Positions 1 to 64,000 of a DNA stretch of 64,000 nucleotides are shown here, in pieces. The first letter of the stretch is position 1. Each line of letters begins with the position of its first letter. The notes under the pieces were generated by a model. The model saw nothing but the letters and a program-made list of their open reading frames with translations, was not told the DNA's origin and ran no database searches. Where the stretch lies: NCBI RefSeq assembly GCF_000280925.3, contig NZ_CP012109.1, positions 1,798,001 to 1,862,000 on the forward strand, given 5' to 3'. This DNA comes from Myxococcus hansupus (GTDB lineage Bacteria > Myxococcota > Myxococcia > Myxococcales > Myxococcaceae). A program made the position numbers and the translations under genes.

Positions 1-229
1 CCAGCTTCAGGTTCACCGGGTGGTGGATGACTCTCAGTTGGGGGACCTTCTGGGCCAGCGCCTCGCAGACCTCTCGGGTGCGGTCCGTGGATGCGTCGTT
101 GACGACGATGATTTCGAAGTCGTCCGTGAGGGCCGGCAGGACCTCCAGGGCCCGGCTCACTGCGCGCTCGACGTAGTCCTCTTCATTCCACGCGGGGAAG
201 AACAGGCTGATGCTGGGGTATTGGGCCAC
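1..229 (-). CDS. Glycosyltransferase family 2, N-terminal part (cut by window edge)
   Basis: The complement strand reads an open frame that starts with GTG at 229 and runs off the left edge, so only about 76 N-terminal residues are visible. They begin MAQYPSISLFFPAWNEEDY and continue with FEIIVVNDASTDRT. This is the nucleotide-sugar binding start of a GT-A fold family 2 transferase: the (F/I)PAxNEE loop followed by the VVNDxSxD motif. Enzymes of this type move a sugar from a nucleotide or lipid donor to a lipid or polysaccharide acceptor at the inner face of the membrane. The acceptor cannot be inferred from the fragment. It is divergent from the diguanylate cyclase gene to its right, with about 130 bases between them. 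Confidence 0.85.
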   Translation of the reverse strand, partial: MAQYPSISLFFPAWNEEDYVERAVSRALEVLPALTDDFEIIVVNDASTDRTREVCEALAQKVPQLRVIHHPVNLKL

Positions 230-359
230 GGGCGACCTCTGAAGGCGGACCTGCGGGGTTGGCGGCTCGCTAGCAGAGAATCCGGCTTTTTTCCAATGAA
301 GGGGTCGCACTCCGTCATACGTCTGTGGTACCGTGAAAGCACCATTTTGCGGGGACACT

Positions 360-1295
360 GTGAACTCCAGGCCCTTCACCCTGCTGGTAGTGGATGACTC
401 GCAGTCGACGTTGCCACGCTTGGCCCGAGCCCTGGGCCCGGAGGACTTTGCCCTCCGAATCGCTGCCCACGGCCCGGAGGTGCCGAGACTGGCGCAGGAG
501 GTTTCCTTGGTCGTCCTGTGTCCGGGCGAGGATGCGGCCGGCACCTTGGCGCTGCTGGAGCGGCTGACCCCGGGGGACGGTGCGTTGGGCCCACCGGTGG
601 TGCTCCTCACGCCCCCCGAGCACCGGCCACTTTGGGTGGAGGCACTTCGGCGTGGTGCTGAGGTCGTCTTTGACCCATGGGCGCCGGATGAACTGCTCTC
701 CCGGGTGCATCGCGCCCTGGCTGTCCATGCCCGAATGGAGGCCCTCGCCACCCAGGTGGGCGAGCTCCAGCGGCTGTCCGCCACGGACGGCCTCACCGGG
801 GTGCACAACCACCGGCACTTCCAGGAGCGGCTGCGGGAGGAGTTCCGCCGCGCCCAGCGGTATGACGACGCCCTGTCGCTCATCCTGCTGGACTTGGATT
901 TCTTCAAGGAAATCAACGACAAGTACGGCCACTCCGCCGGCGACGGGGTGCTGCGCGCGGTAGCGGGCGCCCTGACGCGCGGCGTGCGCGAGACGGACCT
1001 GGTGGCCCGTTATGGCGGGGAGGAGTTCGCGTTGCTGCTGCCCCGCACGCACTTCACCGGGGCCCTCACCGTGGCCGAGCGCGTCCGCCGGGAGCTGCGC
1101 GCCCTCACGTTGGACGTGGACGCGGGCCTGCAAGTCACCGCATCTCTTGGGGTTTCCAGCTTCCCCCACCGCACGGTGCTCAGCCCGGAGCAACTGCTCC
1201 TGACGGCGGACGAGGCCCTCTATCAGGCCAAACGGGACGGCAGGGACCGCATCTGCCTACATCCCCAGCTCCCCATGGGCCCGTCGGGCACCTAG
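360..1295 (+). CDS. Diguanylate cyclase with a degenerate receiver domain
   Basis: This 311-residue cytoplasmic protein has an N-terminal receiver-like domain (about 1-125) and a C-terminal GGDEF domain (about 140-305). The GGDEF domain looks active: DGLTGVHNHRHF, LDLDFFKEIND and the signature GGEEF at about 219-223 are present. An RETD inhibitory site sits exactly five residues before the signature, so product feedback by c-di-GMP is expected. The receiver keeps the acidic pair (VVDD), but the phospho-acceptor position is Cys (VVLCPG) and the usual Lys before Pro is Asp (FDPW). It therefore probably cannot be phosphorylated. I chose GTG at 360 because GGGGA lies just upstream; an in-frame GTG at 333 lacks a ribosome site. 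A clear terminator follows, so the gene looks monocistronic. Confidence 0.85.
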   Translation: MNSRPFTLLVVDDSQSTLPRLARALGPEDFALRIAAHGPEVPRLAQEVSLVVLCPGEDAAGTLALLERLTPGDGALGPPVVLLTPPEHRPLWVEALRRGAEVVFDPWAPDELLSRVHRALAVHARMEALATQVGELQRLSATDGLTGVHNHRHFQERLREEFRRAQRYDDALSLILLDLDFFKEINDKYGHSAGDGVLRAVAGALTRGVRETDLVARYGGEEFALLLPRTHFTGALTVAERVRRELRALTLDVDAGLQVTASLGVSSFPHRTVLSPEQLLLTADEALYQAKRDGRDRICLHPQLPMGPSGT

Positions 1296-1296
1296 G

Positions 1297-1324
1297 CCCG
1301 GGTCAAAGACCCGGGGTCTGTTTT
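1297..1324 (+). terminator. Rho-independent terminator after the diguanylate cyclase
   Basis: An 8-base perfect stem (CCCGGGTC paired with GACCCGGG) closes a 3-base AAA loop, starts two bases after the stop codon and is followed by GTCTGTTTT. It should end the upstream transcript before the kinase operon. Confidence 0.75.
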
Positions 1325-1351
1325 GACCCGTTTGGTGGGGATGGGTCTGGA

Positions 1352-1382
1352 TGGACCCTGTGTTGTTTCGTACCGTATAAAT
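1352..1382 (+). promoter_or_regulatory. Possible housekeeping promoter
   Basis: TATAAAT at 1376-1382 resembles a -10 box, with a weak -35 (TGGACC at 1352-1357) 18 bases upstream. It could give basal transcription of the kinase operon beside the stronger sigma-54 site. The -35 match is poor, so this is tentative. Confidence 0.3.
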
Positions 1383-1425
1383 GTCAAGGCCCGTGATTCC
1401 AGACTGTTGGGCAGGGTGTTTCTGC

Positions 1426-1441
1426 TGGCAGGGCCATTGCA
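1426..1441 (+). promoter_or_regulatory. Sigma-54 (-24/-12) promoter of the kinase/NtrC operon
   Basis: TGGCAG, five bases, then TTGCA matches the sigma-54 consensus TGGCAC-N5-TTGCA at all but one position. The GG (1427-1428) and GC (1439-1440) elements are exactly 12 bases apart. Transcription would start near 1452, about 14 bases before the ATG of the histidine kinase. The second gene of the operon encodes a sigma-54 activator, so positive autoregulation is a natural inference. Confidence 0.7.
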
Positions 1442-1465
1442 TTTGTCTAGGGGCGGAAACAATCC

Positions 1466-3045
1466 ATGGGTTCTCAAGCCGCACATGTCCACGGTCAACA
1501 GGCCGTTTCGCCGCGCGGGCGGCTGCTCCTGGTGGATGACGAGGAGAACATCCTCAAGTCCATCCGCCGGGTGCTCCGCCGCGGGGACTGGGACATCGAG
1601 ACGGCGACGGACGCCGAGCAGGGCCTGCAGGCGGTGGAGGCGTTCCACCCCGAGGTCGTCATCTCCGATTTCCGCATGCCGGGGATGAATGGCGTCGACT
1701 TCCTTACCCGGGTGAAGCAGCAGGCGCCGCGGGCCCAGCGCATCATGCTGACGGGGCAGGCGGACCAGCAGGCCATCGAAGAGGCCATCAACCGGTCCGA
1801 AATCTTCCGGTTCATCTCCAAGCCCTGGAACGACAGCCACCTGGTGCTGACGGTGAAGAGCGCGTTCGAGCAGTACGCGCTCCAGGCGGAGAACGAGCGG
1901 CTCTACACGGTGACGCAGGCGCAGAACGCGGAGCTGAAGCTGCTCAACGCGGACCTGGAGGAGCGCGTCGCCCAGCGCACGCGCATGCTGAGCCAGGCCA
2001 AGCGCGAGTGGGAGCTGTCCTTCGACTGCATGGAGACGCCGCTGTGCGTGGTGCGCGCGCGCGACTTCGCGGTGCGGCGGGCGAACCTCGCGTACGCGGA
2101 CGTGGCCGGGCGCTCCATCGAGGAGATTCCCTCCGACACCACGTGCTTCCGCTACCTCTTCGGCCGCAACGAGCCGTGCACGGGCTGTCCGCTGCCGGCG
2201 GCGGTGGAGAGCGGCAAGGGCGCTCGCGGCGAGGTCCGCCAGGGAGGCCGCACCTTCGTGGTGGCCGCCTACCCCATGGCGGGGGACGAGCGCGTCGTCT
2301 GCACCTACCGGGACGTCACCGAGGAGCAGTCGATGACCCGCCGTCTCATCGAGACGGAGAAGATGGCCGCGGTGGGCCAGCTCGCTGGCGGCGTGGCGCA
2401 CGAAATCAACAACCCGCTGGGCGGCATCCTCGCCTTCGCGCAGTTGATGTCGCGCGACGCGGGCCGCAGTGACGCGGACCTGGAGTCGCTGGGCCTCATC
2501 GAGGAGAGCGCGCTGCGCTGCAAGCGCATCGTGGAGAGCCTCCTGAAGTTCAGCCGCCACAGCCGCGTGGAGGACCGGCGGCCCTTCGACCTGTCCAAGT
2601 GCGTGGAGGACGCCGCGGTGCTCTTCCGCGCGCAGCTCAAGTCCATGCCCACGGTGGAGCTGTCGCTGGGCCTCACGGACGGTCTGCCGAAGGTGTACGG
2701 CGACCCCGGTCAGCTCGCGCAGGTGGTGCTCAACCTGCTCCAGAATGGTCTCCAGTCGCTGCCCACGCTCGAGGGCAAGCTGACGCTGGTGACGGGTCGC
2801 GAGGGCGACCGCTGCTACTTCGCGGTGACGGACACCGGCACGGGGATCGAGGAGAAGCACCTGCCTCGCATCTTCGAGCCGTCGTTCACCACCAAGGCCC
2901 CGGGTGAAGGCACCGGCCTGGGGCTCTCCATTGCCTACCGCATCGTCCAGGACCACGGGGGCAGCTTCCACGTGGACACCACGGTCGGCCAAGGCTCCCG
3001 CTTCACCGTTTTTCTGCCCATCCCCCTGCAGCTCGAGAGGTTGCC

Positions 3046-3049
<4 letters not shown>
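1466..3049 (+). CDS. Hybrid receiver-PAS histidine kinase
   Basis: This 527-residue soluble sensor kinase has four parts in order: an N-terminal receiver (phospho-acceptor D68 in [10 protein letters not shown]119 in ISKPW), a short coiled segment (about 135-180), a PAS-like domain (about 185-285) and a HisKA/HATPase_c core (about 295-522). The phospho-accepting H312 lies in AHEINNP, followed by an N box (NLLQN) and G boxes ([18 protein letters not shown]). The PAS region has three cysteines, C227, C238 and C241, in a C-x10-C-x2-C spacing that could bind a metal or sense redox. No membrane segment is visible. GGGGCGG precedes the ATG. The stop overlaps the start of the NtrC-type gene by four bases (GTGA), so the two are translationally coupled and almost certainly form a cognate phosphorelay. 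Confidence 0.93.
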
Positions 3050-4503
<1,454 letters not shown>

Positions 4504-4578
4504 CGTGTGTCAGCAGGCGGGCACCCCGGCATTTCAGATGCGCGCCGGGGGGCCTCCTGGACTAGAACCCGGGGTTGC

Positions 4579-5424
4579 GTGCAGACCCTGGCAATCGTCG
4601 CGAAGAGGGACAAGCCCGAGGCGGTAGCGCTCGCGGCTCAAATCCGTGAGCGGTACCCCCACCTGACGGTGCTGGCGGACCGCACCCTGGCCCACGCATT
4701 GGGCTGGCCACGGGTGGAGGACCGGGAGCTGGTGTCCCGGGCGGACCTGATGGTGGTGCTGGGCGGTGACGGCACGCTCATCTACGCGGCCCGCCTCCTG
4801 GGCGGCCGCGGGGTGCCGATTCTCGGCGTCAACCTGGGCAGCCTGGGCTTCATGACGGAAGTCCCGGTGGAAGAGCTGGACCCCATGCTGGAGCAGGTGC
4901 TCGCGGGGCGCTTCCAGGTGGACTCCCGGATGAAGCTCACGTGCCGCCTGCTGCGGGGTGGCCAGACGCTCATCGAGGACGAGGTCCTCAACGACGTGGT
5001 CATCAACAAGGGTGCGCTGGCGCGCATCGCCGACCACGAGACGGCCATCGACGGGGTGCCCATCACCACCTACAAGTCGGACGGCGTCATCCTGGCGACG
5101 CCCACGGGCTCCACGGCGTATTCGCTGTCCGCGGGAGGGCCCATCGTCCATCCGTCGGTGGACTGCACGGTGCTGTCGCCCATCTGTTCGCACGCGCTCA
5201 CGCAGCGCTCCATCGTCGTGCCGGCGGACCGGACCATCCGGGTGACGCTGCGCAGTGAGACGGCGGACACGTACCTCACCATCGACGGGCAGACGGGCCA
5301 CGGCCTGCAGGGCGGGGACTGCATCGAGGTGGTGCGCTCGCCCAACCGGGTGAACCTGGTGCGCAACCCGAAGGTGGCCTACTTCTCCATCCTCCGGCAG
5401 AAGCTCCACTGGGGCGAGCGTTAG
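4579..5424 (+). CDS. nadK: NAD kinase
   Basis: This cytoplasmic enzyme phosphorylates NAD to NADP using ATP or polyphosphate. It is 281 residues long, normal for the family. The diagnostic GGDGT loop (VVLGGDGTLIYAAR), the LGFMTE segment, the EVLNDVVINKG motif that binds NAD ribose, and TPTGSTAYSLSAGGPIVHP are all present. I start it at GTG 4579, preceded by GGGG and giving the usual start of beta-strand 1 (TLAIVAKRDKP). A longer in-frame reading from 4507 adds 24 residues that do not resemble the family. It follows the NtrC-type gene by 75 bases and is followed 15 bases later by the YdcF-like gene. Confidence 0.96.
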   Translation: MQTLAIVAKRDKPEAVALAAQIRERYPHLTVLADRTLAHALGWPRVEDRELVSRADLMVVLGGDGTLIYAARLLGGRGVPILGVNLGSLGFMTEVPVEELDPMLEQVLAGRFQVDSRMKLTCRLLRGGQTLIEDEVLNDVVINKGALARIADHETAIDGVPITTYKSDGVILATPTGSTAYSLSAGGPIVHPSVDCTVLSPICSHALTQRSIVVPADRTIRVTLRSETADTYLTIDGQTGHGLQGGDCIEVVRSPNRVNLVRNPKVAYFSILRQKLHWGER

Positions 5425-5439
5425 GGGCGCACGGCTTTC

Positions 5440-6216
5440 GTGTTCCTCTTCCTGTCGAAGGTGCTGGACCTGCTGCTGGCGCCGCTGAGCTGGGCGCTGC
5501 TGCTGTGGCTCGTGGCCGGGGTGGTTCGCCGGCGTCGCGCGCGGCTGGCGCGGGGGCTGAGCGTGCTGGGCACGCTGGTGCTGTACGCGTTCTCCAGCGA
5601 GCCGGTGGCCATGGGGTTGATGCGGGCGACGGAGGCGGGCGCGGTGACGTCGCTCCAGCCCCGCGTCACGTATGACGCCGTCATCGTCCTGGGCGGAGGG
5701 TTGGACCCGGCCGCCACGGAGCGCGCGGGCGTGCCGGAGTACAACGCGGCGGCGGAGCGGGTGCTGCGAGGCTTCGAGCTGCTGCGCGAGGGCAAGGCGC
5801 GGCAGGTGCTCATCTCCGGCGGTTCGTTGGACCCTCGGCCCGAGGCCGTGGTGGAAGCGGAGGTCCTGGCGCGGCAGCTCCAGCAGTGGGGGATTCCGGC
5901 CGACCGCATCGTCCAGGAGGGGCGCAGCCGGAATACGCGGGAGAACGCGCTGGAGTCCGCACGCATCGTCCAGGAGCGCGGCTGGAAGTCGCTGCTGCTG
6001 GTGACGAGCGCCGCGCACATGCCGCGCGCGGCGGGCTGCTTCGCGGCGGTGGGCTTGCGGCCGGACACGTTGCCCGTGGACGTGCGGGCGTCCAACTCGC
6101 CACTGCGGCGCATGAGCTGGTTGCCCCGGGCTGGCGCGTTGAGCGTGAGCACGGACGCGCTGCGCGAGCTGGCGGGGCGCGTCGTTTATCGTCTTCGCGG
6201 CTGGACGGTGGAGTAG
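5440..6216 (+). CDS. YdcF/SanA-like DUF218 membrane protein
   Basis: This 258-residue protein has two N-terminal hydrophobic segments (about 1-28 and 38-52) and then a periplasmic DUF218 domain. Family marks are DAVIVLGGGL near residue 80, LISGG, an EGRSRNTRENA segment and LLVTSAAHMPRA. Relatives such as ElyC and SanA affect envelope integrity and peptidoglycan or lipid-carrier metabolism, but their reaction is not settled. It begins with GTG only 15 bases after nadK, so co-transcription is likely. Its last codons form the first copy of the tandem repeat that follows. Confidence 0.85.
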   Translation: MFLFLSKVLDLLLAPLSWALLLWLVAGVVRRRRARLARGLSVLGTLVLYAFSSEPVAMGLMRATEAGAVTSLQPRVTYDAVIVLGGGLDPAATERAGVPEYNAAAERVLRGFELLREGKARQVLISGGSLDPRPEAVVEAEVLARQLQQWGIPADRIVQEGRSRNTRENALESARIVQERGWKSLLLVTSAAHMPRAAGCFAAVGLRPDTLPVDVRASNSPLRRMSWLPRAGALSVSTDALRELAGRVVYRLRGWTVE

Positions 6217-6410
6217 GCCCGTTCTCGAGGCTCGCGTGTCCGTGCCACCTTCGCAGCTGGACGGCGGAGTGCTCGCGGCTCGCTCGCGCGTCCGTGCCAC
6301 CTTAGCGGCTGGAGGGTGGAGGAGGCCCGTGTTCGCGGCTCGCTCGCGCGTCCGTACCACCTTCGCGGCTGGACGGTGGAGGAGGCCGGTGCTCGCGGCT
6401 GGAGTGGGCC
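6193..6410 (+). repeat. Degenerate tandem repeat of 52-60 bases derived from a gene end
   Basis: Four imperfect units begin at 6193, 6249, 6301 and 6361, each opening with CTT(C/A)GC(G/A)GCTGGA and most closing with CGCGTCCGT(G/A)CCAC. The first unit includes the last seven codons and stop of the YdcF-like gene; later copies lie in non-coding DNA between two convergent genes. Unit 2 lacks about eight bases found in unit 3, and unit 4 breaks off early. The rest of the gap (6411-6575) shows nothing I can name. Confidence 0.75.
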
Positions 6411-6575
6411 GCCATCAGCGGGGCATGGGCGCCCGCTGTCGACGTCAGACGCCGCCCAGGAGCGGCGCCTGGGTCTCAGGCAGTGGCTCGCCCATGCCGG
6501 GGTGAGTTCGCTCAACGCGGGGGCGCCGCATGCCAAGCGTCGCTCCCGTACTGAGGCGCGGGGCCACCCCGTCAG

Positions 6576-8189
6576 CTACTTGAGCGGAGCGGGAGGCTGC
6601 CGCGCATCGGGCGCCAGCGCGCCACTTCCGCGCCGGGAGATGCGCCCCGCCGCCTGGGCGTGTGGTGACGGCGTGCCCGTCCGGAACGCCTCCGCCAGGA
6701 CATCCAGCGGCGAGTGCCCGTTCACCATCGCGGGCGTGGTCGGCTGGTTCTTCAGCATGTCGTAGCCGTCCTTCCCGCTGGCGAGGAAGCTCAACGTCGC
6801 CAGCCGGTACGTCGCCGCCGCGTCCAGCGGCTTGCCGCCCACCGTCACGCCCAGCACCCGCTGGCCTGCGGGCTTGTCCGCATCGAAGGTGAACTCCATC
6901 CCGGACACCTGGGGGAAGCGGCCCGGGCGCGAGTCCTCGCGGCTCAAGCTGACGCCGTTCTCCAGCGCCGCGCGCAGCGTGTCGCCCTTCACCTCCAGCA
7001 CCACCAGCTCGTCCGCGTACGGAAGGATGGAGTGCAAATCCCGCCGAGTCACGCCGCCTGCGGGCAGCACCGCGTCCGCGCGCAGGGCCCCGCCGTTGAC
7101 CAGCGCCACGTCCGCGCCCGCCGCCGCCCGGAAGGCGTCCGCGACGAACGAGCCCAGGTTCGTCTCGCGCGTGCGCACCTCGGCGGCCCGCGCATCCAGC
7201 GCCACGGGCGTGCGGCCCACGCGCTCGGACAGCTTGCTGAACAGCGCCGCGTACGGCTGCATCGCCGCGTTGAACTCCGCGTCCTCCGGCAACTGCCGCG
7301 TCACCGGAAGCGTCTGCCACACCACCTGCCGCACCGTGGCCGTCGCCGAGTCCACGTCCATCGTGAGCCGGCCCAGGTCCACCGCGTCCGCGGCCACCTT
7401 GAAGATGGGCGTGCCCGTGGTGTGGTCCTCCAGCGCCTCGTGGTCATGCCCACCCAGCACCACGTCCACCTTCACGCAGCGGGTGAGGGCCCGGTCCTGG
7501 TCCGCCGTCTGGTGCGTGAGCGCCACGATGACCTGGGCGCCGTCCTCGCGCAGCTTCGCCACCGCGCCCCGGGCCGCCTCGCACACGTCCCCGAAGTGGG
7601 TGTCCTTGCCCGCCTTGGTGGTCGTCTTCGTCTCGGGGAGCACCACGCCGAACAGGCCCAGCTTGATGCCGCCCAGCTCCCGCACCGCGTACGGCTTCAC
7701 GCCCGTGAAGAGCCCTCCGGCCTTGGTGTCCTCCACGTTGGCGCCCAGCCAGGTGAAGCGGGACTCGCGGATGCGCTCGCGCAGCACGTCGTCGCCAAAG
7801 TCGAACTCGTGGTTGCCCAGCACCGCGTAGTCCAGCCCCAGCGCGTTCCAGGCGGCCACCATGTGGCGGCCCTTGAGCTGCTGGCCATCCACCTCCACCA
7901 GCGACTCCACGGACGGAGACAGCGTGTCACCCCCCATCAACGTCAGCACATGGGGTGAATCCCGCAGCACCTGCTTGCGCAGGGTCGCGGCGCGCGCCAT
8001 GCCACCCCGCTGACCGTCGTCGACCGCTTGCACCTGGTAGACGTCCGCGAGATGCAGCAGCGTCAGGCGCACCGAGCCGGCCGGCGGGGCGGGGGGAGTG
8101 GCCGGTGAGGTCGTGGCGCAGCCGCTGGCCAGGACCGCGGCCAACGCCAGGAGGGCCTCACGTCGGGCCAGCGCTGTCTTCTTCTTCAT
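6576..8189 (-). CDS. 5'-nucleotidase / metallophosphoesterase lipoprotein
   Basis: This 537-residue exported enzyme has a lipoprotein signal ending in LASGC at about residue 24. The N-terminal calcineurin-type metal domain shows LLHLADVYQV, GGDTLSPS, LGNHEFDFG, ALTHQT and VLGGHDHE. The C-terminal 5_nucleotid_C substrate domain has ETNLGSFVADAFR, VNGGALRAD and ILPYAD. Such enzymes remove phosphate from extracellular nucleotides or UDP-sugars. In the first metal motif the usual NDxH appears as ADVYQ, so one metal ligand is altered. I chose ATG at 8189, which follows GGAGAGAG; an upstream start would spoil the signal peptide. It is divergent from the GH13 gene, with 242 bases between them. Confidence 0.92.
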   Translation of the reverse strand: MKKKTALARREALLALAAVLASGCATTSPATPPAPPAGSVRLTLLHLADVYQVQAVDDGQRGGMARAATLRKQVLRDSPHVLTLMGGDTLSPSVESLVEVDGQQLKGRHMVAAWNALGLDYAVLGNHEFDFGDDVLRERIRESRFTWLGANVEDTKAGGLFTGVKPYAVRELGGIKLGLFGVVLPETKTTTKAGKDTHFGDVCEAARGAVAKLREDGAQVIVALTHQTADQDRALTRCVKVDVVLGGHDHEALEDHTTGTPIFKVAADAVDLGRLTMDVDSATATVRQVVWQTLPVTRQLPEDAEFNAAMQPYAALFSKLSERVGRTPVALDARAAEVRTRETNLGSFVADAFRAAAGADVALVNGGALRADAVLPAGGVTRRDLHSILPYADELVVLEVKGDTLRAALENGVSLSREDSRPGRFPQVSGMEFTFDADKPAGQRVLGVTVGGKPLDAAATYRLATLSFLASGKDGYDMLKNQPTTPAMVNGHSPLDVLAEAFRTGTPSPHAQAAGRISRRGSGALAPDARQPPAPLK

Positions 8190-8431
8190 CGTGCGTCGCT
8201 CTCTCCAGCGCGCTCCCAGAGCGGAACGCAACGTTGGGGGCCTATCGCACTCAGGCGTGGATGGCGAGCACCGGGGACTTCACGCGGCGTGTCACACACG
8301 GCCGCCCGAGCGCCGACTGATACATTTGACGCAGCTCGGTATGGTGGAAAGTTACAGATTCCGTGCAGAGCCGTTTGCGCTGGATTCGCGCTGGTTGCTA
8401 GGACGCTCCCTGACCAAGGGAGGTTGTCACC

Positions 8432-10342
8432 ATGACGCACAGCAACAGGTGGAGTGCGCTCCTGCTGGCCGGTGTGATTGCCGGCTGTGGGGAGTCCGCG
8501 CTCGAGGGGCAGCAAGGTTCCACGGAAGAGACAGCGGTCATCAGCCAGCAGCTCAGCTCGTCCACGCGGCCGGGCATGGGCGCCACCATCTACAACGGTG
8601 GCACCACGTTCCGGACCTGGGCGCCCATGGCGAGCCGGGTGTTCGTCTCCGGCGATTTCAACGGCTGGGGCACCTGGATTGAGCTGGGCAACGAGTTCAA
8701 CGGCAACTTCTCCGGCGACGTCGCCGGCGCGGTGAAGGGCCAGAAGTACAAGTTCATCACCCGCAACCAGTGGGGCAGCGACGCGTGGCGGGCGGACCCC
8801 CGCTCGGCGTGGCAGGAGAACTCCACCGGCTCCAGCATCATCTACGACCACGGCGAGTACTGGTGGAACGCCCAGCAGTTCAGCACGCCGGGCTTCAACG
8901 AGATGATCATCTACGAGCTGCACGTCGGCACGTTCAACGACTCGCCCGGCTGGGGCCCTGGCAACTGGAACAGCGCCATCGCCAAGCTCGACCACGTGCG
9001 CGACCTGGGCGCGAACATGGTCAAGGTCATGCCCGCCTACGAGTTCGCGGGTGACTTCTCCTGGGGCTACAACGCGGCCTTCCCGTTCGCGCCGGAGAGC
9101 GCCTACGGCCACCCCAACGACATGAAGCGCTTCGTGGACGAAGCGCACATGCGTGGCATCGGCGTCATCTTCGACGTGGTGCACAACCACTACGGCCCCA
9201 GCGACCTGCCGATGTGGTGCTACAGCGGCGACTGCCTGGGCTCCGGCGGCGAGTACTTCTACAACGACTGGCGCAAGAGCACGCCGTGGGGCGACACGCG
9301 CCCGGACTACGGCCGCCCCGAGGTTCGCGCGTACATCCGCGACTCGATGATGAACCTGCTCCACAACTTCCGGGGCGACGGCCTGCGCTGGGACGCCACC
9401 AAGTACATGCGCACGCAGGATGGCAGCGACGGCACCGCCATCCCCGACGCGTGGCGCGTGTTCCGCTCCATCAACCGGGAAATCAACTCCACGCAGCCCT
9501 GGAAGATCAGCATCGCGGAGGACTTCGGCGGCGGTGACGCCATCACCAACGCCTCGACCTCCGACACCGCGGGCGGCGCGGACTTCGACTCGCAGTGGGG
9601 CGGCAACTTCGTGCACGCCATCCGCGCGGCCGTCATCGCGCAGAACGATGGCAGCCGTGACATGAACGCCGTGCGCACCGCCATCACCCAGCGCTACAGC
9701 GGGCGGCACACCGCGCGCGTCATCTACTCGGAGAGCCACGACGAAGTGGCGAACGGCAAGGCGCGCGTGCCGGAGGAGATCTGGCCGGGCAACGCCGGGA
9801 GCTGGGCCTCCAAGAAGCGCTCCACGCTGGCGGCGGGCGTCGTCTTCACCTCGCCCGGCATCCCGATGATCTTCCAGGGCCAGGAGTTCCTCGAGGACGG
9901 CTACTTCCAGGACACCGACCCCGTGGACTGGGGCAAGAACAGCACCTACAGCGGCATCCGGACGCTGTACCGCGACCTCATCCGCCTGCGCCGCAACTGG
10001 AGCAACAACACGCGCGGCCTGCGCGGCGGCAACGTCAACGTCCACCACGTGAACAACACCGGCAAGGTGATTGCGTACCACCGCTGGGAGAACGGCGGGC
10101 CCGGGGACGACGTCGTCATCGTCGCCAACTTCAGCGGCACGTACTTCCCCAGCTACAACGTCGGCTTCCCGCGCGCGGGCACCTGGTACTCGCGCTTCAA
10201 CAGCGACTGGAACGGGTACTCCGGTGACTTCGGCAACACGGCCACCGTCAACACCGTCGCCTACAGCGGCGGCAAGGACGGCATGTCGCACAACGCGTCG
10301 TTCGCCATCGGTCCCTACTCGCTGGTCATCTTCTCGCAGTAG
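8432..10342 (+). CDS. Secreted GH13 alpha-glucan enzyme, lipoprotein
   Basis: This 636-residue protein has a lipoprotein signal (LLLAGVIAGC, Cys19), a short Ser/Gln-rich linker, an N-terminal CBM48-like beta domain (about 48-150, FRTWAPMASRVFVSGDFNGW) and a GH13 barrel. The four conserved barrel regions are visible: DVVHNHYG, GLRWDATK with nucleophile D321, IAEDF with acid/base E363, and SESHDE. A beta-sandwich closes the C-terminus. The layout is that of branching enzymes and maltooligosyltrehalose hydrolases, but the signal places it outside the cytoplasm, where it would act on prey or environmental starch or glycogen. Whether it hydrolyses or transfers cannot be told from motifs. A strong terminator follows. 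Confidence 0.9.
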   Translation: MTHSNRWSALLLAGVIAGCGESALEGQQGSTEETAVISQQLSSSTRPGMGATIYNGGTTFRTWAPMASRVFVSGDFNGWGTWIELGNEFNGNFSGDVAGAVKGQKYKFITRNQWGSDAWRADPRSAWQENSTGSSIIYDHGEYWWNAQQFSTPGFNEMIIYELHVGTFNDSPGWGPGNWNSAIAKLDHVRDLGANMVKVMPAYEFAGDFSWGYNAAFPFAPESAYGHPNDMKRFVDEAHMRGIGVIFDVVHNHYGPSDLPMWCYSGDCLGSGGEYFYNDWRKSTPWGDTRPDYGRPEVRAYIRDSMMNLLHNFRGDGLRWDATKYMRTQDGSDGTAIPDAWRVFRSINREINSTQPWKISIAEDFGGGDAITNASTSDTAGGADFDSQWGGNFVHAIRAAVIAQNDGSRDMNAVRTAITQRYSGRHTARVIYSESHDEVANGKARVPEEIWPGNAGSWASKKRSTLAAGVVFTSPGIPMIFQGQEFLEDGYFQDTDPVDWGKNSTYSGIRTLYRDLIRLRRNWSNNTRGLRGGNVNVHHVNNTGKVIAYHRWENGGPGDDVVIVANFSGTYFPSYNVGFPRAGTWYSRFNSDWNGYSGDFGNTATVNTVAYSGGKDGMSHNASFAIGPYSLVIFSQ

Positions 10343-10357
10343 CGCCTGACGGAAGCG

Positions 10358-10390
10358 GGCGCCCGGGCCTCGTGTCCCGGGCGCCTTTTT
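10358..10390 (+). terminator. Rho-independent terminator after the GH13 gene
   Basis: A perfect 10-base stem (GGCGCCCGGG with CCCGGGCGCC), an 8-base loop and TTTTT directly after make this one of the clearest terminators in the window. It sits between convergent genes. Confidence 0.9.
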
Positions 10391-10394
10391 CGTT

Positions 10395-11141
10395 TCAGAC
10401 GGTGTAGCGGCGGCCCTGCGCGAGCGGCTCGATGACGCTCGCGCCGGTGTCGAAGTCGTCCGGGTAGTGGATGAGCCGCATCCGGGCGCGGAGCTCCGCG
10501 GGCAGCGCCGCCAGCTTCTCGTAGGGCGTGTGCACGCCGTAGTTCGTCTCGTGGATGATGAGGTCCGCCGAGGAGAGCCAGTGGATGAGGCCCTCGTCGA
10601 AGGCGGTGTCCGCGCTGTACCCCAGGCAGCGGCCCCCCGCGTGGATGCGCAGCGCGGTGGTGGGCACGTGGTGGTACGTCATCCGGCTCTCGATGAGGAA
10701 GGGCCCGTGCCGCACGGAGGACTCCGTGGAGAGCGGCGTGTGCTCGAAGTAGTCGTCGAAGTGCTTGGGGTTGGGCGGCTCGCCGCGCTTCTCGATGAGG
10801 CACTCCATGCCCGCGGCCAGGTTGCCCGCCCACAGCCGGTGGGCGACGTCCGGATGGGCCAGCACCTCCAGCTTCCGCTGCAGGACGAAGAAGGAGAAGT
10901 AGCCCAGGCTCTCCAGCCCCGACGCGTGGTCCGCGTGCAGGTGCGTGAGGGCCACGGCGCTGATGCGGTCCGCGTCCAAGGGCACGCCGGTGGATTCGGA
11001 GGCCTCGCGCATCATCTTCCGGATGGGGTGCGGGCAGTCCACCAGCAGCACCTGGTCCTCGGCCTCCACGGCGAAGCAGGACGAGTAGCGCAGGGCGGAG
11101 AAGGCGTCGCCGATGCCAAGGGTGGTGAAGGACAGGCTCAT
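10395..11141 (-). CDS. Metallo-beta-lactamase-fold hydrolase (RNase Z-like)
   Basis: This 248-residue cytoplasmic protein has the HxHxDH metal motif (THLHADHASGL, about residues 66-76) and further ligands in HVPTTAL, GYSADTAFDE and IIHETNY. This matches the RNase Z / lactonase-like branch of the superfamily. No tRNA-binding arm is obvious, so calling it tRNase Z would be over-reach; a general metal-dependent hydrolase is safer. It is the last gene of a four-gene operon: its ATG overlaps the coaD stop by four bases (ATGA) and GGAGCC lies upstream. The operon terminator is not clear on this strand. Confidence 0.85.
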   Translation of the reverse strand: MSLSFTTLGIGDAFSALRYSSCFAVEAEDQVLLVDCPHPIRKMMREASESTGVPLDADRISAVALTHLHADHASGLESLGYFSFFVLQRKLEVLAHPDVAHRLWAGNLAAGMECLIEKRGEPPNPKHFDDYFEHTPLSTESSVRHGPFLIESRMTYHHVPTTALRIHAGGRCLGYSADTAFDEGLIHWLSSADLIIHETNYGVHTPYEKLAALPAELRARMRLIHYPDDFDTGASVIEPLAQGRRYTV

Positions 11142-11635
11142 GCCGGGCTCCGGTGGGTGGGGGCGAGTCGCTCCTGAAGCTTCGCCGCGACGGCCGGTGG
11201 ACAGAAGGCCGAAACGTCCTCGCCACGCGCCACGCGGGCCTTGAGTCCGCTGCTGCTCACCTCGGCCAAGTGGGCTTCGGCGGGCAGGAAGAGGGTGGAC
11301 AGCTCGGGGGCCAGCGCGCGGTTGTTCTGCGCCAGGGTCGTCTCGAACTGCGCATCCATGGCGCCGCGCACCCCGCGCAGCAGGACGCTGGCGCCAATGT
11401 CGCGCGCGAAGTCGACGATGAGCCCCCGCGCGAAGGCCACGGTGACGTTGGGGTGGTGGGTCACCGCCTCGCGTATCAGGGCCATGCGCTCCTCGGCGGT
11501 CAGCAGGGTCTGCTTGTCCGGGTTGCGGGCCACCACCACCACCACGTGGCTGAAGAGGCGGGCCGCCTGCCGGATGACGGACATGTGGCCGGCGGTGACG
11601 GGGTCGAAGCTGCCAGCGTAGACGGCGATGGTCAT
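11138..11635 (-). CDS. coaD: Phosphopantetheine adenylyltransferase
   Basis: CoaD joins ATP and 4'-phosphopantetheine to give dephospho-CoA, the penultimate step of coenzyme A synthesis. The 165-residue product has the nucleotidyltransferase HxGH-type loop as AGSFDPVTAGHM, ARNPDKQTLL, the substrate segment VLLRGVRGAMDAQFE, and SSSGLKARVARGEDV near the end. The length is normal. Its ATG shares one base with the stop of the permease gene (TGATG) and its own stop overlaps the downstream hydrolase, so expression is coupled on both sides. coaD inside a TetR-permease operon is unusual; in many bacteria it follows rsmD. Confidence 0.97.
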   Translation of the reverse strand: MTIAVYAGSFDPVTAGHMSVIRQAARLFSHVVVVVARNPDKQTLLTAEERMALIREAVTHHPNVTVAFARGLIVDFARDIGASVLLRGVRGAMDAQFETTLAQNNRALAPELSTLFLPAEAHLAEVSSSGLKARVARGEDVSAFCPPAVAAKLQERLAPTHRSPA

Positions 11636-12846
11636 CACGACACCTCGGGAGTGGCCTCGGGCGCGAGGCTCCGAGGCGGGTGGAAGGTGAGGGCGGCGTA
11701 CCCCGTGCCCGCGACGCACAGGAACGCGGCCAGGGTGAAGTGTCCGGCATACCCGAGCGCCTGGGCGCTGAATCCGCTCACCGCCGCGGCGGCGCCCGTG
11801 GCCAGCACCACCAGCGAGGCCTGCACGGTGTAGTCGGTGGCGGCGTGGCCCGGACGGCACGCGTCCATCATCGCGGTGAAGACGGCGGCGGTGGCCATGC
11901 CGCTGGCCACGTGCTCCACGCCGCAGACCAGCGTGAGCACGGCGGGCGTCGCGGGCCCCTTCGCGATGAGGGCATAGAGCAGCACCGCCCCCGCCTGGAT
12001 GCCGCCGAAGAGCAGGAGCGCCCGGCGCCGTCCGAGCCGCGCCACCAGGCCGCCCCCCAGCAGCGCGCCCACGAGCCCCGCGGTGAAGCCCACGCCTCCC
12101 AGCATCCAGCCGATGTCCGTCAGCGACAGGCCCACGTCGACCAGGTAGGTGCGCAGCATGCCCGTGGCCAGGGCTTCGCCCGCTTTGTAGACGACGAGCA
12201 AGGTGAGCCACGGCGCCGCGCCCGGCCGTTTCAGCCACCACCGCAGGCCCAGGCTCTGCGCGGGCGGCGGGATGGAGGGCGGCTCGCGGTAGCGCGCGAT
12301 GGGCACGGTGGCGGCGAGCAGCAGCGCCCCGAGCGCGAGGAACGTGGGGCGCCAACCCACCGCGTCGAACACGGCCAGCATGACGCCGCCGCCCAGAATC
12401 ATCCCCACGCGGTAGGCGGCGACCTGGATGCCGTTGCCCCAGCCTCGCTCGGCGGGCGCGAGCAGGTCCACGGCGAGGCCATCCGTGGCCACGTCCTGCG
12501 TGGCGGCCAGGAGGTTGACGCCCAGCACCGCGGCCATCAGCAGCCGCGTGTCCAGGGTGCCATCGGGAAGCGCGAGCGCCAGGAGCAGGCCCGCGGACAG
12601 GCACTGCAGCGGGAGGATGTAGCCGCGCCGGCGGCCCCATCGCGCCGAGCCGTGCCGGTCCATGGCGGGGGCCCAGAGGAACTTGAGCGCCCAGGGCAGC
12701 GCGAGCAGGTGGGCCAGGCCAATGGCGGGCAGGGACAACCCTTGGTGGCGCAGCAGCACGGGCAGCGCCTGGGTGAAGAAGCCGAAGGGGAGGCCCTGCG
12801 ACAGGTAGAGACTGGAGAGCAGTCCGAGCTTGGTTGCGGTCCTCAT
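11635..12846 (-). CDS. AmpG-like major facilitator permease
   Basis: This 403-residue inner-membrane protein has about twelve hydrophobic segments. The N-terminal half has the AmpG / acetyl-CoA transporter family features: a YLSQGLPFGFF opening, LPWALKFLWAPAMDR and LLAATQDVATDGLAV. AmpG proteins import anhydro-muropeptides; relatives carry siderophores or acyl-CoA-type compounds. The true substrate is unknown. Its presence with coaD makes a pantetheine- or CoA-related cargo worth considering, but that is inference only. The start overlaps the TetR gene stop by four bases, so the regulator probably controls it. Confidence 0.85.
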   Translation of the reverse strand: MRTATKLGLLSSLYLSQGLPFGFFTQALPVLLRHQGLSLPAIGLAHLLALPWALKFLWAPAMDRHGSARWGRRRGYILPLQCLSAGLLLALALPDGTLDTRLLMAAVLGVNLLAATQDVATDGLAVDLLAPAERGWGNGIQVAAYRVGMILGGGVMLAVFDAVGWRPTFLALGALLLAATVPIARYREPPSIPPPAQSLGLRWWLKRPGAAPWLTLLVVYKAGEALATGMLRTYLVDVGLSLTDIGWMLGGVGFTAGLVGALLGGGLVARLGRRRALLLFGGIQAGAVLLYALIAKGPATPAVLTLVCGVEHVASGMATAAVFTAMMDACRPGHAATDYTVQASLVVLATGAAAAVSGFSAQALGYAGHFTLAAFLCVAGTGYAALTFHPPRSLAPEATPEVS

Positions 12847-13442
12847 GCGTCCTCCGTCGAATCCAGGAGGCCCGCGGCCATGCGCTTCACGGTGCTGGCG
12901 GCGGAGCCCGTGGGGACGAGTCCCGGCACGCTGGCGGAGAGCACGAAGTACCCCTGCACGGCGGCGAACAGGCCCGCGGCCAGCGCCGGGGCCTTCCGCT
13001 TGCCGGCGACGGCCGCCACCAGCGTCGTCAGCCGCTCCAGGTCCGCGCGCACCACCTGCTCGTAGATGGCGCGGACCTCCGGCTGCCGGATGGCCTCCGC
13101 GCTGATGACGACCCAGCTCGCGACGGCGTTCGGTGCCGCGTCGTCGCCCGTGGCGAGGAAGGCCTCCAGGAAGGCGTCCACCTGGGCGCGGGCGCTGGTG
13201 CTCTTCACGCGTGAGAGCTTCGCCTCCACGCGCTGGCGGGCCTGCGCGGCGAGCTGCTCCACCAGGGTGAGGAGAACCTCCTGCTTGCCACTGAAGTGGT
13301 AGTGCACCAGCCCGGGGCTCAGGGCCGCCGCCTTCGCGATTTCGCCCACGGAGGCGCGCTCGTAGCCGCGCTCCGACATGACCTTCAGCAGGCCCGCGAC
13401 AATCTGCTGACGGCGCTCCTCGGTATTGGATGGGCGGGGCAT
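12843..13442 (-). CDS. TetR/AcrR-family repressor
   Basis: This 199-residue protein has an N-terminal helix-turn-helix (about 10-55: RRQQIVAGLLKVMSERGY, then SVGEIAKAAALSPGLVHYHF) and a helical ligand-binding C-terminal domain of the BetI-like type. It heads the operon regulator - permease - coaD - hydrolase, all joined by 1-4 base overlaps. A short inverted repeat lies 14-29 bases upstream of the ATG and is a likely operator, giving autorepression. The inducing ligand is not known. A start at ATG 13442 fits the family N-terminus. Confidence 0.9.
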   Translation of the reverse strand: MPRPSNTEERRQQIVAGLLKVMSERGYERASVGEIAKAAALSPGLVHYHFSGKQEVLLTLVEQLAAQARQRVEAKLSRVKSTSARAQVDAFLEAFLATGDDAAPNAVASWVVISAEAIRQPEVRAIYEQVVRADLERLTTLVAAVAGKRKAPALAAGLFAAVQGYFVLSASVPGLVPTGSAASTVKRMAAGLLDSTEDA

Positions 13443-13455
13443 GGCGGCCTGTTTA

Positions 13456-13471
13456 TTGGTTGTTTGACCAA
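13456..13471. promoter_or_regulatory. Putative TetR operator (inverted repeat)
   Basis: TTGGT and ACCAA form an inverted repeat separated by six bases, placed just upstream of the TetR gene. The surrounding bases are AT-rich compared with the region (GTTTAT, TTATAAAC), as expected of a promoter overlapped by an operator. Confidence 0.5.
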
Positions 13472-13604
13472 CTTATAAACAGGGCGATGCCGGGCGTCAA
13501 TCCCACCGGGGGCCTTCCGCGCGCCGCCGTCGCCATGCGGGGCGCCCGGGAGCGCACCGATGGCATGTGGGACGCGCGGGGGCTGGGGCCGCTTCCGCCC
13601 GCGC

Positions 13605-14435
13605 TCAGGCGGGCACGGCGCCCGCGTGGATGGGCACCTCGCGCGCGGACACGAGCGCTTCGATGCCCGCGGCCACCATGTCGGGCACCTCCAGTGCGGG
13701 GAAGTGACTGGTCGCGGGCAGCTTGAGCACGTGGAAGCCCGGGTGCTCCACGCCGAAGTCCACCTGCGCGGCGAGGTAGTCGTGCGACTCCGGCCGGGCG
13801 TACAGGTGCATGGTGAGGGGCATGGGGTCGAACGCCGCGAGCGCCCTGAGCGGCGAGCCCTCGCGGGCATACGCGGCCTCGATTTCCCGTCCGGCCCGAG
13901 CCCACATGGCCTCTCCGAACGCGCCCATGTCGTCGCGCACGAAGCGGCGGATGGCCGCGTCGTCCAGTCCTTCCAGCCAGGTTTGCAGCAGCCCATCGCG
14001 GACCTCGCCCCAGCGCTCGGTTTGAAGGCCGCGCACCGCGTGGAGGAAGGACGGCGTGGGCTCGGTGGCAATCCAGTCCAGCATCACCATGCGGGGCACG
14101 CGCACGGGGCCCAGCGCCCGCCGCAGCTCGAGCGCCCACCAACCCGCGTGGGACATGGCCACGGGCACGATGTGCCGCGCGCCGCTGGCCTCCACCACCG
14201 CGAGCAGGTCCTCCAGCACCGTCGTGCTGTCGAAGTCGGTGTCGCCACCCTCGGATTCGCCATGGCCCCGGAGGTCCACCGACAGGACCCGCCGGAATGC
14301 CGAGCAGCGGGGCAGCAGCTTCTGGAAGGTCGCCCGGGTGGTGCACCAGCCCGGGATGAAGAGGAGCGCGGGCTCGCCGCGTCCCATGTCGTCAAAGCGG
14401 ATGCGGGCGCCGCCGCGGCTGTGTACTTCCGGCAT
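13605..14435 (-). CDS. HOD-like alpha/beta hydrolase-fold protein (possible cofactor-free dioxygenase)
   Basis: This 276-residue protein is an alpha/beta-hydrolase fold. Instead of the normal GxSxG elbow it has MSHAGW around S95. The rest resembles the 1H-3-hydroxy-4-oxoquinaldine 2,4-dioxygenase (HOD/QDO) group: PGWC near 29-31, MLDW at 118-121, a conserved W142 (ERW), REIEAAYAREGSP at 183-195, and SHFPALEVPD at 243-252 with the catalytic-type H244. HOD enzymes split N-heteroaromatic rings with O2 and no cofactor. The residue that I recall as His38 in HOD is Thr here, so substrate or chemistry may differ; plain esterase activity remains possible. ATG 14435 follows GGAGGGG. The gene stands alone, 162 bases before the TetR operon on the same strand. 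Confidence 0.75.
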   Translation of the reverse strand: MPEVHSRGGARIRFDDMGRGEPALLFIPGWCTTRATFQKLLPRCSAFRRVLSVDLRGHGESEGGDTDFDSTTVLEDLLAVVEASGARHIVPVAMSHAGWWALELRRALGPVRVPRMVMLDWIATEPTPSFLHAVRGLQTERWGEVRDGLLQTWLEGLDDAAIRRFVRDDMGAFGEAMWARAGREIEAAYAREGSPLRALAAFDPMPLTMHLYARPESHDYLAAQVDFGVEHPGFHVLKLPATSHFPALEVPDMVAAGIEALVSAREVPIHAGAVPA

Positions 14436-14623
14436 GTCGTCCCCTCCGTGGATGCGTTGGTTGATTCTCGTCGGAGGGTGCGCAGGGCTGGCCTGCATGT
14501 CAGCAGGCGGCACGGAGGGGGCCTTCCCGCTCGGCCGCGAGTCCACCCGTGACGGCCAATGCATCGAATGCTTGATATCCTGCTTGTGGGGTCCGGGCGC
14601 GTCCGGGCCATGGAGGAGTCCAC

Positions 14624-14974
14624 ATGCAACTGAAGTCGCTCATGGGAAGCTGCGTGCTCGCCGTTGCCGTCCTGCTGGCGGGGTGTGGTGGCACGGAGCT
14701 GGAGGCGGAGCTCCGCGAGCCCCTCGGAGAGCAGGAGGCCGCCATCTACCAGTGTTTGCCAGGGGCCCCCGCCGGCTCGAGCTGTGGCAACGGCGGAACC
14801 TGTGTCTACGACTACGCGGGGCAGTACGCGCCGCCGTGTCGGCCCCGGTGCAACCTCACGAACCTGTCCTGCGGGGGCTCGCAGGTGTGCTGCTCGGGCA
14901 TCACGGCGAACCCGTACTGCATGCCGGCGCACATGGGCTGCGGCCCCATCATCCGCGAGCCCGTGGAGTCGTAG
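14624..14974 (+). CDS. Small cysteine-rich lipoprotein
   Basis: This 116-residue protein has a clear lipoprotein signal (VLLAGC at about 16-21), then a spacer containing ELEAELREPLGEQEAA and a compact domain with ten cysteines (QC, SC, TC, PC, RC, SC, VCC, YC, GC). Ten cysteines would allow five disulfides, as in small secreted knot-like domains. GGAGGAG lies just before the ATG. I do not recognise a family. Myxobacteria encode many such cysteine-rich surface lipoproteins, with no common function assigned. It is divergent from the HOD-like gene, whose start is 188 bases away. Confidence 0.75.
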   Translation: MQLKSLMGSCVLAVAVLLAGCGGTELEAELREPLGEQEAAIYQCLPGAPAGSSCGNGGTCVYDYAGQYAPPCRPRCNLTNLSCGGSQVCCSGITANPYCMPAHMGCGPIIREPVES

Positions 14975-15024
14975 CCGCGAGGTCGCGCGCTCCGGTCCTC
15001 GCGCTGGAGCGCGCGGCGCACCGT

Positions 15025-15579
15025 TCAGAAGGACAGCAGTGTCGTCACGCGCTCGCGGCCCAGCCGGTTGGGGCCTTCGAGGAAGTCGAGGCTGAGGAGG
15101 AAGCTGAAGCCCACCAGCTCCCCGCCGAGCCGGGACACCAGCTTCGCCGTGGCCTCCGCCGTGCCTCCCGTGGCCAGCACGTCGTCGACGACGAGGATGC
15201 GCTCCCCCTGGAGGATGGCGTCCTCGTGCATCTCCACGCCGTCGGAGCCGTACTCCAGCGAGTAGCGCTCCACCACCGAGCGGTGCGGCAGCTTTCCCGG
15301 CTTGCGCGCCGGCACGAACCCCGCGTTGAGCGCCAGGGCGATGGGCGCGCCCAGGATGAAGCCCCGAGCCTCCACGCCCACCACCTTCGTGACGTGCTGG
15401 CCCCGGAAGGGCGCTGACATGGCGTTGACCACGCGGCCGAAGAGGCGTGGGTCCGCCAGCACCGGGGTGATGTCCTTGAAGGTGATGCCAGGCTTGGGGA
15501 AGTCGGGGACGTCTCGGAGCCGGGCCGTGAGGTCCGAGACGAGGGTGGTGTCGGTCAGGCTCGTGACGGGCATGGGCAT
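15025..15579 (-). CDS. apt: Adenine phosphoribosyltransferase
   Basis: Apt salvages adenine by transferring the ribose-5-phosphate of PRPP to give AMP. The 184-residue product has the family opening DVPDFPKPGITFKDITPVL, the VVGVEARGFILGAPIA segment and the PRPP loop ILVVDDVLATGGTA. I start at ATG 15579, which has GGAG eight bases upstream. A GTG at 15618 that overlaps the stop of a small upstream open frame (GTGA) is a possible alternative and would add 13 residues. It is convergent with the cysteine-rich lipoprotein gene. Confidence 0.95.
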   Translation of the reverse strand: MPMPVTSLTDTTLVSDLTARLRDVPDFPKPGITFKDITPVLADPRLFGRVVNAMSAPFRGQHVTKVVGVEARGFILGAPIALALNAGFVPARKPGKLPHRSVVERYSLEYGSDGVEMHEDAILQGERILVVDDVLATGGTAEATAKLVSRLGGELVGFSFLLSLDFLEGPNRLGRERVTTLLSF

Positions 15580-15614
15580 TCGCGGCGCTCCGGGCTGGGA
15601 GAAGGGAAGGGCCG

Positions 15615-15872
15615 TCACCAGGCGGTGGGGCAGGGTAGGTCGGCCAGGCGCATCGGGGCCAGGCTGTTCGCCCGCTCTGCCAGTGGGCTGACAGGCCGCT
15701 GCCCCGGCGGGATGGTGAGGGGACCCACCAATACCTTCCGAATGAGTTCAACTGCTTCTGGGGGTGAAATGGACTGTCCGCTCGACGGGCCGGATGCCTT
15801 CCCTGGAGGCGGGCGGCTTTTGGGAGCGCGGAAGCGGACGGTCCAGGCCATGGCGGGGGTTGATGCTCTCAC
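15615..15872 (-). CDS. Possible small open frame ahead of apt (unsure)
   Basis: An 85-codon frame from GTG 15872 (or ATG 15851) ends in TGGTGA, overlapping a possible GTG start of apt. Codon use in its second half (from about 15740) is GC-rich at third positions like neighbouring genes; the first half is not. A short version starting at a GTG preceded by GGAAGG, about 37 codons, would be a leader-like peptide coupled to apt. It matches no family I know. The remaining stretch up to the SNF2 gene (15873-15986) shows nothing else. Confidence 0.3.
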   Translation of the reverse strand: MRASTPAMAWTVRFRAPKSRPPPGKASGPSSGQSISPPEAVELIRKVLVGPLTIPPGQRPVSPLAERANSLAPMRLADLPCPTAW

Positions 15873-15986
15873 AGCTTGATGCCGGCGGCGGATTCCGCTG
15901 GCGGACGCATTGATTTTTCCCGCGACCGGGAGCCTCGTTGCTGTGGTAGTTCAACGGGTTCCCTGGCGATTTGGAGCCTGGGTCCT

Positions 15987-18900
15987 GTGCCAGCCGTGCA
16001 ATCCACCGCCGATATCCGAGAGATCCTCCCGCCTCAGGACACCCAGTGGCTCCGTGCCCTGAAGGCCGAAGTCCAACCCACGACCTTCAAGCAGGGGCGA
16101 GAAGTGGCGGAGTCACGCCGCGTCTTCGGCCTCACTCGTGAAGGTGACCGCATCAGCGCCCAGGTCGCCAGTTCGACGGGCGAGCGGTATCAGACGGCCC
16201 TTCAACTGGGGAACGGCCGAGCCACGTCGACGTGCACCTGCACGTCGTGGAACGTTGGCGGTCCGCACTGCAAGCACGTGGTGGCCGCGGCGCTCATCTA
16301 CGCGGCTCGCTTCCGTTCGCCCGGTCCGCCGCAGCCCCGCCCCGCGGAGCCTGTCGCTGCCGCCGCGCCGGAGTCCAGGGAGGTCGTCGTCGTTGACGAC
16401 GAAGTGCCCGTAGAGCCGTTGCCGTCGAACGGTGAGCCGGTGAGCCTCCCGGCCCTGGCCAAGGTGGAGAGCTGGCTCGGCCTGTCTTCTCAGCCGGACT
16501 ACGAGTTCTTCTACCGGCTGACCGCGGCCAGCAACGCCAATGGCAGCGCGCGGCAGTGGGTCATCGACGTGCGCCGTCAGGACGCGCAGACGAAGGGCCC
16601 CATCCACGTCAAGCGCCTGCTCCAGACGGGGGGCCGCATCTCGCCCGCGGACGAGCGCGTCTTCATCGTGCTGTCGCGCCACGAGCACCGCTACGACTCG
16701 CGCATCGTCCTGTCGGACGAGGAGCTGAGCGAGGCGCTGGAGCTGCTGCGCTTCCGCCGCGTCATCTACCGCGGCACGCAGCTCATCAACACGGAGGTGC
16801 CGGCGCGGCCCCAGATTCATCTGGAGTCCCGTCCGGACGGCGCCACCGCGCGCATCGAGCTGCTCTTCCCGGACAACACGAGCCTCGCGCTCAAGGACGT
16901 CATCCTCCTGGCAGGCCGCCGCACCTGGGTCATCCAGGCGCAGAACCTCCACCCGGTGGAGCCGGACTTCCCGCCGCGCCTGCTGCGCAAGTGGCTGCTC
17001 GAGCCGACCATGGCCTTCCCCACGGGCCAGTTGGACCGCGTGCTGACCTTCTTCGCCGCGCACCTTCCGCGCTTCCGCATGGCGCTGAAGGCGGACGACA
17101 TCGAAGTGGACGAGTCGGTGGAGCCTCGCTTCATGCTCACGCTCGAGGGCACCCCCGAGCGCGTGAAGGTGCAGCTCGCCGCGAAGTACGGCCAGACGAC
17201 GGTGCCGGTGTCCCCCACCGCCACGCACCTGGGCTACGCCAGCGGCGTGGGCGGGGACAACCGCAAGCTGTACCGCCGCCGCGAGGAGCTGGAGCGCTCG
17301 GCCGGGAAGCTGCTGTTGGACCTGGGCCTGCGCTTCGAGTCCCAGGCCCAGGCCTTCGACGCCGGCGGCGACATCGCGCTGGAGTTCTGGGCGCGCGGTC
17401 TGGCCTCGCTGCCCGAGGACTGGGAGCGCTTTGGCGTGCAGGCCCCCAAGGTGCGCCTGCGCCCCAAGCTCAAGCCGCGCATCCGCGTGGGCATGAGCGG
17501 CGTGCAGTGGTTCGACCTGGACGCGGAGTTCGTCACCGACGACCAGGCCGTGGACCTGGGCGCGGTGCGCATGTGGCTGGAGTCCGGCCGCCGCTTCGTG
17601 CCCCTGAAGGACGGCTCCTTCGCGGAGGCGGACCCGGTCGAAATCAAGCGCGTGGCGGACCTGCTCGAGGAGGCCGGCGCGCTGCCGGGCCGCTCTCGCA
17701 CGCGGCTGCCGCTGCACCAGGCCGTCGCGTTGGATTTGCTGGCGGACCTGGGGGAGTTCACCGAGGTCGAGGCCAAGGCGCGGCAGGCGATGCTGGAGCT
17801 GCGTGAGACGGCGGGCGTGCCGAAGGTGGCCGTGCCCGACGGCTTGCAGGCGACGCTGCGCCACTATCAGGAGGCCGGCCTGTCCTGGCTCTGGTTCCTG
17901 CGCCGTCACGGCCTGTCCGGCATCCTCGCGGACGACATGGGTCTGGGAAAGACCATCCAGTCGCTCAGCCTGATGCAGAAGGTGGCCAACGAAGAGGGAC
18001 GCAAGCCGTCGCTCGTCGTGGCGCTCACCAGCGTGCTGGCCAACTGGGAGCGCGAGGCCGAGCGCTTCACGCCGGGCCTCAAGACGATGGTGTGGCACGG
18101 TCAGGACCGCAAGGAGCGGGCCGAGGACCTGAAGGGCATGGACCTGGTGCTCACGTCCTACGCCCTGGTCCGCCGCGACCTGGACCAGCTCTCCCAGGTG
18201 GGCTTCCGCTACATCATCCTGGACGAGGCGCAGAACATCAAAAACGCCGACAGCGCCACCGCGCAGGCGTGCAAGGCGATGCCCAGTGAGACGCGCCTGG
18301 CGCTCACCGGTACGCCGCTGGAGAACCGCCTCTCCGAGCTCTGGAGCATCTTCGATTTCCTGATGCCGGGCTTCCTCGGCAGCGCGGACGGCTTCGGGGA
18401 CCGCTACGAGCAGCCCATCCAGGTGGCCAACGACGCCACGGCGAAGGACCGCCTGCGCCGCCGCATCCAGCCCTTCATCCTGCGCCGCTTGAAGACGGAG
18501 GTGGCCAAGGACCTGCCGCCGAAGACGGAGAGCGTCGCGTGGTGCGAGATGGAGCCCGGCCAGGCCGCGCTCTACCGCGAGGTGCTGGACGAGAGCCGCC
18601 GCAAGGTGAGCGAGAGCATCGAGAAGGTGGGTTTCAAGCGCAGCCGCGTGTCCATCCTCGCCGCGCTGATGCGCCTGCGTCAGGTGTGCTGTGATCCGCG
18701 CCTGCTCAAGCTGCCGCCCGGCACGCTGATGCCGCCCAGCGCGAAGGTGGAGCGCTTCCTCCAGTTGGTGGAGGACCTGGTGGCGGAAGGCCACCGCGCG
18801 CTCGTCTTCAGCCAGTTCACGGAGATGCTGGAGCTGCTGAAGCAGGAAGCGGACAAGAAGGGCCTGCGCTACCTCTACCTGGACGGCCGCACCAAGGACC

Positions 18901-19253
18901 GCATGGGGAAGGTGGACGAGTACAACAACCCGGACGGTCCGCCGCTCTTCTTCATCTCGCTCAAGGCGGGTGGCACCGGCCTCAACCTGACCGCGGCCGA
19001 CTACGTCATCCACTTCGACCCGTGGTGGAACCCGGCCGTGGAAGACCAGGCCACGGACCGTACGCACCGCATCGGTCAGACGCGCGCCGTCATCAGCTAC
19101 AAGCTCATCACCCGCGGCACCGTGGAGGAGAAGATCCTCGCGCTCCAGCGCCGCAAGCGGGAGCTGGCCGCCGGCGTGCTCGGCGGTGACGGTGACGAGA
19201 TGGGCCGGACGCTCACGGAAGAGGACATCCAGGAGCTGTTCACGGAAATCTGA
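15987..19253 (+). CDS. SWIM-domain SNF2/Rad54-type helicase
   Basis: This 1088-residue DNA-dependent ATPase carries an N-terminal SWIM zinc finger at about 72-93 (CTCTSW...GPHCKHVV, a CxC...CxH pattern), a long central region typical of bacterial SNF2 proteins, and two RecA-like lobes in the C-terminal 500 residues. Motif I is ADDMGLGKT, motif II DEAQ in ILDEAQNIKN, motif III ALTGTPLENRL, and the last lobe has SLKAGGTGLNLT, FDPWWNPAVEDQATDRTHRIGQ. Such proteins translocate on duplex DNA to remodel protein-DNA complexes or RNA polymerase. I start at GTG 15987 because GGAG lies 10 bases before it; upstream in-frame codons give an unlikely N-terminus. It precedes recN, suggesting a DNA-maintenance neighbourhood, although a terminator-like hairpin lies between them. 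Confidence 0.9.
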   Translation: MPAVQSTADIREILPPQDTQWLRALKAEVQPTTFKQGREVAESRRVFGLTREGDRISAQVASSTGERYQTALQLGNGRATSTCTCTSWNVGGPHCKHVVAAALIYAARFRSPGPPQPRPAEPVAAAAPESREVVVVDDEVPVEPLPSNGEPVSLPALAKVESWLGLSSQPDYEFFYRLTAASNANGSARQWVIDVRRQDAQTKGPIHVKRLLQTGGRISPADERVFIVLSRHEHRYDSRIVLSDEELSEALELLRFRRVIYRGTQLINTEVPARPQIHLESRPDGATARIELLFPDNTSLALKDVILLAGRRTWVIQAQNLHPVEPDFPPRLLRKWLLEPTMAFPTGQLDRVLTFFAAHLPRFRMALKADDIEVDESVEPRFMLTLEGTPERVKVQLAAKYGQTTVPVSPTATHLGYASGVGGDNRKLYRRREELERSAGKLLLDLGLRFESQAQAFDAGGDIALEFWARGLASLPEDWERFGVQAPKVRLRPKLKPRIRVGMSGVQWFDLDAEFVTDDQAVDLGAVRMWLESGRRFVPLKDGSFAEADPVEIKRVADLLEEAGALPGRSRTRLPLHQAVALDLLADLGEFTEVEAKARQAMLELRETAGVPKVAVPDGLQATLRHYQEAGLSWLWFLRRHGLSGILADDMGLGKTIQSLSLMQKVANEEGRKPSLVVALTSVLANWEREAERFTPGLKTMVWHGQDRKERAEDLKGMDLVLTSYALVRRDLDQLSQVGFRYIILDEAQNIKNADSATAQACKAMPSETRLALTGTPLENRLSELWSIFDFLMPGFLGSADGFGDRYEQPIQVANDATAKDRLRRRIQPFILRRLKTEVAKDLPPKTESVAWCEMEPGQAALYREVLDESRRKVSESIEKVGFKRSRVSILAALMRLRQVCCDPRLLKLPPGTLMPPSAKVERFLQLVEDLVAEGHRALVFSQFTEMLELLKQEADKKGLRYLYLDGRTKDRMGKVDEYNNPDGPPLFFISLKAGGTGLNLTAADYVIHFDPWWNPAVEDQATDRTHRIGQTRAVISYKLITRGTVEEKILALQRRKRELAAGVLGGDGDEMGRTLTEEDIQELFTEI

Positions 19254-19268
19254 GGACTTAGGAGGTTG

Positions 19269-19290
19269 GGGGCCCAACGAGGCCCCTTCC
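19269..19290 (+). terminator. Terminator-like hairpin between the SNF2 gene and recN
   Basis: GGGGCC pairs with GGCCCC across a 6-base loop and is followed by TTCCTCTCC. The stem is short and the T-run broken, so it may be partial. Confidence 0.45.
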
Positions 19291-19398
19291 TCTCCCGCCC
19301 GCCATCCGTGCGCTCAACCCGAACGCCTGTGCAGTGTCAGTCGGACCTGCTAGGGTGTTCAGGTACCAGAGCCGTCGTACGGACATTGGAGGGCGCGC

Positions 19399-21135
19399 GT
19401 GCTGCTGGGTCTGCGGATTTCGAACGTGGCGGTGATCGAGGAGGTGGAGGTGGCGTTCGGAGCCGGCCTCACCGTCCTCACGGGTGAGACAGGTGCGGGC
19501 AAGTCCATCCTCGTGGATGCACTGGGCCTTTTGCTCGGAGGGCGCGCCGACGCGGATGTCATACGCGCCGGTTGCGAGGAGGCGTCCGTGGAGGGCGTCT
19601 TCGCGCGCACCTCGGCGCTGGAGGCCCGGCTGGAGGAGCTGGGGCTGCCGGACCTCGGGGAAGAGGTGCTGGTGCGCCGGGTGCTTGGACGCACCGGGCG
19701 GGGCAAGGCCTACGTCAACGGCTCGCTGGTGACGGTGGGCGTGCTGGGCAAGCTCACGCGCGGGGCGGTGGACATCGCCGGCCAGCACGAGCACGTCAGC
19801 CTCTTCGACTCGGGGCTGCACCGGGTGCTGCTCGACAGGTACGGCAACCTGGAGACGGTGCTGGGCGCCTTCTTCCGGGAGTACACGGGCCTGCGCGAGG
19901 TGGACGCGCGCATGGAGGCGCTCGGGGGCGACGAGGCGAAGGTGCGCGAGCGCGCCGAGTTCCTGCGCTTCCAGCTCGACGAAATCGCGCGCCTGGAGCC
20001 GGAGGCGGGCGAGGACGCGCGCCTGGACGCGGAGCGCAAGCGCCTGGGCGGCGCGGAGAAGCTCAAGCGGCACGCCTCGGAGGCGGAGCTGCTGGTGGCC
20101 GGTGAGGAGCAGTCCGCCGTGGAGACGGTGGGGCGCGCCCTGGGGCTGGTCCACGACGCGGTGAAGTGCGACGCCACGCTGGAGCCCGTGTCACAGGCGC
20201 TGAGCACCGCGCTTTCGGAGCTGGAGGAGGCGCAGCGCCGGCTCAACCGCTACGTGGAAGGGTTGGAGTCGGACCCTTCCCGGCTGGCGGACGTGGAGGA
20301 GCGGCTGGATGCCCTCAAGCGGCTGTGCCGCAAGCACGGCACGCACCTGGACGGCCTGTTGAAGAAGCAGGGCGAAATCGAGGTGGAGCTGGGCACGCTG
20401 GAGAACCGGAAGGAAATCCTGGAGGAGCTGGCCGCGGAGCGGCGCAAGGTGGAGGAGCGGGCCCGGAAGGCGGCCGCGGCGCTGACGCGTGCGCGCACGG
20501 CCAGCGCGGTGGCGTTCGCGGCGCAGGTGCGCGAGGGCCTGGGGCAGTTGGCCATGGGCAAGGCGGCCTTCGAGGTGCGGGTGACGCCCTCCGAATCCCT
20601 GCGTCCGGATGGCGCGGACGACGTGGAGTTCTTCTTCAGCGCCAACCCTGGCGAGCCGCCGCGCGCGCTCGGCAAGGTGGCCTCGGGCGGTGAGGCCAGC
20701 CGGCTGCTGCTGGCGCTCAAGAAGGCCCTGGCGGACAGCGACGGGGGTGGGTGTTACATCCTGGACGAGGCGGACGCGGGCGTCAGCGGCGCCATCGCGG
20801 ACGTGGTGGGGCGGATGATCAAGGACGTGAGCAGTCACCGTCAGGTGCTGTGCATCACCCACCTGCCGCAGGTGGCGGCCTACGCGGACGCACACCTGCT
20901 CATCCGCAAGGGGCTCAAGGGCGAGCGCACTGTCTCCGAGGTGGTGGTGCTGGAGGCTGGGGCGGAGCGGACCCGGGAGCTGGCGCGGATGATGTCGGGC
21001 GTGGAGGTGACGCGCGAGGCGCTGGGGGCGGCCGAAGCCCTGGTGCGTTCCGCACACCGGGCGTTGGGAAGTCGAGCCCGCAGGGAGTCCGGACCGGAGG
21101 GGAGCCCCCGGGGCCGGCTCCGACGCACCGCGTGA
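19399..21135 (+). CDS. recN: DNA repair protein RecN
   Basis: RecN is an SMC-like ATPase that gathers DNA ends during double-strand break repair. The 578-residue protein has Walker A GETGAGKS within the first 40 residues (after LRISNVAVIEEV), the VDIAGQHEH segment, two arms rich in charged coiled-coil sequence (about 170-240 and 290-385), the signature VASGGEASRLLLALK and Walker B CYILDEADAGVSG, ending with QVLCITHLPQVAAYAD. It is slightly longer than the usual 550-560 residues because of a basic C-terminal tail (about 25 residues rich in Arg and Gly). The GTG start follows GGAGGG. Confidence 0.97.
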   Translation: MLLGLRISNVAVIEEVEVAFGAGLTVLTGETGAGKSILVDALGLLLGGRADADVIRAGCEEASVEGVFARTSALEARLEELGLPDLGEEVLVRRVLGRTGRGKAYVNGSLVTVGVLGKLTRGAVDIAGQHEHVSLFDSGLHRVLLDRYGNLETVLGAFFREYTGLREVDARMEALGGDEAKVRERAEFLRFQLDEIARLEPEAGEDARLDAERKRLGGAEKLKRHASEAELLVAGEEQSAVETVGRALGLVHDAVKCDATLEPVSQALSTALSELEEAQRRLNRYVEGLESDPSRLADVEERLDALKRLCRKHGTHLDGLLKKQGEIEVELGTLENRKEILEELAAERRKVEERARKAAAALTRARTASAVAFAAQVREGLGQLAMGKAAFEVRVTPSESLRPDGADDVEFFFSANPGEPPRALGKVASGGEASRLLLALKKALADSDGGGCYILDEADAGVSGAIADVVGRMIKDVSSHRQVLCITHLPQVAAYADAHLLIRKGLKGERTVSEVVVLEAGAERTRELARMMSGVEVTREALGAAEALVRSAHRALGSRARRESGPEGSPRGRLRRTA

Positions 21136-21195
21136 AGTACACTCGGTGCATCCGTGTCCTTGCCCCATCCTTGGGCCTCACATAGCATCCTGGGT

Positions 21196-21993
21196 GTGTC
21201 CAGCACCGCAGGGCAGACCGCGGCCTCCCGCTTGAAGATAATTTCCGCCGGCCTGACGGATGTCGGGCGTAAACGTAATCACAACGAGGACAGCTTCCTC
21301 ATTGATGATGAGCTCCAGCTCTACGTCGTCGCCGACGGCATGGGCGGCCACGCAGGAGGTGGCACGGCGTCTCGTATCGCCGTGGAGACCATCGACAAGG
21401 AGATGCGCCGGGCGCGGGAAGGCAAGGAGAACCCCTTCCTGTCCGTGCCCAACCTCCAGGATTCGCCCATTCCCGAGGCGCTCCGCACCGCCGTGGAGCG
21501 GGCCTGTCTGGCCATCTTCACGACGGCGCAGGAGGACGCGCGGCTGTCCGGCATGGGCACCACCGTCATCTCCCTGGTGGTGCGCGACGAGCACGTCTTC
21601 TTCGCTCACGTGGGCGACAGTCGCGCGTACCTCATCCGGGGCGACCTCATCCAGCAGATCTCCGAGGACCACTCGCTGGTCAACGAGCAGATCAAGGCGG
21701 GGATGATTACGCCGGAAGAGGCGAAGCACTCCCGGTACAAGAACATCATCACGCGCTCGGTCGGCTTCGAGGAAGAGGTCCAGGTGGACGTCATGGGGCT
21801 GGTGTCAGAGCCCGGCGACGTCTTCCTGCTCTGCTCGGACGGCCTCGCCAACATGATGGAGGACCGGGAAATCCACGAAGTCGTGGCGAATACGCGGACC
21901 TTTGATGAGGTCCCGCAGCGTCTCATCGACTTCGCGAACGAACGCGGCGGCGACGACAACATCACCGTCATCGTCGTTCGAGTGGAAGCCTGA
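21196..21993 (+). CDS. PP2C-family Ser/Thr protein phosphatase
   Basis: This 265-residue cytoplasmic phosphatase belongs to the metal-dependent PP2C (Stp1/PrpC-like) group. The motifs are GLTDVGRKRNHNEDSF, VVADGMGGHAGG, GMGTTVISLV, AHVGDSRAYLIR, DHSLVNEQ, NIITRSVG, LLCSDGLANM and GGDDNITVIVV. The metal-binding aspartates D (NED), D (ADG), D (CSDG) and D (DDN) are present. Such enzymes oppose Hanks-type kinases, which are very abundant in myxobacteria; no kinase gene is adjacent. The start is uncertain: GTG 21196 and GTG 21154 are both possible and neither has a strong ribosome site. Confidence 0.93.
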   Translation: MSSTAGQTAASRLKIISAGLTDVGRKRNHNEDSFLIDDELQLYVVADGMGGHAGGGTASRIAVETIDKEMRRAREGKENPFLSVPNLQDSPIPEALRTAVERACLAIFTTAQEDARLSGMGTTVISLVVRDEHVFFAHVGDSRAYLIRGDLIQQISEDHSLVNEQIKAGMITPEEAKHSRYKNIITRSVGFEEEVQVDVMGLVSEPGDVFLLCSDGLANMMEDREIHEVVANTRTFDEVPQRLIDFANERGGDDNITVIVVRVEA

Positions 21994-22016
21994 CGCACCC
22001 GGAGTCTGAACGTGGC

Positions 22017-22042
22017 CAACAGACCTCCCTGCGGGTCTGTTG
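22017..22042 (+). terminator. Hairpin after the PP2C gene
   Basis: A perfect 9-base stem, CAACAGACC with GGTCTGTTG, closes an 8-base loop 24 bases after the stop. It lacks a T-run, and a TTGACA box (22046-22051) follows directly, so it may be a terminator or a regulatory element of the next gene. Confidence 0.5.
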
Positions 22043-22156
22043 ACCTTGACACTCTTGGAATGTGAGTGGTAGCTGCCCCAACGTTTCCAGCCGAGTCGAA
22101 ACGCCGGTGGGTGACGAAGCCGGAGGGGTAGGCGGCGGGGGGAGGTGTTGCGCGAG

Positions 22157-22176
22157 AGCAAGCGACTTAGCTTGCT
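22157..22176 (+). other. Short stem-loop in the leader of the M23 peptidase gene
   Basis: AGCAAGC and GCTTGCT form a 7-base stem with a 6-base loop, ending 36 bases before the GTG start. It could be an operator or a leader-RNA hairpin; function is unknown. Confidence 0.4.
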
Positions 22177-22211
22177 TCGCCAGAAGTCCCACGCAAGCAG
22201 GGAGCTGTCCC

Positions 22212-23129
22212 GTGGCGAAAAAGTCCTTCACACTGATGGTGATTCCGGACCACGACGCTCCGGTCAAGCGGTACACCATCCAGCGGTCCTTCTTCACCCA
22301 GGTGGGGATGGGGCTGATGCTCGTGGTGGGACTGGGTGTGGGTGCGAGCATCCACTACTTCCAGGTGGCGGCGGACGCTTCCGAGAACCGCATCCTTCGC
22401 GAAGAGAACCTGACGCTGCGCTCCCAGTTGAAGTCCGTGCGTGAGCGCATCGAGCACATCGGTTCCACGTTGGATCGCGTCGAGCGCTTCGACCAGAAGC
22501 TGCGCGCGGTGACGCTGCTGTCGGATCCCCAGCGCAACCTGGCCATGGGCCCGACGGAGCCCGAGGCGGGCACCGTGGCTCCGGCGACGGACACGCAGTT
22601 CACGCAGCTCACCTCCACGGAGACGCCCAAGGCGCTGATGGGCCGCCTGGACCGGCTGAGCGCGGAGGCCACCCGCCAGGAGCAGAGCCTCCAGGAGCTG
22701 CAGGCCTACTTCCAGGACCAGAAGTCGCTGCTGGCCTCCACGCCGTCCATCTGGCCCGCGCGCGGCTGGGTGACGAGCGATTTCGGCTCGCGTCTGGACC
22801 CCTACACCGCTGATCGCGTCATGCACGGCGGCATGGACATCGCGGCGCCGCACGGCAAGGAAGTCTTCTCGCCGTCGGACGGCACGGTGGTGTTCGCGGG
22901 CCTCGAGGGCGGCTACGGCAACGTGCTCGTCATCGACCACGGCTACGGCATCAAGACGCGCTACGGCCACCTGTCGAAGATGCTGGTGAAGGCCGGCGAC
23001 AAGGTGAAGCGCGGCATGCACATCGCCGCCGTGGGCAACACCGGCCGGTCCACCGGTCCGCACCTCCACTATGAGGTCCGGGTCAACGGCATCGGGCAGA
23101 ACCCCCGCAAGTTCATCCTCGAGGAGTAG
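22212..23129 (+). CDS. Membrane-anchored M23 (LytM) peptidase with coiled coil
   Basis: This 305-residue protein has a cytoplasmic start rich in Lys/Arg, one transmembrane helix at about 36-57 (GMGLMLVVGLGVGASIHYF), a periplasmic coiled coil (about 62-100: SENRILREENLTLRSQLKSV), a linker and a C-terminal LytM domain (about 185-300). Zinc ligands are visible in GGMDIAAPHG, and in GRSTGPHLHYEV where HLH supplies the last pair; YGHLS is also conserved. The metal site looks complete, so it may be an active endopeptidase of peptidoglycan cross-bridges or act in cell morphogenesis. I start at GTG 22212, which follows GGAG; an earlier start would add about 50 unlikely Cys-rich residues. Confidence 0.92.
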   Translation: MAKKSFTLMVIPDHDAPVKRYTIQRSFFTQVGMGLMLVVGLGVGASIHYFQVAADASENRILREENLTLRSQLKSVRERIEHIGSTLDRVERFDQKLRAVTLLSDPQRNLAMGPTEPEAGTVAPATDTQFTQLTSTETPKALMGRLDRLSAEATRQEQSLQELQAYFQDQKSLLASTPSIWPARGWVTSDFGSRLDPYTADRVMHGGMDIAAPHGKEVFSPSDGTVVFAGLEGGYGNVLVIDHGYGIKTRYGHLSKMLVKAGDKVKRGMHIAAVGNTGRSTGPHLHYEVRVNGIGQNPRKFILEE

Positions 23130-23171
23130 CGCCTCGCCTGCCTCGGCCGCGTGCCGAGGCGCACTGCGTCT

Positions 23172-23200
23172 GAGCCCCCTCCGTACTTCACAGGGGGCTC
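23172..23200. terminator. Hairpin between convergent genes
   Basis: A perfect 9-base stem (GAGCCCCCT with AGGGGGCTC) with an 11-base loop lies between the converging M23 and GGDEF-like genes. A second perfect stem, GCCTCGG with CCGAGGC at 23140-23160, lies just before it. Neither has a T-run. Confidence 0.55.
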
Positions 23201-23228
23201 CGCTCCGCCGACCGGCCCAAGCTGAAGC

Positions 23229-23936
23229 TCAGTAGAGCGTCGCGGGCCCCGGAATCGCCCCGTCCAACCGGATGCGCCGCCGCTGAAGTCCCTGCGCGCG
23301 GCCGGTGCGCTCCATGACGTGGGTGCGCTCCAGCTCCGCCCACAGCAGGGTCCCCAGCACCTGCCAGTGCGAGGGCGCGTCCACCGTCAGCTCCAGCAGG
23401 CTCACCGTCCACGCGGGCACGTCCGCGTCGAGCGTGGACGGGGGCAGCACGCGCCGGACGTCCTGGCCGAGCCGCTCGCGCGTGGGCGCGGCGAGGTGCT
23501 CGCTCACCGTGAGCTGCGAGGTGGGCACCAACAGCGCGGCGAAGGCGTCCGCGTGGATGCGCACCACCTTGGCGCCGGGGTACTGCGCGGACAGGGACTC
23601 CACCGTGGCGCGCAGCACCGCGTCGCCGGTGGGGAACCCGAAGCGGGCGTTGACGTTGATCATCCCCTGCACGTCGGCGATGACGGCGCCCACGCGCCAC
23701 CCGTCATGGTGGGCGTGCGTGGACAAGTCGTACTCCTCCTTGAGGAGGCTCCCCTGGGTGAGGGCGGGCACCTGGAAGGCGCCCGTCTTCGCGTCCGGCT
23801 GCCCCCGGCGGGCCTGCTCCGCCTGGACGAGCACCTCCACGGCGGCCTGCACCGGGGCCTGGGGGCTGCGGGAGAGCACCCAGGGGTTCAGGGCGATGAG
23901 GGCGGTGGCGGTGTCGTCATCGAGCGCGTAGGGCAT
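23229..23936 (-). CDS. Degenerate GGDEF-like domain protein
   Basis: This 235-residue soluble protein has a C-terminal half resembling a GGDEF fold: VGAVIADVQGMINVNARFG, then TGDAVLRATVESLSAQYPG, then VRIHADAFAALLVP in the position of the catalytic hairpin. The signature GG(D/E)EF is replaced by HADAF, and no RxxD inhibitory site precedes it, so neither cyclase activity nor product binding is expected. The N-terminal part (1-80) is not recognised. I prefer ATG 23936; GTG 23963 is an alternative. The gene lies 42 bases downstream of rlmM on the same strand and may be co-transcribed with it. Confidence 0.65.
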   Translation of the reverse strand: MPYALDDDTATALIALNPWVLSRSPQAPVQAAVEVLVQAEQARRGQPDAKTGAFQVPALTQGSLLKEEYDLSTHAHHDGWRVGAVIADVQGMINVNARFGFPTGDAVLRATVESLSAQYPGAKVVRIHADAFAALLVPTSQLTVSEHLAAPTRERLGQDVRRVLPPSTLDADVPAWTVSLLELTVDAPSHWQVLGTLLWAELERTHVMERTGRAQGLQRRRIRLDGAIPGPATLY

Positions 23937-23978
23937 GGCGACCCTTGTGTAGCGCGTCCTCACCTTCCGCGCAGGGGC

Positions 23979-25181
23979 TCACTTCAGCTTGTGCGCGGTG
24001 ACGGTGACCTCATCCCGGTCATGGTAGAGTTGGCGGACGGTGAGCCCCTCCCAGCCGCCCTCCTGGGTGAGCGTGTGGCGCACCCGCAGCAGAATGGGGT
24101 TCTTGTCCTTCATGGGCAGCTTGATGTTGGCCACCAGGTGTTGGGCCCAGCCTCGGCGCCCCCACTTGGCCAGGAGCTGTGCCACCTCCAGCGGCCGCCA
24201 CGCCATGTCACAGAAGAGCCAGTCCACCGGTTCATCAGGCGCGTAGGAGAAGGCGCTCTCCTGGACGTGCTTCACCCGGGCGTGGCCCGTCAGCTCCGGC
24301 ATCAGCCGGGCTGGATCCACCGCCACCACCTTGGCGCCCCGGCTCACCAGTCGCTGGGTCCACCCGCCCGGCGCCGCGCCCAGGTCCGCGCAGACGTCGC
24401 CGCGCCCCGGCTCGAAAGCCAGCCCGTCCAGCGCCTCCTCCAGCTTCATGGCCGCGCGAGACGGCGCGTCGCCCGCCCTGCGCATGCGCCTGCGCCCGCC
24501 CGGGGCCAGGGACACGGCCTCGCGCGCGGTCACCGCGCCCACCACCGTCACCCCATCCGGCGCCACGCACAGCGAGAAGAGCACCGCGCCCGCCTCGCGT
24601 GCCCGCTGGGCGTCCTCCACCCGGCGCTCCGCGGGCAGCCTGGCGGCGACGGCGGCCTCCAGCGACTCCGCGAAGGGCGCCAGGGCGTTGCCTCGGGGCG
24701 TATCCGGCGTGAAGACCTGTAGGACCCAGGGCGTGCGTCCGGAGGCGGACAGCACCGCCCGGGCCGCGGCCTCGGCGACGACTTCGGGCGCGGTCTCCGT
24801 CAGCGTGGCCACCACCTGATGGCCCACGCGGGCGAAGGCCGGGGCCTGTCCGGCCACGGCGTCACTCTCCACCAGGGCCTCGCCCAGCAGACGCGGCTCG
24901 GCGCCGGCCCAGGCCAGCTCCTCGAAGAGGTGGGCTTCGAAGCCGGCGCGGCACGTCCACAGCCACCGTCCGGGGCGGGCGGCCAGCGTGCTGGCGGGCA
25001 GGGCCGGGACCTTGGCTCGGGGCGGCGCGCGGGGGGCGGGCGGCGCGGTGTGTGCAGGGGCCTTGCCCTTGGGGGCAGGCCCTGGCTGCTTCGGTGGCGC
25101 TCCAGGGCGTCCGGAGTGTCGGGAGGGAGGGCGTCGAGAAGGCCGGGCGGGGCCGCGGCGTTGTTTTCGTGAGGGGGACAT
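23979..25181 (-). CDS. rlmM: 23S rRNA 2'-O-ribose methyltransferase RlmM-like
   Basis: RlmM methylates the ribose of C2498 in 23S rRNA using S-adenosylmethionine. The 400-residue product has a basic, proline-rich start (about 1-65), a THUMP-like middle, and a C-terminal FtsJ-type domain with the SAM loop ADLGAAPGGWTQRL, VVAVDPARL, WLFCDMAWRP and NIKLPMKDKNP. The order and motifs match the RlmM group rather than RlmE. The 65-residue disordered basic extension is longer than in gamma-proteobacteria. ATG 25181 follows AGGGGG. It is divergent from secA, with 170 bases between their starts. Confidence 0.88.
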   Translation of the reverse strand: MSPSRKQRRGPARPSRRPPSRHSGRPGAPPKQPGPAPKGKAPAHTAPPAPRAPPRAKVPALPASTLAARPGRWLWTCRAGFEAHLFEELAWAGAEPRLLGEALVESDAVAGQAPAFARVGHQVVATLTETAPEVVAEAAARAVLSASGRTPWVLQVFTPDTPRGNALAPFAESLEAAVAARLPAERRVEDAQRAREAGAVLFSLCVAPDGVTVVGAVTAREAVSLAPGGRRRMRRAGDAPSRAAMKLEEALDGLAFEPGRGDVCADLGAAPGGWTQRLVSRGAKVVAVDPARLMPELTGHARVKHVQESAFSYAPDEPVDWLFCDMAWRPLEVAQLLAKWGRRGWAQHLVANIKLPMKDKNPILLRVRHTLTQEGGWEGLTVRQLYHDRDEVTVTAHKLK

Positions 25182-25351
25182 TGCGTGGACGAGGTTCCGC
25201 TTTACTCTGAGCCGCTGCGTGGTGGGCGGCCAGCCGGGTGGAAGTTTCGGCGGACGCACATGGTTTCCATACGTTTCTCCCTTACACCTCCAGGGATTTC
25301 CCTTCACTCGCCGCCGTCCTTCGAGGATTCTCCGGCGAGAGAGCCGACCGA

Positions 25352-28180
<2,829 letters not shown>

Positions 28181-28213
28181 GACGCGGGCTTTCTGACGGC
28201 GGCGGGTAGGATG

Positions 28214-28247
28214 CCGGCGCGGCGGCCCCTTTCGGGCTCCGCGCCGG
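28214..28247 (+). terminator. Strong hairpin after secA
   Basis: CCGGCGCGG pairs perfectly with CCGCGCCGG, and an inner GCCC/GGGC stem caps the loop. It begins 34 bases past the secA stop. There is no long T-run, so termination may be only partial. Confidence 0.55.
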
Positions 28248-28549
28248 TGCCGTTTCCGGGTGGACGGTCCACGCCGGGACGGCGGCAGGGCAGGGGAGCG
28301 GCACGCGCCGTTCTCGCCCGGACGGGCGGTGCGGCGAAGCTTGCGCGGCCCGGAGGGGTTCTGTTAAGGACCCCCCGCCCCGAGGTATGGGGACCGGGGG
28401 TGGTTCACCCTGGGTAGCACCCACTACACACACGCTCGTGCCGGTCGCCGGTGCCTCCGTGGGCAGGTTCCTCCTCGAAGGAGGGCGCGCCCCCGGACGT
28501 TTCGGCCGGAAGGTTTGCTCGGGCGTGGCGGAATAACCGGAGAGACAAC
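28248..28549 (+). promoter_or_regulatory. Promoter and untranslated leader of rpsB
   Basis: This GC-rich gene-free stretch probably holds the rpsB promoter and a long leader. TTGCGC at 28341-28346 and TAAGGA at 28365-28370 are 18 bases apart; the second resembles the TAAGGG -10 box I recall from the myxobacterial vegA promoter. Transcription would then start near 28377, leaving a leader of about 170 bases that contains further GC-rich inverted repeats, for example around CCTCCTCGAAGGAGG. Ribosomal protein leaders often bind their own product, here S2; that is inference. Confidence 0.4.
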
Positions 28550-29524
28550 ATGGAAACGCAGGACACGCAGTCGCAGCAGCAGGCGATGGCCGCCGCCGGT
28601 GGCATCACGATGAGGCAGCTCCTGGAGGCCGGTGTTCACTTCGGTCACCAGACGAAGCGCTGGAACCCGAAGATGAAGCCGTACATCTTCGGCGCCCGCA
28701 ACGGCATCTACATCATCGACCTGCAGAAGACGGTCGTGATGGCCCGCTCGGCGTTCCGCTTCGTGGCGGACATCACCGCGCGCGGTGGCTCGGTGCTCTT
28801 CGTGGGCACCAAGAAGCAGGCGCAGGACGTCATCCGCGAGGAGGCCTCGCGCGCCGGTCAGTTCTTCGTCACCAGCCGCTGGCTGGGTGGCACGCTGACC
28901 AACTTCAAGACCATCAAGCAGGGCATCGACCGGCTGAAGGGCCTGGAGAAGATGGCCGAGGACGGCACTTTCGACCGCCTGCCCAAGAAGGAAGTCGCCC
29001 TGCTCGAGCGTGAGCGCGAGAAGCTGGAGAAGAACCTGGGCGGCGTGAAGGAGATGTCGAAGCTGCCCCGTTGCGTCTTCGTCATCGACCCGAAGAAGGA
29101 GCACATCGCCATCCACGAGGCCAGCCGCCTGGGCATCCCGGTCATCGGCCTGGTGGACACCAACTGCGATCCGGACGGCATCGACTTCGTCATCCCCGGC
29201 AACGACGACGCCATCCGCTCCATCAAGCTGTTCACCTCCAAGATCGCCGAGGCCTGCATCGAGGGCGCCGCGCGTTACCGCGCCTCGGGCGCCGCCGAGC
29301 GCGACGAGCAGGAGGAGCGCGAGGGCCGTGATGACCGCGGTGATCGCCGTGACGACCGCCGTGGCCCGCGCCGTGGCGACCGCCGCGATGACCGTCGTGA
29401 CCGGGGTGGTGACCGTGGCGGCGAGCGCCGTGGCCCCCTCGTCGAGATGAAGGGCGCCGCGGCCCCCGTCGCGTCCGAGCCGGCCGCCGAGGCCGCTCCC
29501 GAGGGTGAGGCGGCGGCCGAGTAG
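28550..29524 (+). CDS. rpsB: 30S ribosomal protein S2 with a long charged C-terminal tail
   Basis: S2 binds the head-body junction of the small ribosomal subunit. The core (about 18-245) has [49 protein letters not shown] and the [13 protein letters not shown] segment. The protein is 324 residues, about 80 longer than the E. coli form. The extra C-terminal part is first a run of Asp/Arg/Gly repeats ([11 protein letters not shown] type) and then an Ala/Glu-rich end. The tail is probably disordered and could bind RNA. ATG 28550 follows CGGAGAGAC. A hairpin separates it from tsf. Confidence 0.97.
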
Positions 29525-29551
29525 CCGTCCCTTCCTCACGTCAGTGCTGAA

Positions 29552-29604
29552 GCGGCCGGGTGGCGCCAGTACGGGCCTGCTACCCGGCCGCCTCTGTTTC
29601 CTTG
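29552..29604 (+). terminator. Intergenic attenuator hairpin between rpsB and tsf
   Basis: A perfect 10-base stem, GCGGCCGGGT with ACCCGGCCGC, spans a 20-base loop and is followed by CTCTGTTTCCTT. It lies between the rpsB stop and the tsf start and would reduce read-through. E. coli also has a terminator-like element between these two genes. Confidence 0.65.
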
Positions 29605-29681
29605 GTACGCAGTTTCCCCTTGAACTTGGATTGCTCCGCCCGGCGCGCTGCGCCCTGGAGAGGCGGAGGCAGGAGACGACA

Positions 29682-30335
29682 ATGGCCGAAGTGAGCGCCC
29701 AGATGGTGAAGGAACTCCGCGAGCGGACCAACGCGGGCATGATGGACTGCAAGAAGGCGCTCGCCGAGTCGGGCGGCGACTTCGCCAAGGCCGAGGAGTG
29801 GCTGCGCAAGAAGGGCATCGCCAAGTCCGCGGGCAAGGAAGGCCGCGTTGCCGCCGAAGGCGTCGTCGGCACCTACGTCCATGGCGGCCGCATCGGCGTC
29901 ATCGTCGAGGTGAACTGCGAGACGGACTTCGTCGCCCGCAACCCCGACTTCCAGGAACTGGTGAAGGACGTGGCCATGCAGATCGCCGCGGCCGGCCCCA
30001 AGTTCGTCCGTCGTGAGGAGGTCCCCACGGACAACCTGGACAAGGAGAAGGACATCCAGCGGGAGATCCTGAAGCAGCAGGGCAAGCCCGAGGCGATGCT
30101 GGAGAAGATCCTCGTCGGGAAGATGGAGAAGTACTACGAGGGCGTCTGCCTCGTGGACCAGCTCTGGGTGAAGGACGACAAGAAGAAGGTCGGCGAGATG
30201 ATCTCCGAGCGCGCCGCCAAGATTGGCGAGAAGGTCTCCGTGCGCCGCTTCGTCCGCTACGAGGTCGGTGAGGGCATCGAGAAGAAGAAGGACGACCTCG
30301 CCGCCGAAGTCGCCAAGACGCTGGGCCAGGCGTAA
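29682..30335 (+). CDS. tsf: Translation elongation factor Ts
   Basis: EF-Ts recharges EF-Tu by exchanging GDP for GTP. The 217-residue protein has the UBA-like N-terminal domain (MVKELRERTNAGMMDCKKAL), the TDFV motif in EVNCETDFVARN, and a shortened C-terminal region ending in VRRFVRYEVGEGIEKK. It is shorter than the 283-residue E. coli protein because the second dimerisation subdomain is reduced, as in several other phyla. ATG 29682 has GGAGGCAGGAG upstream. The order rpsB-tsf-pyrH-frr is the widely conserved one. Confidence 0.97.
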   Translation: MAEVSAQMVKELRERTNAGMMDCKKALAESGGDFAKAEEWLRKKGIAKSAGKEGRVAAEGVVGTYVHGGRIGVIVEVNCETDFVARNPDFQELVKDVAMQIAAAGPKFVRREEVPTDNLDKEKDIQREILKQQGKPEAMLEKILVGKMEKYYEGVCLVDQLWVKDDKKKVGEMISERAAKIGEKVSVRRFVRYEVGEGIEKKKDDLAAEVAKTLGQA

Positions 30336-30359
30336 GGCCCCCGCGGTCCCCTGGGGGCC
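30336..30359 (+). terminator. Hairpin just after tsf
   Basis: GGCCCCC and GGGGGCC form a 7-base stem directly after the tsf stop. No T-run follows; it may modulate expression of pyrH, whose start is about 190 bases further on. Confidence 0.4.
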
Positions 30360-30551
30360 GCGCGCCTGAATGCAGGCAGGACCAGGGCCGCGCGCACCGG
30401 AAATTCCCCACCACGGGGTGTCCGGGCGACGCGGCCCTTCCATTTGGGTCTGGATGACCCCTCCCCTGGCGACCGCCAGCGGACGATGTGACATGTGTGG
30501 GCCGACTCCAGCGTTGATCCCTCGCGGAGCGGGGGATAGAAGCGGTGGCGC

Positions 30552-31304
30552 ATGTCCTCCGACACGACGAAGCCGCTCCCGTATAAGCGCGTTCTCCTCA
30601 AGCTCTCGGGCGAGGCCCTGATGGGGGAGGGGAAGTACGGCATCCACCCGCCCACCCTGATGGGAATCGCCGACGAGGTCATCGAGGTGGCCCAGGCGGG
30701 CGTGGAAGTGGCCCTGGTGATTGGCGGAGGCAACATCTTCCGGGGCGTCGCGGGCGCCACCGAGGGCATGGACCGGGCCAGCGCCGACTACATGGGCATG
30801 CTGGCCACCTGCATCAACTGCATGGCCATGCAGGATGCCCTGGAGAAGAAGGGCCTCCACACGCGCGTGCTGTCCGCCATCAAGATGGAGCAGATCGCCG
30901 AGCCCTACATCCGCCGGCGCGCCGTGCGCCACCTGGAGAAGGGCCGCGTGGTGATTTTCGCGGCGGGCACCGGCAACCCGTACTTCACCACGGACACCGC
31001 CGCCTCCCTGCGCGCCATGGAAATCAACGCGCAGGTCATCCTGAAGGCGACCAAGGTGGACGGCGTGTACAACGCGGACCCGAAGAAGGACACCACCGCG
31101 CGGCGTTATCGGTCGCTGACGTACATGGACGTGTTGAAGCAGAATCTCAACGTCATGGACTCCACGGCCATCTCGCTGTGCATGGACAACAAGCTTCCCA
31201 TCATCGTGTTCGACCTGACGCTGCGGGGAAACATCCGCCGCGCCGTGCTGGCGGACGGGGACATTGGTACGTTGGTGGGTGGCAGCGAGACGGTCTGGGC
31301 CTGA
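30552..31304 (+). CDS. pyrH: Uridylate (UMP) kinase
   Basis: PyrH makes UDP from UMP and ATP, is hexameric and is usually activated by GTP and inhibited by UTP. The 250-residue product has the amino-acid-kinase fold motifs [45 protein letters not shown] and [15 protein letters not shown], ending with GNIRRAV. All match the bacterial PyrH family. It is 37 bases ahead of frr and 216 bases behind tsf. The upstream gap may hold its own promoter; nothing there is a convincing match. Confidence 0.98.
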
Positions 31305-31341
31305 GTCCGGACCACCGGCAAGCACTCAAGGAGAGAAAGCA

Positions 31342-31899
31342 ATGAGTGGAGACGTCGTCGCCGAATTGAAGGGCCGCATCGACAAGTCGCTCGAGGGCCT
31401 GCGCACGGACCTGACGAAGGTCCGCACGGGCCGCGCCAGCACCGCCATCCTGGATGGCGTGCGCGTGGACTACTACGGCACGCCGACGCCGCTGTCCGGC
31501 GTGGCCAGCGTCAATGCGCCCGAGCCCCGGCTCATCACCATCAAGCCGTGGGAGAAGAGCGTCCTCAAGGAGATCGAGAAGGCGCTGCGCGAGGCGAACC
31601 TCGGCATCAACCCGATGAACGACGGCGAGATGATTCGCCTGCCCTTCCCGCCGCTCACCGAGGAGCGCCGCAAGGACATCGCCAAGCAGGTGAAGAACAA
31701 GGGCGAGGAGTTCAAGGTCGCCATCCGCAACCTCCGCCGCGACGCGAACGAGGCGCTGAAGACGCAGCTCAAGGACAAGAAGATCACGGAGGACGACCAC
31801 AAGCGCATCACGGAGACGGTGCAGAAGCAGACCGACGCCGGCATCGCGCAGGTGGATGACATCGTGAAGAAGAAGGAGAAGGAGGTCATGGAGGTTTGA
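31342..31899 (+). CDS. frr: Ribosome recycling factor
   Basis: RRF, with EF-G, splits post-termination ribosomes. The 185-residue product has the family order: LRTDLTKVRTGRAS, YYGTPTPLSGVASVNAPEPR, WEKSVLKEIEKAL, PMNDGEMIRLPFPPLTEERRKD, and a C-terminal helix (VDDIVKKKEKEVMEV). AAGGAGAG precedes the ATG. The stop codon shares a base with the start of the next gene (TGATG), so a receiver/GGDEF-like protein is translated with it. Confidence 0.98.
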   Translation: MSGDVVAELKGRIDKSLEGLRTDLTKVRTGRASTAILDGVRVDYYGTPTPLSGVASVNAPEPRLITIKPWEKSVLKEIEKALREANLGINPMNDGEMIRLPFPPLTEERRKDIAKQVKNKGEEFKVAIRNLRRDANEALKTQLKDKKITEDDHKRITETVQKQTDAGIAQVDDIVKKKEKEVMEV

Positions 31900-33698
31900 T
31901 GCCCTCCATCGTCCTCGCCGAGCCCTCCGCGCCGGTGGCGGGCGTCTTGCGCCGCTACCTGGAGTCCGCCGGCCATGCAGTGTCCTGGGTGGGCAGCGTC
32001 GATGAGGCGCTGCGCACCGTGCGGGAGCAGTCGCCCGCCATCCTGCTGGCGTCCGCAATGGGCGCCCTGGATGGCGAGGCGCTGTGCCGGAGTGTGCGCG
32101 CCGAAGGCCTGGCCACTCCGGTGTTGCTGTTGTACTCGCCCGATGAGGAGCAGGCTGACACGCGCGCCGCCGAGGTGGGCGCGGACGGATGCCTGGTCGG
32201 GCCGTTGAAGCGCGCCACGGTGCTGACGTGCGTGTCCTTGCTGGTGCAGCGCGAGGAGGCCCGTCGGCGGGTGGCCACGCTGAGCGGGCTGCCGCCGCCC
32301 TTGCCCGTGAGGCCGCCGCCACCGCCGCCGCTCGATGACGACGCGGATGGGCTGGCGCTGTCCGGAGACATGGGGCGGATGCCGCCCCCTCCGCCGCTCG
32401 ATGATGCCGCGGGGACGCGGGATTCGGCGGAGGGTTCGACGCCGGGTGATATCGCTGGAGCGCGGGCCTCTGCTGCGTCGCCGCTCGGTGACGAGGGCAC
32501 GGCGTCGGAGGGAGCGCGGGCTTCGTCCGTTCCTCCGCCGCTCCCTGGCGCGACTGTGGCATCCGAGGCGCTTGCTCCGGAGCTGGACGCGGAGCCGATT
32601 ACTTCACCGTCCTCCGAGGTCGACAGCGACGCTCGGGATGCGGTCATGGTGTCTCCCCAGGCTGCGGACGCGCCGGGCGCCGCTGACGATGATGGCCTCC
32701 CGCTGCTGCACGCGGAGCCGGAGCCAGACGCGCCGTCCGTGGTCACGGGCGTCATCGTCGAAGAGGAGGCCGCCGAGCCTTCCTCGGTCGAGAATGCGGC
32801 GCCGTTGGCCGAGGCCCATGTCGCTGGCGATGCCCGATCCGCCGACGCGCCTCACGCCGCCGCCGCCAGTGCAGCCGCTTCGGACGCCACGGGTGCCAGT
32901 GCCTCCGGTCCCGAGGCGTTGCCCGCCACCGCGTCGCCCTCGGTGTTGGAGTCCCCGGGCACCAGCGGCGTCGGGCCCACGCAGCCCGCCACCGTGTCGT
33001 CCTCGGTGCTGGAGTCCCCGGGCACCAGCGGCTCCTCCGCGGCGCAATCCGCCGTGCGCGCGCCAGACGCGGGCCCGGCGGCACCGGCTCCTGTCGCGGG
33101 CTCGCGGATGTCGGGCTCCTTCCCCGCGCTGGCGTCCACGCCGGTGCCGGACGGGCGCCGCATCTCCCGCTCGGACCTGGCGTCCGTGGGCTCCCACCCG
33201 GACTTCGAGTTCCTCAAGCGCCTGATGCTGATGGAAGTGAAGCGCAGCCGCCGCTACCGCTACCCCATCGCGGTGTTGCTGGTGGACATCGACCGCTTCG
33301 CCGAGAAGGCGGCGTCCCTGGCCCCCGCGGCGCGGAAGCTCGCGCTGGCCGAGGCCATGGGCCTGCTGGTGTCCGGAGTCCGCGACATCGACGTGGCCGT
33401 GCCCTTCGCGGACAGCCGCTTCGTCGTCTTCCTCCCGCACACGCCGCGTTCCGGCGCGCTGGTGGTGGGCCAGCGGCTTCGCGAGCTCATCAAGTCCCTG
33501 CAGGCCTTCGAGGGCGCCAGCGCCTCCGTGGGCGTCGCCGTCTCCGAGCCCCCTCCGGGCCGTGGGCCCGTGGCGGGCGCCCTGGCGCAGGTCAGCTTCG
33601 GGAGTCTCTTGAAGGAGGCCGGAGAGGCCCTGCGCCGCGCGCAGGCCGCCGGTGGTGACTGGGTGGAAGCCGCGAGCGGAAGGACTCAGCCGGGGTAG
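31899..33698 (+). CDS. Pseudo-receiver plus degenerate GGDEF protein, possible c-di-GMP receptor
   Basis: This 599-residue soluble protein has three parts. An N-terminal receiver-like domain (1-120) has lost the phospho-acceptor (Ala51 in ILLASAMGALDG) and the conserved Lys (Gly in LVGPL). Next comes a linker of about 300 residues rich in Pro, Ala, Ser and acidic residues, with repeated PPPPPLDD and VLESPGTSG segments. A C-terminal GGDEF-fold domain (about 435-585) starts FEFLKRLMLMEVKRSRRYRYPIAVLLVDIDRF. Its signature is ADSRF at 504-508 instead of GG(D/E)EF, so it should not make c-di-GMP. The inhibitory RxxD site is intact as RDID at 495-498, exactly five residues before the signature. A c-di-GMP-binding role is therefore plausible. 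Its ATG overlaps the frr stop. Confidence 0.8.
   Translation: MPSIVLAEPSAPVAGVLRRYLESAGHAVSWVGSVDEALRTVREQSPAILLASAMGALDGEALCRSVRAEGLATPVLLLYSPDEEQADTRAAEVGADGCLVGPLKRATVLTCVSLLVQREEARRRVATLSGLPPPLPVRPPPPPPLDDDADGLALSGDMGRMPPPPPLDDAAGTRDSAEGSTPGDIAGARASAASPLGDEGTASEGARASSVPPPLPGATVASEALAPELDAEPITSPSSEVDSDARDAVMVSPQAADAPGAADDDGLPLLHAEPEPDAPSVVTGVIVEEEAAEPSSVENAAPLAEAHVAGDARSADAPHAAAASAAASDATGASASGPEALPATASPSVLESPGTSGVGPTQPATVSSSVLESPGTSGSSAAQSAVRAPDAGPAAPAPVAGSRMSGSFPALASTPVPDGRRISRSDLASVGSHPDFEFLKRLMLMEVKRSRRYRYPIAVLLVDIDRFAEKAASLAPAARKLALAEAMGLLVSGVRDIDVAVPFADSRFVVFLPHTPRSGALVVGQRLRELIKSLQAFEGASASVGVAVSEPPPGRGPVAGALAQVSFGSLLKEAGEALRRAQAAGGDWVEAASGRTQPG
32921..33035 (+). repeat. In-frame 63-base tandem duplication in the linker
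   Basis: A 63-base unit (21 codons) beginning GCCCGCCACCG at 32921 recurs at 32984, encoding two copies of the segment containing SVLESPGTSG. The copies differ at a few bases. The second copy decays after about 50 bases. Confidence 0.7.
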
Positions 33699-34015
33699 AC
33701 GAGGTCCACACCGCTGATGTCGCGAACCACGCCCGCGACGAACGACATCAGCTCCAGGCCCCGGCCCTTGTCGTCCTTCCAGGTGCCGGTGGCCGCATCG
33801 TAGTCGAAGTGGATGCCCTGGCCCCGGCCCGCCACCCAGATCTGCCGCACGGCACGCTGGGTGTTGATGATGCACTTCTCCCGCGAAGCGGCGGTGAGCG
33901 TCACCATGTCGCCGGTGCTGTCGGCTTCGAGCGTGTCGGGGTCGAGGTCATCCGCGGCGGCGAGGATGCGCTTGAACGCCGCGGAGGTGAGCTGGTTGTA
34001 GCGAGCTTCGTCCAT
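33686..34015 (-). CDS. cyaY: Frataxin-like iron protein CyaY
   Basis: This 109-residue protein matches bacterial frataxin, which binds iron and tunes Fe-S cluster assembly by the cysteine desulfurase complex. Family marks are the acidic first helix (FKRILAAADDLDPDTLEAD), the strand ending MVTL, KCIINTQRAVRQIWVAG with the conserved QxW, and GIHFDYDAATGTW. The ATG shares one base with the stop of the upstream sixA-like gene (TGATG). Its 3' end overlaps the convergent receiver/GGDEF-like gene by 13 bases. No isc or suf genes are visible nearby. Confidence 0.85.
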   Translation of the reverse strand: MDEARYNQLTSAAFKRILAAADDLDPDTLEADSTGDMVTLTAASREKCIINTQRAVRQIWVAGRGQGIHFDYDAATGTWKDDKGRGLELMSFVAGVVRDISGVDLVYPG

Positions 34016-34512
34016 CACTGGATGACTTCGAGCACCTGCTGGCCGGGAGCCGCGTAGAACAGGAACTTGAACGCCGGGGTGGCTTCACCCTCCACGCGCT
34101 CCAGCCCGATGACGGTGCCCGGGTTGACCGGCTTGGGAAAGGACTGCATGCCGAGCAGGTGCGCCGCCAGGGCGCCCATGGACGGCTGGTGCCCCACGAG
34201 GACGAGGTTCTCGTCCGCGAACTCGTTGAGCACCGGCTCCACCGCGCCCACGGGCATGTCGGGCAGCAGGCAGCGGTGCACCTTGAGCGGGCCTTCGAAC
34301 TTGGCGGCGATGGAGAGAAGCTGCGACGTCTGCACCGTGCGCACCAGCGGGCTGGTCAGGATGCGCCCCACCGGGCCCATGCGCGCGGCCAGCGCTCCGA
34401 AGTGCTGCGCGGTGCCAGTCCGGGCCTTCGCGGTGAGGGCGCGTGCCTCGTCACCGAGACCCTCTGGGATCTCCGCGTCCGCATCGCCGTGCCTAACCAG
34501 GAAAAGCCTCAA
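34015..34512 (-). CDS. sixA: Phosphohistidine phosphatase SixA-like
   Basis: SixA is a small histidine-phosphatase-fold enzyme that removes phosphate from phosphohistidine, first shown on the Hpt domain of ArcB and more recently linked to the nitrogen phosphotransferase system. The 165-residue product has the RHG triad (FLVRHGDAD), ILTSPLVRTVQTSQLL and VLVGHQPSMGALAAHLL with the second catalytic His. The start is TTG at 34512, with GGAGG upstream; no ATG lies close by. It is coupled to cyaY by a one-base overlap. Confidence 0.88.
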   Translation of the reverse strand: MRLFLVRHGDADAEIPEGLGDEARALTAKARTGTAQHFGALAARMGPVGRILTSPLVRTVQTSQLLSIAAKFEGPLKVHRCLLPDMPVGAVEPVLNEFADENLVLVGHQPSMGALAAHLLGMQSFPKPVNPGTVIGLERVEGEATPAFKFLFYAAPGQQVLEVIQ

Positions 34513-34587
34513 ATTCCCTCCACCGCTTTCGACAGAACCGCGGTTCGTACACGAGCGCGGCGGGGTTGGTCAAAGGTAATGCGGCGA

Positions 34588-34607
34588 TTGTTCAGTGGCC
34601 GGAACAA
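34588..34607. promoter_or_regulatory. Inverted repeat in a divergent promoter region
   Basis: TTGTTC and GAACAA form an inverted repeat with an 8-base spacer. It lies between the sixA gene and the divergent lipoprotein gene and may be an operator. Confidence 0.35.
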
Positions 34608-34622
34608 CCCCACCGTGACAGA

Positions 34623-34641
34623 CAGAGGCGGGACGCCTCTG
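34623..34641 (+). other. Perfect hairpin upstream of the lipoprotein gene
   Basis: CAGAGGC and GCCTCTG pair perfectly across a 5-base loop about 60 bases before the GTG start at 34702. It may be a leader hairpin or an operator. Confidence 0.4.
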
Positions 34642-34701
34642 ACCGCCCAGGTTGCCGGAGCATACACGAGGGGCTGACATGTCCCGTCTGGAGGAACGCG
34701 C

Positions 34702-35367
34702 GTGCGCAAGGTGCTGTGGGGACTGTGGGTGCTCATGGCCTTCTCGGGCTGCAAGAAAGCCGAGGAGGTTTCGGACCCGGCTGCTGGGGCGGTGGGCGAG
34801 CAGGCTCCTGGCGTCCATGACGACGCCGTGGTGGCGGGCCCCTACACGGTGACGAAGGAGAAGCTCGACGCGTACGTGGGCTACCAGCGGCGGATGCTGG
34901 AGGTCTACGGGACGCTGCTGAAGGGCCTGCAGAACCTAGGCGCGCTGGTGGATGCCGGCACGCCGGAGGCCATGGCGGCGGCCCGCGAAGGGCTGAAGGT
35001 GGTGGAGGCCAAGTCCAAGGCGGAGGCCGAGGCGCGCAAGGAGGCGAAGCTGAGCGAGGCGGACGTCAACGGCCTCGCGGAGGTCGTCACCGCCGTCATC
35101 AGCCAGCGCCAACTGGGGCGCACGCTCCAGTACGAGGAGGAGCTGAAGAAGCTGGAGGCGCTCCAGGCGCGGCTGCCGCCCGAGCAGCAGCAGGGCATGG
35201 CGGAGCAGGTGGCGTCGATGCGCGCCCAGGTGGATGCGTTCCAGAAGTTGTCCGACGCTCGCCGCGATTATGGCGATGCGAACGTCGACATCGTGCTGAC
35301 GCGCGAGGAGGACCTCATCCAGAACTACCAGGAGATGCTCCGCGTCTTCACCGGCACGCGCCGGTGA
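34702..35367 (+). CDS. Helical lipoprotein of unknown function
   Basis: This 221-residue exported lipoprotein has a short signal ending MAFSGC (Cys17). The mature part is nearly all helical and charged, with heptad-like runs such as VVEAKSKAEAEARKEAKLSEAD and EEELKKLEALQARLPPEQQQ, so a coiled coil is likely. There are no cysteines after the lipid anchor. GGAGGAACGC precedes the GTG start. I do not recognise a family, and the neighbours give no functional hint. Confidence 0.8.
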   Translation: MRKVLWGLWVLMAFSGCKKAEEVSDPAAGAVGEQAPGVHDDAVVAGPYTVTKEKLDAYVGYQRRMLEVYGTLLKGLQNLGALVDAGTPEAMAAAREGLKVVEAKSKAEAEARKEAKLSEADVNGLAEVVTAVISQRQLGRTLQYEEELKKLEALQARLPPEQQQGMAEQVASMRAQVDAFQKLSDARRDYGDANVDIVLTREEDLIQNYQEMLRVFTGTRR

Positions 35368-35389
35368 ACACCCGCCCGGTCCCCACGCC

Positions 35390-38300
35390 TCAGATGCGCT
35401 TGAGGTGCGGGGCCTGCTTGAAGAGCTGCGCCAGGTAGACGTCGGCCACCTTCTCCATGACGGTGTTGCCGCGCAGGCGCTGCCGGAGGTTGACGAAGTC
35501 GACCTGGTCCAGCCGCTGGTCCTGGTTGTAGCAGGAGAACACCCACGTCTCCTTGCCCGTCACCGGGTCCACGTGCCGCTGGAGGCACTGGGCGCAAATC
35601 TCCTTCATCATGCACTGCATCGGCGAGTTGATGGAGCCGATGGCTTCGTGCCCGGGCTTGAGGTGCGGCTGGAGCACGCCGTGCCGCGCCTCGGCCACCG
35701 CGCGCATCATCCCGTCCGAGCCGATGGCGATGATGCGGTCCACCTCCGAAAGCGAGATGACCGGCGCGGGGCCCAGCGCGCCCTCGGCGTAGGCGAGCAT
35801 GGCCTGCACCACGTTGCCCCGGAACGCCGAGTCCTGCGGTCGGCGCGGGGCGATGGTGTCACCGGTGTCCACGGACCACACAATCTGGTCCGTGCCCGCC
35901 TCGATTTCGTCGTGCTTGAAGGAGTCCGTCTTCTGCCGGTAGCCGGCGAAGTAGACGACGCGGCACCCCGCGGCCTTGAGCGAGCGGGCGATGGAGAAGA
36001 GCACCGCGTTGCCCAATCCGCCGCCCACGAGCACCACCGTCTCGTTGTGGCCAATCTCCGTGGGGGCGCCGGTGGGGCCCATGAGCACCACGGGCTCGCC
36101 GGGCTTGAGCGCGGCGCACAGGCGCGAGGACGAGCCCATCTCCAGCACGATGGTGCCCATCAACCCCTTCTCCTTGTCCACCCAGGCGCCGGTGAGGGCC
36201 AGTCCCTCCATGGTGAGCCGCACGCCGTCCACCAGCGGGGCGTTCCGCTCGAAGTTCTGCAGCCGGTAGAACTGGCCGGGCAAGAAGTGGCTGGCGGCGA
36301 AGGGCGCGCGCACCACCACCTCGACGATGGTCGGCGTCAGGCGGTTGACGGCCACCACGGTGGCGGTGAACGCCTCGTCCAACTTCGCGAAGTGCTCGGC
36401 GCGCTTCGCCTCGCGAGCGGCCTGGGCCACCTCGTCGGTGAAGTCGAGCGCGGCGACCTCCTTCGCGTACAGCCGGGCCACCTGCGGATGTCCATCCTTC
36501 GCGCTGGCCATGGCCTTCACCACGTTGCCGGCGTACGTGGGGTGGTTGTCGCCGTAAAAGGAGATGAAGTGGCCCTCCTTCGCGTACGACGTGAAGAAGC
36601 CCGTCTTGGCCGCCGGGTCCTCCTTCGCCGTCACGGGGGCCAGTGAGAAGCCGGCGTCCGTCTCCACCAGCTCGTGGCTCTGGAAGTACTCGCCCCGCGC
36701 GTCGAGCTGGAAGGTGCCGGGGTATTCCTTCTCGTAGGTGACGTTGGGGGACGTGCCGGCGGCGACGCACACCGTGCGCGCGGGCAGCTCGAAGAACTGG
36801 CCGCTGCCCTTGAGCTTGCCGTCCACCGTCACCATGCGCTCGAAGCGCAGCGCGCGCACGGCGCCCGAGGCGTCCGGCAGCGCCTCCACCGGGCTCATGC
36901 GCTCGATGAAGCGGATGCCTTCCTCCAACGCCTTCGTCACCTCTTCGTGGTTGAGGCGGTAGGCGGGGGACTCGGTGAGGCCGCGGCGGTAGACGAGGCT
37001 GACGCCGCCCCACGCGCGCACCAGCCTGATGAAGTCCGGGGCGCGGCCCTGGGCCTTCGCTGTCTCGCGCTCCTCGCGCACCGCGCGGCCGTGCTCCAGG
37101 AAGGTCTGGTAGGTGACGCGCTCCTCCGCGTCGAGGCGGGCCAGCACGGCCTCCTCGCCCACCTGCGCCACCAGCTTCTCGTGACGGGCGAGCGCCTTCT
37201 CCACCTGCACCGGGTAGTACGCCATCAGCTCGGTGGCGGTGTCGATGCCGGTGAGGCCTCCGCCGATGACGAGGGCGGGCAACTGCACCTGGAGGTTCGC
37301 GAGCGAGTCCTTCTTGAATGCGCCGGAGAGCTGGAGCGCCATCAGGAAGTCACTGGCCTTGCGGATGCCCCGGATGAGGTTGTTCTTCATCCCGATGATG
37401 GTGGGCCGCCCCGCGCCCGCGGCGATAGCGATGTGGTCGAACCCCAGCTCCCACGCGTCCTCCACCGTGAGCGTGCCGCCGAAGCGGACGCCGCCGAAGA
37501 TGCGGAAGCCCTCGCGGCGCGCCAGCGTGAGGTGGATGAGCGTGAGGAAGTTCTTGTCCCAGCGCACGGTGATTCCGTACTCGGACACGCCGCCGAAGCC
37601 CTCGAGGATGCGCTCGTCCAATTCGCGCGTGAGCGCGGACCAGTCGCGGATGGGTTGCAGCACGTGGCCATTGCGGCCCACGAGTTCGTCGGGGAAGGGC
37701 TCGATTTTGAGGCCGTCCACACCGGTGACGCCGAAGCCTTCGTTGAGCAGGTAGTGCGACAGCGTGTAGCCTGCGGGGCCCAGGCCCACCACCAGCACGT
37801 TGCGGCCGACATAGGGCAGCGCGTACGGACGGCGGACGTTGAGCGGGTTCCAGCGGGTGAGCAGGCCGTAGATTTCGAAGCCCCACGGCAGTTCGAGCAC
37901 GTCCGTGAGCGTGGCCGTCTCCGCCAGGGGGATGTTCACCGGCTCCTGCTTCTGGAAGATGCAGGCCTTCATGCAGTCATTGCAGATGCGGTGGCCGGTG
38001 CCCGGGCACATCGGGTTGTCCAGCGTCACCATGGCCAGCGCGGCCACGGCGTTGCCTTCGCGCTTGAGCAGGTGTGCCTCGGAGATGCGCTCGTCCAGCG
38101 GACACCCGTTGAGGGGGATGCCCAGCGGGTTCTTCTTGTAGTGGTGGCCCTCGGCGACCGGGTCCTTCGCGGGGAAGCCCTTGGTGCACGAGTCCTTCTG
38201 CCGCTCATGGCAGAGCACGCAGTAGTCCACCTCGTTCATCACGTCGCGCGAGGTGCCACGGCGGTCGGTGAGCTTGAAGCCATCGCGGTGGCGCAGGTGG

Positions 38301-39169
38301 TGCGCCAGACCTTCGGTGGCCTCCGGGAAGTCGTTGTCCGGGCGCTGGAGCTGGACGAGCTGGTCGAACACCAGGGGCTTGGGAATCCGGTGCGTGGGCC
38401 AGGCGTGGAACAGCTCCTTCGTCTCCGGGTGCAGGGCACGCGCGTACGTCCATCGGTCCGCGAGCGACAGCAGCGCGCGCACGGCCTGGAGCTCCGAGGC
38501 GTCGTCACCCTGGGTGACGAGGCTGGAGCCAAAGGCGTCCTTGCCCTCGGGGGAGGACAGCAGCACCTCGCGCAGCGCGCTCCAGCGTGCCCGCAGTGCT
38601 TCCGCTTCGGCCTTCCGTTCGGCGGGCAGCGCGTTGGAGAAGAGGCGCTCCAGGTCCATCAGCGAGAGGACCGACTCCGCCAGGCCCCGCTCCAGGTCGC
38701 CCGTGGCGATGGCTTCCGGAAAACCCAACTGGAGGAGCAGGCGCATGCGCGCGTCCAGCGAGGGGTACTCGGCCAGCGTGGGGCGGTCCGGGGCGCCCTT
38801 CCTGAAGACGCGGCGGGTGATGAACTCGCGCTTGAAGTCGAAGAGTGGCAGCTCGCCCTTGAGGTTGCCGGACAGCCGTCCCAACTCCTGCTCCACGCGG
38901 AAGAGGCGCGTGACGAAGCGCGACACGTGGCGCGCGACGCGGATGAGCAGGTCCGACTCGGCGGCGCCGTGGGCGCTGTCGCCACCTGACTTGCGGTAGG
39001 CCTCGAAGGCCTGGAAGAGATCGGGCTCCTCCTCGGCGAGCTGGGCGTCGAAGCGCTCCGCCAGCCGGCGCAGACGACTGGGGCGGTAGAGGTCCTCGAA
39101 GGAGAAGCCTGGCAGGCCCAGGGTCAAAACAGGGGCGGGTTCGGAGAGCAGGTCGGTCAAGGCGCGCAT
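35390..39169 (-). CDS. Giant flavin/iron-sulfur oxidoreductase, GltD-like plus PyrK/FNR-like fusion
   Basis: This 1259-residue cytoplasmic protein has four parts. Residues 1-310 are helical and unrecognised. A cysteine-rich region (C317, C320, C328, C356, C388, C396, C399, C403) could hold two Fe-S clusters, as in the N-terminus of the glutamate synthase small subunit. A GltD-like part has the FAD loop GLGPAG at 462-467 and a second dinucleotide loop in LVIGGGLTGIDTATEL. A C-terminal ferredoxin-reductase part has LPGQFYRLQNF and VVLVGGGLGNAV, then cysteines 1186, 1192, 1195 and 1213 suited to a 2Fe-2S site as in PyrK. The domain order equals NfnB followed by NfnA, the transhydrogenase of anaerobes, in one chain. 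Its reaction is not known. The ribosome site is weak. Confidence 0.8.
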   Translation of the reverse strand: MRALTDLLSEPAPVLTLGLPGFSFEDLYRPSRLRRLAERFDAQLAEEEPDLFQAFEAYRKSGGDSAHGAAESDLLIRVARHVSRFVTRLFRVEQELGRLSGNLKGELPLFDFKREFITRRVFRKGAPDRPTLAEYPSLDARMRLLLQLGFPEAIATGDLERGLAESVLSLMDLERLFSNALPAERKAEAEALRARWSALREVLLSSPEGKDAFGSSLVTQGDDASELQAVRALLSLADRWTYARALHPETKELFHAWPTHRIPKPLVFDQLVQLQRPDNDFPEATEGLAHHLRHRDGFKLTDRRGTSRDVMNEVDYCVLCHERQKDSCTKGFPAKDPVAEGHHYKKNPLGIPLNGCPLDERISEAHLLKREGNAVAALAMVTLDNPMCPGTGHRICNDCMKACIFQKQEPVNIPLAETATLTDVLELPWGFEIYGLLTRWNPLNVRRPYALPYVGRNVLVVGLGPAGYTLSHYLLNEGFGVTGVDGLKIEPFPDELVGRNGHVLQPIRDWSALTRELDERILEGFGGVSEYGITVRWDKNFLTLIHLTLARREGFRIFGGVRFGGTLTVEDAWELGFDHIAIAAGAGRPTIIGMKNNLIRGIRKASDFLMALQLSGAFKKDSLANLQVQLPALVIGGGLTGIDTATELMAYYPVQVEKALARHEKLVAQVGEEAVLARLDAEERVTYQTFLEHGRAVREERETAKAQGRAPDFIRLVRAWGGVSLVYRRGLTESPAYRLNHEEVTKALEEGIRFIERMSPVEALPDASGAVRALRFERMVTVDGKLKGSGQFFELPARTVCVAAGTSPNVTYEKEYPGTFQLDARGEYFQSHELVETDAGFSLAPVTAKEDPAAKTGFFTSYAKEGHFISFYGDNHPTYAGNVVKAMASAKDGHPQVARLYAKEVAALDFTDEVAQAAREAKRAEHFAKLDEAFTATVVAVNRLTPTIVEVVVRAPFAASHFLPGQFYRLQNFERNAPLVDGVRLTMEGLALTGAWVDKEKGLMGTIVLEMGSSSRLCAALKPGEPVVLMGPTGAPTEIGHNETVVLVGGGLGNAVLFSIARSLKAAGCRVVYFAGYRQKTDSFKHDEIEAGTDQIVWSVDTGDTIAPRRPQDSAFRGNVVQAMLAYAEGALGPAPVISLSEVDRIIAIGSDGMMRAVAEARHGVLQPHLKPGHEAIGSINSPMQCMMKEICAQCLQRHVDPVTGKETWVFSCYNQDQRLDQVDFVNLRQRLRGNTVMEKVADVYLAQLFKQAPHLKRI

Positions 39170-39327
39170 GTCACGAACAGTGTGGGAGGAACCTGGAGCA
39201 ACGGTTGCCTATCCAGAACTATTTCGCGAGGCGCCCTCTGGAAATCAAGCGACCGTGTCACTGTGGGTGGGGGCGTGCGTCTCCCTCACAAGAGAGAGGA
39301 TGCGCGCCTACACGGTGTCGCTTCGGA

Positions 39328-40149
39328 CTACGGATGCAGGTGCGGGCTTCCGCTTGGGAGCACACCCTGCGGCGCGGGCAGCGAGACTCGCTCCAGGCGC
39401 TTCCTGAGTTGCAGCAGCCCCCAGAACATGCGCGCCGCGTCGAGCCCCGGGACGACCTTCGAGCCCCCGAAGTCCTCCCAGTCGATGGGGACCTCCAGGA
39501 AGCGCGCGCCCTGTCGTTTGAGCAGCACCAGGAGCTCGACGTCCAACAGCCAACGCTGCTCTTGAAGCACATCCAGCAGGGGACGCAGCAGGTCGGCCCG
39601 GACGAGCTTCACGCCGCACTGCGTGTCGTAGAAGTGCAGTTTGAAGTTCGCATCCGTCAGCGTGGCGAAGATGCGGCCCTGCAGGTGGCGGTGGAGATTG
39701 CGCACCACGCGGCGACCGGCCATGAGGATGCGCGAGCCGGCGAGGACGTCCAGCTTCTCCGCCAGGGGCGTGGTGGTCAGCTCGACCAGCCGGAGGAACT
39801 CCTCCGCGCTGATGGCGCCATCCGCATCCAGGAAGGCCATCCACGTGACGCCCGCGGAGGCATGCCGCCAGCCGAGCCGGATAGCCGACCCCTTGCCCTG
39901 ATTGCGAGGCGCGGCCACGTAGGTGAACTGGTGAGGTGCGTTGGCTTCCGTGAAACGGGCCTGTGCCGAAGCCACGCTCGCGCGCTGCAGTTCGGAGTGC
40001 TCGGCGGTGCTGCCGTCATCGACGACGACGAACTCGACCGGGGGCGCGCTCCGTTCCAGGAACACACGCGTGAGCTCCTCGACGAAGCGGGGGAGCCGCT
40101 GGCCCTCGTTGTAGGCGGGGATGGTGACACTCAGAGAGGGGGCGAGCAC
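39328..40149 (-). CDS. Family 2 glycosyltransferase, dolichyl-phosphate-sugar synthase type
   Basis: This 273-residue enzyme has the GT2 start LSVTIPAYNEGQRLPRFV, VEFVVVDDGSTAE, NQGKGSAIRLGWRHA and the metal-binding DADG in AFLDADGAIS. It resembles ALG5/DPM1-like transferases that load glucose or mannose from a nucleotide sugar onto a polyprenyl phosphate. There are no clear C-terminal membrane helices. The GTG start (40149) lacks a strong ribosome site. It lies downstream of the GT4 genes on the same strand, after a gap of 264 bases that holds nothing I can name with confidence. Confidence 0.88.
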   Translation of the reverse strand: MLAPSLSVTIPAYNEGQRLPRFVEELTRVFLERSAPPVEFVVVDDGSTAEHSELQRASVASAQARFTEANAPHQFTYVAAPRNQGKGSAIRLGWRHASAGVTWMAFLDADGAISAEEFLRLVELTTTPLAEKLDVLAGSRILMAGRRVVRNLHRHLQGRIFATLTDANFKLHFYDTQCGVKLVRADLLRPLLDVLQEQRWLLDVELLVLLKRQGARFLEVPIDWEDFGGSKVVPGLDAARMFWGLLQLRKRLERVSLPAPQGVLPSGSPHLHP

Positions 40150-40413
40150 GTGTTCGATTCAGCACAATTGCGGATAGTCCGTCAATGCAACGCGACGGAC
40201 GCATCAGCATGTCGTGTCTCGGGTGGGCGTGAGACCCGACCCGGGGGCGCCTCGGTTATCCAACGTGAGACGGCGTTTCATTCTTGCGACGGGAACTCTC
40301 GCCGACGCGCCGTCTCGGCATGGCATTCCGGGGCGAGGCGGAGTTGCCTGTTCGTGACAACTGGTGACGGCGTCGAAGGGGCGGCCTCCGCCACCCCCGC
40401 TCGGCGCCGACGC

Positions 40414-41136
40414 TCAGGGGCCCTTCTTGTGCCGCCGCTTCTTGCCGCCGCGTGCGCTGGCGGGCTGCCCATCCGGCTGCGGCCGCGAGGGCGCTGAGCC
40501 CTTCTTCGCGCGAGGCGCCGAGGCAGGCGTGACTTCACCGGCGGGTGCCGAGACCTTCTTGGGCCGTGCCTGATGGGCAGGGGCGGAAGCGGGCCGGTTC
40601 TCTCTCGGTCGGGGCAGGACGGCGTCGTCCACGGGCGTCGACGGCGCCGCGGGTCGCTCCGCCGGGACCGGGGCGGTTGCGGGCGCATCCTCGCGGCGTG
40701 CCGGGCGCTCCTTGGGCAGGGGGGCGTGGCCCGCGCTGGTGGAGGCGGCCTGTGCGCGCAGTGTCTCCACCTCTCGACGCAGTCGAATCACCTCGGCGGA
40801 GAGCTGCGCATAGGCGTCGCGCACGTGCCCGTTGAACACGCGCTGCCGCCCCAGCGTCTCGTTGATGAACACCTGGCACGACTTGCGGAAGGCCCACTTG
40901 GCCAGCAGGACGGCCTGGCCCACGCCGCCGCGATGCGTGTGCAGCGGCAGCGCGCGCGTGGCGTCGGCATTCTCTTCCAACGCGTGCAGGTTGAAGGTCA
41001 GTGGCTCCACCCGGGGCTCCACGCCTTCGGGGGGCACGTCCACTTCCTCGGAGGTGGGGAGGCCGCGCGTGCGCAGGCGCTCCTCGATGCGGGCAATCAA
41101 CTCCCGCGCGGGGATGTCCCGTCCCAGCAGCTTCAT
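40414..41136 (-). CDS. Unrecognised protein translationally coupled to a double glycosyltransferase
   Basis: This 240-residue protein has a folded-looking N-terminal half (MKLLGRDIPARELIARIEERL, then EPLTFNLHALEENADATRAL, then FINETLGRQRVFNGHVRDAY) that ends in a short coiled coil (QLSAEVIRLRREVETLRAQ). The C-terminal 120 residues are low-complexity, rich in Pro, Ala, Arg and Lys, ending GGKKRRHKKGP. There is no signal peptide or membrane helix. The ATG overlaps the stop of the double GT4 gene by four bases (ATGA), so it is made with that enzyme and probably serves the same pathway. I do not recognise a family. Confidence 0.8.
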   Translation of the reverse strand: MKLLGRDIPARELIARIEERLRTRGLPTSEEVDVPPEGVEPRVEPLTFNLHALEENADATRALPLHTHRGGVGQAVLLAKWAFRKSCQVFINETLGRQRVFNGHVRDAYAQLSAEVIRLRREVETLRAQAASTSAGHAPLPKERPARREDAPATAPVPAERPAAPSTPVDDAVLPRPRENRPASAPAHQARPKKVSAPAGEVTPASAPRAKKGSAPSRPQPDGQPASARGGKKRRHKKGP

Positions 41137-43373
41137 TGGCGATTCTCCTCGAGGATGCGTTGCATTTCTTCCCGGTAGGCGGCCACCACCTGCGGCCAGC
41201 CCTGCTTCTTCACGTAGGCGAGGCCCCGCTTGCCCATGGGCCCTCGCTCCGCGCCCACCTCGCGCAGGCCCTGGATGAACGACTCCAGGTCCGTGTACGC
41301 GCGGCCCGCGCCGCTGCGCTCCACCTGTCCCACCAGCACGTCGGAGCGCCCGTTCACCAGCACTGGCGTCGACTGGGCGAAGGCCTCCAGCGTCAGCAGG
41401 GACAGGCTCTCGTAGCGGGAGGGCACCACCACCGCGAGCGCGCCCGACAGCGCGTCGTGCTTGTCCTGCTCCTCGATGCGGCCCAGGTAGCGCACGCCCT
41501 CGCCGGACAGCTCCATGTTGGTGTCACCCGCGAGCACCAGGTCCGGCGCGTCGGCGTACCGCTCCCGGAGCGCCCGGTGGTACTCGAGCAGCTCGGGCAC
41601 GCCTTTCCCCGGCTCCTGGCGACCGATGTAGAGCAGGTAGTGCTGGTGGATGCCGTGCTTCTCCCGGAAGCGCGTGCTGTCCGCCTTGGGGCGGTCCACG
41701 CCCACGCCCACCACGCGCGTGGGGGCATGCTGGGGGAAGTACTTCTCGATGAGGGTGTGCTCTTCCGGCGTGAGGCAGAGCAGGGCGCGCGGGCGCTCGA
41801 AGACGTCCCGGTAGATGCCGAAGCGCACCGGGGCCTCGTCATGCGTGGTGGGGACGACCAGGGCCCGGTCCGCGACCAGGGGCAGTCCCCACACCGTGGG
41901 CGCGTAGAGGTACGTGAAGAAGAGGTACCCGTCGTAGGCGTCGCGCTCGGTGGCCAGGTGGTTCAGCAAGCCAGGGCACATGGGGCCTTGTTCGGCCACC
42001 CACTGCTCCTCGCGCAGTCGCTCGATGCTCTTGTCGAACACCTGCCGCGACAGGCCGTTGAAGCCGCGGATGTTGCGCACCCGCGTGGAGGGGAAGCGCA
42101 GGACCTTGATGCCGTTCACCTCGTCCGGGCCGGGAGGGAACCCGTTGTCCCAGACGAGGTGGTTCTTCGCGCAGGTCGTCAGCACCGTCAGGTCCCAGTG
42201 CGGGGCCAGGTGCTCGGCCATCTGTGCGGCGAGCTTCTCCGCGCCGCCCGTCACCTCCCCATAGCGCTGCACCACCAGGGCGACCCTGGGGCGCTTGGGG
42301 ATTGCCTGGGCCTTGCGAGGCGCGGGGCGCGGCAGCACCGTCTCCAGGGCCTTCGAGAACGCGGCCTGCGCGGTGCTGGCGGAGAAGTGCTCCAGCCGCC
42401 GCGTCTGTCCGGCGATGAGGGGCTCGCGCAGCGACAGGTCCTCGCTGAGGTCCACCGCCAGCTCGGCGAGGAACGCGAAGCGCTTCTGGTCGAAGGCCAC
42501 GCCCGCGCCGCCCAGCGTCTCCGGCACCGCGGCCGCCGCGTAGGCCAGCACGGGCACCTCGGCGGCCATGGCCTCGATGAGGGGGACGCCGAAGCCTTCG
42601 TGCTCGCTCATGGAGACGAAGAGCGAGGCGGAGCGGTACGCGGCGACGAGCTGGGCGTGATTCAGCCGTCCCAGGAAGCTCACGCCGCGCAGGTCCTGCG
42701 CCTGCCGCTTCAGCATTCGGAAGTAGCGGCTGCCGGGCTCGTAGCCGCCCACCATGAGCAGGCGGGCCTCGGGCCGCAGCCGCAGCACTTCCCGGTGCAG
42801 CGCGAGCAGGTCCTCGAAGCGCTTGTGTGGCATCACCCGGCTCACGCCGAGGAGCACAGGGCCCGGGCCGGAGAGCTGCTCGAGCATCTTCGCGTCCGCG
42901 CTGGCGCGGGAGAAGCGCTCCGGCTCGATGAAGAGGGGCACCGTGTGGACGTTGCGGTAGCCGGCGACACGCAGCTCGGCGGCGTTGAAGTCCGACACGC
43001 CGATGGCCACGTCCGCGAAGGGGGCCATGGCGGCGAGCTGAGCGCGGCCCGCGACCAGCGCGTCCGACAGCGGCAGCCCTTCGTAGAAGCGCGCGGGGCT
43101 GATGTTGTGGAAGACGATGCCGCGCCGGCAGGGCAGGTGCATCAGGCGGCTGCTGAGCGGGGAGGCGATGCCGTGGTGGTAGAGGACCAGGTCATCGGGC
43201 TCGGGCCGCAGCCTGGCGGCGGGTTGGGCCAGCCCTTCGAGCCCCGGCCCCACTTCGTCCGCGTACAGCGCGCCCGCATGTCCCATCCGCCGCAGCAGGA
43301 GCTGGAGGTGCAGCGCGGCCTGCCCGGTGGCGTCGCCGGGGACAAAGCTCGGTATCAACTGGTGGATCGCCAT
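41133..43373 (-). CDS. Tandem-domain GT4 glycosyltransferase
   Basis: This 746-residue protein contains two GT-B, family-4 (glycosyl transferases group 1) modules in one chain. The first (about 1-365) has VLLGVSRVMPHKRFEDLL and the EHEGFGVPLIEAM acceptor-binding pattern. The second (about 375-740) starts RVALVVQRYGEVTGGAEKLA and has LLYIGRQEPGKGVPELL and SRYESLSLLTLEAF. Each module should transfer one sugar, so the protein may add two residues to a growing chain, as bifunctional O-antigen mannosyltransferases do. I start at ATG 43373; GTG 43391 is an alternative. It is divergent from another GT4 gene with only about 40 bases between starts. Confidence 0.93.
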   Translation of the reverse strand: MAIHQLIPSFVPGDATGQAALHLQLLLRRMGHAGALYADEVGPGLEGLAQPAARLRPEPDDLVLYHHGIASPLSSRLMHLPCRRGIVFHNISPARFYEGLPLSDALVAGRAQLAAMAPFADVAIGVSDFNAAELRVAGYRNVHTVPLFIEPERFSRASADAKMLEQLSGPGPVLLGVSRVMPHKRFEDLLALHREVLRLRPEARLLMVGGYEPGSRYFRMLKRQAQDLRGVSFLGRLNHAQLVAAYRSASLFVSMSEHEGFGVPLIEAMAAEVPVLAYAAAAVPETLGGAGVAFDQKRFAFLAELAVDLSEDLSLREPLIAGQTRRLEHFSASTAQAAFSKALETVLPRPAPRKAQAIPKRPRVALVVQRYGEVTGGAEKLAAQMAEHLAPHWDLTVLTTCAKNHLVWDNGFPPGPDEVNGIKVLRFPSTRVRNIRGFNGLSRQVFDKSIERLREEQWVAEQGPMCPGLLNHLATERDAYDGYLFFTYLYAPTVWGLPLVADRALVVPTTHDEAPVRFGIYRDVFERPRALLCLTPEEHTLIEKYFPQHAPTRVVGVGVDRPKADSTRFREKHGIHQHYLLYIGRQEPGKGVPELLEYHRALRERYADAPDLVLAGDTNMELSGEGVRYLGRIEEQDKHDALSGALAVVVPSRYESLSLLTLEAFAQSTPVLVNGRSDVLVGQVERSGAGRAYTDLESFIQGLREVGAERGPMGKRGLAYVKKQGWPQVVAAYREEMQRILEENRQ

Positions 43374-43414
43374 GCGTGCCCTGCCTATCACACGCGCGTG
43401 GTATGAGGCGCACC

Positions 43415-44506
43415 GTGTCCATGGGACCTATCGCCTACGACGCGACACTCTGGGACGAGCCGACCACCGGCATCGGCCTGTACACCCGTTGCCTGGCCTC
43501 CGCCTTGGAGTCCCTGGGCGTGCGCCTCACCCGCGTGGGGGCGAACGTCTCTGGTGAGGCGCCTCGTGCGAAGGCGGGTCGCACGGCCTGGACGCTCGCG
43601 AGGCTGCCTCGCGTGCTCCAGTCCACGGGCGTGCCGCTGTACCACGCGCACGGCAACTTCAACCTGCCGCTCATCCGCGCGCCCGGCATGAAGTACGTGC
43701 TGACGGTGCATGACGTCATCCCGCTGCTGATGCCGGAGACGGTGTCCACCGCGTTCCGCTGGCAGTTCCGCCTGTGGCTGTCGCGCAGCCTGTTGGTGGC
43801 GGACCAGGTGGTGTGCGTGAGCGAGCGCACCCGGCAGGACCTGCTGGCGCTCCATCCGGAGGTCGAGCCGCGCACGGTGGTGGTGCCCAATGGCGTGGAC
43901 CACGTCCATGCGCCGGAGCTGGACGCCACCAGCAGGGACTTCCTGCGCGCGCTCGCGCTGCCGAAGGACTACGTGCTCTACGCCGGCTCGCTCGACGTCC
44001 GGAAGAACGTGGACCTGGTGCTGGATGCGCTGGAGCGGCTCCGGCTGCGAGGGCGTCCCGTGTCGCTTGTGCTCGCGGGGCAGAGCTGGTTCGGCGCCGG
44101 GCGCGTGGAGTCGCGCATCTCCCGGCTGCGCTCCGAAGGGTACGAGGTGCGCTCGCTCGGCTATCAGTCCGACGCCGTGTTCTACGAGCTGATGCGCCGC
44201 GCGGCGGTGTTCGTGTTTCCATCGCGCTACGAGGGCTTCGGCCTGCCACCGCTGGAGGCGATGCGGCTGGGGACGCCCACCATCGTCTCCAACGCGGGCT
44301 CGCTCCCGGAGGTCTGCGGTGATGCGGCGCTGAGGGTCCGGCCCGATGACGCGAACGGGCTCGCGCGGGCCCTGGAGCGGCTGCTGCACTCGCCGGACGA
44401 GCGGCGGACGCTGGCCGAGCAGGGCAAGGCGCAGGCCGCGAAGTTCACCTGGAAGCGAACCGCCGAGGGCACCTTGGCGGCTTACGAGGCCGCGCTGCGG
44501 CGATAA
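43415..44506 (+). CDS. GT4 glycosyltransferase
   Basis: This enzyme of about 363 residues has the GT4 mannosyltransferase pattern: GPIAYDATLWDEPTTGIGLYTR, YHAHGNFNLPLI, YVLTVHDVIPLLMPE, VVVPNGVD, VLYAGSLDVRKNVDLVLDAL and the FPSRYEGFGLPPLEAMRLGTP motif with both Glu residues. It probably adds a sugar from a GDP- or UDP-sugar donor to a surface polysaccharide. gmd and rmd, making GDP-D-rhamnose, lie 3 kb away. GTG 43415 has GAGG at the right distance; ATG 43403 is possible. A lipoprotein gene follows after eight bases. Confidence 0.93.
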   Translation: MSMGPIAYDATLWDEPTTGIGLYTRCLASALESLGVRLTRVGANVSGEAPRAKAGRTAWTLARLPRVLQSTGVPLYHAHGNFNLPLIRAPGMKYVLTVHDVIPLLMPETVSTAFRWQFRLWLSRSLLVADQVVCVSERTRQDLLALHPEVEPRTVVVPNGVDHVHAPELDATSRDFLRALALPKDYVLYAGSLDVRKNVDLVLDALERLRLRGRPVSLVLAGQSWFGAGRVESRISRLRSEGYEVRSLGYQSDAVFYELMRRAAVFVFPSRYEGFGLPPLEAMRLGTPTIVSNAGSLPEVCGDAALRVRPDDANGLARALERLLHSPDERRTLAEQGKAQAAKFTWKRTAEGTLAAYEAALRR

Positions 44507-44514
44507 GGAGACGT

Positions 44515-45117
44515 ATGCGAAAGCGCGTGTGGAGTGGATTCGTGCTGTGCGGGCTGCTCGTGGGCTGCGCGAGCCGTCAGGACACGGGCCCTGCGCCCAT
44601 GGAAGCCCCGTCCGCGAGCGCTGGCGACGCGCAGGTTTCCGGCGAGGCGCCGTCCTCCGACGCGCAGGCTCCCGTGGAAGCTCCGCCCGCCGAGGCGAAG
44701 CCCGTCGAGTCTGCGTCGGAGGAGGCGCCGCCCACGAAGGACGACACGTCGCCGGGCGCCCTGCTGCCGCTGGTGGTGACGAAGTCGCCGGAGCAGAAGG
44801 ACTCCATCGGCATCTATTCGATGCGCGTCGAGGGCCCCGTCCTGACGCTGGGGGTGTCGCATGGCGGTGGCTGCGCCGAGCACACGTACTCGCTCGAGTG
44901 GGACGGGATGCTCCAGCAGGGGGTGGACGGCACGCCGGTGGCGAACCTGGTGCTGGTGCATGACGCGCACGGCGACAGGTGCAAGGCGATGCTGCGGGCG
45001 CGGCCTCGCTTCGACCTGTCCTCCGTCTCGAAGCGCTTTGGCGCGCAGTTCGGCAAGGCGTCGGGCGCGGTGAACCTGGTCATCCAAGACCAGGCTCCCG
45101 TGCGTTACGTTTTCTAA
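44515..45117 (+). CDS. Lipoprotein of unknown function
   Basis: This 200-residue protein has a lipoprotein signal (CGLLVGC, Cys18), a linker of about 65 residues rich in Ala, Pro, Glu and Ser, and a C-terminal domain of about 110 residues with two cysteines (GGGCAEHTYSLEWDG and HGDRCKAML). The ribosome site AAGGAG lies between the GT4 stop and this ATG, so the two genes are likely co-transcribed. Similar domains occur in other myxobacterial lipoproteins, but I cannot assign a role. It overlaps the convergent NADAR gene by four bases. Confidence 0.8.
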   Translation: MRKRVWSGFVLCGLLVGCASRQDTGPAPMEAPSASAGDAQVSGEAPSSDAQAPVEAPPAEAKPVESASEEAPPTKDDTSPGALLPLVVTKSPEQKDSIGIYSMRVEGPVLTLGVSHGGGCAEHTYSLEWDGMLQQGVDGTPVANLVLVHDAHGDRCKAMLRARPRFDLSSVSKRFGAQFGKASGAVNLVIQDQAPVRYVF

Positions 45118-45614
45118 GGCGCGCGTTCCGCCAGCAGGTCCTCGCGCAGCTTCGTGAGCACCTTGCCCAGCAGGTTGAGCCCTCGCCATGTGGCGGGGTT
45201 CTGGATGCGTGGGTCCTCTTCACTCAGGCCCACGCCCCAGATGCGGTCCATGGGGCTGGCTTCCACCAGCTCCGTCCCAGCGGTGGCCAGGAGCGCCTCC
45301 AGCAGGGCGGGGTTCTGCGTGAACTTCGCGCGGTTGCCTTCGTAGACGATCTGCTCGCGCGCCTGTTCCCACTTCGCTGCGTCGAAGTGACGGACCTTGC
45401 GGCCCAGCGCCTTGTGCGTCTTGGGAGATTCCGAGGCGAGGATTTTCGCCAGGACCTCCGTGTCTCCAAAGAGGCGCGCCTTCCCCGCCATCATGTACTG
45501 CTCCGCGCAGACGTAGCGCGCGCCGTCCACCTCGAAGGCGGAGCGGTGCCACTGCGAGAAGGGAGACTGGTCCCTCCAGAAGAAGGTGAAGCGTTTCGAG
45601 TGGGCGCCGCTCAT
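45114..45614 (-). CDS. NADAR-family protein (YbiA-like)
   Basis: This 166-residue protein has the NADAR signature order: FFWRDQSPFSQWHRSAFEVDGARYVCAEQYMMAGKARLFGD, then RKVRHFDAAKWEQ, IVYEGNRAKFTQNPAL, and the C-terminal WGVGLSEEDPRIQNPATWRGLNLLGKVLTKLR. YbiA and riboflavin-linked relatives cleave N-glycosidic bonds; other NADAR proteins remove ADP-ribose from nucleic acids and act in phage or toxin defence. The key Glu/Asp/Trp positions look intact. ATG 45614 follows GGAGG. It stands alone between convergent and divergent neighbours, so the pathway is open. Confidence 0.88.
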   Translation of the reverse strand: MSGAHSKRFTFFWRDQSPFSQWHRSAFEVDGARYVCAEQYMMAGKARLFGDTEVLAKILASESPKTHKALGRKVRHFDAAKWEQAREQIVYEGNRAKFTQNPALLEALLATAGTELVEASPMDRIWGVGLSEEDPRIQNPATWRGLNLLGKVLTKLREDLLAERAP

Positions 45615-45721
45615 GTGATGCCTCCGAAAGGATGGTGTTGAGGATACACTAACGATGGCGGCGCGCATCCCTGACAAGCGCCGTACAATGTCGGGACGTC
45701 GTCTTCTGCGGCGCTCCTCTC

Positions 45722-46462
45722 ATGACACTGACCGACGCACAGGGCTTGCTGGAACGCTGCTTCACGGGGGTGGAGGAAGGGGCTCCCAGGCTCCGCGAGC
45801 AGGAGGACGCGCGCTTCGCGCTCCGTCCGAGCGCGGTGTGGCTGGAGTACCGCTGGTACATCCAGGCGCACGGCATGGCGGAGGTGTTCCTCAAGTGGGG
45901 CCGCGTTTCCGCCGAACAGAGTCCCACGGCCGAGGCCACGGTGCTTCGCGTCCACCTGCTGGGCGCCTCCCCCGTGCTCGCCGAGCGAGCACATCGGCTG
46001 CTCGAAGGGGGAACGCCCTCGAAGGACCCCATGCTGGACCTCGTCGGAGACGACGGCTTGCGCCGGGAGTGCGCCGCCTTCGGTCGGACGCGCGTGACGG
46101 TGGAGCACTGGGACTCACCGTTGGGGCCTCGCCCCCTGTTGGACGAGGCGCGCTTCAACGCGCTCGCGGCGGTGTTGGCGTCGCCGGACTCCACGCCCGA
46201 GGCGCGTCATGAAGCGGTGCAGCGCCTGGCGGACGAGCGAAGCCCGCGGGTGTCGGCGGTGCTGCTCGCGCTGGTGGAGCGCAAGCCGTCGTTGATGGCG
46301 CTGAGGGTGTTGTCGGAGTGGGGCGTCGTCGAAGCGCGCGAGGCGCTTCATCGGGATGTGTCCCAGGTGGCGCCCGACAATCCCGCGGACCTGTGGGCGC
46401 TCACCGCGTTGGACCGGCGGCTCCAGGCCTGGGCGACCCTGCGTGGCGCGGGGGGCGGCTGA
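45722..46462 (+). CDS. Unrecognised protein with HEAT-like C-terminus
   Basis: This 246-residue soluble protein has an unrecognised N-terminal part (about 1-140, with WLEYRWYIQAHGMAEVFLKWGR) and a helical-repeat C-terminal part (about 145-240: ARFNALAAVLASPDSTPEARHEAVQRLADERSPRVSAVLLALVERK) that looks like two HEAT repeats. No signal or membrane helix. It is divergent from the NADAR gene, with 107 bases between them, and convergent with rmd. Function unknown. Confidence 0.7.
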   Translation: MTLTDAQGLLERCFTGVEEGAPRLREQEDARFALRPSAVWLEYRWYIQAHGMAEVFLKWGRVSAEQSPTAEATVLRVHLLGASPVLAERAHRLLEGGTPSKDPMLDLVGDDGLRRECAAFGRTRVTVEHWDSPLGPRPLLDEARFNALAAVLASPDSTPEARHEAVQRLADERSPRVSAVLLALVERKPSLMALRVLSEWGVVEAREALHRDVSQVAPDNPADLWALTALDRRLQAWATLRGAGGG

Positions 46463-46495
46463 CTCACGCCCCCCGGCAGAAGAGGGTGCCGCGGT

Positions 46496-47422
46496 TCAGG
46501 CCGCGCCAGGCACGCGAGGGCCGAGCACGTCACGCAGCGCGTCCGTGACGGTCAGCTTCGGTGCCCAGCCCAGCGCCTTCAGCTTGTCGGGCGCGCCGAC
46601 GAGGCTGGGGATGTCGGAGGGCCGCAGGCGCGCCGGGTCCAGCTCGATGCGCGCGTTGACGCCCGCCAGGGACAGCATCTCCTCCAGCAGGCTCCGGATG
46701 GTGCGTCCCTCGCCGCTGGCGATGTTGTACGCCTGCCCCGGCTCACCCTTGTCGAGCAGCAGCCGGTACGCCTCCACCACGTCGCGGACGTGGGAGAAGT
46801 CGCGCACCGCGTCCAGGTTGCCGGTGCGCAGCACCGGATCCACCGTGCCCAGTCCGATGGCGCGAATCTGCGCGGCGAACGAAGGCACCACGAAGGTGGG
46901 GTCCTGTCCGGCGCCCAGGTGGTTGAAGGGCCGGGCCATGATGACTTCCTGCCCGTAGCTGCGGTGGAACTGCACCGCGGCCAGCTCCGCCGCGGACTTG
47001 GAGGCCGCGTAGGGGCTCAGCGGCACCGGCGGGGTGTCCTCGGTGGCGCGCGTGCCCTCGGGCACCGGGCCGTACACCTCACCCGAGCCCACCAGCACGA
47101 CGCGCGTCTTGGGGACGCTCTCGCGCACGGCGGTGAGCAGGTGCACCACACCCATGGTGTTCACCGCGAACACCCGCGAGGGGTTGTGGTGGCTCTTCGC
47201 GACCGAGCTGAAGCCCGCGAGGTGGATGACGCCCTCGGGCTTCGTCTCGGCCACCGCCGCCTTCACCGAGGCCTCGTTGGCCACGTCGAAGTGCAGGGCG
47301 TTGCTGTTGATACCTTCCCCGCGCGGCCCGTGGGCCTCCACCACTTCGTCGCCCGCCGCGCGCAGCAGCGCGCACAGATGCCGGCCGACGAAGCCATCCG
47401 CTCCCGTGACGAGAATGCGCAT
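46496..47422 (-). CDS. rmd: GDP-4-keto-6-deoxy-D-mannose reductase
   Basis: This 308-residue short-chain-dehydrogenase-fold enzyme has the NAD(P) loop VTGADGFVGRHL, the GSGEVYG segment, the catalytic YAASK in SPYAASKSAAELAA, and ARPFNHLGAGQ. Placed directly after gmd (the TAG stop of gmd abuts its ATG), it most likely reduces the C4 keto group of GDP-4-keto-6-deoxymannose to give GDP-D-rhamnose. An alternative is another sugar epimerase or reductase of the same fold. D-rhamnose is a known sugar of bacterial O-antigens, and glycosyltransferases lie nearby. Confidence 0.88.
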   Translation of the reverse strand: MRILVTGADGFVGRHLCALLRAAGDEVVEAHGPRGEGINSNALHFDVANEASVKAAVAETKPEGVIHLAGFSSVAKSHHNPSRVFAVNTMGVVHLLTAVRESVPKTRVVLVGSGEVYGPVPEGTRATEDTPPVPLSPYAASKSAAELAAVQFHRSYGQEVIMARPFNHLGAGQDPTFVVPSFAAQIRAIGLGTVDPVLRTGNLDAVRDFSHVRDVVEAYRLLLDKGEPGQAYNIASGEGRTIRSLLEEMLSLAGVNARIELDPARLRPSDIPSLVGAPDKLKALGWAPKLTVTDALRDVLGPRVPGAA

Positions 47423-48475
<1,053 letters not shown>

Positions 48476-48540
48476 CTACTTGAAAGCCTTTGCTCCCGTG
48501 CCAAGTTAGGGAGTCCCAAGCGCTCAACCTGGAGGCGGTC

Positions 48541-49800
48541 ATGCGCAACCCAACCCCCCTCGCCCTGGCGGCTTTGCTCCTGGGCACTCCGGTGTCCGCG
48601 CAGGTCGCGGTGGCCCCGACGTCGCAGTCCACGCCCGACCCGTCCATCACCGGCGGGGTGCTTCAGGACGTGGCCCTCTGGGTGAGTCCTGGCGCACCTG
48701 CCAGCAGCCTGTTCCTCACGGCCTACAGCAACGCCAACGGGGGACTGGCCACGTTCGGCCTTCGGGGCGAGCCGCTGGATTCGGAGACGGCGGACGGCCC
48801 GATGACGGCCGTGGCCGTGCGGGATGGCTTCCGGGTGTCGGGCATCCAGCAGACGTTGGCGGTGGCGGCCAGCGTCATCTCCAGCGGCCTGGTGGCCTAC
48901 ACGGTGGACCCGGACCGGGCGGACCGGGTGGAGCGCCTCGGAGGCGCCGGGGCCTTCGTCACGGGCGCGCAGTTCTCCGCTGTGGCGCTCTATCAGAGCC
49001 GGGACTCGGGCCAGTTCTTCGTGTTCGCGGGGACGCCGACGGGGGTCCTCCAACAGTACCAACTCGCGGCCGACGAGGGGAACGTGACGGCCACCCTGGT
49101 GCGGACCCTCACCACGACGGGGCCCATCGTCGGCCTGGCGGTGGACGAGGACACCGACTCCTTGTTCGTCACCCAGCAGGGGCAGGGCTTGTGGCGCTAC
49201 GGGGCGGCCGCGGACGCGGACCTCACGGGCCAGCAGCTCGCCGTGCAGGGCACGGGCGGCCTCTCCAGCAACGTGGGCCGGGTCGCCGTGTACCGGGCTC
49301 GCAACGGCGAGGGGTACATCCTGGTCGCGGACCCCGGCGCGGACGCGTTCGCCGTCTACGAGCGGCGCGCGCGGACCTTCGTGGGCTCGTTCCGGTTGGC
49401 GGATGACGATGGGGGTGTCATCCAGGCGAACGACCCCGTGGCCCTGGCCGTCACGTCGGCTTCGCTGGACACGGCCTTCCCCAATGGCGTGTTCGCTGGC
49501 AGCGACGCGCTCGCCAACCCACAGAACCTGAAGTTCGCCTCCTGGGCCGCGGTGGCCGAGGCGTTCGACCCCGCGCTGCGCATCGACACCCGCTTCGACT
49601 CGGACGGCGGGACGGACGGGGGCACGGATGGCGGCTCGGGGGATGACGGAGGCATCAATGGGGGGCCGGGGCCTGCGCCCGGACCCGGCGGGCAACTCCC
49701 CGAGGACTCCGGCTGCTCGTGTGCTTCGGCCTCGGTGCCCTCCACGGCGCTCCTGGCCTTGATTGCGCTGGTGCGCTTGGGCCGCCGCCGGCGCGGTTGA
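48541..49800 (+). CDS. Beta-propeller phytase-like protein with MYXO-CTERM anchor
   Basis: This 419-residue exported protein has a signal peptide (about 1-21, ALAALLLGTPVSAQ), a six-bladed-propeller phytase-like domain (about 30-355: DVALWVSPGAPASSLFLTAY, MTAVAVRDGFRV, PIVGLAVDEDTDSLFVTQQ, YRARNGEGYILVADPGADAF), a Thr/Asp/Gly-rich and Pro-rich linker, and a C-terminal MYXO-CTERM tag: a cysteine pair (GCSCAS), a hydrophobic helix and RRRR. Such tags lead to cell-surface attachment. Phytases release phosphate from inositol phosphates with calcium. Some calcium-site residues cannot be checked by eye, so activity is not certain. GGAGG precedes the ATG. A 5'-nucleotidase gene follows after 45 bases. 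Confidence 0.85.
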   Translation: MRNPTPLALAALLLGTPVSAQVAVAPTSQSTPDPSITGGVLQDVALWVSPGAPASSLFLTAYSNANGGLATFGLRGEPLDSETADGPMTAVAVRDGFRVSGIQQTLAVAASVISSGLVAYTVDPDRADRVERLGGAGAFVTGAQFSAVALYQSRDSGQFFVFAGTPTGVLQQYQLAADEGNVTATLVRTLTTTGPIVGLAVDEDTDSLFVTQQGQGLWRYGAAADADLTGQQLAVQGTGGLSSNVGRVAVYRARNGEGYILVADPGADAFAVYERRARTFVGSFRLADDDGGVIQANDPVALAVTSASLDTAFPNGVFAGSDALANPQNLKFASWAAVAEAFDPALRIDTRFDSDGGTDGGTDGGSGDDGGINGGPGPAPGPGGQLPEDSGCSCASASVPSTALLALIALVRLGRRRRG

Positions 49801-49845
49801 TGCGCGTTGCCAGCGGGCGCGCGCCGCGCTGAAGTGCGCGCCCGC

Positions 49846-51629
49846 ATGCGTTCCTCTCGAATCTTCGTCCTCGCGCTGGCGTGCGGGGCCGCCGCCTGTG
49901 CCGGTTCTTCGCCTCGTCCGGCGCCCGCGCCCGCGGAGCCCGTCCGCATCACCCTGGTGGGCATCAACGACTTCCACGGGCAGGTGGAGCCCCACCGCAC
50001 GCCGTTGAAGGACGGACAGGTGGTGGAGGAGGGGGGCGCGGCGACGCTCTCGGCCTACGTGGCGCGCCTGCGCGCGGACAACCCGGACGGTGTGGTGCTG
50101 GTGGACGCCGGCGACATCTTCCAGGGCACGTTGCCCTCCAACCTCACGGAGGGAGCCGTCGTCATCGACGTGTACAACCACCTGGGGGTGGCCGCCGCCG
50201 CCATTGGCAACCACGAGTTCGACTATGGCCCCGAGGGCCCGGGCTCCATGGCCCTCCGGCCCGGCGAGGATGGCCTGGGCGCGCTCAAGGCCCGCATCCG
50301 TCAGGCCCGCTTCCCGCTGGTGTCCGCCAACCTTCGCGAGGCCGCCACGGGCAAGGCCCCCGCGTGGACGGGCAACGACGGCACGTTGTTGATGGCGGTG
50401 AAGGGCGTGAAGGTGGGGGTGCTCGGGCTCACCACGGAGTCCACGCCCAATGTGACGAACCCCGCCAACGTGGCCTCGCTGCGCTTCCTGCCCCTGGCGC
50501 CCTCGGCCCTGGAGGCGTCCCGCTCCCTGCGCGCGCGGGGGCCGAGGTGGTGGTGGTGGTGGCGCACGCGGGCGGCAAGTGCGCGGACCTGAGCAATCCC
50601 CGCGACACCTCGAGCTGCGCGCGAGGAGACGCGGAGATTCTCGACATGCTGGACGCGCTCCCCCCTGGGACGGTGGACGCCGTGGTGGCGGGGCACACGC
50701 ACCAGACCATGGGGCACTTCTTCGGAGACGTGCCTGTCATCGAGACGACAGGGCAGGCGCGCTCCCTGGGCGTGGTGGAGTTGTACGTGGACCCGGAGCG
50801 CCGCCGCGTCATCCCCGGGCGCACCCGCATCCAGGCCGCCATCCCCCTGTGTGCGAAGGTGGACGCCGCGTCCGGCACCTGTGACGGCAGACGCCTGAAG
50901 GAGCAGCCCGAGGTGCGGCTCGTGCCCGCCTCCTTCATGGGCGCGCAGGTGACGCCGGACGCGCAGGTGGCGCCGTTGCTCGTCTCGGCACTGGAGCTGG
51001 CGCGCGAGGCGCAGCACCGTCCGGTGGGGCTGGTGGCGCCCGTTCCGCTGGCCCGCGGCTACACGGCGGAGGGGGCGTTGGGCAATCTCGTGGCGGACGT
51101 GTTGCGTGCGTCGGCCCAGGCGGACGTGGGGGTGATGAACCCGGGCGGCATTCGCGCGGACCTTCCGGCGGGGGCGCTGACGTTCGGCCAGGTGTTCGAG
51201 GCGCTGCCCTTCGACAACACGCTCGCCGTCGTCACGCTGACGGGGACCGAACTGACGCGGCTGATGGCGCTGGCCCACGCCAACGACAGGGGCTCCGTCT
51301 TCGCCGTCTCCGGGTTGGAGTTGACGCTGAATCGCTGCCCGGGGCCGCAGCGGCTCCAGACGGTGACGCTGACGGGAGGCACGCCGCTGGCGTCCGAGCG
51401 CCTCTACCGCGTGGCCCTGCCGGACTTCCTCGCGCGAGGCGGCGACGGCCTGGGCCCCGTCACAGACAGCCTGCCGCCAGAGCGCGTGGACCTGGCCCCG
51501 GTGAAGGGGCTCGATTTGCGCGAGGCGCTGCTGGCCTACGGGAAAGCCCAGGGAGGCACGCTCAACGCTCCCGCGCTGGGGCGCGTTCGCTACATGGGTG
51601 TAGCAGAGTGTCCCCAGAAGGAGCGCTGA
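49846..51629 (+). pseudogene. 5'-nucleotidase lipoprotein gene interrupted by a -1 frameshift
   Basis: The reading starts at ATG 49846 with a lipoprotein-like signal (GAAAC, Cys18). It shows LVGINDFHGQVEPH, DAGDIFQGTLPS and IGNHEFDYGPEG, then runs into a poly-Trp nonsense segment and stops at 50592. The family continues in the -1 frame from the G-run at 50537-50541: EVVVVVAHAGGKCAD, VVAGHTHQTMGH, VMNPGGIRADLPAG, and ends at 51629. One extra G, or a -1 slip on GGGGG, would restore a normal protein of about 594 residues. The downstream part has no sign of decay, so this may be a sequencing error, a recent mutation or programmed frameshifting. Unlike the 6.6 kb paralogue, its first metal motif NDFH is intact. 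Confidence 0.85.
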
Positions 51630-51723
51630 GAGGGCCTCGGGCTGAAAATTCAACCGGGGGCTGATCCGCTGGGATTGAACAGGAGACCTCCCTTCGGCGG
51701 AAGGACACTGAAATCGCTCCGGG

Positions 51724-51739
51724 GGCCGATTTTTCGGCC
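51724..51739 (+). other. Hairpin in the leader of the zinc-ribbon gene
   Basis: GGCCGA and TCGGCC pair across a TTTT loop in a 222-base gap without a gene (51630-51851). The gap also holds TGAAAATTCAACCGG near 51643 and GATCAGTTTTCAACGG near 51743, an imperfect partner. The AT-rich pieces stand out from the region; a promoter or small RNA is possible. Confidence 0.35.
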
Positions 51740-51851
51740 TGGGATCAGTTTTCAACGGAGGGCGGAGGTCCTACTCTAGTCCTTGCGAGTGTTCGCTCCG
51801 AGGTGGCCCTGGGCCTGCGTGTGCGGACTCCCGTGAGCTGGAGGAACCGAC

Positions 51852-52250
51852 ATGCTCTACAAAGTGACCCCGATGATGGCGCCGCCTGCGCCTGACAAGG
51901 CGAAGCAGCGTGAACCGGGGCAGGGCCAGCCGCGCAAGCGTCGCAAGTCCGCCGTCTACGACGCGGACGGTCACGAGGTGCTCATCTCGTTGATGTGCAT
52001 CAAGTGCAAGACGCTCAAGCCGCTGGCTCAGTTCGGACTGCGGAAGATGGCGGATGGCGCCATCCGGAACCAGCCCTGGTGCCGCACGTGCCGCTCGGGC
52101 GCGGGCACCAAGAAGCCCAAGGCCACCAAGGAAACCGCGGCGACGCCGGTGACCGAAGCGGCCCCCGTGCTTCAGGTGGTGACGGACACCGCCGCGCGGT
52201 CCGAGCCGGCGGAAGTGCCCGCCGAGCCCGTCGCCGCCGTGCAGGGCTGA
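51852..52250 (+). CDS. Small zinc-ribbon protein of unknown function
   Basis: This 132-residue protein has a basic N-terminal region (RKRRKS), a CxxC...CxxC zinc ribbon at about 49-80 (CIKCKTLKPLAQFG, then WCRTCRSG) and a low-complexity Ala/Pro/Glu/Thr tail. The ribbon resembles short HNH-like or DNA-binding ribbons that read KxCxxCxxxKPLxxFxxR, but no nuclease residues follow. GGAGGAA precedes the ATG. The long AT-richer leader suggests independent regulation. Confidence 0.75.
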   Translation: MLYKVTPMMAPPAPDKAKQREPGQGQPRKRRKSAVYDADGHEVLISLMCIKCKTLKPLAQFGLRKMADGAIRNQPWCRTCRSGAGTKKPKATKETAATPVTEAAPVLQVVTDTAARSEPAEVPAEPVAAVQG

Positions 52251-52504
52251 TCCACCGCGACGCCCAGCGCCCGACGCGCCGGACCTCTACAGGGCCGGCA
52301 TGGGCGGGAGCATTTCCCAGAGGCCGTTCTCACGCCATCCGGCGACGCCCGATGTGACGAGCGTCCGGAGTGGTGCGGCGGTCGGTGCGTCTTGCTCCTG
52401 GGCTGACATGTGACGGGAGCAGGGCTGACCGTCCGTTCGCGCGCGAACCGGCGGCGGGCGCGCGGGGCTGCCTGTCGTGCAGGTGCCCCGGCGCGTGGCG
52501 CGGG

Positions 52505-55282
52505 TCAGGACAGGCGGAGACCCGCGGGGAGCGTGTCACCCAGCGCGCGCGCCTCGTCGGCGGCCTCCAGGGCCACGACTTCTCGCACCATCCGTACCCA
52601 CGTCTCGGGAGCCTTCGCCGCGACCAGGGCCTGGGCGGTGCGCTCGCGCAGCTCGGGGCCCAAGTCCCGCGTGCGGTCCCCGGTGAGACGGGCGAGCTGC
52701 GCCGCCGCGAAGGACGCGCCGTCAATCTTCCGCAGGTCCAGCTCCAGCAGCAGCGTGAGCCATGCCTCGGCCGTGTCCACGTCCACCACCTTGTGGCTGC
52801 TGCCATACAGCGGCACGCGCGCGCCCAACCGGCCCAGGGACCAGGCCCAGGGGCCACCGGACTTCGCCTCGGCCTTCAGCCGCGCGGCAATCCACCGGCC
52901 CAGCTCCGCCTTGTCGCCCGGCGCCAGGTGCTCCAGTGACGCCGCGGTGCGGACCATCTCCTCCAGGCCCTCCGGCTGGATGCCCTTGAGCTTCCCCGGC
53001 GGCGGCGCGTCCGGCGGCACCTTCCGCGCGAGGTGGGGCTGGAGGTACGCGTACAGCTTCTGCTGCCGGGCCTCGTCGAGCCCGCCGGCGATGCGGCGCC
53101 ACATCACCCAGAACTCCGTCCACACCGCCTTGTCCGTGTGGTGCTGCACCAGCGCCTCGAAGAGGCTGAAGGTCTGCTCCGCGCGCCAGCCATCCAGCGG
53201 GTAGCCGAAGCCAGGGCGCAAGCTGAAGCCGGTGAGGCTGTAGAAGACGCGCTCGTGGTCGTCGGTGCGCCGGCGCTTGCTGGCGCCCGCGAAGAGGGTG
53301 CTCCACATCTCCCGCAGCACCGGCACGCGCCACGTCTCGCGAGGCCCCAGGGCCTTCTCCAACGTGCGCCCGAGCTGCTTCACGTCCTTGGGGCCAATGG
53401 GCAGCGGCTTGTTGCCGTAGACGCGCTCGATGTTGTCCTTCGCCTCGACGAAGCGCGCGGGCATGGACTCGGTGACGGTCAGCTCGTGTGAGCCGCCGGT
53501 GCCGCGCAGCTCGAACTCCAGGCGCCACCGCTCGTCCGCGACGTTGGAGACGCAGTACAGCTCCAGCGTGCCAATCTCCGTCAGCGCGGCCTGGAGGTGC
53601 ACGGGGACTTCGGCCACTTTGCCGGCGGCCCCCTTGAGCAGCGTGTGGATGGGCGGCAGGGACTTGAGGTCCTCCGCCAGCGGCACCAGGTCGCCCGGCT
53701 TGTCGATGCGGTCGCTGGTGGTGGAGTAGAGCTGGAACTGCACGGGGCGCCCCAGCGTGAGCGAGAAGGGACGCTCGCCCAGGTCCACCTTCTGGCCTTC
53801 CTCGAAGCCGCGAGGGATGAGGCACAGCGCGGGCTGCTCGGCGCTGTCCGCCGCGCGCTGGAGGCCCACGTAGTACGCCCGCGCGGCGCCGCCGCCAATG
53901 CGCAGGCCGTGGCCCCGGCGCACCAGTCCGTAGTACGCGGCGCCCCGGGCCACCGCGAGCTCCAGCGACTCATGCCGCAGCAGCGGGATGCGCGGCGCGT
54001 CTGGCCACCACGCGGAGAGGGCCTCCACCAGCCGCTCGGAAATCTGGGGCGAGTTGAACACGCCGCCGTTGAGCAGGATCGCGTCGGGGCGGGGCAGGGC
54101 CCCTTCGGAAGGCGCAGTCTCACCGAGGGCCGCGAAGCCCGCCGCCGCATGCTGCGCGAGGAACGCCGCCAGGTGCCGCGTCACCGCCGCGTCCTGCACG
54201 TACGGAAGACCCAGCTCCTGGAGCGCCATGCGCGCGGCGCGGCGCGGCCTGTCCGAGGGCGAGGAGGACGGGAAGAAGCCGTCCAGCACCAGGGCCTGTG
54301 CCTCGTCGCGCGACAGCTCCGTGGACAGCGTGCCACCCAACAGCTTGCTGCCGCCGCCCACCAGTGAGACGCCGTGCTTCTCCGGCGGCGCGTGGCCCAG
54401 CAGGGCCTCCTTCGCGGTGCGCGCGGCCTGGATGGCCTGCGTCCACTGCGTGGCGGACAGGCGGCGGCCGTCGGTGAGGAGCTTCTCTTCCACCCGGCGC
54501 GCCAGCGCGGCGTCCATGTTGTCGCCGCCCAGCATCAGGTGGTCGCCCACGGCGAGTCGCCGCAGCATGGGGCCTTCCGGGGACACGCCCGCGTGCACCA
54601 GCGTGAAGTCGGTGGTGCCGCCGCCCACGTCCACCACCAGCACCAGCCGGACCTTCGAGAGCGTCTGCTCCAGGTCCGAGCGGTGGCGCGCGGTGTAGTC
54701 GTAGAAGGCCGCCTGCGGCTCCTCCAGCAGGGTGAACTTCTCCAGCCCGGCCTTGCGCGCGGCGCTGACGGTGAGGGCGCGGGCCGCCTCGTCGAAGGAC
54801 GCGGGGACGGTGATCACCACCTCCTGCTTCGACAGGGGCGCGTCCGGGTGGGCGTAATCCCACGCGCGGGCCATGTGCGTCAGCAGCAGGGCGCTGGCGT
54901 CCACCGGGGACAGCTTCTGGACGTCGGCGGGCGCGCCCCAGGGGAGGATGGGCGCGGAGCGGTCCACGCCCGGGTGGCACAGCCAGCTCTTGGCGCTGGC
55001 CACCAGCCGCCCCGGCACGCGCGCGCCCTGCCAGCGGGCCAGCTCGCCCACCACCCACGGGCCGCCGTCATCACCCCAGGGCAGGGTGAGTGAGTCGGCG
55101 GCCAGCTCGTGGCCGGCGGGCACGTACACGGTGGAGGGCAGCAGCGCCCGGGGGGCCACCTCGCCCTGCCGGACGAGCTGCGGAAGGGGGAAGTCCTCGA
55201 CGGCGGCACCCGCGCCCCGCGAGGGGTCCACGGATGCCACGGCGCAATGGGTGGTGCCCAGGTCGATGCCAACGATACGCAT
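52505..55282 (-). CDS. Large Hsp70-family protein with DUF3731-like C-terminus
   Basis: This 925-residue protein has an Hsp70/actin-fold ATPase in its N-terminal half. The phosphate-1 loop is VGIDLGTTHCAVAS, the phosphate-2 loop VLVVDVGGGTTDFTLVHAG, and an ILLNGGVFNSPQI segment stands where the adenosine loop falls. A family-specific middle follows, and then a long helical extension (about 600-925) instead of a standard peptide-binding domain and lid; I believe this matches DUF3731. The C-terminal EEVD-type tail is absent. It lies 25 bases after a second Hsp70 gene and is the last gene of the operon DUF2760 - Hsp70 - Hsp70. No dnaJ or grpE is near. Confidence 0.9.
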   Translation of the reverse strand: MRIVGIDLGTTHCAVASVDPSRGAGAAVEDFPLPQLVRQGEVAPRALLPSTVYVPAGHELAADSLTLPWGDDGGPWVVGELARWQGARVPGRLVASAKSWLCHPGVDRSAPILPWGAPADVQKLSPVDASALLLTHMARAWDYAHPDAPLSKQEVVITVPASFDEAARALTVSAARKAGLEKFTLLEEPQAAFYDYTARHRSDLEQTLSKVRLVLVVDVGGGTTDFTLVHAGVSPEGPMLRRLAVGDHLMLGGDNMDAALARRVEEKLLTDGRRLSATQWTQAIQAARTAKEALLGHAPPEKHGVSLVGGGSKLLGGTLSTELSRDEAQALVLDGFFPSSSPSDRPRRAARMALQELGLPYVQDAAVTRHLAAFLAQHAAAGFAALGETAPSEGALPRPDAILLNGGVFNSPQISERLVEALSAWWPDAPRIPLLRHESLELAVARGAAYYGLVRRGHGLRIGGGAARAYYVGLQRAADSAEQPALCLIPRGFEEGQKVDLGERPFSLTLGRPVQFQLYSTTSDRIDKPGDLVPLAEDLKSLPPIHTLLKGAAGKVAEVPVHLQAALTEIGTLELYCVSNVADERWRLEFELRGTGGSHELTVTESMPARFVEAKDNIERVYGNKPLPIGPKDVKQLGRTLEKALGPRETWRVPVLREMWSTLFAGASKRRRTDDHERVFYSLTGFSLRPGFGYPLDGWRAEQTFSLFEALVQHHTDKAVWTEFWVMWRRIAGGLDEARQQKLYAYLQPHLARKVPPDAPPPGKLKGIQPEGLEEMVRTAASLEHLAPGDKAELGRWIAARLKAEAKSGGPWAWSLGRLGARVPLYGSSHKVVDVDTAEAWLTLLLELDLRKIDGASFAAAQLARLTGDRTRDLGPELRERTAQALVAAKAPETWVRMVREVVALEAADEARALGDTLPAGLRLS

Positions 55283-55307
55283 ACGCCTCCGATTGACGGA
55301 TGGCTTT

Positions 55308-57170
55308 CTACTCCTTCATGCGGACGTTGAGCTCCAGCTTCCACCGCCCGGGGCCATCCTTCTCCAGGCACCGGAGCTCCAGCGTGCCCACCTCGGTGAC
55401 GGCCGCCTGGAGATTCACCGGCGTCAAGTCACTGAAGGCCGAGGGCTGTCCCGGCATGGTCGTCTCGATGGGGGCCAGCTCCTCCAGCCCTCCGCCGGCC
55501 AGCTCCGAGTCCACGTCCTCCAGCATGACGCCCACCTTGTCGTCGCGCCGCAGGGACGAGGAGAAGAAGCGGAAGCTGGTGGGCTCACCGGTGACGAGCC
55601 CGAACTCCTGGGGCGGGACATCCGCCTGCGTGCCTTCCTCCATGCCGAAGGGGGCCACGCAGAGCGCCTTCACGGGCGGCTCCATGCCGGGCACCGCGGG
55701 CATCGCCGTCTCCACGCCCACGTAGTAGGCGCGGGCCGTGCCGCCGCGAATGCGCAGGCCGTGCCCCTGACGCACCCAACCGTAGTAGGCGGCGCCGCGC
55801 GCCACCGCGAGGTCCAGGTCCGCGCCCTCCAGCTCCTTGGCTGGCGCGCCACCGTCGGCGCTGAGCCAGCCGTTGAGCACCTCCATGACACGCGCCTTCA
55901 GCGGACCGGCCTTGAAGACGCCCCCGTTGAAGAGCACCGCCGTGGGGTGGAGGAAGGCCTTGCCGCTCACGTCCACCGGCGCGTCCGAGCTGGCCGCGAG
56001 CGCCTGCGCCTGCCGCGTGAGGAAGGCCGCCAGGTGCCGGGACACACCCGCGTCCTGCGCGTAGGGCAGCGCCATCTGCGCCAGGCCCGTGCGGCGCGCG
56101 GTGCGCGGCAGCTCGCTGACGGGCGTCACCGGGAAGAAGCCGTCCGTGAGGACGCGGTCCAGCTCCTCGCGCGTCAGCTCCGTGCGCAGGGTGCCGCCGA
56201 TGAGGGACGAGCCCCGGCCCGGAATCGAGATGGGGGAGCGCTCCAGGGCGGGGTCGGCGTAGAGCGACTCCTTCGCCTGGCGGCAGCCGTAGGTGAGGGC
56301 GTTGAACTGCCACGCGTCCAGCTTCTTGCCCTCGGCCGTCATCCGCTGGTTCAGCGTGTGCGCCAGCGCCAGGTCCATGTTGTCGCCGCCCAGCAGGATG
56401 TGGTCGCCCACGGCCACGCGCAGCAGCTCCAGGTCCCCTTCGTTGTCCCGCACGGTGATGACGGAGAAGTCGGAGGTGCCGCCGCCCACGTCCACCACGA
56501 GGATGACCTCGCCAGGCTGCACCTGCTTGCGGAAGTTCTCCCCCATGGCCTCCAGCCACGCGTAGAGCGCGGCCTGGGGCTCCTCCAACAAGGTGATGTT
56601 GGGGATGCCCGCCGCCTTGGCGGCCTCCAGCGTCAAGTCTCTCGCCGCCGCGTCGAAGGAGGCGGGAACGGTGACGATGACGTCCTGGTCGGCCAGGGCG
56701 TTGGCGGACTCGTCGCGCTCCCGGGCGAAGGTGTAGTCCCACGCCTCCTTCAGGTGCCGGAGGTAGCGCGCGGACGCGTCCAGCGGTGACACCCGCTGCA
56801 CCTCCTCGGGGGCCTGCCACGGCAGGAGCGCCGCGCGCCGGTCCACGCCCGGGTGGGACAGCCAGCTCTTGGCGGAGGACACCAGCCGGGTGGGCACCTT
56901 GGCGCCGTGCGTGCGGGCGAACTCACCCAGCAAGGTGCTGGCCTCCGGCTTCCACGGCAGCGCGAGGCTGCCGGCGGGGAACTCCTGCGACGAGGGCAGG
57001 TAGAGGAAGGAGGGGAGCAGCGGACGGGCCTCGACGGTGCCGGGCGCGGTCAACTGGGGGACGGGCAGCATGGACTGCGCGCCGCCTCGGGGCTTGCCCT
57101 CCTCCAGGTTGAAGTAGGACACGGCGGAGTGCGTGGTGCCCAGGTCGATGCCAATGGAATAGCGGGCCAT
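55308..57170 (-). CDS. Hsp70-family chaperone-like protein (second copy)
   Basis: This 620-residue protein has YSIGIDLGTTHSAVSYFN at the start, VILVVDVGGGTSDFSVITV as the phosphate-2 loop, VAVGDHILLGGDNMDLALAH, and VLFNGGVFKAGPLKARV. Its ATPase half is clearly paralogous to that of the 925-residue neighbour, with parallel segments such as RKAGI/KAAGI...TLLEEPQAA and the GWVRQGHGLRIRGGTARAYYVG type. The C-terminal 90 residues form a short beta-rich domain in place of the usual substrate-binding unit. ATG 57170 follows GGAG. It is preceded at 61 bases by the DUF2760 gene and is probably co-transcribed with both neighbours. Confidence 0.9.
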   Translation of the reverse strand: MARYSIGIDLGTTHSAVSYFNLEEGKPRGGAQSMLPVPQLTAPGTVEARPLLPSFLYLPSSQEFPAGSLALPWKPEASTLLGEFARTHGAKVPTRLVSSAKSWLSHPGVDRRAALLPWQAPEEVQRVSPLDASARYLRHLKEAWDYTFARERDESANALADQDVIVTVPASFDAAARDLTLEAAKAAGIPNITLLEEPQAALYAWLEAMGENFRKQVQPGEVILVVDVGGGTSDFSVITVRDNEGDLELLRVAVGDHILLGGDNMDLALAHTLNQRMTAEGKKLDAWQFNALTYGCRQAKESLYADPALERSPISIPGRGSSLIGGTLRTELTREELDRVLTDGFFPVTPVSELPRTARRTGLAQMALPYAQDAGVSRHLAAFLTRQAQALAASSDAPVDVSGKAFLHPTAVLFNGGVFKAGPLKARVMEVLNGWLSADGGAPAKELEGADLDLAVARGAAYYGWVRQGHGLRIRGGTARAYYVGVETAMPAVPGMEPPVKALCVAPFGMEEGTQADVPPQEFGLVTGEPTSFRFFSSSLRRDDKVGVMLEDVDSELAGGGLEELAPIETTMPGQPSAFSDLTPVNLQAAVTEVGTLELRCLEKDGPGRWKLELNVRMKE

Positions 57171-57231
57171 ATCGGACGAAAACTCCTGGAAGGCGCCTGT
57201 TTGTTCGCGCGGTGGAGCCGTGACGGCGGGC

Positions 57232-57858
57232 TCAGGAAAGCTCGACCTCCGCGGGGGCAAGCACGCGCGGGTCGATGGCGGGGCTGACGGTGGGCAGCTT
57301 CACCGCCGTGGTCATCCAACCGTGGTGGCGCAGGACGCCGTTGAAGGGCGGCTGACCCGCCACGTTCCCGGTGAGGCGGATGCGCTGGGCGTCGAACCCG
57401 GCCGGGACGGGCACCGCGTCCCCTTCGTTCTGGGGCAGCACCCGCTCCAGCGTCAGGTACGTCTGCGCCACCTTGCGGCAGCCCTCATGGACGATGCGCG
57501 CCGCGGCGCCCACTTCTGCGTCGGAGAAGGCGGAGACGTTCTCCTGGAGAAAGTCCACGAAGCGGCCCTCGCGCTGGAGCATGCCCAGCAGGGAAAGCGC
57601 GCTGGCGTGCTCTCGCTCGGGCGGCAGGGCGGCGGGCGGTGCGACCGGCCGGGGGGCGGGGCGCACTTCCTCCGGCTGGGGGGATGGGGTGGGGGCAGGG
57701 CCACCGGAAGGGAGCTGGGCGAGCTGACCCGCGTCGTACGCCTTGCTCGCGGGCAGCACGGCCTGGGCGAACTCGCGGGACAGGAGGCAGCGCCAGAAGC
57801 ACAGCCAGGCAAGCCAGAAGCGGGCGAAGAACGACAGTGAGGCGGGCTGGTCGGTCAT
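57232..57858 (-). CDS. DUF2760 protein, partner of the Hsp70 pair
   Basis: This 208-residue protein begins with a hydrophobic, aromatic stretch (about 7-28: LSFFARFWLAWLCFWRCLLS), then a Pro/Ala-rich linker, then a DUF2760-type domain with ALSLLGMLQREGRFVDFLQENVSAFSDAEVGAAARIVHEGCRK and a C-terminal beta region (GFDAQRIRLTGNVAGQPPFNGVLRHHGW). The domain is regularly found beside Hsp70 paralogues, where its function is unknown. The N-terminal stretch might be a membrane contact. ATG 57858 follows GGAG. It leads the three-gene operon. Confidence 0.85.
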   Translation of the reverse strand: MTDQPASLSFFARFWLAWLCFWRCLLSREFAQAVLPASKAYDAGQLAQLPSGGPAPTPSPQPEEVRPAPRPVAPPAALPPEREHASALSLLGMLQREGRFVDFLQENVSAFSDAEVGAAARIVHEGCRKVAQTYLTLERVLPQNEGDAVPVPAGFDAQRIRLTGNVAGQPPFNGVLRHHGWMTTAVKLPTVSPAIDPRVLAPAEVELS

Positions 57859-57923
57859 CGGCTCCGGATAACAAAGCCCGGATGCTTTGCAATTCGGCAG
57901 TTCGCCGGGAGCCCGCAAATGCA

Positions 57924-57953
57924 AAGGGCCTCACGGTTTCCCGTGAGGCCCTT
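57924..57953 (-). terminator. Rho-independent terminator of tRNA-Ala
   Basis: On the complement strand AAGGGCCTCACGG and CCGTGAGGCCCTT form a perfect 13-base stem capped by a GAAA tetraloop and followed by TGCATTTG. It starts 12 bases after the tRNA 3' end and separates it from the DUF2760 operon. Confidence 0.85.
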
Positions 57954-57964
57954 CGTTTGCTGCA

Positions 57965-58040
<76 letters not shown>

Positions 58041-58102
58041 ATAAACGGTACTGCCACTGCCTGCTGCGCCTTCGCGGTTTGGGGCCGCCGAAGTGGGATG
58101 GG

Positions 58103-58131
58103 CTAGTACCGGAGGCCCTTCACGGTGTCAA
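58103..58131 (-). promoter_or_regulatory. Promoter of tRNA-Ala
   Basis: On the complement strand a perfect TTGACA (58131-58126), a 17-base spacer and TACTAG (58108-58103) form a strong housekeeping promoter. The predicted start is about 55 bases before the mature tRNA. Confidence 0.75.
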
Positions 58132-58160
58132 GCGCAAGCTTCCAACATGGATTCCGGCGA

Positions 58161-58189
58161 TTGACGTGCTGCGTACCGGGTGCCATAAA
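58161..58189 (+). promoter_or_regulatory. Promoter of the TPR gene
   Basis: TTGACG (58161-58166), a 17-base spacer and CATAAA (58184-58189) fit a housekeeping promoter. The start would be near 58196, giving a 45-base leader before the ATG. Confidence 0.6.
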
Positions 58190-58240
58190 AACCCCTCTTG
58201 TCAGGCGTATCCTTCCCGCCCGTTTCGCAACCCCCCGTTA

Positions 58241-60592
58241 ATGTCTATCTCCCCTTCGAAGACGTTGAGCCCGGCCGAGCTCGCGAAGCTTGAACACGCG
58301 TTTGCCTCCGACCCTTCGTCGGCGGCCTACAAGCCCCTCGCTGAGGCGTACCTGAGCATGGGCCGCTTCATGGAGGCGATGGTCGTCTGCAAGAAGGGCG
58401 TGAAGGCCCACCCGAATGCGGTGGACCCCCGTCTCCTGCTCGCCCGCGTCTATGCGGAGCAGGGCAAGGACAAGAAGGCGCTGGAAGAAGCGCTCGGGGC
58501 TCTTCAGGTCCAGCCGGAGGACAAGGCGGCGCTGCGCATGGCCGGCGCCCTTCAACTGAAGACGGGCGAAGCGGAGCCCGGCAAGGCGAACCTCCTCAAG
58601 GCGTACACCGCGGACCCGGGTGACCCGGACACCGTGACGCTGCTCCAGCAGCACAAGATCGAACTGCCCCGGCCCGCCGCGCCGGCGCCCGCCCCCGTGG
58701 CGGCGACGCCCGCGGCCCCGGCTCCGTCCGCCACCCAGCAGTCCGCCTCCGCGCTCTCCAGTGTCGCGGCGACGGCCGCGGCGGACGCACCCGCGGCCAG
58801 GCCCGCAGCCCCGCAGCCCGCCCGTCCCACGGCCCGCGCCGAAGCACCCCAGGCCAGGCCCGCCGCCCCCCAGGCTCGCCGCCCCCAGGTGGTGGTGGAA
58901 GAGGTGGACGAGGACGAGGACGACGAGCCGGTGGCGCGCCGCAAGCCTTCCTCCGGCGGCGCTGGCAGCAAGTTCGTGACGCTGGGCCTGCTGGTGGCCA
59001 TCCCGCTGTTCGCCATCGGCTATGGCTGGTACTCGGCCAACGCCCGGCAGAAGTCGCGCGAGCTGAAGAAGAGCCTGGATGCGGCCAGCGAGCTGCTCAA
59101 GCACGACTCCTTCGACAGCTACAAGAAGGCGGTGGAGGCCGCGGACCAGGCGCTGGAGGTGGACGCCGACTCCGCCGTGGCGCACGGCTACCTCGCCTAT
59201 GCCTGGGCCATCCGTTGGGGTGAGCACGGCGGTGGCGACGACGCGCGCCGTCAGGCCGAGGAGCACCTGGCCGCGGGCAAGAAGAGCGGCGACCTCAGCT
59301 CGCACCTCATCGCGTCCGAGGCGCTCATCCAGACCTACGGCGGCAAGGGCAAGGACGCCCTGGGCCAGCTTGAGGAGAAGGTGAAGGGCCTGGACACGCA
59401 GGGGCGCTCCAGCTCGCTGCTGTACCTCACCCTGGGCCTCATCCAGATGAACGCGGGCGACCTGGACCGCGGTCGCGACAGCCTGGACCGCGCGCAGACG
59501 CTGTCGCCGGACGACCCGCGCACCTACGCGAGCCTGGGCGCGGTGTACCGCCGCCTGGGCCAGGACGGCGCCGCCTGGCGCAATTACGACTCGGCCCTCC
59601 GGTACGAGAAGGACCACCCGGAGTCGCTGCTGGGCCGCTCGCTCCTGATGCTGGAGCAGGACTCGCCCAACTTCGAGCTGGCGCACACCATGCTGAAGAA
59701 GCTGCTGGAGTCCGATCCGCCGCCGTCTCCCCGGCAGCTCGCGGCCGCGCACCTGGCCCGCTCGCTGCTGGTCAGCCGCGTGTCGGCGGCCATGGCGGAC
59801 ATGAAGCCGGACCTGCAGCAGAAGCTGGCCGAGGTCACCGCGGTGCCCGTGGAGAAGGAGAAGGCCCGCGCCGAGATGCTCAAGAGCGAGGACACCGGCT
59901 TCTCGCTCGACAAGCAGAACCCGGAGCTGCACCTCATCAAGGGCCGCCGCCTGCTGGCGGAGGGCAATTACGACGCGGCCGCCGAGGAGATTCGCAAGGC
60001 CATCCGCATGGACGGCTCGCGCGCCCAGTTCTACGTCGAGCTGGCCAAGTCGCTCATGGGCAAGCAGGGCGGCGAGAAGGAAGCCGCGGACGCGCTCCAG
60101 ACGGCCCTGAAGACCATGGGGGACAGCCCCAAGCTGGTGGTCATGCTGGGCAACGCGTACCGCCGTCAGGGCAAGCTGGATGACGCCCTGTCGCAGTACC
60201 AGCGCGCGGTGAAGGACCCCAAGGCGAAGAACCCGGAGGCGCGGCTGGCCATGGGCGCCATCTACCGGGAGCGCTCCGACTGGGCCAAGGCCCAGGAGCA
60301 GTTGGAGAAGGCGAGCCAGGAGTTCCTCGGCCAGTCGGACCGCGCCGCCATGGCGCTCACCGAGCTGGGCCGGGTGTTCCAGGGCAAGGGTGACGCGGCG
60401 AAGGCGGACGAGACGTACCAGCGCGCCCTCAACGCGGACGAGGCCTACTCGCCCGCCTACTACTTCTACGCCACGCTGCTGGCGCGGGACTCGAAGCAGA
60501 CCGCCAAGGCGAAGATGCTGGCCCAGGAGTACCTGAAGCGCGACCCCAGCGGCGAGCACGCCTCCGCGGCCCGGTCGCTGTCAGGCGGCTGA
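58241..60592 (+). CDS. Membrane-anchored TPR-repeat protein
   Basis: This 783-residue protein has two N-terminal TPR-type helices (about 8-115: FASDPSSAAYKPLAEAYLSMGRFMEAMVVCKKGV), a long Ala/Pro-rich disordered linker with an acidic EEVDEDEDDE patch (about 140-235), one transmembrane helix at about 245-266 (FVTLGLLVAIPLFAIGYGWY) and a large extracytoplasmic region made almost wholly of TPR repeats (about 275-780). TPR arrays hold protein complexes together. In myxobacteria several act in motility or secretion, but nothing here assigns it. ATG 58241 has no clear ribosome site (CCCCCCGTTA). A good promoter lies 50-80 bases upstream. Confidence 0.9.
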   Translation: MSISPSKTLSPAELAKLEHAFASDPSSAAYKPLAEAYLSMGRFMEAMVVCKKGVKAHPNAVDPRLLLARVYAEQGKDKKALEEALGALQVQPEDKAALRMAGALQLKTGEAEPGKANLLKAYTADPGDPDTVTLLQQHKIELPRPAAPAPAPVAATPAAPAPSATQQSASALSSVAATAAADAPAARPAAPQPARPTARAEAPQARPAAPQARRPQVVVEEVDEDEDDEPVARRKPSSGGAGSKFVTLGLLVAIPLFAIGYGWYSANARQKSRELKKSLDAASELLKHDSFDSYKKAVEAADQALEVDADSAVAHGYLAYAWAIRWGEHGGGDDARRQAEEHLAAGKKSGDLSSHLIASEALIQTYGGKGKDALGQLEEKVKGLDTQGRSSSLLYLTLGLIQMNAGDLDRGRDSLDRAQTLSPDDPRTYASLGAVYRRLGQDGAAWRNYDSALRYEKDHPESLLGRSLLMLEQDSPNFELAHTMLKKLLESDPPPSPRQLAAAHLARSLLVSRVSAAMADMKPDLQQKLAEVTAVPVEKEKARAEMLKSEDTGFSLDKQNPELHLIKGRRLLAEGNYDAAAEEIRKAIRMDGSRAQFYVELAKSLMGKQGGEKEAADALQTALKTMGDSPKLVVMLGNAYRRQGKLDDALSQYQRAVKDPKAKNPEARLAMGAIYRERSDWAKAQEQLEKASQEFLGQSDRAAMALTELGRVFQGKGDAAKADETYQRALNADEAYSPAYYFYATLLARDSKQTAKAKMLAQEYLKRDPSGEHASAARSLSGG

Positions 60593-60842
60593 GCAGGCCC
60601 GGCTCCACCGGAGCGCGGGACAAGCGGGGCTGATGCGCGCGGGCAGTAGAACGCGCGGTCAGCCCCGTTGCCGTGGTTGCTGTCCCCAGCACCCTGACGT
60701 TATGCCCCCGGGGGCCAGCCGGGCGTCCGCCACTGGGGGCTCCCTGGGCGCCGTGTCCTTGCCCACCCCCGGGTGGTGCTTGTATGGGAAGTCCGTTACC
60801 GCGCCGGCAGCCCGTCTGTCGTGCCAACCCCCTGGAGTCTGT

Positions 60843-61727
60843 GTGAACGCGCGTGCCGAGTCCCTGCCGACAGTCGCGTCCGACCTGATCTCCCTCACCA
60901 AGCCGCGCCTCTCCACGTTGGTGCTCGTCACCGCGGCGGGGGGCATGTGGTTGGCGCCCGGGCACATGGGTGCCGTCAACGCGCTGGTGACGCTGCTGGC
61001 CACGGCGGGAACCGTGGGCTCGGCCAATGCCCTCAACTGCTACTGGGAGCGGCACAGCGACCAGTTCATGGACCGCACCCGCAACCGGCCGCTGCCCTCC
61101 GGGCGCATGGAGCCGGCGGTGGCGCTGTGGTTCGGCATCTCCCTGGCGGCCGTGTCGCTTCCGGCCCTGGCCTTGGGGGCCAACGTGCTCACCGCCGCGC
61201 TGGGGCTGCTGGCCCTGCTGAGCTACGTGCTGGCCTACACGCCGCTGAAGGCGCGCACCTCCGCCGCCATGCTGGTGGGCGGCGTGCCGGGCGCGCTGCC
61301 GCCGCTCATGGGGTGGACGGCGGTGACGAACACGCTGGACGCGGGCGGCTTCGCGCTCTTCGCCATCATGTTCCTGTGGCAGATGCCGCACTTCATCGCC
61401 ATCGCCCTGTTCCGCAAGGAGGAGTACCGGGCGGCGGGCCTCACCTCCGTGCCCTTGGAGTGGGGGGATGAGTCCAGCCGCGCACAGGTGGTGCTCTACC
61501 TGGTGGCGCTGATTCCCATGTCGCTGCTGCCCTTCCAGCTCCACATCGCGGGCGCCTGGTACCTGGCCGCCGCGGTGGTGTTGGGCCTGGGCTTCCTGGG
61601 CATTGGCGCCTGGGGCTTCTTCCGGCGGCTGGGAAACACCTGGGCCCGCCAGACGTTTTTCTTCTCACTCATCTACCTCACCGGCCTGTTCGCCGCGCTG
61701 GCGCTGGACCGCGTTCCTCGCGAATAG
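60843..61727 (+). CDS. ctaB: Protoheme IX farnesyltransferase (heme O synthase)
   Basis: CtaB transfers a farnesyl group to heme B to give heme O, needed for heme-copper oxidases. The 294-residue membrane protein has about eight to nine hydrophobic helices and the UbiA-family metal/prenyl motif SANALNCYWERHSDQFMDRTRNRPLP-type segment at about 60-85, followed by a second loop containing YTPLKARTSAAMLVGGVPGALPP. In the first motif the usual NxxxDxxxD has Glu in place of the first Asp. I start at GTG 60843, which follows GGAG. ABC transporter genes follow after 29 bases, and such linkage to cytochrome biogenesis is frequent. Confidence 0.94.
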   Translation: MNARAESLPTVASDLISLTKPRLSTLVLVTAAGGMWLAPGHMGAVNALVTLLATAGTVGSANALNCYWERHSDQFMDRTRNRPLPSGRMEPAVALWFGISLAAVSLPALALGANVLTAALGLLALLSYVLAYTPLKARTSAAMLVGGVPGALPPLMGWTAVTNTLDAGGFALFAIMFLWQMPHFIAIALFRKEEYRAAGLTSVPLEWGDESSRAQVVLYLVALIPMSLLPFQLHIAGAWYLAAAVVLGLGFLGIGAWGFFRRLGNTWARQTFFFSLIYLTGLFAALALDRVPRE

Positions 61728-61756
61728 CAGCCAGGGCGCACGGGGGACGCCCACTC

Positions 61757-62749
61757 ATGCCCGAAGCCCTGGTTTCCACCGCCACCGCCCAACCGCTGCT
61801 CGAACTGGAGGGGCTCACGCGCCGCTTCAAGGGGCGCACGGCCGTGGACGGCCTGTCCCTGTCGGTGCGGCCGGGCGAGATCCTGGGCCTGCTGGGGCCC
61901 AACGGCGCGGGCAAGTCCACCACGTTCCAGGTGCTCGCGGGCCTGCTCGCCCCGGACTCCGGGCAGGTGCGCTTCGCGGGGCGCGAGCTGGCGCTGAGCG
62001 ACCCGTCGCTGCGCCGGCAGATGGGCATCATCTTCCAGCGCGGCAGCCTGGACGACCTGCTCACCGCGCGGGAGAACCTGCTGCTCGGGGCCCGGCTGTA
62101 TGGCCTGGGCGGCGAGCGGGCGCGTGAGCGGGTGGAGGCGATGCTGTCGCTCATCGGTCTGCTGGAGCGCGGCGACGAGCGCGTGGGCACGTGGTCCGGG
62201 GGCATGCGCCGCCGCCTCGAGCTGGCGCGGGCGCTGGTGCACCAGCCGCGCGTGGTGCTCATGGACGAGCCCACGCAGGGGTTGGACGAGGCGGCCTTCC
62301 GCACCTTCTGGACGCACCTGAAGCGCCTGCGCGACAGCGAGGGCCTCACGGTGCTGCTCACCACGCACCGCGCGGACGAGGCGGAGGTGTGTGACCGGCT
62401 GGCGGTGCTGGACGCGGGCCGGCTGGTGGCGTGTGACACGCCGCAGGCGCTGGCCTCTCGCATGGGCGGAGACATCCTCTCCGTGGAGGCCCCGGAGCCG
62501 GACGCGCTGGCGGCCGAGCTGCGCGAGCGGCTGGGGCTGGACGCCAAGGTGGTGGAGGGCCGGGTGCAGGTGGAGGCCACGCAGGGCCACGCCCTGGTGC
62601 CCCGGCTGGTGGAGGCCTTCCCCGCGGGGCGGCTGACCTCCGTGTCGCTGCGCCGGCCCACGCTGGCGGACGTGTTTCTCCAACTGACGGGGCGCGCGCT
62701 GGGCGCGGACGTGCCCACCGCCGAGCCCGCGCCGAGGAAACGTCGATGA
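61757..62749 (+). CDS. ABC-2 type exporter, ATP-binding subunit
   Basis: This 330-residue ATPase has Walker A GPNGAGKST, the Q loop IFQRGSLDD, signature WSGGMRRRLELARAL, Walker B VVLMDEPTQGLD and the H switch LLTTHRADEAE. The C-terminal 90 residues resemble the DUF4162-type extension of drug and polysaccharide exporters. It pairs with the downstream permease, whose start overlaps its stop by four bases (ATGA). The substrate is unknown. The gene lies directly after ctaB, so a role linked to respiratory oxidase assembly is possible; a drug-efflux role is equally consistent with the sequence. Confidence 0.94.
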   Translation: MPEALVSTATAQPLLELEGLTRRFKGRTAVDGLSLSVRPGEILGLLGPNGAGKSTTFQVLAGLLAPDSGQVRFAGRELALSDPSLRRQMGIIFQRGSLDDLLTARENLLLGARLYGLGGERARERVEAMLSLIGLLERGDERVGTWSGGMRRRLELARALVHQPRVVLMDEPTQGLDEAAFRTFWTHLKRLRDSEGLTVLLTTHRADEAEVCDRLAVLDAGRLVACDTPQALASRMGGDILSVEAPEPDALAAELRERLGLDAKVVEGRVQVEATQGHALVPRLVEAFPAGRLTSVSLRRPTLADVFLQLTGRALGADVPTAEPAPRKRR

Positions 62750-63603
62750 GCGCCGAACTGTCCGCCGCCCCTGAACCGATGAACGCCGGAGCACCGGCCG
62801 TGTCGTCCGCGCCTGGGACGCTCGCGCTCCAGTGGGCGACGGTGCGCGTGCTGATGATGCGCGACATCGTGCGCTTCTTCCGCCAGCCGAGCCGGGTGGT
62901 GGGCGCGCTCGCGCAGCCCATCCTCTTCTGGTTCGTCATCGGCACCGGCTTCGCGGGCTCCTTCCGCGTCGAGGGCGCGCAGGGGCTGGGCTACCAGGAG
63001 TTCTTCTTCCCGGGGGTCGTCACCATGGTGCTGCTGTTCAGCGCCATCTTCGCGACGATTACCGTCATCGAGGACCGCAAGGAGGGCTTCCTTCAGGCGG
63101 TGCTCGCGGGGCCCGGCTCACGGCTGGCGGTGGTGTTGGGCAAGGCGCTGGGCTCGTCGGCCATCGCGCTGCTCCAGGCCTCGCTGTTCCTGCTCTTCGC
63201 GCCGCTGGCGGGCGTGAGCGCGGCCACGCTCGACCTGCCGCTGCTGGTGACGGTCATGGTGCTGTCGGCCCTGGCGTTGACGGGCATGGGCATGGCGCTG
63301 GCGTGGTGGGTGCGCTCCAGCGCGGGCTACCACGCGGTGATGAGCATCGCGATGCTGCCCATGTGGGTGCTGTCGGGCGCCGTGTTTCCGCTCAAGGGCG
63401 TGGACTCCTGGCTGGCCTGGGTGATGCGGCTCAACCCGATGCGCTACTCCGTGGAAGGCGTGCGGCGGGCGCTGTACGGCGCGGAGGCGTCGGTGTCGCT
63501 GGGCGCGTCCTCGGGCCTTGCGGGTCTGGAAGTGCCGGTGCTCCTGGCCTTCGCCGCTGTGTTCGTGGGGCTGGCCGCCTTCAGCGTCAGTCGCCGCGAG
63601 TAG
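62746..63603 (+). CDS. ABC-2 type exporter, permease subunit
   Basis: This 285-residue inner-membrane protein has a soluble start of about 35 residues (ending ALQWATVRVLMMRDIVRFFRQPSRVVGALAQP) and six hydrophobic helices. The coupling segment TVIEDRKEGFLQAVLAGPGSR and the LPMWVLSGAVFPL region are typical of the ABC2_membrane family. It forms a transporter with the preceding ATPase. Nothing after it on this strand looks co-translated; the next gene starts 101 bases on with its own ribosome site. Confidence 0.93.
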   Translation: MSAELSAAPEPMNAGAPAVSSAPGTLALQWATVRVLMMRDIVRFFRQPSRVVGALAQPILFWFVIGTGFAGSFRVEGAQGLGYQEFFFPGVVTMVLLFSAIFATITVIEDRKEGFLQAVLAGPGSRLAVVLGKALGSSAIALLQASLFLLFAPLAGVSAATLDLPLLVTVMVLSALALTGMGMALAWWVRSSAGYHAVMSIAMLPMWVLSGAVFPLKGVDSWLAWVMRLNPMRYSVEGVRRALYGAEASVSLGASSGLAGLEVPVLLAFAAVFVGLAAFSVSRRE

Positions 63604-63704
63604 CGGAGCCGAATGCGCGGCGTCCCGGTGGGTTGGACATGCGAGGCCCCTTTCGCTACGAGGTGGGGCATACGCATCACCTGACTTTCCGAGGAGATTG
63701 CACG

Positions 63705-64000
63705 ATGACGCTGCGCACGCTCGGCCTGACGCTGCTGGGGACCGCGGGGCTGTTGACCCTTTCTGCCTGCAAGAAGGAAGAACCGGCCGCGGAGCCTCCC
63801 GCCGCCGCGCCCGCCGCGAAGAAGGAGCACGCCGCTTCGCCCATCCAGGCGCCCGAAGGTGCCGCCGCCGCGCCCGTGGCGCCCGCCGGCAAGGGCGTGG
63901 TGAAGGGCACGGTGAAGTTCACCGGCACGGTGCCCGCGGCCGCGGACCTCCCCGCGAGCAATGACCCGGCCTGTGACGGCATGGCGACGAAGGATGCGTC
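63705..64000 (+). CDS. Lipoprotein, N-terminal part (cut by window edge)
   Basis: About 98 residues are visible. A lipoprotein signal ends in LTLSAC (Cys22). An Ala/Pro/Glu-rich linker follows, then the start of a beta domain with VVKGTVKFTGTVPAAADLPASNDPACDG. The VxGxVxFxGxxP start is seen in carboxypeptidase-regulatory-like and plastocyanin-like exported proteins. GAGGAGATTG precedes the ATG. It runs off the window, so its full nature and any copper site cannot be judged. Confidence 0.8.
   Translation, partial: MTLRTLGLTLLGTAGLLTLSACKKEEPAAEPPAAAPAAKKEHAASPIQAPEGAAAAPVAPAGKGVVKGTVKFTGTVPAAADLPASNDPACDGMATKDA

Follow-up and report, generated by a model that had tools for sequence, protein, structure and literature searches.

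The 599-aa protein encoded immediately downstream of frr, the ribosome recycling factor gene, in Myxococcus hansupus is probably an atypical response regulator that serves as a c-di-GMP receptor and works through the I-site of a degenerate GGDEF domain, in the manner of PopA and SgmT, as judged from sequence comparison. This reading rests on the fold family of the domain, the loss of its catalytic residues, the invariance of its I-site and purifying selection. The original prediction for this locus had described a degenerate-GGDEF c-di-GMP effector tied to translation; its first half stood up well, with RxxD in 97 of 97 homologues and an A-site that is never restored, and of its second half only a conserved neighbourhood is left.

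The gene lies in a window of 64,000 nucleotides (the whole stretch of DNA that was analysed), taken from a 9.49 Mb genome on a single contig. The features on which the analysis draws are as follows.

28544-30335, forward strand: rpsB and tsf (PF00318, PF00889)
30552-31304, forward strand: pyrH, amino acid kinase family, UMP kinase (PF00696)
31342-31899, forward strand: frr, ribosome recycling factor (PF01765, E 2.2e-67)
31899-33698, forward strand: gene for the 599-aa degenerate receiver - linker - degenerate GGDEF protein (ATG start; probable MXAN5340 orthologue)
31899-32264, forward strand: pseudo-receiver, residues 1-122 (PF00072, 4.8e-9; Ala51 for the phospho-Asp)
32265-33143, forward strand: Ala/Pro/Ser-rich linker, residues 123-415 (composition, dN/dS; length varies among species)
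33171-33668, forward strand: degenerate GGDEF domain, residues 425-590 (PF00990; AlphaFold2 model; dN/dS)
33381-33392, forward strand: I-site RxxD, R495-D-I-D498 (RxxD in 97 of 97 homologues)
33408-33422, forward strand: degenerate A-site ADSRF (504-508) for GG(D/E)EF (sequence, homologue alignment)
33474-33476, forward strand: Arg526, PleD R390 equivalent, second half of the I-site (Arg in every homologue checked)

The open reading frame 31899-33698 and every residue named by the original prediction proved correct on checking. The order of genes 5' of the receptor-like gene (rpsB, tsf, pyrH and frr) was likewise borne out by Pfam families, as was the proposed overlap; the frr stop codon TGA (31897-31899) and the ATG of the receptor-like gene have A31899 in common (TGATG) and hence overlap by one base. 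On the 3' side lie, in convergent orientation, a gene for a frataxin-like protein (CyaY) and a histidine-phosphatase gene. A scan for promoters and terminators across 30300-34100 found none, and such a scan says little at high GC.

With regard to the C-terminal domain, residues 445-585 match the GGDEF family PF00990 (E 7e-8), and the match to TIGR00254 scores 49.5 bits against a cut-off of 37.4. AlphaFold2 modeled this domain with a mean pLDDT of 84.5, and a Foldseek search with the model returned GGDEF domains as the best PDB matches, with structure matches including c-di-GMP-bound GcbC (5euh), PleD (2wb4) and DgcR (6zxm). Receptors of the PopA and SgmT kind combine such fold and homology with a degenerate A-site and the loss of catalytic residues, and both marks were found here. 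The GG(D/E)EF active site by which a diguanylate cyclase is recognized reads ADSRF, as had been claimed, and the loss goes further, as the equivalents of PleD K332, N335, D344, K442 and R446 (PleD numbering from general knowledge and PMC3509222) are also gone; among the homologues, 0 of 97 have a GG(D/E)EF A-site. Because the metal, GTP and GG(D/E)EF residues are gone, the GGDEF domain is predicted to make no c-di-GMP. Structures of PleD with both c-di-GMP and (p)ppGpp exist (PDB 9g85 and 9g86). Elsewhere in the window, at positions 23229-23963 (reverse strand), a 244-aa protein matches GGDEF weakly (23.9 bits, barely over the cut-off) and has lost both A-site and I-site.

A third mark of such receptors, RxxD at canonical spacing together with a second Arg, is present as well. 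RDID (495-498) stands at the canonical distance from ADSRF (504-508), confirming its claimed placement, and Arg526 follows R495 by 31 residues, the same spacing as between PleD R359 and R390. The 97 homologues (42 + 55 loci) were drawn from the class, some of them from another order; all carry RxxD, most of them as RDID, and the second I-site Arg was found in every one scored, i.e., in 96 by script and in L161 by reading. An orthologue check had been set beforehand, asking whether RxxD is lost freely and whether the loss of GGDEF is conserved; RxxD proved universal and no homologue has regained the A-site. One locus, L031 (BNCN01000001.1), is titled Comamonas sp. KCTC 72670 and has a domain 98% identical to this Myxococcus one, a title that looks mislabeled. 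An alignment of 23 sequences that share less than 85% identity has 17 invariant columns out of 137, and the R, the D and the Arg at R+31 are among them; no better than rank 84 is reached by the columns for K332, N335, D336, D344 and the first Asp or by the first three of the A-site. Of the metal- and GTP-binding columns, the second Asp of DxD is the exception in being invariant.

The main rival to a receptor is a structural or dimerization module that does not bind c-di-GMP, in which RxxD is kept for folding or protein contact. Such retention is conceivable because active GGDEF domains of the same genome carry RxxD as well (one reads RREQ), and the motif could thus be inherited and kept for structural reasons. 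Other GGDEF-type residues (E, RY, P, the second D of DxD, the P and T of LPHT, and GG) are as invariant as the I-site, and TmoK already provides an example of a GGDEF domain without c-di-GMP synthesis or binding (PMC4877007). We nevertheless consider a purely structural role unlikely, as the adjacent A-site drifts and the three I-site ligands do not. Retention is also not automatic: this genome encodes five other degenerate GGDEF domains, of which two still have RxxD plus the second Arg and three have lost the I-site. In favor of a receptor, the I-site triad is present in every homologue checked, across several families, and the Myxococcus cases fit the rule: SgmT, with a degenerate A-site and RHPD, binds c-di-GMP via its I-site, which localizes SgmT (PMC3509222), while TmoK does not bind, and its apparent counterpart in this genome (by length) reads AQDD.

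The N-terminal part matches Response_reg over residues 5-110 (E 4.8e-9). A phosphorylatable response regulator carries a phospho-acceptor Asp in its receiver; here that position holds Ala51, as had been noted, an Asp at position 51 occurs in 0 of 93 aligned homologues, and the Lys of the canonical K-P motif is replaced by Gly101. Protein length among frr-linked homologues ranges from approximately 300 to 645 aa, mostly from differences in the linker, and in the short-linker homologue L028 AlphaFold2 models receiver and GGDEF domain confidently (pLDDT 91) with their mutual arrangement undefined (pTM 0.54). The linker of the M. hansupus protein contains a near-duplicate, SPSVLESPGTSG / SSSVLESPGTSG, at window positions 32934-33041.

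Across five species pairs, dN/dS was 0.05-0.13 for the GGDEF domain, 0.13-0.26 for the receiver and 0.46-0.56 for the linker; purifying selection is strong on the GGDEF domain, in contrast to the linker. These values bear on the idea that the gene is a decaying, functionless relic of a receiver-GGDEF diguanylate cyclase, which would account for the dead catalytic and phospho-acceptor sites, for a reported deletion without phenotype and for the absence of the gene from part of one genus. Given the dN/dS values for both domains, a reading frame that has stayed open and an I-site kept in 97 homologues, some in another order, the protein is extremely unlikely to be a relic.

Among known systems, PopA of Caulobacter crescentus, a member of a different phylum, is likewise a response regulator whose GGDEF domain has a degenerate A-site and an intact I-site. 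PopA is a c-di-GMP receptor controlled through localization (as described in PMC3509222); unlike PopA, the 599-aa protein has one receiver, itself without the phospho-Asp, and a long variable linker. The GGDEF domain of M. xanthus SgmT shares the degenerate A-site, the intact RxxD and the second Arg, but SgmT is a GAF-histidine kinase-receiver-GGDEF hybrid with DigR as output regulator, whereas the 599-aa protein has no kinase or DNA-binding domain. M. xanthus ActA also joins an N-terminal receiver to a GGDEF domain with a degenerate A-site and an intact I-site (PMC3509222); it is, however, a separate gene, encoded upstream of actB, and its deletion is listed apart from that of MXAN5340 (PMC4877007).

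Ligand binding, oligomer change, partner and process are all parts of the model that we infer. c-di-GMP, probably as an intercalated dimer as in PleD, would contact R495 and D498 in one domain and R526 in a second one, and binding would change dimerization or docking of the 599-aa protein. The pseudo-receiver, which lacks the phospho-Asp, and the flexible linker may mediate protein interactions and tether the protein, by analogy with PopA or SgmT, and under the PopA/SgmT model binding at the I-site would govern where the protein sits.

By length and gene spacing, MXAN5340 is almost certainly the orthologue in M. xanthus. The orthologue in M. xanthus AM003 has 547 aa, as does MXAN5340 (PMC4877007), which has a shorter linker than the 599-aa window protein. 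An intact receiver-GGDEF protein lies 26 genes from the receptor-like gene in the window (an approximate count, with genes picked by a simple GC3 rule), and the spacing between MXAN5366 and MXAN5340 is also 26. At window positions 333-1295 (forward strand), a 320-aa GGDEF protein with intact GGEEF and RETD is, by these motifs, likely an active diguanylate cyclase and the probable counterpart of MXAN5366 (321 aa). MXAN2997 (646 aa) was rejected as the orthologue because the length of the AM003 protein equals that of MXAN5340.

In a full-text literature search for MXAN2997 and MXAN5340, the sole match was the strain table of PMC4877007. The MXAN5340 deletion in that study removes codons 50-542 (strain SA5525). 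Of the 24 mutants in the deletion panel, 20 showed no developmental effect, and motility was affected only by dmxA, sgmT and tmoK; because the four with developmental effects are sgmT, tmoK, dmxB and pmxA, MXAN5340 is among the 20 (PMC4877007). This absence of the orthologue deletion from the motility and development phenotypes counts against a receptor; a growth rate for the MXAN5340 mutant was not found in the text of PMC4877007. M. xanthus has 17 GGDEF proteins, and 11 of the 15 besides SgmT and ActA are predicted to have intact A-sites (PMC3509222). The main text of a c-di-GMP capture study in M. xanthus names only CdbA and CdbB (PMC7156744).

The proximity of the gene to frr was compared across genomes. 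Within the window's family, every locus showing both genes has the start codon -4 to +32 bases from the frr stop (a script took the candidate start closest to that stop, and small gaps outside the genus are approximate), with the identical one-base overlap in 27 of 27 genomes of the window's genus. In most other families with both genes on one contig, the gene follows frr on the same strand at a distance of approximately 2-6 kb (G037, G046, G068, G069, G083, G084 and G085), as it is in G145, which belongs to another order, and the association is therefore old. Co-location of the two genes is thus old and real, and direct coupling is the state of one family.

This association, together with the overlap or close spacing in the window's own family, is what would speak for a c-di-GMP receptor with a role in ribosome recycling or in setting the growth rate, and coupled to frr for that reason, as the original prediction had suggested. 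One-base stop/start overlaps are, however, common within bacterial operons. In the f5 and f10 loci that were examined, which represent two other families, frr and the homologue are separated by a gene for glutamine-dependent NAD synthetase on the opposite strand (L059 and L156 called by Pfam, L154 by reading the protein). A component of the translation machinery would be expected to co-occur and to be co-located with frr obligatorily, but the two genes lie on separate contigs in G038, G057, G077, G078 and G146, and in the sister genus g31 (Corallococcus, to go by the named loci L041 and L044) 9 of the 16 genomes lack a homologue and keep frr; the gene was also not detected in members of several small genera (g39-g42) that keep frr. 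As the nine g31 genomes demonstrate, frr does without the receptor-like gene. Finally, the MXAN5340 deletion is viable and has no reported motility or development defect (PMC4877007). It is thus very unlikely that the protein acts on ribosome recycling or growth rate, and just as improbable that synthesis of the receptor is coupled to Frr so that it signals to, or reads, the state of translation or growth, with frr proximity as the trace of this. Most likely, the overlap provides growth-phase co-expression from the pyrH-frr unit and not a role in ribosome recycling. Contrary to what had been claimed, the idea would also not be wholly new, because RimK of Pseudomonas is a precedent for control of ribosome function by c-di-GMP; a literature search for c-di-GMP and ribosome recycling factor found no paper on such a link, RimK being the sole ribosome-related precedent noticed.

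The nine gene-less g31 loci still have ATGAAGGTCTGA or ATGACGGTTTGA as the final codons of frr, and the purine-rich stretch before the stop is therefore largely frr coding sequence; as a sign of a dedicated ribosome-binding site it would be weak evidence. After frr, these loci (L164-L169 and L172-L174) have GC-rich sequence with an inverted repeat, which resembles a terminator stem a few tens of bases past frr. At three of the loci in which the gene is not directly next to frr, the neighbors (peptidase M16, glycosyltransferase and solute-binding protein) are not in common, and therefore no partner can be proposed.

Few c-di-GMP receptors have been verified in Myxococcus, i.e., SgmT, Nla24, some PilZ proteins and CdbA/B. 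The 599-aa protein adds a conserved and so far unstudied candidate receptor with known I-site residues as targets for mutation, and M. xanthus strain SA5525, in which the probable orthologue is deleted, has already been described.

Follow-up and report, generated by a model that had tools for sequence, protein, structure and literature searches.

A conserved DUF2760-Hsp70-Hsp70 gene module in Myxococcus hansupus: a candidate membrane-tethered chaperone system

Introduction

Canonical Hsp70s need J-proteins for ATPase stimulation and for targeting. More specialised arrangements include HscA, which serves IscU, and the Hsp70-Hsp110 (Sse1) system, comprising two related Hsp70-fold proteins that differ in size, the larger having a long helical extension at its C-terminus, to which we liken the pair described here.

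Closest to the present locus is MXAN_5323 of Myxococcus xanthus, a 925-aa cd10170 Hsp70 far from DnaK (PMC8265645, accessible text). According to the same text, its deletion in 2021 gave a viable strain with fewer spores and normal predation, which after H2O2 recovered more slowly and survived less well. The gene is described there as upregulated in development and as failing to rescue E. coli dnaK. These deletion phenotypes are reported in common with four other hsp70 deletions (PMC8265645, accessible text), and are not specific. MXAN_5323 is probably the orthologue of gene B below, the two being matched on 925-aa length and domain class only.

Results

The window, the 64-kb stretch analysed here of DNA from the soil bacterium M. 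hansupus, carries three genes in a single minus-strand run (52505-57858; ORF positions checked). D (57232..57858, minus strand) encodes a 208-aa DUF2760 protein (PF10816, E 1.2e-50), A (55308..57170, minus strand) an apparently lidless Hsp70 of 620 aa (HSP70, E 7.1e-18), and B (52505..55282, minus strand) a 925-aa Hsp70 with a DUF3731 end (HSP70, E 1e-16; PF12531 over residues 674-924, E 3e-91). Gaps of 61 nt (D/A) and 25 nt (A/B) separate them. The three genes lie at the coordinates that the preliminary description had given for them. A tRNA-Ala (CGC) gene (57965..58040, minus strand) lies upstream of D with a GC-rich inverted repeat in between, and the two probably mark the upstream operon boundary. 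A sigma-70-type promoter scan, uninformative in a GC-rich genome, returned no match in the D-A-B region. Pfam scanning of the seven ORFs flanking D-A-B found no J-domain or GrpE, in agreement with the earlier observation that dnaJ and grpE are absent alongside.

Co-retention of D and B was assessed in four phylum samples totalling 887 genomes. B was found in 200 of 203 D-bearing genomes, and D in 200 of 208 B-bearing ones. By sample, D, B and both were present in 123, 129 and 122 of 195 Myxococcota genomes; in 22, 21 and 21 of 299 Pseudomonadota; in 34, 35 and 34 of 194 from the phylum of a Victivallales locus; and in 24, 23 and 23 of 199 from the phylum of a Gemmataceae locus, these last counts omitting a D match in G871 and a B match in G880 that fell below the cut-off. 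Fisher p-values for co-retention treat genomes as independent and therefore overstate significance. Recurrence in other proteobacteria, claimed at the outset, was borne out, and the spread extends far beyond Proteobacteria.

A directly follows D in 76 of 80 named loci, and the two genes overlap by 4 nt in 32 of the 70 that have motif-set starts; the overlap was taken from these starts, the longest-start count (51/76) being inflated. Co-occurrence of A rests on this adjacency plus genome checks (L132, L162, L113 and G021), that of D and B on phylum-wide searches. Where A does not adjoin D, in L132 and L162, it is present elsewhere in the genome. The L113 genome holds only a fragment of A. In G021 no A was detected above the background of other Hsp70s; B is also missing and the D match is weaker and gapped, so the module there may be decaying. 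Of 17 genomes checked, 4 had no B found, and each of these came from a locus titled MAG.

The refuting observation named beforehand was that the genes would often be found apart. This does not apply to D and A. In a substantial minority of genomes B does not lie beside D-A, yet it is co-retained. Both D and B are kept without a D-then-B run within 10 kb in 16 of 34 genomes (Victivallales phylum) and 10 of 23 (Gemmataceae phylum). On single contigs, the two lie ~3 Mb apart in G725 and 258 kb apart in G592. Mirror-tree correlations across 42 loci (D-A 0.85, D-B 0.85, A-B 0.94), computed without an organism-tree control, are consistent with co-inheritance. L088 was excluded from the non-redundant sets. 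D-A fusion was considered as proof of contact and rejected; the genomes with long D frames (G027, G031, G039, G407, G036, G030 and G147) all encode D and A in separate ORFs.

D-A-B is a true module, self-contained as first proposed, given D/B co-retention in the four samples and the adjacency of D and A. Since the genes stay together across several phyla, they probably form one protein-handling system. Three independent chaperone-type stress genes that share an operon and a lifestyle, forming no complex, would be consistent with the overlap in phenotype between MXAN_5323 mutants and mutants in other non-canonical hsp70 genes (PMC8265645, accessible text). We consider this very unlikely, because near-perfect co-retention, unlinked cases included, is hard to explain other than by functional dependence.

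A mobile defence or plasmid-fitness module was also weighed. D-A sits between anti-phage and TIR-domain genes on a Thiodictyon plasmid, and D-A-B is found on a conjugative Bradyrhizobium plasmid. Against this, the 80 named loci showed no conserved neighbour besides D, A and B, mobile and defence genes included; the PADLOC match was weak and partial, covering A and B only and lying within the ATPase core; and viral contigs contained no D relative at the sensitivity used. This explanation appears extremely improbable.

The B model divides into an ATPase domain (residues ~1-456), SBDbeta (~460-594) and a helical DUF3731 region (~611-914) where the lid would be. Residues 1-594 of the model superpose on the NBD and SBDbeta of DnaK/BiP (Z 32-37), with ATP-bound docked forms among the matches. 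In a Foldseek search Sse1 (2qxl, E 6.8e-17) was one match among many Hsp70s. B passes the PF12531 gathering score (306.1 vs 25 bits). In this model the substrate domain of B is of the DnaK beta type, and the alpha lid alone is replaced, by DUF3731. Sequence alignment with B places the end of A past the beta domain and before the alpha lid, so that A would comprise an ATPase domain and a beta-substrate-domain-like end, without lid. The preliminary description denied the two Hsp70s a normal substrate-binding domain. The analysis does not support this: both retain the beta subdomain, and what is missing (A) or replaced (B) is the alpha lid alone. The beta-rich short end ascribed to A exists, but alignment with B indicates that it is a beta substrate domain of the DnaK type and not the lack of one. 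The long helical end of B is real, at roughly 300 residues.

Equivalents of K70, P143, D194, T199 and D201 (the last three presumably so numbered in DnaK) are kept in all aligned sequences (51/51 A, 41/41 B), and that of D148 in 51/51 A and 40/41 B. Glutamine is never found at the Q378 equivalent (0/51 A, 0/41 B). Arginine occupies the R167 equivalent in 5/51 A and 21/41 B, which makes J-domain independence less certain for B; 12 of the 14 other Hsp70s of the M. hansupus genome also have it. An LLLDV-type linker is found in 0/51 A and 0/41 B. Just 5 of the 14 other Hsp70s have it, so its loss alone is not special. Numbering of K70, P143, D148, R167 and Q378, together with the linker and J-domain contacts, follows PMC8215388. 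The alignments point to intact catalytic residues in A and B, loss of the canonical linker, and loss of some J-domain contacts.

HscA was the best NCBIfam match of both proteins (B, E 7.5e-26; A, E 1.3e-23), at scores of 90.7 (B) and 83.4 bits (A) that are far under the cut-off of 708.55. DnaK scores (B 59, A 58.8) also lie under their cut-off of 822.55. Assignment as DnaK or HscA equivalogs was rejected, the curated NCBIfam cut-offs not being reached. For MreB_Mbl (Pfam cut-off 27 bits), A passes with 33.3 and B fails with 22.9; A scores 64.6 for HSP70. Identity as MreB/Mbl was likewise rejected, both proteins scoring higher to HSP70/HscA models.

The MreB_Mbl score of A (33.3 vs 27 bits) would suit a reading in which A and B are not chaperones and act instead as ATP-driven switches or scaffolds of actin/Hsp70 fold on a membrane, the beta domain docking D. 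So would the missing or replaced lid, and the changes to the linker and to the R167 and Q378 positions of the DnaK cycle. However, A and B fit HSP70/HscA models better than MreB, SBDbeta is kept in the B model, and conservation extends to the K70-P143-D148 relay that links the substrate site to the catalytic site. We regard such a switch as quite unlikely.

D comprises aromatic amphipathic helices (residues 10-42), a Pro-rich linker and a conserved C-terminal domain (residues 84-206) ending APAEVELS. It passes the PF10816 gathering score (171 vs 25 bits). When D was examined for likeness to GrpE or a J-domain protein, Pfam gave nothing besides DUF2760 at E 1e-3 or better. Its model returned 0 PDB matches by Foldseek at E <= 0.001; the best VIA-align hit had Z 3.8 over 58 residues, with rmsd 6.2. 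Neither result shows that the modelled fold is new, and an activity of D is neither supported nor excluded by them. A viral origin of D was rejected; viral contigs held no relative at the sensitivity used, and a fold search of BFVD gave nothing at E <= 0.001.

The aromatic hydrophobic N-terminus noted earlier was confirmed, and is aromatic amphipathic. In the window D its hydrophobicity is just moderate (Kyte-Doolittle mean of 1.38 for the best 19 residues), so membrane binding of this protein is inferred from relatives. Clear transmembrane stretches occur at the N-terminus of D in L133, L138, L148, L155, L161, L167 and Bradyrhizobium L083/L086, and an aromatic amphipathic helix in most other lineages. 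Among 86 D proteins classed, 17 had a 19-residue mean >= 1.8, 57 the amphipathic motif only, 9 were other and 3 were cut; the 17 include proteins (e.g. L106, L108, L141 and L166) that have an aromatic helix, not a clear transmembrane span. The first hydropathy count omitted seven of the 69 D sequences, whose chosen starts were short; these were re-read afterwards. These N-termini make the membrane location suggested earlier likely.

Might D be the client? A and B would then be a dedicated chaperone pair inserting or maturing the membrane protein D, which does the cellular work, on the model of HscA and IscU. The highly conserved soluble domain of D (14 invariant columns in 69 sequences) fits this reading, and D-A adjacency and stop-start overlap suit a client and its chaperone no less than a cofactor pair. 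It would be unusual for one small client to have two Hsp70s, and the fold searches with the D model are neutral. On balance we think this unlikely.

Discussion

We propose that D-A-B is an Hsp70 pair tethered to a membrane and served by D as its dedicated cofactor, a reading to which we give an even chance of being right. All three components would sit on the cytoplasmic side of a membrane. D would anchor the system via its N-terminal helix, with a flexible linker carrying its conserved soluble domain. The direct partner of D is probably A, which is often translationally coupled to it, and B, with its DUF3731 helical domain for a lid, would work with A, perhaps as Hsp110 does with Hsp70. ATP hydrolysis chemistry is retained; the part of DnaJ and GrpE may be played by D, or by D together with B, as suggested by loss of the canonical interdomain linker and of some J-domain contacts. 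The system probably has as its client some process of the membrane or envelope, important under oxidative stress and in sporulation. Complex formation, the cofactor role of D, the client and J-protein independence are predictions, whereas gene organisation, co-retention in the four samples, conserved catalytic residues, the lost linker and lid and the membrane-type N-termini were observed.

A bolder version is less probable: DUF2760 could be an Hsp70 cofactor of a new class, anchored in the membrane and replacing DnaJ and GrpE for a private Hsp70 pair, with DUF3731 of B serving as a lid in trans for A, in a J-protein-free inner-membrane machine of several phyla. A conserved Hsp70 pair that keeps its catalysis but not the usual linker and lid, and that is co-retained with a membrane-type protein whose fold is not recognised, would represent another wiring of the Hsp70 cycle. 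The module also places two Pfam families that are still uncharacterised, DUF2760 and DUF3731, in one system, which is genetically tractable in Myxococcus or Burkholderiales.

The module had been described as having no known function. The published deletion phenotype of the probable B orthologue MXAN_5323 (PMC8265645, accessible text) qualifies that claim, which otherwise stands; our literature search found no paper naming DUF2760 or DUF3731. MXAN_5323 was studied as a lone Hsp70, and the accessible text of PMC8265645 describes no operon, DUF2760 partner or module. PF10816 (DUF2760) and PF12531 (DUF3731), matched well above cut-off by D and B, are both uncharacterised families.

The likeness to Hsp70-Hsp110 (Sse1) is one of size and domains only; D-A-B is bacterial, A has no lid and there is no sequence membership. 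HscA/HscB/IscU and HscC resemble it as specialised Hsp70s, HscA being the best NCBIfam match of A and B, but D-A-B falls far under the HscA cut-off and carries no J-protein partner gene. With DnaK-DnaJ-GrpE it shares the ATPase fold and catalytic residues of A and B and, in the B model, the SBDbeta fold. It differs in the lidless A, in DUF3731 replacing the lid of B, in the lack of an LLLDV linker and of adjacent dnaJ and grpE genes, and in the additional membrane-type protein D.

Results and Discussion

Three consecutive minus-strand genes of the window, 3' of a tRNA-Ala gene, encode a 208-aa DUF2760 protein (PF10816; D), a 620-aa lidless Hsp70-like protein (A) after a 61-nt gap and, 25 nt further on, a 925-aa Hsp70-like protein ending in DUF3731 (PF12531; B). 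The Hsp70 model gave 19 matches, about 15 genes, in this single-contig genome (9,490,432 bases), with A and B among the weaker scorers. Myxococcus and Corallococcus are the closest relatives with names, which makes the host a myxobacterium. Six of seven flanking ORFs had Pfam matches (GDP-mannose dehydratase, phytase, metallophosphatase, TPR protein, UbiA-type prenyltransferase, ABC ATPase) and one had none. No J-protein or GrpE was found by Pfam among the seven, in line with the preliminary description, which saw no dnaJ or grpE alongside.

Gene order was surveyed at the best 80 named loci, out of at least 539 DUF2760 relatives. A lay next after D on the same strand in 76. Among the other four, one contig stops 146 bases past D, two genomes carry A elsewhere (L132, L162) and one retains only an A fragment (L113). 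In 32 of 70 pairs with starts set by motif, the stop of D overlapped the start of A by 4 nt, an arrangement typical of translationally coupled genes. The neighbourhood survey had been proposed as a check that could refute the module: separation of D from A proved rare, but B was downstream on the same strand in only 57 of the 80 loci and missing there in 23. Whole genomes were searched for DUF3731 at 14 of the 15 loci with contig room and no adjacent B, plus three adjacent-B controls; it was present elsewhere for 10 of the 14 and in all controls (13/17 in total). Clustering of flanking ORFs at the 80 loci gave synteny among close relatives and a few common families, nothing more.

D also occurred in 11 records of a plasmid collection. 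A directly followed D in all six inspected, one of them a conjugative Bradyrhizobium plasmid, and B came next in five. Two Bradyrhizobium plasmids (L083, NZ_CP088103.1; L086, NZ_CP121651.1) carry D-A-B; in one, which is conjugative, the genes sit behind a MarR-type regulator, and in the other they lie near groESL. On a Candidatus Thiodictyon plasmid (L084, NZ_CP020372.1), D-A without B sits amid anti-phage, VapC and TIR-domain genes. Some titles merit caution. The record named Comamonas sp. KCTC 72670 (L088, BNCN01000001.1) holds a D 96% identical to that of the window in myxobacterial synteny, and its label is probably wrong. A MAG titled Akkermansia muciniphila (L097, CAMAUZ010000153.1) also carries D-A; its assembly of 7.9 Mb greatly exceeds the genome size of that species, and it is probably mislabelled. 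The D-like protein of L079 (genome G021) has a gapped domain, with no A or B found in that genome; it may be a decaying remnant.

Both Pfam families were sought in four genome samples; the phylum labels of all but the Myxococcota come from the titles of their central loci. Among 195 Myxococcota, 123 had D, 129 had B and 122 had both. The corresponding counts were 22, 21 and 21 of 299 evenly drawn Pseudomonadota, bearing out the claimed recurrence in other proteobacteria; 34, 35 and 34 of 194 genomes from the phylum of the Victivallales locus L162, where the sole B-only genome holds a B fragment with a stop; and, above cut-off, 24, 23 and 23 of 199 from the phylum of the Gemmataceae locus L132. 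Overall, B occurred in 200 of 203 D genomes and D in 200 of 208 B genomes, counts whose p-values are not to be taken literally since the sampled genomes are related; none of 14 control genomes had either. In 105 of the 122 Myxococcota with both, D and B shared a strand of one contig with D first (gaps 3.6-8.4 kb); this order held over no more than 10 kb in 20/21 Pseudomonadota, 18/34 of the L162 phylum and 13/23 of the L132 phylum. Some separations are breaks in draft assemblies, but G592 (258 kb) and G725 (~3 Mb) are single contigs. Both genes are kept in genomes without nearby D-B, so co-retention outlasts loss of linkage. Together with the D-A pairing, this upholds the view of a self-contained module.

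For B, AlphaFold2 gave a model (41 sequences, mean pLDDT 85.5, pTM 0.80) that was compared with known structures by Foldseek and superposition. Residues 1-594 superpose on DnaK and BiP (Z 32-37, rmsd mostly ~4), including ATP-bound, domain-docked forms; as modelled, B is therefore an ordinary ATPase domain plus SBDbeta. Residues 611-914 are helical and contain DUF3731. By sequence, A aligns to B through SBDbeta and then ends. The suggestion that both Hsp70s lack a normal substrate-binding domain is thus not supported: the beta subdomain is there in the B model and, by alignment, in A, and only the lid is missing (A) or replaced (B). Catalytic residues are intact in all 51 A and 41 B sequences compared, bar one B at D148. 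An LLLDV-type linker is present in 0/92, Gln at the Q378 equivalent in none, and Arg at the R167 equivalent in 5/51 A and 21/41 B. Parts of the review PMC8215388 describe R167, Q378 and the linker as J-domain contacts in DnaK. Fourteen other Hsp70s of the genome retain R167 in 12 cases and the linker in only five, so the lack of a linker is not distinctive by itself. A FastTree that included these paralogues grouped A with B on a long branch and placed A within or next to B, at deep nodes that are weakly supported.

The D model was confident (mean pLDDT 91.6, pTM 0.62), with two N-terminal helices, a linker and a helical and beta domain. Searches against solved and viral structures gave no match at E <= 0.001, and a second look with VIA reached only Z 3.8. 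Across 69 sequences the domain has 14 invariant positions and the C-terminus a nearly invariant APAEVEL, which lies at the very end of the protein (window 57232-57270) and is a candidate docking tail. At the N-terminus there is usually an amphipathic helix rich in aromatic residues (FFxRLxLAFxxFFRxL). In several lineages one or two clear transmembrane segments stand in its place, mostly with basic residues after them (for example L133, L138, L148, L155, L161, L167 and the two-span Bradyrhizobium L083 and L086). Such termini across lineages lend weight to the proposed membrane link, and this exchange of one membrane-binding element for another argues that attachment itself is conserved. By the positive-inside rule, the basic flanks would place the conserved domain in the cytosol; A and B would be expected on the same side. 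VEKIVEV-type repeats make up the linker in L133, L138 and L167, which points to a charged spacer from membrane to domain.

No paper naming DUF2760, DUF3731, PF10816 or PF12531 was found, and a search for MXAN_5323, MXAN_5324 and MXAN_5325 found a 2021 paper alone (PMC8265645). As described in sections of that paper, M. xanthus has 15 hsp70 genes; deletion was tried for six and obtained for five, including MXAN_5323, a 925-aa cd10170 protein. By length and class this is very probably the B orthologue. The same sections report that the deletion mutant grew, swarmed and preyed as wild type and formed almost unaffected fruiting bodies with fewer spores; after H2O2 its recovery was slow and its survival reduced. 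MXAN_5323 failed to complement an E. coli dnaK mutant. Its expression rose in development; in the transcriptome it is singled out from the heat-unresponsive genes, but qPCR showed no obvious rise (PMC8265645).

The data support D-A-B as a dedicated system with a membrane-linked D. At about even odds, we infer that it is a chaperone in which D would be a cofactor rather than a client and J-proteins may be dispensed with. Three prokaryotic Hsp70 types, DnaK, HscA and HscC, are listed in parts of PMC8215388. D-A-B resembles Hsp70 machines through its ATPase and beta domain, but departs from the canonical DnaK and HscA families, to neither of which it belongs, in linker, lid and score.
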